Below are positions 1 through 43,918 of a DNA stretch of 43,918 nt, piece after piece; position 1 is the stretch's first letter; every line of letters starts with the position of its first letter. Source of the DNA: Bacillota bacterium (GTDB taxonomy: Bacteria > Bacillota > Desulfotomaculia > Desulfotomaculales > Ammonificaceae). Below the pieces are notes generated by a model, which saw nothing but the letters and a program-made list of their open reading frames with translations, made no database searches and was not told the DNA's origin. The stretch lies in assembly GCA_020063185.1 (NCBI GenBank), contig JAGUUY010000064.1:1-43918 (forward strand), written 5' to 3'. Position numbers and translations under genes: made by a program.

Positions 1-217
1 CGCGGCGGGCGCGGGCTCGACCGCCCTTTTTATCTACCCGGGTTTTGTTTTCAGAGTTGTCGACGCCATGATTACAAATTTCCACCTGCCTTATTCGAGC
101 CTGTTAATGCTGGTTGGGGCTTTCGCGGGCAGAGAGAAAATTCTGCGGGCCTACCGCGAAGCGGTACGCCTCAAGTACCGTTTTTACAGCTTTGGGGACG
201 CCATGCTGATAATGTAG
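1..217 (+). CDS. queA: S-adenosylmethionine:tRNA ribosyltransferase-isomerase QueA, C-terminal part (5' truncated by window)
   Basis: Frame from base 2 reads [68 protein letters not shown], typical QueA C-terminus. Confidence 0.93.
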
Positions 218-229
218 AGAGGTGAAGTT

Positions 230-610
230 ATGGCCTTCCGGATTTACCGGACTACCCTGTCGGCGGGGCATATGAGCCGGGCGGTTGAGGTGTGGTTCAA
301 CCGGCGCAAATACGAAACGCAACGCCTGGAGGATGAGAAATCAGTGGTGGTCCAGGCAAGGAAAGGCGGGACCCTCGCGAGTATAACCGGCATGTCTTAC
401 GCCCAGACGATTTGGCTCAGGCAAAGGGATGACGGGGTGGAAGTTGAAACGGGGGCGGGCAGGTGGCTCGATAAGGCCGCCGTCGGCGCCGTCGGCTGGC
501 TGGCTTTTTTCCCCCTGGCCATTACCGCGGGTATCGGCGCCTATAACCAGAGCAAGCTGGCCGAAGAACTACTCACTTTTTTAGAGCACTTCGTGATTGC
601 GGAAGGGTAA
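230..610 (+). CDS. hypothetical protein with a hydrophobic segment
   Basis: 126 aa ORF following queA with a GAGGTG-like RBS; hydrophobic stretch AAVGAVGWLAFFPLAITAGIGAY. Confidence 0.65.
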   Translation: MAFRIYRTTLSAGHMSRAVEVWFNRRKYETQRLEDEKSVVVQARKGGTLASITGMSYAQTIWLRQRDDGVEVETGAGRWLDKAAVGAVGWLAFFPLAITAGIGAYNQSKLAEELLTFLEHFVIAEG

Positions 611-615
611 GCGGA

Positions 616-1551
616 TCATGGCGGGTCCCCGAGGCGTTCCTGCGCCACCCTCAAGACGGTCGCCGAATGTCTCAGTGCGGTGCCTTCGGCTTCGCTCAGC
701 GGCAGTTCAAGCGCTCTAACCCTCCCATTTTTCCCGACGACCGTCGGCAAGCTGAACGCGATATTACAAAACCCATACTGACCGCTCAGACACCCGGAAA
801 CGGTGATCACGCTGTTCTGGTCATGTAAAATCGCTTCGCAAATCCGGCGCACCGCAAGCCCGACCGCGTAATAAGTGGCGCCTTTTCTTTCGATAATTCG
901 ACGGGCGGCCTCCCGGATCAGTGTGTTCGTGGATTCCCTGTCCGGCAACGGTATGTTAAGCCCGCGGCAAAAATCGTCAATGTGCATACCGGCGGCGGTC
1001 GCCAGGCTCCAAAGGGGAACGGCGGAATCACCATGCTCACCGACAACATACGCGTGAATATTACGGGCGTCCACCCGGACGTGGGTGCTGAGGGCATGCC
1101 GAAAGCGCGCGCTGTCGAGGATCGTTCCGCTGCCGAGCACCCGCGCGTGCTCCAGACCCGTAATCCTGGCGGCGGCGCAGGTGAGAATATCCACCGGATT
1201 GGAAACCAACAAAAATATACCGCCTCGCCAGTGGGGCGTCAGCTTCGATAATACGTCACGCAGGACCCCGTAGTTCCCGCCGGCCAAATCGAGACGGTTT
1301 TGCCCGGGACGCTGGTTTGCTCCCGCGGTAAAAATGATTATGTCTGCGTCGCGGCAGTCGGGGTAATCGCCCGCGTACAAACGGACGGGGTTGGTGAATG
1401 CGGTGGCGTCGCCCAGGTCCAGGGCTTCCCCTTCCATCCGGGCCCGGTCGATGTCAATAAGCACGATTTCGTGCGCCAGTCCGCCGGCTATAAGCGCGTA
1501 AGCGCATGTGGCGCCTACCGCACCGACACCGATCACGGCAATTTTCGCCAA
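616..1551 (-). CDS. ldh: L-lactate/malate dehydrogenase family protein, likely L-lactate dehydrogenase
   Basis: Rossmann start MAKIAVIGVGAVGATCAYAL, TAGANQRPGQNR substrate loop, LVSNPVDILT, VVGEHGDSAVPLWS. Confidence 0.93.
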   Translation of the reverse strand: MAKIAVIGVGAVGATCAYALIAGGLAHEIVLIDIDRARMEGEALDLGDATAFTNPVRLYAGDYPDCRDADIIIFTAGANQRPGQNRLDLAGGNYGVLRDVLSKLTPHWRGGIFLLVSNPVDILTCAAARITGLEHARVLGSGTILDSARFRHALSTHVRVDARNIHAYVVGEHGDSAVPLWSLATAAGMHIDDFCRGLNIPLPDRESTNTLIREAARRIIERKGATYYAVGLAVRRICEAILHDQNSVITVSGCLSGQYGFCNIAFSLPTVVGKNGRVRALELPLSEAEGTALRHSATVLRVAQERLGDPP

Positions 1552-1876
1552 ACAATGACCTCCCTTGGGTATAAGTTCAGCCCTCGGCGAAAACTAAATC
1601 AAAGCAGCGTATTTATTATTCCTAAGATCGGGTAGCTTGTTTCCTAAAAAGGAACCTATTAGGTTGTCAGGTCGCGTTTACTTTTAGGTAAGCCATATGG
1701 TAAAATAACAACACAAATCGCCAGGGAGAACAACATTGGAATTAAAAGGACGTCGCACAGAGGTAAACCTCCGGGCTGCCTTTGGGGCGAGTCGCAGGCG
1801 AGAAAGCTGTTTGTTTTTCACCCTCAGACCTATTATAAAACTGTCTGCGTATGACACGAGATTTTAGGAGGGAAAC

Positions 1877-2218
1877 ATGTCTTACCAAATCCCCAACATG
1901 CAGGCCAGAATCACCAACCTGGCAACCAACCGGGAGGTCGCTCCCGGTGAGCAAGTTAGCTTCGATGAAATAAAGACTTCCGTTTTGATGATCGCCTTCC
2001 GTGTGGAAAGTACGGGCAACCTCCTCCTTTACGTTGAACAGTTGAATGACACGGAGTGGAGCCTGGCGGACAAGACCGCCTGCTATAAAGGCACGTCGTT
2101 GTGGCAGTGCATTTTGAAAAAACCGGTGTTCCGGGCGCGTTTGAAGAATGTGTCTGATGCCCCGATAACCCTGACCATCGACGTAAATACTTTTGAAAGG
2201 GTCGCCGAAGGCGGGTAA
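1877..2218 (+). CDS. hypothetical protein
   Basis: 113 aa ORF, AGGAGG RBS upstream of ATG (ttttaggagggaaacATG). Confidence 0.7.
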   Translation: MSYQIPNMQARITNLATNREVAPGEQVSFDEIKTSVLMIAFRVESTGNLLLYVEQLNDTEWSLADKTACYKGTSLWQCILKKPVFRARLKNVSDAPITLTIDVNTFERVAEGG

Positions 2219-2283
2219 ACTCCGCTTCTTCCTTTCCCCTAATAAAGGCTTAAGGGACAAGTCTGCAAACTGTGGAGGGCAAG

Positions 2284-3579
2284 TTGAACAGACAGCCGCT
2301 TGCCGCGCGTTACAAGCCTCTCACCCTCGAGGAGTTCGTCGGCCAGCGGCACCTTCTGAAAGAGGGTGGGCTTCTTTACCGCGCAATCGCGGCCGGCCGC
2401 CTCGGGTCGGCCATCTTTTACGGGCCGCCGGGCACAGGGAAAACAGCCCTGGCCGGAATAGCCGCCCGTGCCGCCGACAGTCCTTTCGTCAGGCTCAACG
2501 CCGCGCTCACCACCGTCAAAGAAATTCGGGAAACGGCCGGTCGCGCCGCCGCTTCCGGCCGCCCCGTGCTCCTTTGTCTGGACGAGATTCACCACCTTAA
2601 CAAGCTCCAGCAAGACGCTCTGCTCCCGTTCGTGGAGGAAGGCCACATAACACTTATCGGGACCACCACCGAAAACCCTTATTTCGAGATCGTGGGGGCG
2701 CTCCGCTCGCGGGCCACCATCTTTCGGTTCGAACCCCTCGCCGCGGAGGACCTGAAAACCATCCTGTGCCGGGCGCTCGCCGATGAGGAACGGGGCCTCG
2801 GGCACTACACCGTTGACGTGGAAAACGAGGCCCTGGAACACTTCGCCGGCGCTGCCGCGGGGGACGCCCGGGTGGCGTTGTCGGCCTTGGAATTGGCCGT
2901 GTTGACCACCCCGCCCGACAAAGACGGCAGGATTACCATCGACCTGCCGACCGCGGAAGAGTGCATCCGCCAGCGGGCACTCAAGTACGACAAGTCAGGC
3001 GACACCCATTACGACGTCGCCTCGGCTTTTATCAAGTCCATACGCGGCAGCGACCCCGACGCCGCGTTGCACTACCTTGCGCGGGCGATCGAGTCCGGCG
3101 AGGACGTAAAGTTTATCGCCAGGCGGATGGTCATCAGCGCCGCCGAAGACGTCGGTCTCGCCGACCCCAGGGCGCTGGTCATCGCCCAGGCGGCGGCTGA
3201 CGCGGTGCAGTTCGTCGGCTTTCCCGAGGCGCGGATCATCCTGGCCGAGGCCGCGGTGTACCTGTCTCTCGCGCCGAAGAGCAATTCGGCTTACCTGGCG
3301 ATAGAACGCGCCAGGGAAGACGTGCTGAAAAGAGAGACCGGCCAGGTGCCGCTTCACCTCCGGGATGCCAGTTACCGCGGCGCCGGGACGTTCGGCCACG
3401 GCAGCGGCTACAAGTACCCACACGACTATCCGGGCGGCCTCGTGCCGCAGGAATACCTCCCCGAAGAGATCCGCGGTACCGCGTATTACCACCCGAACGA
3501 ACGCGGCGCCGAAACCACCCTCAAAGAACGTCTTGAACGCCTCCGCGGCCTTCGGGAGAAGAAGAAGACTGAATTGTAG
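2284..3579 (+). CDS. rarA: AAA+ ATPase, replication-associated recombination protein A (RarA/MgsA)
   Basis: LAARYKPLTLEEFVGQRHLL, Walker A FYGPPGTGKTALA, Walker B LCLDEIHHLNK, IGTTTENP. TTG start at 2284 after GGAGGG preferred over the track's GTG at 2272. Confidence 0.93.
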   Translation: MNRQPLAARYKPLTLEEFVGQRHLLKEGGLLYRAIAAGRLGSAIFYGPPGTGKTALAGIAARAADSPFVRLNAALTTVKEIRETAGRAAASGRPVLLCLDEIHHLNKLQQDALLPFVEEGHITLIGTTTENPYFEIVGALRSRATIFRFEPLAAEDLKTILCRALADEERGLGHYTVDVENEALEHFAGAAAGDARVALSALELAVLTTPPDKDGRITIDLPTAEECIRQRALKYDKSGDTHYDVASAFIKSIRGSDPDAALHYLARAIESGEDVKFIARRMVISAAEDVGLADPRALVIAQAAADAVQFVGFPEARIILAEAAVYLSLAPKSNSAYLAIERAREDVLKRETGQVPLHLRDASYRGAGTFGHGSGYKYPHDYPGGLVPQEYLPEEIRGTAYYHPNERGAETTLKERLERLRGLREKKKTEL

Positions 3580-3618
3580 AAGATAGAAGACAGAAGGTAG
3601 AATATAGAAGGTAGAATT
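3577..3618 (+). repeat. Heptad array A
   Basis: TAGAAGA TAGAAGA CAGAAGG TAGAATA TAGAAGG TAGAATT: six in-register 7-mers beginning at the rarA stop codon. Confidence 0.85.
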
Positions 3619-3683
3619 CTGATAAAAAATCAGTTCGAACACAACAGCTTTGAATTATATTTTTGATCCCGGACTAAAGAATT

Positions 3684-3718
3684 TTACTTCTAAATTCTAA
3701 ATTCTATATTCTGAACCG
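3684..3718 (+). repeat. Heptad array B
   Basis: TTACTTC TAAATTC TAAATTC TATATTC TGAACCG. Confidence 0.7.
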
Positions 3719-3753
3719 AAAGGTAAATCCATCTTAGCTTAACGTAGCCGTCC

Positions 3754-3806
3754 GTCGAACGTCGAACGAACCATCCGTCTGAGCTTGACCGGGGACTGAG
3801 GACTAA
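3754..3806 (+). repeat. Heptad array C (composite, inverted relative to 10118-10184)
   Basis: GTCGAAC GTCGAAC ... GGACTGA GGACTAA; its reverse complement resembles the 10118-10184 element. Confidence 0.65.
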
Positions 3807-3864
3807 GAAGAGCCAGATATCTCCTTTGACACCTTAAATACTCTAAATTATAATCAAAAGCTGA

Positions 3865-3959
3865 GGGAGTGGATGGTGCCTGGTGGTGCTCCTGGTCTTC
3901 AAAACCAGTCGGCGGGCCACAAAGTCCGCGGTGGGTTCGATTCCCACGCACTCCCGCCA
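3865..3959 (+). tRNA. selC: tRNA-Sec (anticodon TCA), encoded CCA
   Basis: GGGAGTG(3865-3871)/CACTCCC(3949-3955), then GCCA; anticodon arm CTGGT-CTTCAAA-ACCAG with TCA at 3899-3901; long variable arm GCGGGC..GTCCGC; T arm GTGGG-TTCGATT-CCCAC. 95 nt, matches selC architecture. Confidence 0.95.
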
Positions 3960-3982
3960 GAAAGCAATCAGAAAAAAATGAT

Positions 3983-4014
3983 TCCCTGCTCACATAAAGT
4001 GAGGAGGGAGTTTT
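3983..4014 (+). terminator. Rho-independent terminator downstream of selC
   Basis: TCCCT-G-CTCAC-ATAAA-GTGAG-G-AGGGA hairpin followed by GTTTTTA. Confidence 0.75.
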
Positions 4015-4120
4015 TAGATTGGGCAGTCTTTTTGCGGTAACCTTAATATATATTCAAATGAAAAACCACGTAGAACATTATTGGTAATTTTCCCCGGTAA
4101 CTTCAAACTTGCACGCCGAC

Positions 4121-4169
4121 GTTGAACCTAAAACGCAAAACCTGGAACGCAGAACGCAGAACGTAGAAA
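4121..4169 (+). repeat. Heptad array D
   Basis: GTTGAAC CTAAAAC GCAAAAC CTGGAAC GCAGAAC GCAGAAC GTAGAAA: seven in-register 7-mers. Confidence 0.85.
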
Positions 4170-4205
4170 GCCGCAGGTGAAACCTCCACCCGTTTATCAG
4201 GACTT

Positions 4206-4844
4206 TCAGGGACTTCCCTGGCCTTCCAGGTTTTCGATTGAATCGCAACCGGCTTCGCGCGCGGCCGCCCCGCCGGCAACGGGTTTTGACGCGGCGTCTG
4301 GAACGCCGCCGGTGTCGGCCCCGCGCAGTTCGAGCACCGCCAGTCTGAAGTCGGTGGACAGCAGCGCCGCATCCGCCGCCGTGTGTTCAAGGTCGTCGAC
4401 CGAGTTGATCGTCATGATTCGCTGCCGCAACCGGCGAAGGTCCGGGAAGAACTGTTCGATGACGTGTTTTTCCCCAATCGGTGAGTGGAGTGTCTTCTCG
4501 GGCGTCCAATCGTGCCTTTCCACGTTGGTCACTTCTTCTTCCGCGGCCTCGAGCCTAGTCTGGACTTCCGGGTGGGTCAGGCCGCCCTCGCGGGCGAACC
4601 GGATCGCTTCCTTCAGCGTCCCGGCAATGGTTGCAAAATGCGCTCTTGCGCAGGCAACACACCCGACACTCACGGTGTCACCCGCCGCGGGTGTTTGCGC
4701 GGCGGCTGGTTGCTGTGCGGGAAGCGCGTTGAAATTCTGCGCCATCCCTTCTATCTCTAAGCGCGGGCCGCCGTACCGCACAGCGGGATCCGATACGCCT
4801 TTTGGACCTGTAAAACCGCTTTCCACATTACCACCTTCTTTCAA
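4206..4844 (-). CDS. hypothetical protein with CxxC motif (VGCVACARAHF)
   Basis: 212 aa ORF, possible internal start at MAQNFNALP; coding-like composition. Confidence 0.65.
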   Translation of the reverse strand: MKEGGNVESGFTGPKGVSDPAVRYGGPRLEIEGMAQNFNALPAQQPAAAQTPAAGDTVSVGCVACARAHFATIAGTLKEAIRFAREGGLTHPEVQTRLEAAEEEVTNVERHDWTPEKTLHSPIGEKHVIEQFFPDLRRLRQRIMTINSVDDLEHTAADAALLSTDFRLAVLELRGADTGGVPDAASKPVAGGAAAREAGCDSIENLEGQGSP

Positions 4845-5069
4845 AAAACCGTCCCGAATATTTTCCCCGTTTATGACACGTGCATTCCTGCGCTAATGGG
4901 CCCGTTACGATTCTTTAACTCCGTGTTCGTTCAGGGAGGCAGGCGTGTATAAAGAAGGCGTTCTATCTCTTCGAAACAAAATATTCCGGCAGAAGAAAAC
5001 ACTTGCCCTCCGGGAAGAGACGGGATTCGGGGAATAATAAACACGACGAGGTTCCGCCGGAGGTTGAGC

Positions 5070-5603
5070 ATGAAGAAGCTGGACGACAGAATTGTTCTTG
5101 GGCTGTTGTTGGGTTTCCTCGGCAACATCCCCAAGACCGTTCTAAATGAAGTTCTAGTACAGGCCGGCATCGAGAAAAAGCGTTTTGGCGAAATCGTGAG
5201 CGGGATATTTGTAACGCGTAAAGAGGCGACTTCTAAATACGGAATGGCCTTTGGCGTGGCGGGGGACTTCGCGGTCGCCTCGGTCCTCGGCATAGCTTAT
5301 GTTTGCTTGTTGTCGAAGTCGGGAAGCGGCGCAAAATTCATTAAGGGTATGCTTACCGGGTCCATCGGCTTTGGGTTGTTCCGCGGCATAGTAGCCCACT
5401 TGGGCGCCCGCGGGACTTATCCGGTTGACGTCGTTTCGAACGCCGGCATGGCGTTTGCCAGCGCCTTATGGGGTATAACCGTCGGGGGCCTCAGTACTTT
5501 CTTGGCGGACGAGGACCTCTTTAGAGCACGGAGAAGGGCTAATCTAACCGTTAAACCGGTTTCTTCCAAGGTTCCGCCGAAAAAGGCGACGGTTCGCAGT
5601 TAG
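5070..5603 (+). CDS. small multi-TM membrane protein, unknown function
   Basis: ATG after CGGAGG RBS; several hydrophobic segments; resembles the next gene. Confidence 0.75.
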   Translation: MKKLDDRIVLGLLLGFLGNIPKTVLNEVLVQAGIEKKRFGEIVSGIFVTRKEATSKYGMAFGVAGDFAVASVLGIAYVCLLSKSGSGAKFIKGMLTGSIGFGLFRGIVAHLGARGTYPVDVVSNAGMAFASALWGITVGGLSTFLADEDLFRARRRANLTVKPVSSKVPPKKATVRS

Positions 5604-5668
5604 GACATTGAAAATTGCTATAGTGTATATCTAAGCAAAATTTAAGACTATCTGCAACCGCGGGAGGC

Positions 5669-6166
5669 TTGTTTTTGAAAACCGGTGGGTGGTACCAAAA
5701 GGCTGTCTCTGATTCAATCGTCCTTGCCATAATTTCGGGTGTTGCCGGAACGCTCGTCATGTACGCGGTGGGCTTGCCGCTTTATTTGCTCAAAGCAACC
5801 AAGGTTATCTATCTGCTCTACACCGTTGAATTTTTTGTGACGCCGGAAATAGCGCGGACAACCGGCGGGCTCGTCGCCGGTTTTGTCACGGGCTTGATGG
5901 CGGGCGCGGCGCTGGCCGTGGGTTTTAAGCTGTTGATCGAATGGAAGGGGGCGGAACTTTTATGGGTCAAAGCCATCACTTATGCGGCGCTGATGTGGTT
6001 CGTCTGGGTGGGATTGGCCCGTTATCTGCTGGATATTACCCCATACCTGTCTCAAGATCTGCGAAGCAATATGTTGTTGCTTTTGCTAAGCTTGATCTAT
6101 CAAATCGCGACTACTTATTTCATGGTGAAACTGGCCGGGGGGAGGGAGGCTTTGGAACGGCCGTAA
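5669..6166 (+). CDS. small multi-TM membrane protein, unknown function, apparent paralog of the preceding gene
   Basis: 165 aa; FFVTPEIARTTGGLVAGFVTGL aligns with IFVTRKEATSKYGMAFGVAGDF of the upstream gene; RBS GGGAGG. Confidence 0.75.
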   Translation: MFLKTGGWYQKAVSDSIVLAIISGVAGTLVMYAVGLPLYLLKATKVIYLLYTVEFFVTPEIARTTGGLVAGFVTGLMAGAALAVGFKLLIEWKGAELLWVKAITYAALMWFVWVGLARYLLDITPYLSQDLRSNMLLLLLSLIYQIATTYFMVKLAGGREALERP

Positions 6167-6192
6167 GCGTACCGTAAAGAACACTGAGCAAG

Positions 6193-6217
6193 AGGGCGCT
6201 CCGCCGGGCGCCCTTTC
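6193..6217 (+). terminator. Probable terminator hairpin
   Basis: AGGGCGC(6193-6199)...GCGCCCT(6208-6214)TTC. Confidence 0.55.
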
Positions 6218-6320
6218 GGCGTTTATTCTGATTCATTATCTTTCACTCCGAATCGCGGCGGTTCAGTTATCCAGTTCGAGCAAGGAGCTTATGTAGATTC
6301 CGGAAGTGGGTATCCTGACA

Positions 6321-7850
6321 TTACATGTACCGCTCGCTCTCCCGCTCACGGTACTGGATGGCCTCGGCGACGTGCGCGGTGTCGATTATATCCACGCCTT
6401 CCAGGTCGGCGATCGTACGGGCTACTTTGAGCGTCCGGTCGTGCGCTCTGGCGCTTAAGGCGAGTTGCCGGTAGGCCGCCTGGAGCATCCGCGCCGCCTC
6501 CGTGGTGAGGGAACAGCAGCGCCGCACCTGACCGGGGGTCATGGCGGCGTTGCACTTGGCCTTTTTCCCTTTAAAGCGCTCCCGCTGTGTCCCTCGCGCG
6601 GTTTCCACACGTTCTCTGATTACGGTTGAGCTTTCGCCGGTGGGTTCGCCGGCGAGGTCCTGGAACTTGACCCTGGGTACGGAAACGTAGAGTTCAACCC
6701 TGTCGAGCAGCGGACCGGAAAGCCGGCTGCGGTAGCGCTGCACCTGTTGCGGCGAGCAGTTGCATTCTTTCTCCTGGTCGCCGTAATACCCGCACGGACA
6801 CGGGTTGCAGGCGGCGACGAGCATAATGCGCGCCGGGAAGCAGACGGTGCCCGCCGCCCGCGAAACCGTTACCACACCGTCCTCCAGGGGTTGCCGCAGG
6901 GCTTCCAGCGTATCTTTAGGAAACTCAGGAAATTCGTCGAGGAAAAGCACCCCGTTATGGGCTAAACTTACTTCTCCCGGGCGGGGGAAGCGGCCACCGC
7001 CCACGAGCGCCACCGACGAAGCCGTGTGGTGCGGAGCGCGGAAAGGCCGCTGGGTGACGAGCGGTTCGCCCGGGGGGAGCAGCCCTGCCAGGCTGTGGAT
7101 TTCCGTGACCTCGAGAGCCTCATTGAAACTCATTTGCGGCAGGATCCCCGGCAGGCGCCGCGCCAGCATGGTCTTGCCCGTCCCCGGACTTCCCGCCAGG
7201 AGCACATTGTGCCCGCCGGCGGCGGCCACTTCCAGCGCACGCTTGGCGTACAACTGCCCGCGTACCTCGGCGAAATCGGTTTCGTCACTGCGCTTCTGCA
7301 AAATCTGGTCGATTTCCACCGTGCAGGGCAGGATTTCTTCTTCACCGCGCAAGAATTGGACCAGTTCTTGAAGGTTATGCACCGGGAAAACCTGCGCGCC
7401 TTCGACAAGGGCGGCCTCTTCGGCGTTGGCGGCCGCGACGATGATCCTATGCTCACTGTGCCGAACTACTGCCGCCACGCTGGGCAAGACACCGCAGACG
7501 CCCCGGACGCCGCCGTCGAGGGACAACTCGCCGAAGTAGACGTATTCCGCCGCCGCTTCCGGGGGTACCTGTTCGGTCGCCGTTAGGATTCCCGCTGCCA
7601 GCGCCAGGTCGTAACCCGGTCCTTCCTTGCGGATATCCGCCGGTGCGAGGTTAACCGTGATACGACGGACGGGGAACTCAAATCCGGCGTTCTTGATCGC
7701 CGCCCTGACCCTGTCCCGCGCTTCGCGGACCGCCGCGTCGGGAAGTCCCACAACCTCAAAAGCAGGCAGACCGCCCGCAATATCCACCTCTACCTGCACA
7801 ACGAAACCCTGCAAGCCGTCAAGCGCCACACTCTTAAGTATTGACAACAA
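6321..7850 (-). CDS. YifB/ComM family Mg chelatase-like AAA ATPase
   Basis: VEVDIAGGLPAFEVVGLPDAAVREARDRVRAAIKNAGFEFP, AGSPGTGKTMLARRLPGILP, NGVLFLDEFPEF, ACNPCPCGYYGD. Confidence 0.96.
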   Translation of the reverse strand: MLSILKSVALDGLQGFVVQVEVDIAGGLPAFEVVGLPDAAVREARDRVRAAIKNAGFEFPVRRITVNLAPADIRKEGPGYDLALAAGILTATEQVPPEAAAEYVYFGELSLDGGVRGVCGVLPSVAAVVRHSEHRIIVAAANAEEAALVEGAQVFPVHNLQELVQFLRGEEEILPCTVEIDQILQKRSDETDFAEVRGQLYAKRALEVAAAGGHNVLLAGSPGTGKTMLARRLPGILPQMSFNEALEVTEIHSLAGLLPPGEPLVTQRPFRAPHHTASSVALVGGGRFPRPGEVSLAHNGVLFLDEFPEFPKDTLEALRQPLEDGVVTVSRAAGTVCFPARIMLVAACNPCPCGYYGDQEKECNCSPQQVQRYRSRLSGPLLDRVELYVSVPRVKFQDLAGEPTGESSTVIRERVETARGTQRERFKGKKAKCNAAMTPGQVRRCCSLTTEAARMLQAAYRQLALSARAHDRTLKVARTIADLEGVDIIDTAHVAEAIQYRERESERYM

Positions 7851-8257
7851 ACCCTTATTCCCCCATCACAGTTTCCGGCTTAAATTCGCTACGTTGCCTG
7901 CTCATTCCTGCATTATTTTGTCAAAATATTCTTCCTCAACGTGAATTTTCACGGTTTGGTATGCATCAGACAGGTTATTTTTTTTTAAATGCCTTATAGC
8001 TTCCACTTCAAGCCGTATTAAGCCGGCATACCCAAACCATGCTGCCGTCGTCCCACCCGGTGGGATCGTTTAACGGCCCTGAGTTGTTGCGAGGCAGCTT
8101 GCGCTATCGCAGTTTGGTCCGGGCGGGGGGTAGGCGGTTGACAAGTCGGTTGTGTGTTATTCTGTTGTTAAAGCTCCCCTGAGATGGTGATAATGTTTCT
8201 GAGAAGTCTCACTGAGTGCCTGCAACAACGGTGTATAGGAAGGAAAGGGGTGTGCAT

Positions 8258-8989
8258 ATGGGTCAGAGAAGGCCGATGATTCTGGGCGCGATTGTGATTG
8301 CCTTGGGTGTACTCTGGCTTTTCAGGAATCTGGGGCTGCTTGACGTCAATATAGGAAGAATCATTGCCACTTACTGGCCCGCCCTGTTGATTGGGTGGGG
8401 GATAGATATCATGGTCCCCGGTGTTTTGGGTAGGGGGCCAGAACCGGGACCGCTGCCGGGGCGCATTTTCAACGGGTTAATTTTAGTAGCCCTGGGAGCA
8501 ATCATCATCGGCGGCAACCTTGGTTACTACGATTTAAATCTGGGCTTCTTCTGGAAAGTGTTCTGGCCGGTCTTGATAATTCTGCTGGGATGGAGCCTGT
8601 TGCAGGGTGCCACAAGGACCGGCGGAACCCACTGGGTGGTAATGAGCGGCCTTGATCTGAAGGAGCAGGGTTGGAAGCTTGAGGACGGTAGTTACATCGC
8701 CATTATGGGCGGGGCGAAAATCGACCTCCGGGCGGCCGAAATTCCACCGCGGGAAACGGTGCTCAACCTGACCGCGGTAATGGGCGGCATCGAAGTGCGC
8801 GTCCCCGAAGGCCTTCCGGTAACGTGCCAGGGCACGGTGGTTTTAGGCGGGTTGAATTTCTTCCGTGAAGAAGCGGGAGGGGTAATAGCGAGCCGGAAAA
8901 CGAAGCGTCCCGGGACCGGCGATCCGGCGGTGAGCTTAGTGATCCGGGGCAGAGCCGTAATGGGCGGGATCGAAGTCAAAGAGGCCTAA
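8258..8989 (+). CDS. LiaF-like membrane protein (N-terminal TM region, C-terminal cell-wall-active-antibiotic-response-like domain)
   Basis: MGQRRPMILGAIVIALGVLWLFRNLGLLD...TYWPALLIGWGID and repeated AVMGGIEVRVP/VLGGLNFFREE/AVMGGIEVKEA; start at 8258 after AAAGGGG. Confidence 0.8.
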   Translation: MGQRRPMILGAIVIALGVLWLFRNLGLLDVNIGRIIATYWPALLIGWGIDIMVPGVLGRGPEPGPLPGRIFNGLILVALGAIIIGGNLGYYDLNLGFFWKVFWPVLIILLGWSLLQGATRTGGTHWVVMSGLDLKEQGWKLEDGSYIAIMGGAKIDLRAAEIPPRETVLNLTAVMGGIEVRVPEGLPVTCQGTVVLGGLNFFREEAGGVIASRKTKRPGTGDPAVSLVIRGRAVMGGIEVKEA

Positions 8990-8998
8990 CGGTACCTT

Positions 8999-9364
8999 TT
9001 AAAACGCGTTTTCAATGTGCTCCATTTCTTTGACCTTCCTGCCGCCCGCTTCGAATTGAACCGCAATCACATCGAAGCGGCAGAAACTGCCCTTCCGTAC
9101 TTCGTTGGTAAGGTAGTAGCGCGCAACCTCCCGTATTTTTAAACGCTTTTGGCGGGTGATGCTCTCCTGGGGAGTGCCGAAACCTGTGGAACCTTTAGCC
9201 CGGACCTCAATAAAGACCAGGGTCTTTCCGTCAATGGCGATGACGTCGATTTCCCCATAGCGGCAGCGATAGTTTCGCGCCAAGATTTTAAAACCTTTAC
9301 GCTGTAAGTGGTCTGCGGCCAGCTTTTCGGCAAGCGCGCCGAGCGTCTTCCTGTGCTCTTCCAC
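8999..9364 (-). CDS. YraN/UPF0102 family protein
   Basis: LGALAEKLAADHLQRKGFKILARNYRCRYGEIDVIAIDGKTLVFIEVRAKGS. Confidence 0.94.
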   Translation of the reverse strand: MEEHRKTLGALAEKLAADHLQRKGFKILARNYRCRYGEIDVIAIDGKTLVFIEVRAKGSTGFGTPQESITRQKRLKIREVARYYLTNEVRKGSFCRFDVIAVQFEAGGRKVKEMEHIENAF

Positions 9365-10107
9365 TAAAAACTTCCCCGGCCTTCCAACAGGTGCTTAACC
9401 GGTGCAAAACTCCGGCGGTGAAACGGCGAGGGCCCGTATTTCTGCAACGCTTCCAGGTGTTCGGGTGTCGGATAACCCTTATTACGGCAAAAGCCGTAGT
9501 GGGGAAACACGGCGTCCAATTCGTCCATCAACTTGTCCCGCGTCACTTTGGCGATGATGGAAGCCGCGGCGACGGCGGCAACCAGCGCATCACCGTGCAC
9601 CACCCCCGTTTGGGGCAGAAACAACTCCGGTATAATACTGCCGTCAACGATCACGTGATCCGGCTTCGGTCGTAGGCCGGCCAGCGCCCGCCGCATCGCC
9701 AGGAAGGAAGCGCGGCGGATATTGAGGGTATCAATCTCCGCCACGGAAGCCAAACCTACGGACCAGGTGACCGCGACGGCCCGGATGGCCTCGGCCAGTA
9801 CGGCCCGCCGCGGGGCGGAGACAACTTTGGAGTCGTTGAGACCGGGAAGGTCCGCCCCCTCCGGTAAAATAACTGCGGCGGCCGCGACCGGACCGGCCAA
9901 AGGGCCCCTGCCGGCTTCGTCCACACCGGCTACGAGGCGAAAGCCCCTGGCCTTCAGTCCTTGTTCAAAAGCAAAGAGAGCGGCATACCGCGCTTCTTCC
10001 CGTTCCGTTATCGCCAACCAGAAATGGTCATACTCAGGGTGCTCCGTCAAACACCTGTTATCTCGAAACAACACCGACACACCCCCAAAAATTAAGTCAC
10101 GGGTCAC
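9364..10107 (-). CDS. rnhB: Ribonuclease HII
   Basis: LVAGVDEAGRGPLAGPVAAAAVILP, LNDSKVVSAPRR, VVHGDALVAAVAAASIIAKVTRD. Confidence 0.95.
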   Translation of the reverse strand: MTRDLIFGGVSVLFRDNRCLTEHPEYDHFWLAITEREEARYAALFAFEQGLKARGFRLVAGVDEAGRGPLAGPVAAAAVILPEGADLPGLNDSKVVSAPRRAVLAEAIRAVAVTWSVGLASVAEIDTLNIRRASFLAMRRALAGLRPKPDHVIVDGSIIPELFLPQTGVVHGDALVAAVAAASIIAKVTRDKLMDELDAVFPHYGFCRNKGYPTPEHLEALQKYGPSPFHRRSFAPVKHLLEGRGSF

Positions 10108-10117
10108 GTCTAAAAGT

Positions 10118-10304
10118 GTCCTCAGTCCTAAGTCAAGCTTAGACGGATAGACCTTTGGGGTCCGTTCAAGGTTCGAAGTTAAACAACAAGAATCCGGAAT
10201 CCAAGGCTGATCGCTAACGGCTGAAAGCTGACAGCTATCAAGGCTTTTGACTCGCGACTCGTGACTACTTAGACTGCTGACTACTGACTACCGACTACCG
10301 ACTA
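10118..10304 (+). repeat. Heptad array E (composite)
   Basis: 10164-10240 is 11 consecutive in-register 7-mers; 10249-10304 is GACTCGC GACTCGT GACTACT TAGACTG CTGACTA CTGACTA CCGACTA CCGACTA; 10118-10138 is GTCCTCA GTCCTAA GTCAAGC. Confidence 0.9.
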
Positions 10305-10305
10305 C

Positions 10306-11133
10306 TTAATCCATCTCCTGGTAATCGTCAAGAGTAAACCTTCCCAGACGGCCGTCCCGGAAATCTTTAAGGAATGTAACCGCTGCCTTGAAACGGTCGA
10401 CCTGCCCCCCGGCGACTATCAGTCCACGTTTGAGGCCGATGGATTCTAAAAGCGTGCCGGGGCTTGCAGGCAGTGCGGGTAATTGGTAGCGCCGCTTCAG
10501 CACCCCGGGGTAATGCTGCTTGAGCCAGTCCAGCAGCCAGAGGGCTACACCCTCGCTGTCTATAACTTCTTCTTTGATAGCGCCGGTGGCGGCGAGTTTC
10601 AAAGCCGCTTCCCTGTTATCCAGACGCGGCCGGAGAACGCCGGGCGTATCAAGGAGTTCGATGCCCGGCGATACCCTTACCCACTGCCTGCCGCGGGTCA
10701 CACCGGGCAGGGCGCCTGTCCGGACGGACTTCTGCGCGGCCAGCCGGTTAATAAAAGTTGACTTGCCCACGTTCGGAATACCCACGACCATTCCGCGGAT
10801 CACGCCGGTGCGTCCGGGTTTTGCAACTGTCTTCACCGCTTGAGCTATTCTGCTGTGACCGCGCCCGGTGGAAGAGTCAATCTGGATTACCGGATGTTTT
10901 CCTCTCGCCAGCGCGGTTGTCCAAAGACGTGTCTGAGTCGGGTCGGCAAGGTCAACTTTATTTAATACCACTACGCGGGGGGTTTTCCAAACAATAGCGT
11001 CAATATCGGGATTGCGACTGGACAGAGGGATCCGCGCGTCCAGCAGTTCAAAGACAATGTGCACCTGTTTGAGATGCTCGCGGATGAGCTTCCGGGCCTT
11101 CGCCATGTGGCCCGGATACCAGTTGATCTCCAT
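10306..11133 (-). CDS. rbgA: Ribosome biogenesis GTPase RbgA/YlqF
   Basis: INWYPGHMAKARKLIREHLKQVHIVFELLDARIPLSSRNP; GIPNVGKSTFINRL; circularly permuted GTPase order. Confidence 0.95.
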   Translation of the reverse strand: MEINWYPGHMAKARKLIREHLKQVHIVFELLDARIPLSSRNPDIDAIVWKTPRVVVLNKVDLADPTQTRLWTTALARGKHPVIQIDSSTGRGHSRIAQAVKTVAKPGRTGVIRGMVVGIPNVGKSTFINRLAAQKSVRTGALPGVTRGRQWVRVSPGIELLDTPGVLRPRLDNREAALKLAATGAIKEEVIDSEGVALWLLDWLKQHYPGVLKRRYQLPALPASPGTLLESIGLKRGLIVAGGQVDRFKAAVTFLKDFRDGRLGRFTLDDYQEMD

Positions 11134-11146
11134 AGGAGTATCTTCC

Positions 11147-11665
11147 TCAGTGAACTATTCCAATACGGTCGGGCGGCCAGTACAAAAGCACGGCCTTACC
11201 GATGACCAGCCGCCGCTCCACAAACCCCCATACGCGGCTGTCCTGACTGTTCATCCGGTTGTCGCCCAGCACAAAGTACGATTCGGGGGGCACTTTGATG
11301 GGTCCGAAGTCATAAAAAGTAGTGTCCGGGGGGAGATAAGTTTCCGAAACAAGCCGGTCATTGATATAAAGTTTATTGTCTGAGAGCACGACAGTCTCAC
11401 CGCCAAGGCCGATGATACGCTTGACGTAGTTTCGCTTTGGGTCGAGCGGATAGCGGAAAACCATTACATCGCCGCGCTCCGGCTGGTGAAACCGGTAAGT
11501 TATCTTGGAAACAATAATGCGGTCCTTCTCGTAAAGCGTGGGTATCATTGAGCCTGAAGGAATGACCCGCGGCACAAAGACGAAGGCTCTAAGCAATACG
11601 GCCAACAATACGGCAATAACGAGAGATTCAAGGATATCGCTGAAAACTCTGGTCTTCTTCGGCAC
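11147..11665 (-). CDS. lepB: Signal peptidase I
   Basis: RVIPSGSMIPTLYEKDRIIVSK, RGDVMVFRYPLDPKRNYVKRIIGLGGE, VLGDNRMNSQDSR. Confidence 0.95.
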   Translation of the reverse strand: MPKKTRVFSDILESLVIAVLLAVLLRAFVFVPRVIPSGSMIPTLYEKDRIIVSKITYRFHQPERGDVMVFRYPLDPKRNYVKRIIGLGGETVVLSDNKLYINDRLVSETYLPPDTTFYDFGPIKVPPESYFVLGDNRMNSQDSRVWGFVERRLVIGKAVLLYWPPDRIGIVH

Positions 11666-11751
11666 TTACAATCAAGGCCTCCTGAAGCGGAAGTAGACGT
11701 CGACCAGTGCGGTTAAACTAGTTGTTTCGTCGGTCAGGCATAGAAAGATAA

Positions 11752-11780
11752 AGAAAGGACCCTCCCAGCGGGGGCCCCTC
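11752..11780 (-). terminator. Terminator for rplS on the minus strand
   Basis: Minus strand GGGGCCCCCGCTGGGAGGGTCC followed by TTTCTTTATCTTT; stem with one mismatch. Confidence 0.55.
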
Positions 11781-11786
11781 GGAACC

Positions 11787-12128
11787 TTAGCGTCTTTCAC
11801 GAATCCGGGCCGCTTTGCCGTGGAGCTTCCGGAGATAATAGAGTCGCGCGCGCCGTACCCGGCCGCGGCGGACAATTTCGACGCGTTCGATGCGCGGTGA
11901 ATGAAGCGGAAAGATGCGCTCAACCCCGACACCGTACGAGACCCGCCGGACCGTGAAAGTCTCGTTGAGACCGCCCCCACGCCGGCGTATAACCACGCCT
12001 TCGAATATTTGCGTCCGCTCCCGGCTTCCTTCAACAACCTTGACGTGCACGCGCACGGTGTCGCCGGGGCGGAAATTAAATACTTCTTTTTTAAGATCTC
12101 CGGTGAATAGTTCCGTAAGATTAGTCAT
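11787..12128 (-). CDS. rplS: 50S ribosomal protein L19
   Basis: [60 protein letters not shown]. Confidence 0.98.
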
Positions 12129-12228
12129 TCTACGGCCCCCTTAATTCTCTTTAGCTGCCAACCCCCGGTAAAACCAGGTTACATTATAACACGGCCAAAT
12201 CAGCGCCGCAACAAATTTAGGAGGGGAT

Positions 12229-13005
12229 TCAAGACCCGGGTCCCTGACGCGGCGTGCTTAGCAGCCTGCCAAGGTGGGCGGCGAGTTTCTTCATAAAGTC
12301 CCTGTCATTCGCGTCCACTTCTTCCGGCTCAACCAGTTCCGGCCGCCTTACCAGGGTACGTATGAGCGACTCCTCGCGGCGCCAGCGATTAATCCGAGCG
12401 TGGTGCCCGCTGAGAAGGACCTCCGGCACGGCCATCCCCCGGAATTGACGAGGTTTGGTGTAATGCGGATGCTCCAGGAGACCGGAGGCGAAGGAGTCGA
12501 AAGCCGGCGCCGACGCTTCCCCCAAAACGCCGGGGACAAGGCGGGAAACTGCGTCGATAAGGACCATCGCCGGCAGTTCTCCTCCGGTGAGTACGAAATC
12601 ACCAAGAGAGATTTCCCTGGCGGCGAGGTGTTCGCTTACCCTCTCGTCCATTCCTTCGTAATGGCCGCAGATTAAAACGACGTGCTGCTCCCGCGCCAGT
12701 TCCCGGGCGATGGTTTGACTAAACCGCTCGCCCCGGGGGCACAGCAAAACCACCGGACCGGCGTTGCCACCGTGACTGCGACGGACAGCTTCCACAGCCC
12801 TCGATACCGGTTCGGGTTTCAAAACCATCCCCGCGCCGCCGCCGAAAGGGGTGTCATCCACGATCCGGTGCTTGTCTGCCGCGTAATCGCGGATATTAGT
12901 CAAACGGACCGTGATGATCCCCGCGTCTATCGCCCTCTTGAGAATGCTTACCGAGAGGGGTCCGGAGAACATTTCGGGGAACAGAGTGACAACGTCAAAA
13001 ACCAT
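12229..13005 (-). CDS. trmD: tRNA (guanine-N1)-methyltransferase
   Basis: FDVVTLFPEMFSGPLSVSILKRA, VDDTPFGGGAGMVLKPEP, ICGHYEGMDERV, SLGDFVLTGGELPAMVLIDAVSRLVPGVLG. Confidence 0.98.
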   Translation of the reverse strand: MVFDVVTLFPEMFSGPLSVSILKRAIDAGIITVRLTNIRDYAADKHRIVDDTPFGGGAGMVLKPEPVSRAVEAVRRSHGGNAGPVVLLCPRGERFSQTIARELAREQHVVLICGHYEGMDERVSEHLAAREISLGDFVLTGGELPAMVLIDAVSRLVPGVLGEASAPAFDSFASGLLEHPHYTKPRQFRGMAVPEVLLSGHHARINRWRREESLIRTLVRRPELVEPEEVDANDRDFMKKLAAHLGRLLSTPRQGPGS

Positions 13006-13038
13006 AGTATCCTACCTTAAGTATAAGGCTTTGTTTAC

Positions 13039-13560
13039 TCATCGCTGGTCTTGAAGTATGCCTTCGGGGAGCTTCACGACCATTCGGCCGCCGGGGATGT
13101 CGACCAGCTTTACCACTTCTTTTAAGGCCGGAACCAGGATTTCTTTTCCGTCCGCACCCTTAATACTGTAGACGTCGTTCGCGCCTGTCTGTAAAACGTC
13201 GCTTAACTGACCCAGACAGGCCCCTTCCTCCGTCCATACTTTCAGACCGATGAGGTCAAAGATATAGAATCGGCCCGGGGGAAGCGGCACAACCTCCTCG
13301 CGGGGGACTTCTATAAAGGCGCCCCGGAGACGTTCTGCGGCTTCCAGGCTGTTAATTTCGTTAAATTTGAGCAAAATGAACTGCTTATGGCGGCCCGCCT
13401 TTTCGATTCTGAACGTCTCTTTTTTTTTGCCGTAATTAAGGGCGGCCGTTTCCATAGTTAAAAAACGTTCAGGAAAATCCGTGAGGGGGAGAACGCGTAC
13501 CGCCCCCCGGTATCCGTGGGGGGCTATTATTTCGCCGATCGTAATGTAAAGAGGGGGCAT
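13039..13560 (-). CDS. rimM: Ribosome maturation factor RimM
   Basis: YITIGEIIAPHGYRGAVRVLPLTDFPERF; start at MPPLYI preferred over the upstream ORF start. Confidence 0.93.
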   Translation of the reverse strand: MPPLYITIGEIIAPHGYRGAVRVLPLTDFPERFLTMETAALNYGKKKETFRIEKAGRHKQFILLKFNEINSLEAAERLRGAFIEVPREEVVPLPPGRFYIFDLIGLKVWTEEGACLGQLSDVLQTGANDVYSIKGADGKEILVPALKEVVKLVDIPGGRMVVKLPEGILQDQR

Positions 13561-13564
13561 AAGC

Positions 13565-13960
13565 TTAACCCTGCTCCCGGACGGCAACAATCTTCCCTTC
13601 TTCGATGATTACTTCCACCGCGCTCAGTATGTTTGCGTCGTCACCCACGCCTATTTCAACGAGGCACTCGGTGCGTCCCTGAATAACTTCAGCTCCGGGA
13701 GCGAGACTTTTAACAGCCTGGTACTGGGAACGAAGCCGTTCCTTTATTTCGGTTTTCTCACGGCGGGCCTTGTCGATTTCATCCGCTTCGCCGCGTGCCT
13801 CAGGTTGTAATCCTGCGCGCCTGGCCTGAAATTCGACCCGCTGCAGATCGCGTTCTGCCTCTTCTAACGCTGCCTGCAACCTCTCAAGCAGCGATTCCTT
13901 ATATTTTTCGGTTAACCGTACCTTGAGGATGACAGGTCTGGTCACAGTTATTCGGTCCAC
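13565..13960 (-). CDS. YlqD family protein
   Basis: Position between rimM and khpA; coiled-coil middle; LVEIGVGDDANILSAVEVIIEEGKIVAVRE. Confidence 0.85.
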   Translation of the reverse strand: MDRITVTRPVILKVRLTEKYKESLLERLQAALEEAERDLQRVEFQARRAGLQPEARGEADEIDKARREKTEIKERLRSQYQAVKSLAPGAEVIQGRTECLVEIGVGDDANILSAVEVIIEEGKIVAVREQG

Positions 13961-13975
13961 GTTTACCCACCGGTA

Positions 13976-14203
13976 CTACATAATTTCGACAACGACTTTC
14001 TTCCGGCTCTTGGCTGCCGCTGACTTGACGACCTGGCGAATCGCCCGGGCAATCCGGCCTTGTTTACCGATGACTTTTCCCACGTCTTCGGGCGCTACCC
14101 GCAGTTCAATCAAGATGGATTTCTCTTGTTCCAACAGCTTTACGTCAACCGCTTCCGGTTTATCGACCAGGGCTTTGGCCAAAATTTCCACGAGTTCCTT
14201 CAT
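13976..14203 (-). CDS. khpA: KH-domain RNA-binding protein KhpA (YlqC)
   Basis: MKELVEILAKALVDKPEAVDVKLLEQEKSILIELRVAPEDVGKVIGKQGRIARAIRQVVKSAA. Confidence 0.95.
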   Translation of the reverse strand: MKELVEILAKALVDKPEAVDVKLLEQEKSILIELRVAPEDVGKVIGKQGRIARAIRQVVKSAAAKSRKKVVVEIM

Positions 14204-14205
14204 TG

Positions 14206-14472
14206 CTAGCCCCTTCCTTTAGCCCCGACAGTGATGATACTTGCCCGGATGAAAAGATTACGCACTGTATTCGTGAGCTGGGCCCCTTGTGCAAGCCATG
14301 CTTTGGCCCGCTCCTCGTTAATTTTGACTTCGGCCGGATCGGTGAGCGGGTTATAATATCCGATTTCTTCGATAAACCTGCCGTCACGCGGAGAACGCAC
14401 GTCTGCGACCACGATCCGGTAACGCGGCTGTTTTTTTGCGCCTACTCGTTTGAGCCTTATTTTAACCGCCAA
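14206..14472 (-). CDS. rpsP: 30S ribosomal protein S16
   Basis: [43 protein letters not shown]. Confidence 0.98.
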
Positions 14473-14507
14473 ACTGTTTCACCTCCCTTCGGCGCCGGTT
14501 ACGTTCG

Positions 14508-15848
14508 TTACATGAAGGGGAAACGGCCCATTTTTACGCCCTTTTTGACCCCTTTTTCCATCGATGTGAACTGGCGGATCAACTTCTTCGTTTGTCCGAA
14601 TTGTTTTAGTAAACGGTTCACGTCCTGTACGGTGGTACCGCTGCCGTGCGCTATGCGCCGCCTGCGGCTCCCGTCAATGACATCCGGGCGCCGCCGCTCT
14701 TCCGCGGTCATCGAGTTTATAATCGCTTCGGTTAGGACCAGGTCGCGCTCGTCGAGCTGAAACTGGTCCCGGACCTTTTTCATGTTCCCGAAACCGGGCA
14801 GCATCCCGAGTACCTGCTCCAGCGGCCCCATTTTTTTAAACTGCCGCAGTTGTACCAGGAAATCTTCAAGGTTAAAGTCGGCGCTTTTGATGCGCTTCTG
14901 CATCTCCGACGCCTGCTGGATGTCAAAAGTATCCTGCGCTTTTTCAATCAGGGTAAGTACGTCGCCCATGCCGAGAATACGGTCCGCCATACGGTCGGGA
15001 TGGAAAGGTTCAAGCATATCGAGTTTTTCGCCCACGCCGGCAAACTTAATCGGGCAGCCGGTCACCTCCCGGATGGAAAGCGCCGCGCCCCCCCTGGTGT
15101 CGCCGTCGAGCTTGGTCAGGACTACGCCGTCAAGCTCCAAGCGTTTATGGAACGTTTCGGCCACGGTAACCGCGTCCTGCCCGGTCATGGCATCGGCCAC
15201 GAGGAGTATCTCATGCGGCTTGACCGACTTCTTAATCAAATCGAGTTCCTTCATTAATTCTTCGTTGATATGCAGGCGGCCCGCTGTGTCGATAACCACT
15301 GTGTCGTTGCCTTTCCTGACTGCTTCTTCAAACGCCCCGGTCGCGATCCCCACAGGGCTCTTGTCCGAGGAGTAGACAGGTACCTGGATTTGGCCCCCGA
15401 GCACTTCGAGCTGCCTGATGGCGGCCGGGCGGTAAACGTCCGCGGCGACCAGCAGCGGGCGCCGGCCCTGCTTTTTCAGGAGCACGCAGAGTTTTGCCGC
15501 GGTGGTGGTTTTACCCGATCCCTGAAGGCCCACGAGCATTATCACGGCGGGGGGCTTCGGGGCGATGTTCAGCCGTGCGTTTTCGCCCCCCATAAGCGCG
15601 GTGAGTTCATCGCGCACGATTTTAACGACCTGATGGGCCGGGTTCAGGTTGGCCAGGACCTCTTGCCCCACGGCCCGCTCCCGGATGCGCTTGACGAAAT
15701 CCTTTACGACCTTAAAGTTAACGTCGGCTTCGAGAAGGGCTACCCGGACCTCTCTTAACGCCGCGTCGACATCCTGTTCCGTAAGCTTGCCTTTTCCTTT
15801 AAGCCGCTTAAAAGTCTCTTGAAGTTTTTCCCCCAGACTTGAGAACAT
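14508..15848 (-). CDS. ffh: Signal recognition particle protein Ffh
   Basis: MFSSLGEKLQETFKRLKGKGKLTEQDVDAALREVRVALLEADVN; GLQGSGKTTTAAKL; VDTAGR; LDGDTRGGAALS. Confidence 0.97.
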   Translation of the reverse strand: MFSSLGEKLQETFKRLKGKGKLTEQDVDAALREVRVALLEADVNFKVVKDFVKRIRERAVGQEVLANLNPAHQVVKIVRDELTALMGGENARLNIAPKPPAVIMLVGLQGSGKTTTAAKLCVLLKKQGRRPLLVAADVYRPAAIRQLEVLGGQIQVPVYSSDKSPVGIATGAFEEAVRKGNDTVVIDTAGRLHINEELMKELDLIKKSVKPHEILLVADAMTGQDAVTVAETFHKRLELDGVVLTKLDGDTRGGAALSIREVTGCPIKFAGVGEKLDMLEPFHPDRMADRILGMGDVLTLIEKAQDTFDIQQASEMQKRIKSADFNLEDFLVQLRQFKKMGPLEQVLGMLPGFGNMKKVRDQFQLDERDLVLTEAIINSMTAEERRRPDVIDGSRRRRIAHGSGTTVQDVNRLLKQFGQTKKLIRQFTSMEKGVKKGVKMGRFPFM

Positions 15849-16175
15849 CAGTTCCCCTCTTTCCCCGCCATTCAATGATAGTCGGAAGCGGGAGGATACA
15901 GGTTGATTTTACTGAAAGCCGCCTCCGCCTGTCAAGCAAAGGAAGGGTGTACAATTTGAGATTCTACGGGCTCAGTTTACTACGCAACGATCCATCCGAG
16001 TAGCGAAAGTTTTTACGATCACGCGGCTTCAGGCCGTATCGGTTGACAAGCAAATAAAACCGGGGTGATGGCTGAGGAAAAGCAAAGCTAAGGCGCAAGA
16101 CTCGCGAATGGTGGGGTCCAACCGGGGGGCGCAACCGCCCGGGGCTTTCAAACAACACGGGTGCGACAACCGCGT

Positions 16176-16616
16176 TTAATTTTTGGTTTCGATCAGTTCC
16201 TTCATCCCTTTAAGCATGTCTTCGCAGTTTCGCTTAACCACCATGGTCGCCACCGGGTTGAGCAGCGGCGCGAACATGGGAATACCGAGATCAAAGTCCA
16301 CCGTCAGCTTTACAATGGTACCGTCAGCGGTGGGTTCAAAAGTCCAGGCCCCCTCGAACTTTTTAAGGTCTCCTTCCACCAGGCTGTAATCGATCCGGAG
16401 GTTCCGGTCGTCAAGGAGGTCTTTTTCCGTCCAGACCAACGGCTTGCCCTGGAGTCTGGTATCCCATCTGGTGATGGTGTAGCCCTGGCCCCGCTCGAGG
16501 GTAACGATTTTAACCACGTTTTTCATGAACTTCGGGTAGGCTTCCATGTCTTTGGCGATCTTGTAAACATCTTCCGGGCGACCCTTTATCTCTGTGGCGA
16601 CTTCGACGAACGGCAC
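16176..16616 (-). CDS. SRPBCC/polyketide-cyclase-like (COQ10-like) protein
   Basis: MPFVEVATEIKGRPEDVYKIAKDMEAYPKFMKNVVKIVTLE...VKRNCEDMLKGMKELIE. Confidence 0.82.
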   Translation of the reverse strand: MPFVEVATEIKGRPEDVYKIAKDMEAYPKFMKNVVKIVTLERGQGYTITRWDTRLQGKPLVWTEKDLLDDRNLRIDYSLVEGDLKKFEGAWTFEPTADGTIVKLTVDFDLGIPMFAPLLNPVATMVVKRNCEDMLKGMKELIETKN

Positions 16617-16637
16617 TGTATTTCCCTCCGCTATAGA

Positions 16638-17909
16638 TTATAAATCGTCGATAACGTCGTTAACGACTGCGACCGATTCCCTTATCGCCGTCAGTGCGCG
16701 TTCCAACAATTCATCCGTAATTACAGCCGGGGGTGTGATCCGGACAACCCTGTTCTGGTTCATAGAATGAAGCGCGATCACTTGCCTTTCAAGCAATGTG
16801 GAAATTAATAATCCCACCGCTCCCTCCTTGGTAAACTCGAGCGCGATCAGCAGCCCCTTGCCTCTCACGGCGGCAACGGTCTCAGGGTACTCCTGCTCCA
16901 GACGCTTGAGTTTAAAGATGGCGCGGTCCCCTAACGCGGCGGCCCTTTCGACCAGGTGTTCCTCCCGAATCGCCTTGACGGCGGCACAGCCCGCCGCACA
17001 GGCCAGGGGGTTGCCGCCGAAGGTGGAAGAGTGCAAAAAAGGATTGGTGTTGAACGGTTCGAAGACCTCGGGTTTAGCGGTGAAGGCGCCGATGGGCATC
17101 ACACCGCCGCCCAGCGCTTTGGCCATGCACATGATGTCCGGCACGACGTTCCAGTGTTCGCAGGCGAACATCTTCCCGGTGCGTCCCAGCCCCGTCTGAA
17201 TCTCGTCGAGAATGAGCAGGGCGCCGCGCCGGTCGCATACCTCCCGTACTCTGGGAAGGTAATCGTCAGGAGGGATACGCACGCCGGCCTCGCCCTGGAT
17301 CGGTTCGAGGATCACCCCGGCGGTATCGTCCGTGACCGCGCCTTCCATGGCGGCAATATCACCGAAGGGGACGCGGCTGAATCCTGCCAGCAGGGGGTAA
17401 AAGGGTTCCCGGTACAGTTCCCGGCCGCTCGCCGAAAGGGACCCGTAGGACTTCCCGTGAAACCCCCCGTGCGTAGAAACATAACCTTTGCGGCCGGTAT
17501 AAGCCCGGGCCAGCTTCAGGGCTCCTTCAACGGCTTCAGTCCCGCTGTTGCAAAAGAAGGTGTACTGAAGGCTTCCGGGGGTTATCTCCGCCAACAGACG
17601 GGCCAGGTCCACAACGGGTTTTTGCGGCAGCAGTCTGTTGGATAAGGCAAACCGGTCCAATTGCTCCTTAACCGCCGCCACCACCCTGGGGTGGCGATGG
17701 CCGTGGAAAAACACCCCGTACCCGCCGCAGTCTATGTATTCTTTACCCTGAACATCCTTCAGGACCGCGCCGTTATTCTCCCATTCGAGGGCGGTGAAGC
17801 CCATGAAGCGGTATAGCCGCGCCATCCCGTCGTTAACGTATCTGCCGTAATCTTTGATTACTTCTTCAGCAAGTCTGTCTGCTTCCTCTGCGGGTACGGA
17901 TTCCGTCAT
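16638..17909 (-). CDS. Class III PLP-dependent aminotransferase (acetylornithine/putrescine-like)
   Basis: YTFFCNSGTEAVEGALKLARAYTGRKGYVSTHGGFHGKSYGSLSASG; LLILDEIQTGLGRTGKMFACEHWNVVPDIMCMAKALGGG. Confidence 0.93.
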   Translation of the reverse strand: MTESVPAEEADRLAEEVIKDYGRYVNDGMARLYRFMGFTALEWENNGAVLKDVQGKEYIDCGGYGVFFHGHRHPRVVAAVKEQLDRFALSNRLLPQKPVVDLARLLAEITPGSLQYTFFCNSGTEAVEGALKLARAYTGRKGYVSTHGGFHGKSYGSLSASGRELYREPFYPLLAGFSRVPFGDIAAMEGAVTDDTAGVILEPIQGEAGVRIPPDDYLPRVREVCDRRGALLILDEIQTGLGRTGKMFACEHWNVVPDIMCMAKALGGGVMPIGAFTAKPEVFEPFNTNPFLHSSTFGGNPLACAAGCAAVKAIREEHLVERAAALGDRAIFKLKRLEQEYPETVAAVRGKGLLIALEFTKEGAVGLLISTLLERQVIALHSMNQNRVVRITPPAVITDELLERALTAIRESVAVVNDVIDDL

Positions 17910-18312
17910 ACTTGTTCTCCTGTCTCAATGTTTTGGGTCTAAGCCAACTTGATCAAAACTTAATGCCTGGGCGAAGCGTCCAGCTTCCCCAAGACCATGC
18001 CGCGCCGTTTGTAACTTGCGGTGTTGGGGGGAAACAAGAACCACGGCCGCCGACATCCGGGTGTTAACGGTACATACAGGTCTTAGTAAGGATGGTAACA
18101 TATTTCGGCGCCGGAAGCAATTTGCCAACCCCGGGTGGAAGCATTAAAATTTATTAAAACTATAAAGGCACCGCTGGGGGTCGCCCTGGGAGCCGCATTT
18201 GGGGCACCGGCAGCCCGGCCGTTGCTCTGGGCGGGTGTGGGCATGGTTTTATGAACTACGGGATTGACCATCGCCGTCGCACTGGGACCGGCGGGTATTA
18301 AGCGTTACGTAG

Positions 18313-19710
18313 TCAAGGTCGATCCAGTACTTTGCCTCTCGCGAGCGAGGCGAAGATGCCGCCGAAACAAAGGACGGCAAATATGGCGAACGACATCTTG
18401 ACACTGGCGGTAAACAAAGGGTAATGCTCCGGGGTGATCTGAACCTTACCCATATATACCGCAAAGATAAGCATGGCGACGCCCATGCTGAACGTTTGAC
18501 CAAGAAGGCGCATTGTTCCGAGGGTCCCCGAGGCCACGCCGTAGAACCTTCTTTCCACGGCGCTCATCACCGCGTTGGTGTTGGGCGAGGAGAAAAAGGC
18601 AAACCCGAAACCAAGGAGTATCAGACTTGTAAAAATAAAAGCCAGGGGCGTACCGGCGTTAAGGAAGGTTAAAAGGCCCAACCCGGCCGTGGTCAGCGCC
18701 ATTCCGATCGACGCCACTATCCGGGGCTCGATTCTATCCGAAAGCCGCCCGGCGAACGGCGAGAAAACAGCCATCACCACGGGTTGAGACACGAGAATAA
18801 AACCTGCGTCCTGGGGGGTGAGCCCCTTTATAAACTGTAAGTACAGGCTCAATAAAAAAGCTACGGCGAAAGTCGCGCTGTAGTTTATCAGCGCCGCCAG
18901 GTTCGATAAGGCGAAGACCGTGTTCCTCCGGAAAAGATTGACGTCAAGTACGGGGTTCTGTACTCTGGATTCCCACTTAATAAAAGCCGCAATTCCCAAG
19001 ACGCCTGCAAGGGTCAGCCAGGCGCCCGGCAATGACGGCAGCAAGGAAAAACCGTACATTATCGAAACAAGCGCAATGCTGTATATCACCGAGCCGGTAA
19101 AGTCAAATCTTTCTCCCTTCGCTTCCGCCCACTCACCTTTAAGCTTCCATATGACCAGGGCGACGACAACCAGCCCCAGGGGCACGTTGGCAAGAAAAAT
19201 ACTCCGCCACCCCCAGTGTTGGGTCATGAGTCCTCCAAGTAACGGCCCGAGTGAAAGGCCGCTGTAGACGGCGGCCACATTGATCCCCAGTGCCTTACCC
19301 CTTTCCCGTGGCGGGAAAACAGAAGTGAGGATGGCCATGCCTGTGCCGAAGATCATGGCGCTGCCCATCCCTTGCAAGACGCGGAAAGAGATCAACGCGG
19401 CGGTGGAACCTGCAAGGGCCGATAAAAGCGAGAAGAGGGTGTAAAGCGATATGCCGGAGACATAGATCTTTTTCCGCCCGTAAATGTCGGCGAGCCTGCC
19501 GAAGGGGACGAGGAACATCGCGGCGGCGAGAAGATACGACGTTGCCACCCAGCCGAGCAGCACCGCGTTTATCGCAAATTCCTTACCGATATCCGGAAGG
19601 GCGATGTTTACCGAGGACCCCATAAACGGCGTCAGGAAAGACCCAAGCGCCGCGATGACCAGGGCCGCCCTTTTGCTTACGCCCGCATCCTTGGTGGCGC
19701 GGGGTTCCAT
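18313..19710 (-). CDS. MFS transporter, DHA2/EmrB-QacA type
   Basis: FLTPFMGSSVNIALPDIGKEFAINAVLLGWVATSYLLAAAMFLVPFGRLADIYGRKKIY; multiple TM segments. Confidence 0.93.
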   Translation of the reverse strand: MEPRATKDAGVSKRAALVIAALGSFLTPFMGSSVNIALPDIGKEFAINAVLLGWVATSYLLAAAMFLVPFGRLADIYGRKKIYVSGISLYTLFSLLSALAGSTAALISFRVLQGMGSAMIFGTGMAILTSVFPPRERGKALGINVAAVYSGLSLGPLLGGLMTQHWGWRSIFLANVPLGLVVVALVIWKLKGEWAEAKGERFDFTGSVIYSIALVSIMYGFSLLPSLPGAWLTLAGVLGIAAFIKWESRVQNPVLDVNLFRRNTVFALSNLAALINYSATFAVAFLLSLYLQFIKGLTPQDAGFILVSQPVVMAVFSPFAGRLSDRIEPRIVASIGMALTTAGLGLLTFLNAGTPLAFIFTSLILLGFGFAFFSSPNTNAVMSAVERRFYGVASGTLGTMRLLGQTFSMGVAMLIFAVYMGKVQITPEHYPLFTASVKMSFAIFAVLCFGGIFASLARGKVLDRP

Positions 19711-19913
19711 GCCTGTTGATTGGGGTCTTTCCGAAGTATAAATTGAGCGTCACGCCTTCCCAAGGATATCACCCGCAGATATAATCGCCCCGCATAGTTT
19801 TTCGCCGCTGCCGTTCTTTTCCCTGCACTGTTAACAGCCTTTAAAAAACCGATAGAAATTTGTCGACATTTTTTTGTTTCAACAGCAGGAATTTAATCCT
19901 TTATATAGAACAG

Positions 19914-19943
19914 GTGGTTTAAAGTGGTTTAAAGTGGTGCAAA
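19914..19943 (+). promoter_or_regulatory. MraZ-binding repeats upstream of mraZ
   Basis: GTGGTTTAAA GTGGTTTAAA GTGGTGCAAA: GTGG at 19914, 19924, 19934, exact 10-bp spacing, just before mraZ. Confidence 0.85.
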
Positions 19944-19961
19944 ACCTGAAGGGACAGGCGC

Positions 19962-20405
19962 ATGTTTATCGGGGAGTATACGCACACACTGGACGCCAAG
20001 GGACGCTTTTTCATCCCGGCCCGTTTTCGTGAAAAGCTGGGGCAGCGGTTTGTTGTCACCAAGGGCCTGGATCGCTGCCTCTTCGGTTTTCCCCTGCAGG
20101 AATGGGAAAGCATAGAAAAGAAGCTTCACCGTCTGCCTTTTGCCAAGGCGGATGCACGGGCGTTCGCGCGGCTTTTCTTCTCCGGGGCTGCGGAGATTGA
20201 GCCCGACAGACAGGGGAGAATATTGATTCCTTCTAACCTCCGTGAATACGCGGGCCTGACCAGGGATGTGGTGATTGTCGGCGTTGCTTCGCGGACTGAA
20301 TTCTGGGCCGGGGACGAGTGGGCTCGTTACAGCACAAGGACCCAGGCGGCCTACGAAGAGATCGCCGAGAAAATCGTAGATTTCGATTTTGGTACGGAAG
20401 ACTAA
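19962..20405 (+). CDS. mraZ: Transcriptional regulator MraZ
   Basis: MFIGEYTHTLDAKGRFFIPARFREKLGQRFVVTKGLDRCLFGFP. Confidence 0.98.
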   Translation: MFIGEYTHTLDAKGRFFIPARFREKLGQRFVVTKGLDRCLFGFPLQEWESIEKKLHRLPFAKADARAFARLFFSGAAEIEPDRQGRILIPSNLREYAGLTRDVVIVGVASRTEFWAGDEWARYSTRTQAAYEEIAEKIVDFDFGTED

Positions 20406-20425
20406 TCTCAGAGGTGGTGCTGAAC

Positions 20426-21364
20426 TTGGAGTTTCGTCACAAACCGGTAATGCTTAAGGAAGTTGTCGAAATGCTGGCAGTCAAGCCGGACGGGGTTTAC
20501 GTAGACTGTACGGTGGGTGGAGGGGGGCATGCCGCGGCCGTTTTAAAGGTTTTAGGGCCTGGGGGGTTGCTGGTAGGACTGGACCGCGACCCGGAGGCGC
20601 TGGCGGCGGCGCAGTCTCTGATCGGCGGCGACGCGCGCGTAAGGTTGGTGCACGCGAATTTTAACGAGGTGGCCTCCGTGCTTGCGAAACTGCAAATTAC
20701 CGGCGTCGATGGGGTGCTTTATGACCTGGGCGTGTCTTCATACCAGTTCGAAAACCCGGATAGAGGTTTTAGTTATTGGTACGATGTGCCCCTCGACATG
20801 CGTATGGACCCGGAAGCCCCCGTTACGGCTGCTGAGCTGCTTAACACCCTGAGTTTAAGAGAGTTGACCCGTATAATCGGCGAATACGGCGGTGAGAGAT
20901 GGGCGGAACGTATCGCTGATTTTATCGTGGCGGAGAGAACCCGTGCGCCGTTAACCACCACCGGGCAACTGGTGGACGTGATCAAAAAAGCCGTGCCTTC
21001 CGCCGTACGCCGCATGGGCCCGCATCCCGCGCGGCGTACCTTTCAGGCCCTCCGTATTGCCGTAAACCATGAGTTGGATGCCCTGAGTGAGTCACTGGGG
21101 CAGGCCCTTGTCCTGTTAAAACCAGGCGGCCGGCTGGTCGTATTAAGTTACCATTCACTGGAGGACCGGATCACTAAGGAATTCATCAGGTCGGCCGCAC
21201 TTAGTTGTGTCTGTCCGCCGGGGGCGCCGGTCTGCACCTGCACTAAGGAACCGGGACTGATTCCCGTCACCAAAAGGCCGCGGACGCCGACGGGGGAAGA
21301 GTTGGGACGTAATCCCCGCTCGCGGAGCGCCAGAATGCGGGTGGCCGAAAAAGTGGCGGGGTAG
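20426..21364 (+). CDS. rsmH: 16S rRNA (cytosine1402-N4)-methyltransferase RsmH
   Basis: LEFRHKPVMLKEVVEMLAVKPDGVYVDCTVGGGGHAAAVL; TTG start at 20426 with GAGGTGG RBS instead of the longer ORF start. Confidence 0.96.
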   Translation: MEFRHKPVMLKEVVEMLAVKPDGVYVDCTVGGGGHAAAVLKVLGPGGLLVGLDRDPEALAAAQSLIGGDARVRLVHANFNEVASVLAKLQITGVDGVLYDLGVSSYQFENPDRGFSYWYDVPLDMRMDPEAPVTAAELLNTLSLRELTRIIGEYGGERWAERIADFIVAERTRAPLTTTGQLVDVIKKAVPSAVRRMGPHPARRTFQALRIAVNHELDALSESLGQALVLLKPGGRLVVLSYHSLEDRITKEFIRSAALSCVCPPGAPVCTCTKEPGLIPVTKRPRTPTGEELGRNPRSRSARMRVAEKVAG

Positions 21365-21421
21365 GACAGGAGCCTTGGGAAGAAAAGAGACCTTCTACAG
21401 GGAAAGGGGGATGAATAATCT

Positions 21422-21907
21422 TTGGTATTAGCAGGGGACCAGGCACTACGTCCTCTACCGCAAGAAAGGCGCCAGATTTCCAGAGCCAAGAAGAAGGCTC
21501 TCCCGGTCCAACACCTTAAACTCTGCGGACTGGTGCTTCTAGGTTTTGTTCTTGGCTTAACCGTGATTTTATGCCAGGCCCGAATCGCGTACGTCGGCTA
21601 CCGCCTTACAGAGCTTCAGATGGAAATGACGCAGGTCCGGGCGGAAAACCAGGCCATTGACGGCGCGCTCCAGCGTTTGGTGGCGCCCGAAAGGATAGAA
21701 GCCGTAGCCGTCCAGAAACTTGGTATGATTAAACCGGCGGCGGGGGCGGAACTAAAATTGCCCGCGCCGATACCGGCGGTTAAAACCGAGAATGCCGCGG
21801 GGGCGGAATGCGAAGGCGTCACCGGGCGCAAAGAAGTGAGTTGGCTAAAGACTTTCCTGGATGTACTTTCTTTTAAGCATAGCAACGCGGCAAACGGATG
21901 GGGTTAA
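21422..21907 (+). CDS. ftsL: Cell division protein FtsL-like
   Basis: Single TM plus short coiled coil (RLTELQMEMTQVRAENQAIDGALQRLVAPERIEAVAVQKLGMIKP), position between rsmH and spoVD. Confidence 0.85.
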   Translation: MVLAGDQALRPLPQERRQISRAKKKALPVQHLKLCGLVLLGFVLGLTVILCQARIAYVGYRLTELQMEMTQVRAENQAIDGALQRLVAPERIEAVAVQKLGMIKPAAGAELKLPAPIPAVKTENAAGAECEGVTGRKEVSWLKTFLDVLSFKHSNAANGWG

Positions 21908-22093
21908 AGTTATTTTGGAAAACCGGTATTCAGATCGGGGACGGCGCGTCCTTCCGACACCCAATAAAAAACAACCCTCGTTGCCTTAAAGGCCTGATTT
22001 CGTTTACCAGTCGACAACCGGTTTACCCGGTCGGAAGCCAGGCCTATTTATTCGCGTGAAGTTGAGACTTCCGCGCGTCGGGAGTGGATTTAT

Positions 22094-24247
22094 TTGACAG
22101 AGATTGTCATACGTAAACGCCTGACGCAACTTCTGTTTCTTGTGGTCTTGATTACTTTTTTGTTGATCGGCCGCTTAACCTGGCTTCAGATCGTCCGCGG
22201 CGAAGAGCTTGAGCAAGGCGCCCGGGAAAACCGGATCCGTAACATAGAGGTGGAAGCAAAGCGCGGCGACATATGCGACCGCAACGGGAAGGTCCTGGTC
22301 ACCAGCGTAAGCTGCGAATCGGTCGTAGCAATGCCGGCGCAGGTCAATCAACCCGAGGAAACCGCCCGAAAACTGGCGGCGGTCCTCGAAATGGATAAAG
22401 AAGAGATATTAGAGCGGATCACCAAAAGGCAGTCCTTCATATGGATCAAGCGTAAAGTTGATTTCGAGACTTCAAAAAAAGTCCGCGCCCTTAGACTCAA
22501 CGGCATCGAACTGATTGAAGAAAGCCGGCGGCAGTACAACCGAGAATCCCTGGCGGCCCATATTTTAGGGTTCGCGGGTATCGACAATCAGGGTCTCACC
22601 GGACTCGAGAAGACGTACGACAAGGAACTGTGCGGGACACCGGGCGAGATCGTCATCGAACAGGACGCGGCGGGGCGGGACATCCCTACCGCTCTGCACC
22701 AATTGAAACCCCCGGTTTCCGGAAATAATCTCATTTTGACCATTGATGAAACAGTTCAATACTTTGTCGAGCGCGAGCTTGATAAAATTGTGGACAGCTA
22801 TCAACCGGCCAGTGCGGCGATCATCGTCATGGACCCAAAAACCGGCGAAATACTGGCGTTGGGAAACAGGCCCACCTTTGCGCCCGACAGGTGGAGCGAG
22901 GCCCCAAAATCGGTTTGGGACCGGAACCCGGCAATTTGGCAACTTTACGAGCCGGGTTCCACATATAAGATTGTAACCGCGGCTGCGGGTCTTTCCGAGA
23001 ACACAGTCAAACCGGAGAACCCCTTTTACTGTCCGGGTTTCATAAAGGTGGCGGACCGAAACATCCGCTGTTGGAAGGCAGGGGGCCACGGGTCGCTCAG
23101 CTTCGCCGAGGTTGTGGAAAATTCGTGTAACCCCGGCTTTATCAAGGTCGCGTTGGACCTCGGCCGGGACAGGTTTTACAAGTACATCAAAGCGTTCGGT
23201 TTCGGTCAACCGACGGGGATCGACCTGCCCGGCGAAGCTAAAGGGATTTTGATACCGCAAGATAAGGCGACCAACCTGAACGTAGCGACGATGGCGATCG
23301 GTCAGTCGATTGCGATCACCCCGATCCAACTGGCCGTCGCCATGGCGGCGATTGCGAACGGCGGGGAACCGGTGCGCCCTCATCTCGTCCGGCAGGTGAC
23401 GTCCCATGACGGCAAGGTGGTACGAGCGATAGAACCGGAGCGACAAGCGAGGGTTATGACGGCGGATAAGGCGCATGAATTGGGCAAGCTTTTGGAGAGC
23501 GTAGTGGTTAAGGGCACGGGCGTGAACGCCTATCTGGACGGCTACCGCACAGCCGGGAAGACGGGAACTGCCCAGGTGGTCGGGGCCAGCGGCGGCTATG
23601 TGGCGGGGAGGTATGTCGCGTCCTTCATCGGTTTTGCGCCGGTCGACGACCCCCGTCTGGTCACCTTGGTGGTTATCTGGGAGCCGCAGGGGGGGGCTTA
23701 CTATGGGGGCGTGGTAGCGGCCCCGGTATTCAAGGCGGTAATGCAGGACGCGCTTCGCTACCTGGGGGTACCGCAACAGGCCGGGCTGGAAAAGCCCGAA
23801 AAACCATGGTACTTGATCGAGTCCGAACCGGAACCGGTGACGGTGCCGGGAGTCGTCAATCTTCCGCTCGAAGAGGCGGTGGCAAGCCTTAGAGCAGCGG
23901 GCCTGAACTTTACTCTACGGGGCGACGGTGACGTGGTCCGGGAGCAGGTCCCGCAGGGCGGCGCCACCGTACTTAGCGGCACCAGGGTCGTGCTCCAGCT
24001 CAAGTCCGGGCCCGAGAACGGCAAGGCCGAAGTAACGGTACCCGATCTAACCGGACTGACCATCAAGGATGCGGCGATTTTGCTGGAAAAGATAGGGCTT
24101 ACCCTCACTCCCTCGGGGAGCGGGATCGCCGTTGAACAAAAGCCGGCCCCCAAGACCAAGCTCAGGCGGGGAGCGGCCGTTAAGGTTCAGTTCAACCCGC
24201 CCGAGGAACATGCGGAAGAACAGGAACTTATGGCACTTCACCCGTAA
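22094..24247 (+). CDS. spoVD: Penicillin-binding protein 2B/SpoVD-type transpeptidase with two C-terminal PASTA domains
   Basis: YEPGSTYKIVTAAAGLSE, GYRTAGKTGTAQV, VPGVVNLPLEEAVASLRAAGL and VPDLTGLTIKDAAILLEKIGL PASTA repeats. Confidence 0.93.
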   Translation: MTEIVIRKRLTQLLFLVVLITFLLIGRLTWLQIVRGEELEQGARENRIRNIEVEAKRGDICDRNGKVLVTSVSCESVVAMPAQVNQPEETARKLAAVLEMDKEEILERITKRQSFIWIKRKVDFETSKKVRALRLNGIELIEESRRQYNRESLAAHILGFAGIDNQGLTGLEKTYDKELCGTPGEIVIEQDAAGRDIPTALHQLKPPVSGNNLILTIDETVQYFVERELDKIVDSYQPASAAIIVMDPKTGEILALGNRPTFAPDRWSEAPKSVWDRNPAIWQLYEPGSTYKIVTAAAGLSENTVKPENPFYCPGFIKVADRNIRCWKAGGHGSLSFAEVVENSCNPGFIKVALDLGRDRFYKYIKAFGFGQPTGIDLPGEAKGILIPQDKATNLNVATMAIGQSIAITPIQLAVAMAAIANGGEPVRPHLVRQVTSHDGKVVRAIEPERQARVMTADKAHELGKLLESVVVKGTGVNAYLDGYRTAGKTGTAQVVGASGGYVAGRYVASFIGFAPVDDPRLVTLVVIWEPQGGAYYGGVVAAPVFKAVMQDALRYLGVPQQAGLEKPEKPWYLIESEPEPVTVPGVVNLPLEEAVASLRAAGLNFTLRGDGDVVREQVPQGGATVLSGTRVVLQLKSGPENGKAEVTVPDLTGLTIKDAAILLEKIGLTLTPSGSGIAVEQKPAPKTKLRRGAAVKVQFNPPEEHAEEQELMALHP

Positions 24248-24343
24248 TCAAAAAGGCCGAAAAGCTTACCGGGTACAGAAACTGGCAATAATATCAAGGA
24301 ACGGTTAGAAATTCGGGTCGCGGAACCTGAGGAGGAGGTATTT

Positions 24344-25798
24344 TTGGAGGGCGGACTCTCGGGGGTATTTGAAATGAACCCCGCAGGTCTTGCTTACGAT
24401 TCGCGGCGGGTCGGGCCGGGTTTCGTATTCTTTGCCGTCAAAGGTTTTAAACATGACGGTCACGATTTTGTTTCTGAGGCGGTGGCACGCGGAGCCGCGG
24501 CGGTGGTGGTTGAAAGGGACGTTGCCGTGCCCGCGCGGATAAGGTCCTTCAAGGTGCGGAACACACGCGAAGCGCTGGCTTTGTCCGCGGCACGGTTCTA
24601 CGGCCATCCGGGACGACGGCTCAGGGTTATAGGCGTGACGGGGACCAACGGGAAAACGACGACCACGCACCTGATAAGCGCCATTTACCGGGTCCAGGGG
24701 GCGCGCGCCGGCCTTATCGGCACTCTTTACACCAGGATCGGTGACCTTGTAATTGAAGGAGAGCGCACCACGCCGGAATCGCTTGACCTCCAGAACATGT
24801 TGCGCCGGATGGTGGACGAAGGAATAACGACGGTCGTTATGGAAGTATCCTCCCACGCCCTCGCGCTGCACCGGGTTACCGGCCTGGAGTTCGACGTCGC
24901 CGTATTCACAAACCTGACACAGGACCACCTTGATTTTCATGCCGGCATCGAGGATTATTATAAAGCGAAGGAGCAGCTTTTCACCGGACTGACGGGCCGC
25001 GGCGCCAAGAAGGGTCCGAAGCTCGCGGTAATCAACCGCGACGACGCGTACGGTGAAAGGCTGATCGGGTCCACAACCGCACGGGTCGTCACGTACGGCA
25101 CCGGCGTCGCCGATGTACGGGGCCGGGATATTATCTTAAAGAGGAACGGGACCGACCTGGTAGTGGAAGGTTCCTGGGGGCGAACGCCGTTGAGCCTGAG
25201 ACTTGTCGGACAATTCAATGTGTACAACGCGCTCGCGGGCTTTGCGGTAGGCATGGCTGAGGGATTTCCGGTTGACCGGACGGCGCGGGCCCTGGAAAAT
25301 GCGAAACCGGTGCCCGGACGCTTCGAGCATATCGACATAGGGCAGGATTTCACCGTGGTGGTGGATTACGCACACACTCCGGACGGCTTGGAAAATGTTC
25401 TCCGGGCGGCGCGGTCGTTGACGCGGGGAAGGGTTATCACCGTCTTCGGCTGCGGCGGTGACCGGGACACCGCCAAACGCGGTTTAATGGGTACAGTAGC
25501 GGGCAGGCTCGCCGACTTCACGGTGATCACATCCGATAACCCGCGGAGTGAAGACCCGTTGGCCATTATAAGAGCCGTTGAGGCGGGTATCAAAACCGCG
25601 GGACAGGAGCGGTACGCCGTCCAGCCTGACCGGCGGGAGGCCGTCAGGCAGGCCTTAAACCTGGCGGGAGCGGGTGACATGGTCGTGATCGCCGGCAAGG
25701 GGCACGAGAATTATCAGATTATCGGTGACCAAAAACTTCCCTTTGATGACCGCGAGGTAGCCCGGGAGATTCTCATGGAAATGCAGCCGAAAAGTTAA
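24344..25798 (+). CDS. murE: UDP-N-acetylmuramyl-tripeptide synthetase
   Basis: GVTGTNGKTTTTHLISAIYR, TPESLDLQNMLRRMVDEGITTVVMEVSSHAL, DYAHTPDGLENVL, TSDNPRSEDP. Confidence 0.97.
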   Translation: MEGGLSGVFEMNPAGLAYDSRRVGPGFVFFAVKGFKHDGHDFVSEAVARGAAAVVVERDVAVPARIRSFKVRNTREALALSAARFYGHPGRRLRVIGVTGTNGKTTTTHLISAIYRVQGARAGLIGTLYTRIGDLVIEGERTTPESLDLQNMLRRMVDEGITTVVMEVSSHALALHRVTGLEFDVAVFTNLTQDHLDFHAGIEDYYKAKEQLFTGLTGRGAKKGPKLAVINRDDAYGERLIGSTTARVVTYGTGVADVRGRDIILKRNGTDLVVEGSWGRTPLSLRLVGQFNVYNALAGFAVGMAEGFPVDRTARALENAKPVPGRFEHIDIGQDFTVVVDYAHTPDGLENVLRAARSLTRGRVITVFGCGGDRDTAKRGLMGTVAGRLADFTVITSDNPRSEDPLAIIRAVEAGIKTAGQERYAVQPDRREAVRQALNLAGAGDMVVIAGKGHENYQIIGDQKLPFDDREVAREILMEMQPKS

Positions 25799-25812
25799 GG
25801 AGCGGGGCCGGC

Positions 25813-27207
25813 TTGTTTTCATTAACGATGAGGGAGGTAGCGGCCGCTTTGGGCGCGCCTCTTCGGCAGGGTAACCCGGAGCAAAAGGTGACAAAAGTCA
25901 GTACGGACAGTCGCAACGCGGCGCCCGGGGCCCTATTCTTTGCGCTCGCGGGAGAGAAATATGACGGGCACTTATTCGTAGACGACGCCCTTGCCGGCGG
26001 GGCTGTAGGCGCGGTGGTCTCCGCGAGCATGCCCGTGGAAATACCCGGAGCGCCTATTATTGCTGTTCCGGACGTCCTGGCGGCTCTAGGCGGTTTAGCC
26101 CGCTATGTCAGGCGCAAAGCAGGCGTTTTTCTCGTCGGGGTTACCGGCAGTACGGGCAAGACCTCCACCAAGGACATGATTAACGCCGTGCTGGGGGTAC
26201 GTTACCGGGTGCTTGCCACACAGGGCAACTTGAACAACGAAGTCGGCGTGCCGCTGACGCTGTTGGGGCTTGAACCGCACCACCAGGTGGCGGTGATCGA
26301 GATGGCCATGCGCGGCACCGGTGAGATTGCCGCGCTTGCCCGCATAGCATCCCCGGACGCCGCGGTCATTACTAATATAGGGGAGACGCACCGCGAGCGC
26401 CTGGGCAGTATTAGAGCGATCGCGCGGGCCAAAGGCGAAATTCTTGATTACGTTCCTCCTGAAGGCTTTGCGGTGCTGCATAACGAAAGTCCCTTCATCC
26501 GTGAGGAAGCCGGCCGGTGCCGGGGCCGGGTTGTTTTTTTCGGAACCGGTTGGGGAGCGGATCTGCGGCTGTCGGACTACGCGCCGGTGGGAGGGGGCTC
26601 CCGTTTTCTGGTACACCCGGGCGGCGGCGAGGATTATTACGTGTCCGCGCCGGGGCGGCACAACGCGCTCAACGCGCTGGCGGCAATCGCCGTGGCACGC
26701 GAGTTGGGGATGGCCCCGGAGGAAATACGGCAGGGGCTGCGGCAGGTCAGGCTCAGCGGTATGCGGTTGGAGATAAGAAAATGCGGTTCCCTGACGGTGA
26801 TCAACGATGCATACAATGCCAATCCCGCTTCGATGCTGGCGGCGTTTACGGTCTTGAACGAGGTGGCCGAAAACCGCCCGCGGGTGGGAATACTCGGGGA
26901 TATGCTCGAATTGGGCGAACGTACGGCGGAGGCGCACCTGGATGTAGGAAAGGCTGCGGCCGGAAGCATGGACGTCCTGGTGGCGGTAGGAAATCTGGCG
27001 CAAGGGATTGTTGAAGGGGCGGTTGCCGCCGGGTTCCCCCGAGATAAGACTTATACTTGTGATGACGTTTCGATGGTGGGGCCCATTTTAAACAAGGTCT
27101 TGCGCGGCAACGAGGTCGTCCTGTTAAAAGCATCCCGCGGGATGCGCCTCGAGGCCGTAATGGACGTTCTTTGCGCGGGGGGTGAGGCGCTGTGGCGGCA
27201 AAGGTGA
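25813..27207 (+). CDS. murF: UDP-N-acetylmuramoyl-tripeptide--D-alanyl-D-alanine ligase
   Basis: GVTGSTGKTSTKDMINAVL, GNLNNEVGVPLTLL, INDAYNANPASMLAAF, LGDMLELG. Confidence 0.97.
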   Translation: MFSLTMREVAAALGAPLRQGNPEQKVTKVSTDSRNAAPGALFFALAGEKYDGHLFVDDALAGGAVGAVVSASMPVEIPGAPIIAVPDVLAALGGLARYVRRKAGVFLVGVTGSTGKTSTKDMINAVLGVRYRVLATQGNLNNEVGVPLTLLGLEPHHQVAVIEMAMRGTGEIAALARIASPDAAVITNIGETHRERLGSIRAIARAKGEILDYVPPEGFAVLHNESPFIREEAGRCRGRVVFFGTGWGADLRLSDYAPVGGGSRFLVHPGGGEDYYVSAPGRHNALNALAAIAVARELGMAPEEIRQGLRQVRLSGMRLEIRKCGSLTVINDAYNANPASMLAAFTVLNEVAENRPRVGILGDMLELGERTAEAHLDVGKAAAGSMDVLVAVGNLAQGIVEGAVAAGFPRDKTYTCDDVSMVGPILNKVLRGNEVVLLKASRGMRLEAVMDVLCAGGEALWRQR

Positions 27208-28178
27208 TTGCGGCGTACGGCACATCTTTTGTCGTCACCGTTATCGCCGGATTCTTGTTGATTCCGGTACTCAAGCAGCTCAAGGTCGGCCAACGCGTCC
27301 GTTACGACGGTCCGGCCCGGCACTTTTCCAAAGCCGGGACACCCACAATGGGCGGCGTTATTTTCCTTCTCGGCATCACCTTTACGGCGCTTGGTTTCAG
27401 CGGGGGTAACAAGGAAGCGCTGGCGCTTCTCTTTGTCACGCTCTGCTACGGTCTTGTCGGTTTTCTGGATGACTTCATTAAAGTAGTTAAGCACCGGTCG
27501 CTCGGCTTGAGGGCGCGGGAAAAACTCCTGGTGCAGGTTCTGGTCGCTTTCGGATTGTCTTTGTTTGCTGTCTTTTTTGCCGGGCGGGGTACGGATCTTG
27601 TTGTTCCCTTCTCTGGTTTTTTAAGGCCCGGCGGTCTTCATCTGGATTACGGGTTTATGTTTTTTTCTCTCTTCACCATTGTAGTAATGGTAAGCGCGGC
27701 GAACGCCATCAACCTGAGCGACGGCTTAGACGGCCTTGCCGCGGGACTGACGGCGATCGCGGCAACCGTATTTGTTTTCTTTGCGCTTGTGGTGGACAAA
27801 ATCGGGCTGGCTATAGGACTTGCAGCCGTAGCCGGAGGTTGCCTGGGGTTCCTGGTTTACAACCGGCACCCGGCAAGGGTCTTTATGGGAGATACCGGCT
27901 CACTGGCTCTGGGGGGGGCGCTCGGCGCGGCTGCGGTACTGACGCGCAGTGAGTTGTTCCTGATCATCGTCGGAGGTGTTTTTGTTGCGGAAACGCTGGC
28001 TGTAATCATTCAGGTCATTTCCTTCCAACTCACAGGCAGGCGTATTTTCCGGATGGCCCCCCTGCACCACCATTTTGAACTTGGCGGGTGGTCTGAAAAC
28101 CGGGTCGTCCTCACTTTTTGGATGGCCGGTTTGCTTCTTGGACTTGCAGGATTTGCAGGACTCTACCGGTTGGCGTAA
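27192..28178 (+). CDS. mraY: Phospho-N-acetylmuramoyl-pentapeptide-transferase
   Basis: GTPTMGGVIFLLG, GFLDDFIKV, NAINLSDGLDGLAAG, NRHPARVFMGDTGSLALGGALG, PLHHHFELGGWSE. Confidence 0.97.
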   Translation: MAAKVIAAYGTSFVVTVIAGFLLIPVLKQLKVGQRVRYDGPARHFSKAGTPTMGGVIFLLGITFTALGFSGGNKEALALLFVTLCYGLVGFLDDFIKVVKHRSLGLRAREKLLVQVLVAFGLSLFAVFFAGRGTDLVVPFSGFLRPGGLHLDYGFMFFSLFTIVVMVSAANAINLSDGLDGLAAGLTAIAATVFVFFALVVDKIGLAIGLAAVAGGCLGFLVYNRHPARVFMGDTGSLALGGALGAAAVLTRSELFLIIVGGVFVAETLAVIIQVISFQLTGRRIFRMAPLHHHFELGGWSENRVVLTFWMAGLLLGLAGFAGLYRLA

Positions 28179-28189
28179 ATCAAAAGAGC

Positions 28190-28224
28190 AGTCCCAAGTC
28201 CAAAGTCGAAAGTCCTAAGTCGAA
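28190..28224 (+). repeat. Heptad array F between mraY and murD
   Basis: AGTCCCA AGTCCAA AGTCGAA AGTCCTA AGTCGAA; further CGCGATT CGTGATT at 28287-28300. Confidence 0.85.
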
Positions 28225-28331
28225 AACTGATGCCGGAAGGACAAGGATTTTGGACTCTAACTGAGGACTAAGGTCTGTTAGTGACACGCGATTCGTGATT
28301 CGCAGCTTTATTTCAGACGGAGGGTGTTTTT

Positions 28332-29714
28332 CTGGAGTTAAAAGACAAGCAAGTACTGGTAATCGGCGCCGGCAAGAGCGGTGTCGCCGCCGCACGGTTT
28401 CTTCGCGCCAAAGGTGCGCTGGTCGGCCTTACCGATATCAAACCGGCTGTTGCGCTGCCGGAAGCTGTCGCGTTGGGAGTGGAGACCTTTTTCGGCGCCT
28501 ATCCCGCGGCGGTGAAGTATGACCTCATCGTAGTAAGTCCCGGGGTGTCTCAGGCTGTTCCACCCGTGGCTGAAGCCGTGAGGCGGGGCATCGAAGTTAT
28601 CGGGGAACTTGAGCTGGCGTACCGTTTTGCCACGGCGCCGATTGTGGCCATTACCGGGACGAATGGGAAGACCACCACCACTGCCCTTACCGGGGAGATA
28701 TTCCGCGGGGCCGGTTGGCGCGCCCTGGTGGCCGGTAATATCGGCCTGCCCCTGGTGGAGGTGGTTGAAAACGACGGGGCGGACGTCATCATAGCGGAGG
28801 TTTCCAGTTTCCAGCTGGAGACCACGCGTTATTTTCACCCGCGGGTAGCGGTAATTTTGAACGTGACTCCGGACCACCTGGACCGGCACGAAACGCTCGC
28901 CGGGTACGCGGCGGCAAAGGCACGGATCTTCGCCAACCAGAGGGAAGGAGACGCCACGGTGCTCAACGGTGACGATCCGGTGGTAGCGGCCATGCGGGGC
29001 CGAAGCAACGGAAGGGTATTACTGTTCAGCCGGCGGCATACGCTTGACCAGGGAAGCTTTGTCCAGGACGGCAGGCTGGTATTTAATTTGGATGGCGCTT
29101 TGAGCGAGGTATGCGCGGTTACCGAAATCGCCATCCCCGGCGCGCATAACCTTGAAAACGCGCTTGCGGCCACCACGGCGGCGGGCTTCCTGGGTATTCC
29201 GGCATCCGTCATGGGGAAAACGTTGCGGGAATTTAGAGGAGTAAGTCACCGCCTCGAGTTTGTGGCGGAGGCAGGTGGTGTAACGTACGTCAATGATTCA
29301 AAAGGCACGAATCCCGACGCGGCAATTAAGGCCCTGGAGTCCTACGACCGGCCGGTGGTGTTAATTGCCGGCGGCCGGAACAAGGGAAACGACTTCGGTC
29401 TGTTTGCCGCTAAAATAAAGGAAAAAGCGAGAGCGCTCGTGGTCCTGGGGGAGAGCGCGGCAGAAATTGCGGAAGCCGCGGCGGGGGCCGGGGTAGAAAA
29501 AATTGCCCGCGCCGGAGATTTTGAGGAAGCGGTTTACCTGGCGCGAAAGGCGGCGCGGCCGGGCGATGTGGTCTTGCTTTCGCCGGCCTGCGCCAGTTGG
29601 GATATGTTTAACAACTACGAGGAACGCGGCGAGCTTTTCAAGACCATCGTCCGCGGTTTCGCCGGGCAAGGCGGGCAAAAACCGAACCCAACGGCGGCAA
29701 AGCGTAACCCTTGA
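28332..29714 (+). CDS. murD: UDP-N-acetylmuramoylalanine--D-glutamate ligase, probable CTG start
   Basis: Extending the track ORF upstream gives (L)ELKDKQVLVIGAGKSGVAAARFLRAKGALVGLTDIKP, a proper MurD N-terminus; GGAGG at 28319-28323, CTG at 28332. Confidence 0.93.
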   Translation: MELKDKQVLVIGAGKSGVAAARFLRAKGALVGLTDIKPAVALPEAVALGVETFFGAYPAAVKYDLIVVSPGVSQAVPPVAEAVRRGIEVIGELELAYRFATAPIVAITGTNGKTTTTALTGEIFRGAGWRALVAGNIGLPLVEVVENDGADVIIAEVSSFQLETTRYFHPRVAVILNVTPDHLDRHETLAGYAAAKARIFANQREGDATVLNGDDPVVAAMRGRSNGRVLLFSRRHTLDQGSFVQDGRLVFNLDGALSEVCAVTEIAIPGAHNLENALAATTAAGFLGIPASVMGKTLREFRGVSHRLEFVAEAGGVTYVNDSKGTNPDAAIKALESYDRPVVLIAGGRNKGNDFGLFAAKIKEKARALVVLGESAAEIAEAAAGAGVEKIARAGDFEEAVYLARKAARPGDVVLLSPACASWDMFNNYEERGELFKTIVRGFAGQGGQKPNPTAAKRNP

Positions 29715-29749
29715 CCCACCACTGACCGCGGAAGCTGTGTAATTACAGT

Positions 29750-30898
29750 ATGATCCGGCTCGGATCCTGGTTTGACAGGGGGAAAATGAAAGTGCGATCC
29801 CGCATTCGGGCCACGAAACCACCCGACTTCATCCTTTTTATATGCGTGCTTACTTTGTTGAGCATCGGTGTGATAATGGTTTTCAGCGCCAGCGAGTATG
29901 CCGCCATGGTGCGCTACCACGACGCCTTCTACTTTTTTAAAAGGCAGTTTTTTCACGCTCTCTTAGGGCTGGCGATAATGTTTTTTTTCCTGCGGTATGA
30001 CAGCCGGAATTTCAAACGTTTTTCCCCTTTGTTGCTGGCGGTTTCTTTTCTGCTCCTTTTAATTGTGCTGCTTCCAGGCGTTGGCCATTCTTCCCACGGG
30101 GCGCAGCGGTGGATAAACGCCGGGCCGGTGATATTTCAGCCGTCAGAAATCATTAAATTCGGCATTGTGGTCTTTACGGCGTACGGACTGAGCCGGCAGA
30201 GAATTCCGGTCAGGGGCCTCCGGGATCTGCTGCCCTATATAGGTCTCGCCGGTGTGGCGGGAGCGCTTGTCTTGCTTCAGCCGGACCTCGGCACAGCGAT
30301 TGCCCTTACAGGTACAGTCTTTATCATGCTCTTTTGCGCCGGTGCGTCTCCGGCGTCCCTTAGCTCCATCGGTGTCTGTGCGGTTGCCGCAGTAGGGGCC
30401 GCCATAGTGATTGAGCCCTACCGTATGAGTCGCTTCCTTGCTTTTCTCGACCCCTGGCAGGACCCCCTGGGCAGTGGTTTTCACATCATACAGTCCCTTT
30501 ACGCCCTTGGTTCGGGAGGTCTTTTCGGCATGGGCCTCGGACAAGGGAAACAGAAATTCTTGTACCTGCCCGAGCTCCATACGGACTTTATTTTTGCAAT
30601 TATCGGCGAGGAGTTGGGCCTTATCGGAACGGTCCTTGTGGTCTCACTCTTCCTGGTTTTTGTGTGGCGTGGGCTCCGGATCGCGCTGTACGCCCCGGAT
30701 ACCTTCTCCAGTCTTCTGGCTGCCGGGATCACGGCCGGTATCGGGCTGCAAGCTTTTATTAACATCGGTGTGGTCACGGGAAGTTTGCCGATTACCGGCA
30801 TTCCCCTGCCGTTTATCAGTTGCGGCGGTACCTCGCTGGTGTTCACGCTTGCGGCTGTCGGGGTGCTCCTCAATATTTCCCGCCAATCGGTAAGGTGA
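29750..30898 (+). CDS. ftsW: SEDS glycosyltransferase FtsW/SpoVE
   Basis: GVIMVFSASEYAAMVRYHDAFYFFKRQ, FQPSEIIKFGIVVF, LLQPDLGTAIAL, GIPLPFISCGGTSLVFTLAAVGVLLNISR. Confidence 0.95.
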   Translation: MIRLGSWFDRGKMKVRSRIRATKPPDFILFICVLTLLSIGVIMVFSASEYAAMVRYHDAFYFFKRQFFHALLGLAIMFFFLRYDSRNFKRFSPLLLAVSFLLLLIVLLPGVGHSSHGAQRWINAGPVIFQPSEIIKFGIVVFTAYGLSRQRIPVRGLRDLLPYIGLAGVAGALVLLQPDLGTAIALTGTVFIMLFCAGASPASLSSIGVCAVAAVGAAIVIEPYRMSRFLAFLDPWQDPLGSGFHIIQSLYALGSGGLFGMGLGQGKQKFLYLPELHTDFIFAIIGEELGLIGTVLVVSLFLVFVWRGLRIALYAPDTFSSLLAAGITAGIGLQAFINIGVVTGSLPITGIPLPFISCGGTSLVFTLAAVGVLLNISRQSVR

Positions 30899-30902
30899 CG
30901 CA

Positions 30903-32036
30903 ATGGTACGATTACGGTTCGTTGTAACAGGCGGTGGAACGGGAGGTCACATTTATCCCGCGCTTGCGATTGCGCAGGGCCTGGGGGAAGCCTTTCCGGG
31001 ATGCCGGGTCCTTTACGTCGGTACTTCGCGAGGGTTGGAGGCCGATATTGTACCCAGGGCCGGAATCTCCTTCAAGGCGATTAGTGCCGCCGGGTTGAAA
31101 AGGCGCCTTACAATTAAAAACTTGTGGGCCGCCTACCTTGCTTTTCGGGGCGTGGCCGAGGCTTTGCGCCTGCTAAGGTCATTTAGGCCGCAGGTGGTGA
31201 TCGGGACCGGCGGTTATGTTTCCGGACCGGTGCTTCTGGCCGCCCACCTTTTGCGCGTACCGCTCCTGGTTCACGAACAAAACGCGTTTCCCGGGCTCAC
31301 CAACAGGCTCTTGGCACGTGTGGCCTGCCGGGTGATGCTCACCTTTCCCGAAGCTGCCGGGTATTTGCCGCGCGGGGCAAAGGTCCGGTTGACCGGGCTC
31401 CCGGTCAGGGACGAAATCACACGTGTTGACCGCGAACAAGCCAGGCTGCAATTGGGTGAAGGCGCCGGGACCGTGATTCTGTCCTTCGGCGGCAGTCGCG
31501 GGGCCGAGAGGCTTAACAAGGCCATGGCCGATGTGGTTAAAGCTTTTCAAGGAAGGCCGGACGTAAAGATTTACCACTCCACTGGGACCGCGGGATATGA
31601 TGATTTCCTGCGGCTTTTAAGGTCTATGGGTATAGACCTTCCAGGGCAGGGGAACGTTACCATTGCACCCTATTTTTATCAAATAGCGGCTTACCTTGCG
31701 GCGGCCGATCTCGTGGTTTGTCGGGCTGGAGCCGCAACCATAGCGGAATTGACATACCTGGGAAAGCCGGCGATTCTCATACCATATCCGTACGCGGCGT
31801 CCAATCATCAGGAGTTCAACGCCATGGCCCTGGCTAAAAAAGGGGCGGCTAACGTAATCAAGGATAAGGAGCTTTCAGGGGAGCGTCTTTTACGTGAGGT
31901 TAACGCGCTCCTGGCCGAACCGGGGCGTCTTCGACGAATGGCCGACCAAGCCGCTCGTCTGGCGAACCCTGATGCGCTGGAGGATATCATAACAAGTGTT
32001 AGGGAACTTGTAACACCCACTCGCGGGCGTGTATAA
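30903..32036 (+). CDS. murG: Undecaprenyldiphospho-muramoylpentapeptide beta-N-acetylglucosaminyltransferase
   Basis: VTGGGTGGHIYPALAIAQGL, VHEQNAFPGLTNRLLAR, VCRAGAATIAELTYLGKPAILIPYPYAASNHQEFNA. Confidence 0.97.
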   Translation: MVRLRFVVTGGGTGGHIYPALAIAQGLGEAFPGCRVLYVGTSRGLEADIVPRAGISFKAISAAGLKRRLTIKNLWAAYLAFRGVAEALRLLRSFRPQVVIGTGGYVSGPVLLAAHLLRVPLLVHEQNAFPGLTNRLLARVACRVMLTFPEAAGYLPRGAKVRLTGLPVRDEITRVDREQARLQLGEGAGTVILSFGGSRGAERLNKAMADVVKAFQGRPDVKIYHSTGTAGYDDFLRLLRSMGIDLPGQGNVTIAPYFYQIAAYLAAADLVVCRAGAATIAELTYLGKPAILIPYPYAASNHQEFNAMALAKKGAANVIKDKELSGERLLREVNALLAEPGRLRRMADQAARLANPDALEDIITSVRELVTPTRGRV

Positions 32037-32146
32037 CCAACGGCCTCTTTTCACAACTTTCGGGGGGACAAGCTTGGTGACAGGCTGCTCAAACACTGCA
32101 TAAAATACCGTGGATGGTAAAGCGGGAAGGAGTATTCAGGAGAATA

Positions 32147-33517
32147 ATGGTTAATATACCGGAAAATGTTCACTTAGTCGGTATCGGCGGGGCCGGTATG
32201 AGCGGTCTAGCCGCGCTTCTCCTGTCCCGCGGGCACCGTGTGACAGGTTCGGATGTGAAGGCCTCTCCCGTTACAGACCGGTTACGGGATATCGGGGCTG
32301 TAATTTATACAGGACACGCTGCAGACCATCTGGGCGGCGCGGAAATGGTGGTCGTTTCTACGGCCATCAAGCCGGATAACGAAGAGGTTTTTGAAGGCCG
32401 GAGGCGCAACATTCCGATAGTTAGAAGAGGGGAACTCCTGGCGGAGGTAATGCGCGGTTACCGCGGCGTAGCGGTTGCCGGCGCGCACGGCAAAACCACA
32501 ACCACCGCCATGGTGGCGACGGTATTGTCTGCGGGCGGATTAGACCCTACCGTGCTGGTCGGCGGTGAATGGCCGGCGATAGGAGGAAACTTCCGATTGG
32601 GCCGCAGCGAATATTTCGTTACAGAGGCGGACGAAAGCGACGCTTCCTTCCTCTTGCTTTCCCCGGAAGTGGCGGTAGTAACCAACGTTGAGAACGACCA
32701 TCTGGATTACTATGGCGGTATGGATGTTCTAGTGGCGGCCTTCCGCCGGTTCATCGACAGGGTGCCGGAAAACGGGCTTGCAGTGGTCTGCCTGGACGAT
32801 CCAAGGTATGAAGCAATAGCCGGGAGGGCGAAAGGAACCGTGGTTACCTACGGGGAAAAACCGGAAGCGGACTTTCAGGTACGTGACATGGAGTTCAAGG
32901 GTATGGCTTCAACAGGAACCCTGTACTTCCGGGAAAGGCTTTGGGGCCGTTTGGCGCTGGACGTTCCCGGACGGCACAACCTGCTTAACGCAGCCTGCGC
33001 GGTCGCAGTCGGCCTCCATTTCGGGGTGGCGTTCGAAAGCGCCGCTGGAGCATTGGCATCGTTCAATCCCGTGAGGCGCCGTTTCGAGAAGTTGGGGGAA
33101 GCTGCCGGTGTCTTTGTTGTAGACGATTACGCCCACCATCCGACCGAGGTTGCGGCGACCATTCAGGCAGCGCGGCAGCTCAACCCGGGACGTGTTGTGG
33201 CGGTTTTTCAGCCGCACCGCTATACGCGAACGGCCCTTTTGTATAAAGAGTTCGGTAGGGCTTTTGGCGCTGCCGACCTGGTGGTGGTAGACGAGATATA
33301 CGCCGCCGGGGAAAACCCCCTGAACGGAGTCAGCGCCGACTTGATCCGAGAAGCGATCGCCCGGAACGGGCAGGAAGCACTCCGGTTGCCGGGCGACGGA
33401 GGGGCCGTATACCTGAAGCGCATCGTACGGCCGGGCGATGTGGTATTAACCCTCGGGGCCGGCGACATATACAAGGTCGGCCGGGAACTGGTCAAAATAA
33501 TGTCAGAACATTCATGA
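32147..33517 (+). CDS. murC: UDP-N-acetylmuramate--L-alanine ligase
   Basis: NVHLVGIGGAGMSGLAALLLSRGHRVTGSD, VAGAHGKTTTTAMVATVL, VDDYAHHPTEVAATIQAAR, FQPHRYTRT; ATG at 32147 with CAGGAGA RBS. Confidence 0.97.
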   Translation: MVNIPENVHLVGIGGAGMSGLAALLLSRGHRVTGSDVKASPVTDRLRDIGAVIYTGHAADHLGGAEMVVVSTAIKPDNEEVFEGRRRNIPIVRRGELLAEVMRGYRGVAVAGAHGKTTTTAMVATVLSAGGLDPTVLVGGEWPAIGGNFRLGRSEYFVTEADESDASFLLLSPEVAVVTNVENDHLDYYGGMDVLVAAFRRFIDRVPENGLAVVCLDDPRYEAIAGRAKGTVVTYGEKPEADFQVRDMEFKGMASTGTLYFRERLWGRLALDVPGRHNLLNAACAVAVGLHFGVAFESAAGALASFNPVRRRFEKLGEAAGVFVVDDYAHHPTEVAATIQAARQLNPGRVVAVFQPHRYTRTALLYKEFGRAFGAADLVVVDEIYAAGENPLNGVSADLIREAIARNGQEALRLPGDGGAVYLKRIVRPGDVVLTLGAGDIYKVGRELVKIMSEHS

Positions 33518-33608
33518 GTCGGCCCTTACGGAATATCAGCTTTCGGCCTTCGTCATTATAGCCCTTAATCAACGGCTTGTGAGCCATGTCTTTGGAGGAA
33601 GAACAGCA

Positions 33609-34574
33609 ATGTCTTATCTGCCTCGAAGTATTGCGAGTAGGATTAAGGGGAAGGTACTCTACAACGAACCTTTGAGAAACCATACCACCTGGCGTATCGG
33701 CGGACCGGCCGATATATTCGTGGAACCGGCTTCACGCAAAGACATCGCCCTACTTCTTGAGTTTGCCATGGCGAACGAGCAGCCGCTTACGGTAATCGGA
33801 AACGGCTCGAACCTGCTTGTGAGCGATAACGGCCTGAAGGGGGTAGTGGTAAAGATCGGTGACGCATTGGGGCGCGTGCGCATCGTTGAAGAAAAGCTGA
33901 TTGCGGAAGCCGGAGCGAAACTGGGCCGCGTAACGGCCATCGCTCAGGCCGCCGGTTTGGGGGGCCTGGAGTTTGCTGTAGGGATACCGGCCAGCATAGG
34001 CGGGGCGGTCACGATGAACGCGGGGGCCAATGGGGTTTCGATAGGCGATGTTGTAGATTCGGTAACGGTCATGGACCACCAGGGCGGGCAGCGTATGCTA
34101 AGCGCCGCCGACCTTGATTTCGGCTACCGGACCTCACGGCTGCAACGTATGGAAGCGGTGGTCGTGGAGGTCGAACTGCGTTTGGCGGCTCGCGACCCTC
34201 TGGAAATCAGGCGGCGGAGTGAGGAGTATCTCAGGCGGAGGCGCGTCACGCAGCCGTTGGATTCCCCGAGTGCCGGGAGCGTTTTTAAAAACCCGCCGGG
34301 TGAAGCCGCCGGCCGCCTTATCGAACTGGCTGGGGCTAAAGGGATGCGGGTCGGCGATGCGGTGGTTTCGACAAAACACGCGAATTTTATCATTAACGCG
34401 GGCAATGCGAAGGCGGCGGACGTACTGTTGTTAATCGATAAAATAAGAACAATAGTACGGGATAAGTTTGGTATCGATTTAGAACTAGAGGTGAAAGTAA
34501 TTGGCAACAGCGGGGCGGGATGGCTGGATGCGATTTGTCATCAAGGGTCCAAACCGCTTGCAGGGAGCGATTAA
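33609..34574 (+). CDS. murB: UDP-N-acetylenolpyruvoylglucosamine reductase
   Basis: NHTTWRIGGPADIFVEPAS, GNGSNLLVSDNGLKG, GLEFAVGIPASIGGAVTMNAGA, SAGSVFKNP. Confidence 0.96.
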   Translation: MSYLPRSIASRIKGKVLYNEPLRNHTTWRIGGPADIFVEPASRKDIALLLEFAMANEQPLTVIGNGSNLLVSDNGLKGVVVKIGDALGRVRIVEEKLIAEAGAKLGRVTAIAQAAGLGGLEFAVGIPASIGGAVTMNAGANGVSIGDVVDSVTVMDHQGGQRMLSAADLDFGYRTSRLQRMEAVVVEVELRLAARDPLEIRRRSEEYLRRRRVTQPLDSPSAGSVFKNPPGEAAGRLIELAGAKGMRVGDAVVSTKHANFIINAGNAKAADVLLLIDKIRTIVRDKFGIDLELEVKVIGNSGAGWLDAICHQGSKPLAGSD

Positions 34575-35778
34575 AGTAAGCGGCGCCAAGAATGCTGCTC
34601 TCCCCATTTTGGCTGCGGCTTTGCTCTGCGACGGAGTAAGCGCGATCGAAGGAGTTCCTCGATTAAATGACGTGGATGTAATGTGCGAGGTAATGAAACC
34701 GCTCGGTATACAATGCCGGTGGCAAAATGAGAACATTCTGGTAGACACTACGAACATCAAGCTGGAGGAAATTTCCGAAAAGTTAATGCGGCGAATGCGC
34801 GCTTCCTGTTTGGTTTTGGGACCGCTTTTAGCCCGGTTCGGACGCGTAAAGATTTCGCAACCGGGGGGGTGTAATATAGGTTCACGGCCTATCGACCTCC
34901 ACTTAAAGGGTCTCAGGGCCCTCGGAGCCCAGATAACGGAGCGGTCAGGTTATTTAATGGCTAAGGCCAACCGGCTAAAGGGGGCGGAAATCCATCTTGA
35001 TGTGCCGAGCGTCGGGGCAACGGAAAACTTGATCATGGCTGCTGTTTTTGCCGAAGGTACAACGGTGATCAGGAATGCGGCCAAGGAACCGGAGATTGTC
35101 GATCTCCAAAACTTTCTGAACCGAGCGGGGGGCCGAATTAGAGGTGCGGGGACGCCGACCGTCAGAATCGATCCGGTCAAATCGCTGGTCGGCCCGCAAG
35201 GCCACCGGATTATATCAGATAGAATTGAAGCCGGCACCCACATCATCGCTGCGGCGCTTTCGGGCGGCGACGTGGAGGTGCAGAACGTTATTCCCGAACA
35301 CGTAGAGCCTTTGCTTGCAAAACTCCGCGAGGCGGGGGTCGGTATAGAATTAAACGGCGATACGATACGAGTCCGGCGGGAAGGCCCCATCAAGGCGGTG
35401 GATATCCGGACGATGCCTTACCCCGGTTTTCCTACCGACCTCCAGGCCCAGATGTGCGTTTTGCTGGCTGTCGCCGAAGGTACCAGCGTGGTCACGGAGA
35501 CTGTGTTCGAAAACCGTTTTAAACACATTCCTGAACTGCGACGGATGGGTGTGGACATTTATATTGAAGGCCGAACCGTGGTAATCCGGGGCGTAAAAAA
35601 GCTTAGCGGGGCCCACGTTGAGGCGCCGGACCTTCGTGCAGGGGCGGCATTGGTACTGGCGGGTTTGGTCGCTGACAATACTACGGTGGTCGATGATATC
35701 GAGCACATCGACCGCGGGTACGAATCTCTGGAGGAGAAATACCAAACCCTGGGAGCTTGTATTGAAAGGGTCAGCTAG
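34528..35778 (+). CDS. murA: UDP-N-acetylglucosamine 1-carboxyvinyltransferase
   Basis: MRFVIKGPNRLQGAIKVSGAKNAALPILAAALL, LGPLLARFGRVKISQPGGCNIGSRPIDLHLKGL, TMPYPGFPTDLQAQMCVLL. Confidence 0.97.
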   Translation: MRFVIKGPNRLQGAIKVSGAKNAALPILAAALLCDGVSAIEGVPRLNDVDVMCEVMKPLGIQCRWQNENILVDTTNIKLEEISEKLMRRMRASCLVLGPLLARFGRVKISQPGGCNIGSRPIDLHLKGLRALGAQITERSGYLMAKANRLKGAEIHLDVPSVGATENLIMAAVFAEGTTVIRNAAKEPEIVDLQNFLNRAGGRIRGAGTPTVRIDPVKSLVGPQGHRIISDRIEAGTHIIAAALSGGDVEVQNVIPEHVEPLLAKLREAGVGIELNGDTIRVRREGPIKAVDIRTMPYPGFPTDLQAQMCVLLAVAEGTSVVTETVFENRFKHIPELRRMGVDIYIEGRTVVIRGVKKLSGAHVEAPDLRAGAALVLAGLVADNTTVVDDIEHIDRGYESLEEKYQTLGACIERVS

Positions 35779-35916
35779 TTGTACAAAATGCATACTACGG
35801 CGAGCTTACGCCGGTAAAGGGCCTATCACAGTCGTTTCATATCAAATGGGGCGGCTTTTTTTCTATTGTATTGGTGGACAGGTACTGGTTATATTGTAGT
35901 TAAGCGAGGCAGACAG

Positions 35917-36729
35917 TTGGTGGGAAAGCCTGAAAAACCATTGAAAAACTCCTTCGAACGGATCTGTATCTTGTTGCTGCTTCTTTTTACGGGGTTCGTT
36001 TTATTAAACTCCTCCTTTTTTTGCATCGACGGGATAACAGTTACAGGAAATAAATCTCTAACACCGGAGGAAATTACCAGGGCTTCTGGAATTCCTGTAG
36101 GTGAGAATATTTTTCGTATTAACCTGCGCGACGCTGCGGCACGGGTCAAAGCAATTCCCGCCGTTAAAGAAGTAAGCCTCGCCCGCCGGTTTCCTGCGCG
36201 GGTGGAGATTATGCTTATCGAAAGGGAAGCGATGGTGCTGGTTTCCGGGAGAGGCGGCTTTTACGGTCTGGACGGTGGCGGCGTGTGCATTCGTAAAGTC
36301 GACGCCGCGGCTCCTCTTCCCATCTTGACCGGCGTGGGCGTTGCGCCGCCGCCCGGGGGGGAACTCGATACAGAAGAGTTTCGCATTGCGGTTGAGGTTT
36401 TAGGGTCTCTGGATGGGGATCTAATTTCAGGGCTCGCCGAAATACACATTTCTCCTTTCGGATTGGTCGAAGCTTATACCACCGAAGGAGTAAAAATTCG
36501 TTTCGGCCGGCCGGAAGAGCTGACGGAGAAGGGAAGAACACTTTGCGGTATCCTCAACCAGGTTGAGGACCGGAAAGTGGTATATATCGACCTGAGTGTC
36601 AGCAAACGGCCGGTGGTAAAGTTCGCAGTACAGGGGGTATACGAGAGTGCGGATAATCCACCTGTCGATGTTGCTGGTAGCCCTTTTCCTGGGTTTGATG
36701 ATGGCGGTGCAGTACCGGTTATCCCGTGA
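35917..36729 (+). CDS. ftsQ: Cell division protein FtsQ/DivIB (POTRA domain)
   Basis: Single TM then FFCIDGITVTGNKSLTPEEITRASGIPVGENIFRINLRDAAARVKAIPAVKEVSLARRFPARVEIMLIEREAM. Confidence 0.9.
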   Translation: MVGKPEKPLKNSFERICILLLLLFTGFVLLNSSFFCIDGITVTGNKSLTPEEITRASGIPVGENIFRINLRDAAARVKAIPAVKEVSLARRFPARVEIMLIEREAMVLVSGRGGFYGLDGGGVCIRKVDAAAPLPILTGVGVAPPPGGELDTEEFRIAVEVLGSLDGDLISGLAEIHISPFGLVEAYTTEGVKIRFGRPEELTEKGRTLCGILNQVEDRKVVYIDLSVSKRPVVKFAVQGVYESADNPPVDVAGSPFPGFDDGGAVPVIP

Positions 36730-37354
36730 TGTCGAGCGCACCGTTCCGATCCAGAGGGTTCAGCGCCTGTCTGCCCAGGTAGAGTCGGCGCGGATGGAAA
36801 GGGACAGGTTCCAGATGCGCGTAACGGAACTGAGAAATGAACTCGATACGGTTACCACCCAGGCCGGCCTGAAACCGCTCAAGGAAAAACTGGCCCAATA
36901 CCGTATAGAAGCCGGGTTGGTTCCGGTAACCGGACCCGGCGTCGAGGTGAGCTTGAACGATAGTAATACCGCCCTCCAGCCGGGGCAAAACCCCAACCTG
37001 TACGTCCTTCACGATGAGGACGTGCTGCGGGTGCTCAACGAACTGCGTGCCGCCGGCGCCGAGGTGATGGCGATCAACGGGGAACGTTTGCTGTCTACAA
37101 GCGAAGTACGGTGTATCGGCCCCACCATTTTAGTCAACAAGATCAGGCGGGTTGCCGCGCCGTTTGTGATAACGGCCGTTGGGGAGCCCGATACCATGAT
37201 CAGCGCTCTAAAAATGCGGGGCGGCGTGGTTGACACTCTCCAGCAATTCTGGGGTATCCAGGTTACGGTTAGAAAAATGAACCAGGTGACTATCCCGGCG
37301 TACAGAGGAAGCCGGATGTTTACGCATGCCAGGGAAGCTGGAGGGGAGCGATAG
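36647..37354 (+). CDS. DUF881 family protein (YlxW/YlxX-like)
   Basis: LTAQ-like coiled coil plus VPVTGPGVEVSLNDS...LRVLNELRAAGAEVMAINGERLLSTSEVRCIGPTILVN. Confidence 0.9.
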   Translation: MRIIHLSMLLVALFLGLMMAVQYRLSRDVERTVPIQRVQRLSAQVESARMERDRFQMRVTELRNELDTVTTQAGLKPLKEKLAQYRIEAGLVPVTGPGVEVSLNDSNTALQPGQNPNLYVLHDEDVLRVLNELRAAGAEVMAINGERLLSTSEVRCIGPTILVNKIRRVAAPFVITAVGEPDTMISALKMRGGVVDTLQQFWGIQVTVRKMNQVTIPAYRGSRMFTHAREAGGER

Positions 37355-38047
37355 GTGTCCAAACGCTACACTATAGGACTTGTAGCCCTCGTGCTGGGCC
37401 TGCTGCTGGCGCTGCAATTCCGCACCACGCAAAACATCGAGCCGACAGTACCCTACGACCGGGCGAGCGAGCTGACTGCGGAGCTGAGGGCCTTGGAGAA
37501 AGAAACCACCGGGCTGGAGGCCGACGTCGGCGATCTCGAAAGAAAACTATCTCGTGCGCGCATGGGGTATACCCAGGCGGAAGAAATCTTAAGATCGGAA
37601 GTGAAAGACGCGGCGGTAATTGCCGGCGTGACCGCCGTCGAGGGGCCCGGTGTAAGGGTGCGTATCAACAATCCGGCAGGTCAAGGAGCCCAGAGCGGTA
37701 TCTTCACCGTCCGTGACGAAGATCTGTTGAAGTTGCTAAACGAGTTGCGTGCGACGGGAGCCGAGGCTATGAGCATCAACGGGCAGCGTATTATTTCCAC
37801 CTCGGAAGTGCGTTTGGCGGGCTCATTCATAAATGTTAATACGCAGAAGATTACGCCGCCTTACGAGATTTTGGCCATAGGAGGGCCCGCCGCCCTCAGG
37901 AGCAGCCTGGAAATCAGAAATGGTCTGGTTGAGACCCTGCGGGACTGGGGTATGGAGGTAACGGTGGAGGATGATGACCGCATTGTCATTCCGGCATACA
38001 GAGGGTCTTTGAAGTTCGAGTACGCACAGCAGGCGAGGGAAGGCTGA
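37355..38047 (+). CDS. DUF881 family protein, second tandem copy
   Basis: VEGPGVRVRINNPA...LLKLLNELRATGAEAMSINGQRIISTSEVRLAGSFINVN, parallel to the preceding gene. Confidence 0.9.
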   Translation: MSKRYTIGLVALVLGLLLALQFRTTQNIEPTVPYDRASELTAELRALEKETTGLEADVGDLERKLSRARMGYTQAEEILRSEVKDAAVIAGVTAVEGPGVRVRINNPAGQGAQSGIFTVRDEDLLKLLNELRATGAEAMSINGQRIISTSEVRLAGSFINVNTQKITPPYEILAIGGPAALRSSLEIRNGLVETLRDWGMEVTVEDDDRIVIPAYRGSLKFEYAQQAREG

Positions 38048-38057
38048 TGGACCTGAA

Positions 38058-38227
38058 GGATGAGGGATGAAAGTACATTTAAAAGTTCTTCATCCTTGCA
38101 AGGAGCCCGGAGACACAGGCCAGATCGCTGCATAATAACTTTTGGTCTTCTTATCAACATGGAACGTTGAAACGGACCCCCAAGGTCCACGCTCGAACCG
38201 TGAACTGTGAACTGTGAACTGTGAACG
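38058..38227 (+). repeat. Heptad array G between DUF881 and sbp
   Basis: GGATGAG GGATGAA at 38058-38071; GTGAACT x3 + GTGAACG at 38200-38227. Confidence 0.8.
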
Positions 38228-38288
38228 GATCTCCAAGGTCCATCATTTTGAGCCCAACTCGAACCAATTCCTAAGGAGGACTTTTGCG

Positions 38289-38648
38289 ATGTGGGTCGGT
38301 ATCTGGCTGGCGATAATTGGTCTGGTCATCGGTATAGCGGTCGGGCTTAAGGTTCCGCTTGTTTTTCCACAAGCATACGGGAAGTATATGGGGCTGGCGG
38401 TGCTAGCGGCCCTGGACTCGGTCTTCGGCGGGGTTCGCGCTTCCATGGAAGAACGCTTTGATAACGTGATTTTTTTGAGCGGCTTCTTCAGCAATGCCCT
38501 GTTGGCGGCCGGACTGGTATTCATCGGCGACCGTCTCGGGGTTGAACTTTATACGGCGGCGATCGTCGCTTTCGGCGTACGTCTCTTCCAAAACTTGGGT
38601 ATAATCAGGCGCTATCTGCTGAAAAAATCTAATAAAGTAAAAAAGTAA
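38289..38648 (+). CDS. sbp: Small basic protein Sbp family (DUF1290)
   Basis: MWVGIWLAIIGLVIGIAVGLKVPLVFPQAYGKYMGLAVLAALDSVFGGVRASMEERFDNVIFLSGFFSNALLAAGLVFIGDRLGVELYTAAIVAFGVRLFQNLGIIRR. Confidence 0.9.
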   Translation: MWVGIWLAIIGLVIGIAVGLKVPLVFPQAYGKYMGLAVLAALDSVFGGVRASMEERFDNVIFLSGFFSNALLAAGLVFIGDRLGVELYTAAIVAFGVRLFQNLGIIRRYLLKKSNKVKK

Positions 38649-38851
38649 AAATTGTCGTTTTAGAAAAGGGAATACGGTTGCGGCGTGGAATGTCTATAAC
38701 TTAATATCCAGGGGAATGAATTGGTACTGGACCTTAACTATTCCCAAAATCGGAAATTGCACCGTGGACGTATCTGGTAAAAAGCCCGCCGGTAAACCGG
38801 GGCTGTGTGGCGCAGTCTCATGTTACCTGATTGAGGAGGGGAGCTAAGACG

Positions 38852-39901
38852 GTGATTGACGTCGAAGTCGATCTGGAAAAGTTTGCAAACATTAAGGTAA
38901 TTGGTGTCGGTGGTGGTGGAAATAACGCTGTAAACAGGATGATCGCCGCGGGGGTTAAAGGGGTAGATTTTATTGCGATAAATACTGACGCGCAGGCGTT
39001 GTCTATGTCCCAAAGCGCGCTCAAAATCCAGATCGGTGCGAAGCTCACCAAAGGACTGGGTGCAGGCGGGAACCCTGAAATTGGGGAAAAAGCGGCAGAG
39101 GAAAGCAAAGAGGAGGTAGCCGCGGGTATAAAGGGCGCGGATATGGTGTTTGTGACCGCCGGTATGGGTGGCGGGACCGGAACCGGTGGGGCGCCCATCA
39201 TTGCGGAGTTGGCCAAGGAGTTGGGATCACTTACGGTAGGTGTGGTGACCAGGCCGTTTGCTTTTGAAGGACGGAAAAGGCAGGTGCAGGCGGAAACAGG
39301 CATCGCCAGGTTACGGGAACGGGTCGATACCCTGATTACAATTCCCAACGACAGGTTGCTCCAGGTGATAGATAAGAACACCTCGATGGTGGAAGCCTTC
39401 CGTATTGCCGATGACGTCCTGCGGCAGGGAGTTCAGGGCATCTCGGACCTGATTGCGGTGCCGGGATTGATCAACCTTGACTTCGCCGACGTCCGCACCA
39501 TAATGAAAGACGCCGGCTCCGCCCTGATGGGCATAGGCGTAGCCCGGGGAGAGAGCCGGGCGGTGGAGGCCGCGAGGCTGGCCATCTCGAGTCCCCTGCT
39601 CGAAACGACGATTGAGGGAGCGCGGGGTGTGCTGCTGAACATGACCGGCGACGCGACGATGAAGTTGCTTGAGGTTAATGAGGCGGCCCAAATTATTGCG
39701 CAAGTAGTTGATCCCGAGGCCAACATTATTTTCGGCGCCGTCATCGACGAAGGTTTGAATGACGAGGTGCGTGTGACGGTCATTGCAACCGGTTTCGAAA
39801 ACCGAATCCTTCGGCAAACTACGGAAATTGACCTCAAGGCGGCCAGCCAGCATGAGGATCTCGACATTCCTATGTTTTTACTCCGGAGGGCCAACAAGTA
39901 A
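38852..39901 (+). CDS. ftsZ: Cell division protein FtsZ
   Basis: [58 protein letters not shown] at 38852 after GAGGAGGGG; C-terminal [14 protein letters not shown]. Confidence 0.98.
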
Positions 39902-39962
39902 ACGTGGGGTAACACCTAACCTAAACAAGAGCTAGGCCGAACCATAATTTTACAGATTTTGC

Positions 39963-40003
39963 AGCCCTGACCTGGTAGACTGGTGTCAGGGCTTTGCTTT
40001 TTT
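39963..40003 (+). terminator. Rho-independent terminator after ftsZ
   Basis: AGCCCTGAC...GTCAGGGCT followed by TTGCTTTTTTA. Confidence 0.85.
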
Positions 40004-40093
40004 ACCGCTCTTGAACTTGTTGGGTGTGTCTTTCATAATTCCCGGGTCGCCGGCATACTTTTTTAGAAATTCCTGGAGAACGGACGGGTCCCC

Positions 40094-40993
40094 ATGGCCG
40101 GGTATACCGTATACTTGGATGAACTTTTGGTGAACAACCTAATCATGAACTATGCAGTATTGCACCTGACGGCAAGGTTGGCCGGGGCGCCCTACCGTTT
40201 TCTCCGTTTGCTTACGGCGGCGCTCGTCGGCTCACTGTATTTTGTTGCCGTCTTTTTTCCTGAAACAGGCAACTATTACAATTTTACTAGTAAGTTCCTG
40301 GTTTCCGTTCTGGTTGTTTTCATAGCGTTCGGCCTGTTACCCTGGCGGCGATTTCTCAGTATTTGGGCCTTGTTCTTTGGCGTGTCTTTTGCGGTCGGCG
40401 GGGTGGTTTACGGAATCAACAGCCTGATTGTCAACTCCGGCGGCGGCGATATAGCGGGTTACCGGTATGTATTACCGGGAGTTATTGCCGCCCTGTTACT
40501 TGTGGCGGTCCTGGGTAAGAAAGGGAGAATCCTTCGCCGCCGCATTGCCGAAGGCTTCTTCCGGGTGCCGCTTGTTATTCTAGTGGGGAATAAAAAGGTA
40601 GAACTAGAAGCCTTACTGGATACCGGCAATCAGCTTACCGACCCGGTCAGCCGGTCTCCGGTAGTCATTGTCGAATACGACTCGGTCTGCGATTTCTTGC
40701 CGCCTAAACTTCGGGAGGTATTCGAAAGCAAATTCGAGCCTGATTTCACGGTTATCGGCGCAAACATTGAGGACCCGCAATGGGCGACTCGCCTGCGGCT
40801 CATCCCGTACCGTTCTCTCGGGAAAAGCGGCGGTTTGCTCGTGGGTTTTAAGCCGGACGCGGTGGAGGTTGTGTACGGGGGGAGGGTTGTGCGGGTGAAC
40901 AGGGTGGTTGTGGGTATCTACCGCCAGCGTTTAAGTCCGGAGGCGAAGTACAATGCGCTTTTGCACCCGCGGCTTGTCGAGGCGCTTCTATAA
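40094..40993 (+). CDS. spoIIGA: Sporulation sigma-E factor-processing peptidase SpoIIGA
   Basis: Five-TM N-terminal region followed by EALLDTGNQLTDPVSRSPVVIVEY, aspartic-protease DTGN motif; precedes sigE. Confidence 0.93.
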   Translation: MAGYTVYLDELLVNNLIMNYAVLHLTARLAGAPYRFLRLLTAALVGSLYFVAVFFPETGNYYNFTSKFLVSVLVVFIAFGLLPWRRFLSIWALFFGVSFAVGGVVYGINSLIVNSGGGDIAGYRYVLPGVIAALLLVAVLGKKGRILRRRIAEGFFRVPLVILVGNKKVELEALLDTGNQLTDPVSRSPVVIVEYDSVCDFLPPKLREVFESKFEPDFTVIGANIEDPQWATRLRLIPYRSLGKSGGLLVGFKPDAVEVVYGGRVVRVNRVVVGIYRQRLSPEAKYNALLHPRLVEALL

Positions 40994-40994
40994 C

Positions 40995-41278
40995 GGTTCA
41001 ACGTTCAAGCTCAAGGGATAGACCTTTGAGTCCGTTCACAGTTCACAGTTCGAAGTTAGGCTCAGACGGCATAGATCTTTAGGTCAGATAAGAATACACC
41101 ACACAGAATACAGAATAAAAAGATTTTGAATTCGGAATCCAAGGCTGATGGCTGACGGCTGATAGCTGACAGCTAGTTATAAAAGAATTGTTCACGGCGA
41201 TTCACCGTTACCCAGGTATGAAAATGATTTTTTATTGCTGTGCTTCAGTCTCCTATTAACGTTGAACGTTGAACGGAC
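40995..41278 (+). repeat. Heptad array H (composite) between spoIIGA and sigE
   Basis: GGTTCAA CGTTCAA (40995-41008); GTTCACA GTTCACA GTTCGAA GTTAGGC (41034-41061); ACAGAAT x2 (41103-41116); GAATTCG GAATCCA AGGCTGA TGGCTGA CGGCTGA TAGCTGA CAGCTAG (41128-41176); AACGTTG AACGTTG AACGGAC (41258-41278). Confidence 0.9.
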
Positions 41279-41336
41279 CCCAGAATGTTATCTATATTAG
41301 CTTGCACGTTGAACGATTTAGAAGGAGGGACGCGAT

Positions 41337-42056
41337 TTGTTTGCAAGATTTACATTCCGGCTGAGGCTTTTCATTGCGCGATGCCTGTTCCGCCTGGGAT
41401 GGCGGCGCCCCGGGTACTATGTAGGGGGGCCGGAAATATTGCCGCCGCCGCTAAGCGTTGACGAAGAAATGGTCCTCCTTGATAAACTTGAGGAGGGGGA
41501 CTTTTCCGTCCGCAATACGCTTATCGAAAGAAACCTCAGACTGGTGGTATACATCGCGCGTAAGTACGAAAGCACCGGTGTTAACGTGGAAGACCTGGTT
41601 TCAATAGGCACCATCGGCCTCATCAAGGCGGTGAACACGTTCAACCCGGAGCGTAAGGTTAAGCTCGCCACCTACGCGTCCCGGTGTATCGAGAACGAAA
41701 TCCTCATGCACTTACGTCGGCAGACAAGAATACGCCAGGAGATTTCCTTCGACGAGCCACTTAACACGGACTGGGACGGCAACGAACTGCTCCTTTCTGA
41801 TATCCTGGGCACAGACGACGATATAACCTCCAGGGGGGTGGAGGAGGAGGTCGACCGGAAGGTGCTCCGCCTTGCGCTGGACCGTTTAAACGGCCGCGAG
41901 CGGATCATCATGGAACTTCGCTTCGGCTTGGAGAGCGGGGAAGAAAAAACTCAGAAGGAGGTCGCGGACCTCTTGGGTATTTCCCAATCATACATTTCGC
42001 GCTTGGAGAAGCGCATCATCAAGCGTCTAAGGAAAGAGATGTACCGGCTCGCTTAA
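41337..42056 (+). CDS. sigE: RNA polymerase sporulation sigma factor SigE
   Basis: [79 protein letters not shown] start after GAAGGAGGGA. Confidence 0.96.
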
Positions 42057-42733
42057 ATCGCCTGGACGTCAAGAAACCAGTAGCCCTCCTTCAGGACGGC
42101 GTTCCCTTTTTTCAGGGTCAGCGGTCGGGAAAAGATGGGGCAATCGGTAATGACGGTATGATATTCTCCCGCTTCCCCCAAAGAATCCAGACCCGCCCTT
42201 TCGATTTCCAGTATCACGTCGATATTCAGCGTCTTGCCTAAAAACCGCTTGTCCAGAGCGCCTTCCCTGACGGCGATAATTACAGCCTTAAATCCGGTCC
42301 GGAATAGTTCGTCGAGCAGGGAGCGCCGCTCCCGTCGCCATAGCGGGAGATACGGTATGATACCCTCAAAGGAGCATATCTTCTCCACCCACTCGCGGTG
42401 GGCTTCGATGTCGATGTCGCCGAAAACGCCGATGTCTGTCCCGTTCGCTTGAAAATCTCGTATCGCGGCGGTGAATTCCCGCTCGTAACTTTCCCATGAA
42501 GCGGAACGGGTGACGAGCGGGACACCAAGGGCCGCGGCTTGTTTTTGCAGCAAGGCCGCCGGAAGGCCGTGAGACCTCGACCTTTCGCCGTCTTCCGCCA
42601 GCATGGTAAGAAGGAATGCCGGTCGTCCTCCCTGCCTGACGGTCCGGTAAAGCGCCAGGCACGAATCCTTCCCGCCGCTCCAGGAGCAGAAAAACGGCCG
42701 GCCTTGGACTTGGATCACCATGGTGCGCTGCAC
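42053..42733 (-). CDS. Dph6-related (DUF71) ATP pyrophosphatase, diphthine-ammonia ligase family
   Basis: [54 protein letters not shown]. Confidence 0.88.
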
Positions 42734-42735
42734 CT

Positions 42736-43554
42736 TTAATCCCCGGCCACGAAAAAGGTCATCTTCCAGACGCCGTCCTTGTTTGTGAACATCGCCCTGT
42801 AGTCGATGGGACTGCGCACATACTCGGCGTTTACAAACCCGTAGCCTGAAGGGAGCTCAATTTTCGTCCATTTAGTTTCTTCATGGGACGTCTGACCGGC
42901 GAATTCCTGAGTTTCGCCGGGGTATACTTTGACGATATTGTGATTTAAACGGGTTATGACAGAAGAACTTTCATCCGGTTCCGCGTAAACATCGACATTA
43001 TCTGTAACAGCGGCGACGTGCAGGAAGGCGTCGTACTCGTCCGGGAAGCGCGAAAAAACATACGGTGCGATAAAAGATGACTTTTCCTGGTTGTAAAAAG
43101 CGCCTCCCAACGCCAGAACCTTGCCGAGTTCCGTCCATATTTCGGATTTTTCCGGATCGGCGTCAAGTTGCCAAAACTCCAGGAATCCGGTCATCCCGTC
43201 CGTCGCTCCGAAACTGTATTTGATATTGGCATGCACGTGCTGTTTGAGAAAGCCGACATCCTGTTTATTTACGGCTGTAATCAGCCTGTCGCGAAATTGC
43301 CTAAAGTCCGGGTTTTGATCGGCTTCATCCACCGGCGCCAACCGGGGCCCGTCATAGGCCTCGATTTGATCCTTACGCGCGCTGTTATCCGCACGGGCGC
43401 CGGCCTTTTGGGCAGGCCTTGGCGAGTCTTTACGGTCGTCCAGAGTTGTGACGTTGTTGCCGGGGGTGCGCGGGAGGTAATCGCGGAGGACCATAAAAAC
43501 AGAGCCGGAGATAAAAAATATAAGCAGCGCCGTAATTAAGTACCGGTATTTCAT
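42736..43554 (-). CDS. Membrane-anchored protein with SH3-like domain, unknown function
   Basis: N-terminal TM YLITALLIFFISGSVFMVL; C-terminal DNVDVYAEPDESSSVITRLNHNIVKVYPGETQ...WTKIELPSGYGFVNAEYVRSP. Confidence 0.78.
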   Translation of the reverse strand: MKYRYLITALLIFFISGSVFMVLRDYLPRTPGNNVTTLDDRKDSPRPAQKAGARADNSARKDQIEAYDGPRLAPVDEADQNPDFRQFRDRLITAVNKQDVGFLKQHVHANIKYSFGATDGMTGFLEFWQLDADPEKSEIWTELGKVLALGGAFYNQEKSSFIAPYVFSRFPDEYDAFLHVAAVTDNVDVYAEPDESSSVITRLNHNIVKVYPGETQEFAGQTSHEETKWTKIELPSGYGFVNAEYVRSPIDYRAMFTNKDGVWKMTFFVAGD

Positions 43555-43606
43555 TTAACAACACCTCTTTTTTTAGAAGACGTTCATGAGTCAGTCACCA
43601 TCAAAA

Positions 43607-43637
43607 TCTGAGAAATGGGCTTTCCCGATTTCTCAGA
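43607..43637. terminator. Hairpin adjacent to heptad array I
   Basis: TCTGAGAAAT(43607-43616)...ATTTCTCAGA(43628-43637) 10-bp stem; no clean T run. Confidence 0.45.
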
Positions 43638-43670
43638 CTCGGGACTTTAGACTTTCGACTCGGGACTTAT
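43636..43670 (+). repeat. Heptad array I overlapping the ATPase 3' end
   Basis: GACTCGG GACTTTA GACTTTC GACTCGG GACTTAT. Confidence 0.85.
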
Positions 43671-43918
43671 TTTCATAAGGTAATTGTCCATGTTGTTTAA
43701 AAAGTCCTTGTAAACGCGGTAGTAATCGGTTTCCGCATACTCGATGCGCTTGACGGGGATGTGATCGAAGCTGTAGATTGTTGCCCCGGGTAGCGCAAGG
43801 AGGATCGGCGAGTGACAGGCCAGGATGAACTGTGCGTTGCCGCCACGGCTGGTTTCATTGAGTATGGCCAGCAGTTCGAGTTGTTTGCGCGGGGAGAGGG
43901 CGGTCTCGGGTTCGTCCA
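43647..43918 (-). CDS. AAA family ATPase, C-terminal part (continues past window end)
   Basis: Minus strand reads DEPETALSPRKQLELLAILNETSRGGNAQFILACHSPILLALPGATIYSFDHIPVKRIEYAETDYYRVYKDFLNNMDNYLMKISPESKV*; Walker B and CHSPIL motif. Confidence 0.88.
   Translation of the reverse strand, partial: DEPETALSPRKQLELLAILNETSRGGNAQFILACHSPILLALPGATIYSFDHIPVKRIEYAETDYYRVYKDFLNNMDNYLMKISPESKV

Follow-up and report, generated by a model that had tools for sequence, protein, structure and literature searches.

The composite at positions 10118-10305 of the window, i.e., of the whole stretch of DNA analysed here (43,918 bp, the entire contig C189 of a genome of 1.94 Mb in 242 contigs, 82% complete; "own genome" in the following), belongs to a large population of non-coding repeat mosaics that lie between genes and consist of 7-nt tandem tracts and short connectors. 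The clusters of this population are inverted "mirror" mosaics, because tracts of a left type precede tracts of a right type in them. This near-absolute polarity rule, which holds in more distant relatives too, is the main new result.

Concerning its organization, the composite extends beyond the limits noted earlier: it fills positions 10118-10305, borders on the stop codon of the next gene (10306-11133, minus strand), and runs as a chain from GTCC heptads through S1 (a connector of about 30-32 nt), GTTC heptads, S2, GCTGA heptads and S3 to GACTC and GACTAC heptads:

10118-10305, no strand assigned: whole composite, in the gap between two minus-strand genes (sequence; 57 genomic matches)
10118-10134, plus strand: left-type heptads GTCCTCA GTCCTAA GTC (sequence; inverted match at about 3773-3803)
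10134-10163, plus strand: connector S1 (CAAGCTTAGACGGATAGACCTTTGGGGTCC; nhmmer match at 10134-10174, E 3.9e-12)
10164-10180, plus strand: left-type heptads GTTCAAG GTTCGAA GTT (sequence)
10181-10204, plus strand: connector S2 (AAACAACAAGAATCCGGAATCCAA), common to many loci of the own genome
10205-10236, plus strand: right-type GCTGA heptads (match to 41128-41175, 92% over 48 nt)
10237-10248, plus strand: connector S3 (ATCAAGGCTTTT), common to many loci of the own genome
10249-10305, plus strand: right-type heptads GACTCGN, then GACTACN (period-7 tract at 10266-10316; R:AGTC tracts)

Three matches of this element to other parts of the window had been claimed in an earlier note, and each of them scores higher than the best of 1000 shuffles: 10118-10148 is identical to the reverse complement of about 3773-3803 at 27 of 31 positions (score 21.0 versus a shuffle maximum of 13.0), 10132-10180 aligns with about 41004-41050 (22.5 versus 13.5), and 10191-10236 aligns with about 41129-41174 (42/46 identical; 36.0 versus 13.0). 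An additional inverted copy, not included in these three matches, is situated at 41256-41304. The further description in that note, of a dispersed, modular element with variable heptad number and copies in both orientations, is borne out across the genome, where a search with the element yielded matches at 57 places (E<=0.01), several of them with the module order kept over more than 100 bp. The inverted order of the tracts goes beyond this first description. The other clusters of the window are the following:

3573-3617, plus strand: left-type AGAA heptads, which follow the stop codon of gene 2272-3579
3678-3718, plus strand: right-type TTCT heptads (period-7 and tract calls)
3757-3803, minus strand: shortened S1 and GTTC heptads, then right-type GGACTGA GGACTAA in plus-strand reading (nhmmer match 3787-3757, E 0.0044; alignment)
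28190-28224, plus strand: left-type AGTC heptads, five units (period-7 and tract calls)
28252-28273, plus strand: degenerate right-type arm GGACTCTAACTGAGGACTAAGG (sequence)
38192-38254, minus strand: right-type GAAC heptads, then inverted S1 (S1 at 38254-38216; orthologous gaps)
41006-41051, plus strand: S1 and left-type GTTC heptads (nhmmer; alignment)
41128-41175, plus strand: end of S2 and right-type GCTGA heptads, 92% identical to 10190-10237
41256-41304, minus strand: inverted S1 with GAAC (AACGTTG) heptads, which form the right arm of the 41-kb cluster
43633-43668, plus strand: right-type GACT heptads, close to the contig end

A selenocysteine tRNA gene at 3865-3959 adjoins a heptad cluster; it is the sole match of an Rfam scan in the window, and the same scan gave zero matches in six further loci.

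The window contains seven tracts of period 7 and none at other periods from 4 to 15 except 14 (the double), and ten shuffles of the window contain no tract of period 7. In 291 kb of the genome, 59 period-7 tracts were counted versus 0 to 2 at other non-multiple periods and 0 in a shuffle, densities being biased upward, since most of the analysed stretches were picked for carrying repeats. The heptad words mostly consist of one of four roots and a variable tail, namely GTTCNNN, AGTCNNN, AGAANNN and CAGCNNN, or their reverse complements. S1 is present in about 70 copies in approximately 305 kb (nhmmer, E<=0.01), nearly all of which are followed by GTTC heptads. Because assembly breaks probably fall on repeats, copies are probably undercounted. 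Contigs C1, C112, C192 and C139 of the own genome (G000) terminate inside repeats.

Within a cluster, read on either strand, tracts of AGTC, GTTC, AGAA and CAGC come first (left), and tracts of GACT, GAAC, TTCT and GCTG follow later (right). Under a strict count, which excludes tracts called twice with opposite polarity, 39 transitions are left-right and none is right-left (22 in the own genome, 9 in G001, 6 in G002, 2 in other families of the order); the root assignment was fixed after the clusters of the own genome, G001 and G002 had been viewed, such that the counts there are partly circular, and some clusters share descent and not all are independent, such that no exact p-value is claimed. 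Two apparent reversals in the own genome are single tracts double-called with opposite roots, and none is left once such tracts are excluded. Among 110 clusters of a single polarity, a weaker partner arm is found on the expected side in 41 and on the wrong side in none; this set includes 7 of the 18 clusters in other families, all with the arm on the expected side. With weak tracts included (relaxed calls), and with the other families counted as well, the proportion of left-right to right-left is 72 to 3.

Of 16 possible root assignments in the own data, only the chosen one and its mirror image are perfect. A set of 20 further stretches of G001, which had no part in fixing the assignment, contains 5 left-right transitions, the single contrary case being a doubly called tract; the other sets of this kind are those of the other families of the order (2:0 for transitions, 7:0 for partner arms) and of distant Bacillota families (6:0, relaxed tracts). 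Inverted S1 pairs obey the same left-right order. The single trinucleotide TGA was considered as a polarity marker and is weaker than the four roots (15:1 in the own genome, 20:4 elsewhere). A large mirror cluster is situated in G001 (C2:193304-193619), where a long AGTCCCG array with 12 overlapping exact matches is followed by right-type arrays. Many matches to a control pattern of four CTGANNN units, another abundant heptad root, are found in G011, G026, G028, G036, G128, G151 and G311.

Concerning the placement relative to genes, 148 of 149 repeat features are intergenic according to a simple codon-usage gene finder, which misses some small genes, such that its figures are approximate. Repeats occupy 7 of 17 convergent, 39 of 154 co-directional and 1 of 19 divergent gaps, and many tracts begin a few bases from a stop codon. 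The tract nearest to a stop codon is left-type in the sense direction (54 to 1), and right-type tracts are the nearest ones to start codons (32 to 3).

Synteny of the window exists with G002 (82-85% DNA identity), G001, G003 and others. S1 exists also in the other two members of the genus and in three more genera within the family; the two genomes of genus g5 gave no match. The S2-GCTGA-S3 module was not found in the 40 relatives, except that two genomes from another family have GCTGA heptads; as far as the compared genomes show, it constitutes a species-specific expansion. In five orthologous gaps, the own genome, G001 and G002 often all possess heptads, yet with differing words, modules and even orientation; in G003, G004 and G005 the same gaps are mostly short and heptad-free, although at the 41-kb site G004 retains a remnant with GAAC. 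In the gap 38048-38290, heptads are confined to the own species. At L058:10411-10461, the own genome has one extra unit of S1 plus heptads (39 nt) compared to G002, and the heptad tails have changed in concert (GTTCTAC versus GTTCTAA), a concerted change seen at this one compared site. At another site, species-specific modules are flanked by an S1 and by TTCT heptads, both conserved, and so lie within an older array, and a composite of about 230 bp at L064:11827-12041 is missing from G002. Arrays appear and vanish fast, yet they return to the same positions; not at every site can gain be distinguished from loss. The presence/absence polymorphism among relatives on which the earlier note had made its reading depend is found, together with turnover at the same sites.

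Two other kinds of dispersed repeats were observed. A MITE-like element of about 100 bp with inverted ends CCAGCACTCA/TGAGTGCTGG is found at L021 and L028 (own genome), L110:~5190-5520 (G004) and L168 (G001), two copies lying inside heptad clusters of the own genome. An intergenic repeat of about 200 nt with the core GGAGCG...GGAGCGTAC...ACGTGAG, which is without an Rfam match, is repeated in the own genome and in G001 (L075:~3920-4100, the 3' part of L030, and several places of L167 and L168).

Dispersal, modular order, intergenic placement, presence/absence, polarity and, at one site, concerted heptad change are direct observations, and the spread of repeat pieces is supported by them. The explanation that we prefer, although we hold it tentatively, is a non-autonomous, STRR/BIME-like mirror mosaic spread by slippage and recombination. 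Slippage with a period of 7 nt would lengthen, shorten and homogenise the arrays, and host recombination or repair, guided by heptad homology, would copy pieces from array to array or into new sites between genes; such copying would bring the connectors along in fixed order and keep the inward polarity, the origin of which it leaves unexplained. Copies would persist above all at 3' ends and in the gaps of co-directional genes, presumably the places of least harm. Both this mechanism and the copying route between arrays are inferred, as is the near-neutrality of the arrays, and the element, which carries no gene, has in our opinion no enzyme of its own. As counterpoints, recombination preserves polarity and does not create it, and was not seen directly; the same polarity across families with unrelated connectors suggests a shared directional cause; and the arms do pair in other families.

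The term "possibly mobile element", used in the earlier note, fits the repeats only loosely: the pieces spread, but fixed ends and a convincing target-site duplication were not found at the few sites compared, and neither a Y1 transposase nor a reverse transcriptase or Ku gene was seen to track the repeats. These observations bear on a second explanation, unlikely but worth considering, namely a MITE- or REPIN-like miniature fold-back whose arms would be the heptad tracts, and which would be moved by a transposase from another locus and would have nested repeatedly into older copies. The inverted arm order fits it, as do the composite present in the own genome and missing from G002 at orthologous sites and a fold-back of about 170 bp that recurs at L058:~9110-9240, L065:~1445-1600 and L075:~3155-3325; the latter has ACCACAGAG/CTCTGTGGT ends, its heptad arms are AGTCC/GGACT, its centre is G-rich, and G002 is without it at the L058 and L075 sites. 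However, target-site duplications, sought at the few orthologous sites compared, were neither convincing nor consistent, and the ends are not consistent either, although the inverted order is present. Moreover, insertion into an arm predicts right-left order, of which the strict calls contain zero cases. According to a search of 41 genomes (several of the repeat-bearing ones being incomplete), none of Y1_Tnp, Ku and reverse transcriptase tracks the repeats: G003 and G005 carry S1 without Y1_Tnp, which is common where S1 is absent. A dedicated enzyme belonging to some other family may exist.

A role in RNA, in which the arms would pair within transcripts and thereby either protect or terminate the 3' ends of mRNAs, or would be processed as rRNA insertions, is in our opinion quite unlikely. 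The position after stop codons is consistent with it, and so are the simple complementary heptad hairpins of G026, the better pairing of arms than of mixed arms in the pooled other families (p 0.03), and the folding, with a mean z of -1.9 versus -0.5 for random pieces. G014 and G038 furthermore possess a heptad-armed insertion within the gene for 23S rRNA, some 660-690 nt downstream of the 5' end (L157:4855-8338, L160:2848-6319, L162:2245-5702), which we take to be situated near helix 25, a usual place of intervening sequences; heptads are found in rRNA spacers too. In the own genus, by contrast, pairing between arms of the same cluster is no better than between arms of different clusters (p 0.82, 0.31, 0.92), S1 has no consensus fold (RNAalifold, 91 copies, no pairs), the composite at 10118-10305 folds no better than shuffles, and a terminator-like site was sought inside it and not found. 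Specific base pairing therefore does not explain the polarity in the own genus, and folding as the cause of the mirror order was rejected, being weak on average, absent in this composite and unspecific as to arms in the own genus. The fast turnover argues against a role in RNA as well.

Recognition of the arms as paired sites, by a protein that would bind DNA or RNA, read the 7-nt unit and bridge the two arms, is improbable, although this explanation, by analogy with the paired sites of Geobacter metallireducens and the TAACTGA sites of Beggiatoaceae, would account for constant 4-nt roots, variable tails and inward pairing. Several different roots occur per genome, turnover at the same genes is high between close species, and insertions are found in rRNA genes of relatives. 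Still more doubtful is an undescribed directional process, in which a templated or repeating polymerase would add 7-nt repeats to both exposed 3' ends at an intergenic gap or break, either side growing inward independently, and the ends would then be joined. It predicts the polarity rule and sequence-independent arms, as observed, and heptads often begin at a gene end; later breaks within an arm, however, should yield right-left order, of which none is seen, and Ku was not found in G000, G002 and G003, nor reverse transcriptase in G004 and G005, all of which bear S1. Plain polymerase slippage at unrelated sites, without a dispersed element, is very improbable: heptamers are the most abundant longer simple repeats in most bacterial genomes surveyed, and slippage has been proposed for them (survey cited in PMC4679880), but slippage explains homogenisation within tracts and not shared connectors or polarity, and dozens of loci share S1, S2 and S3 in a fixed order.

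The repeats are a variant of the intergenic heptad-repeat kind outside the REP/BIME and SDR families, in which they are not placed because the unit is not palindromic, a RAYT-group Y1 transposase does not co-occur, and S1 has no conserved secondary structure. Heptameric STRR arrays and small dispersed repeats (SDR) are said to have been described for Nostoc-type cyanobacteria by Mazel in 1990 and Elhai in 2008. Tandem 7-nt arrays dispersed between genes and an embedded short dispersed repeat (S1), the features of STRR and SDR, are both present in the own genome, and the similarity extends to nested copies, the intergenic arrays being broken by short dispersed repeats; unlike in the Nostoc type, the words are different, the phylum is another, and S1 is without a consensus RNA fold. 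We know of no description of inward polarity for the Nostoc-type repeats.

BIME/REP mosaics and REPINs (PMC2817692, PMC3116915) are similar as extragenic motif mosaics of alternating orientation and high copy number, whereas the unit here is a heptad tract and not a palindrome, and the REP-associated Y1 transposase does not track the repeats. The heptad-armed 23S insertion of two relatives resembles 23S rRNA intervening sequences (PMC2801512, PMC4990558), unlike the copies of the window, which lie between protein genes and are without an ORF. The TAACTGA direct repeats of Beggiatoaceae are likewise intergenic heptamers in many sets, and are described in PMC4679880 as one fixed word in 2-6 copies, mostly just upstream of start codons, with one inverted set reported. 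A literature search yielded no report on repeats in Ammonifex.

Concerning polarity, the repeats are comparable to paired sites of Geobacter metallireducens, which are given in PMC2700814 as tandem 7-8-nt repeats, mostly in opposite-strand pairs at variable distance, with the consensus MTYCTGA and others and 16 to 48 sequences per class. Inward opposite-strand pairs of tandem repeats are also found here (39:0; 41:0), and according to a legend of the same source TTCTGA reads at the 3' side of each strand, which is the polarity of the present clusters. The Geobacter sites are read there as regulator sites, the binding of a global regulator being put forward as a hypothesis only, whereas many words, connectors and rapid turnover are found here. 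The polarity rule can be tested on sequence alone and discriminates between slippage, transposition, end addition and paired sites of a protein, such that the question of heptamer origin becomes testable; suitable material for it is provided by close relatives in which orthologous sites are occupied or empty. If true, addition to 3' ends would explain the period and polarity common to the heptad repeats of unrelated bacteria.
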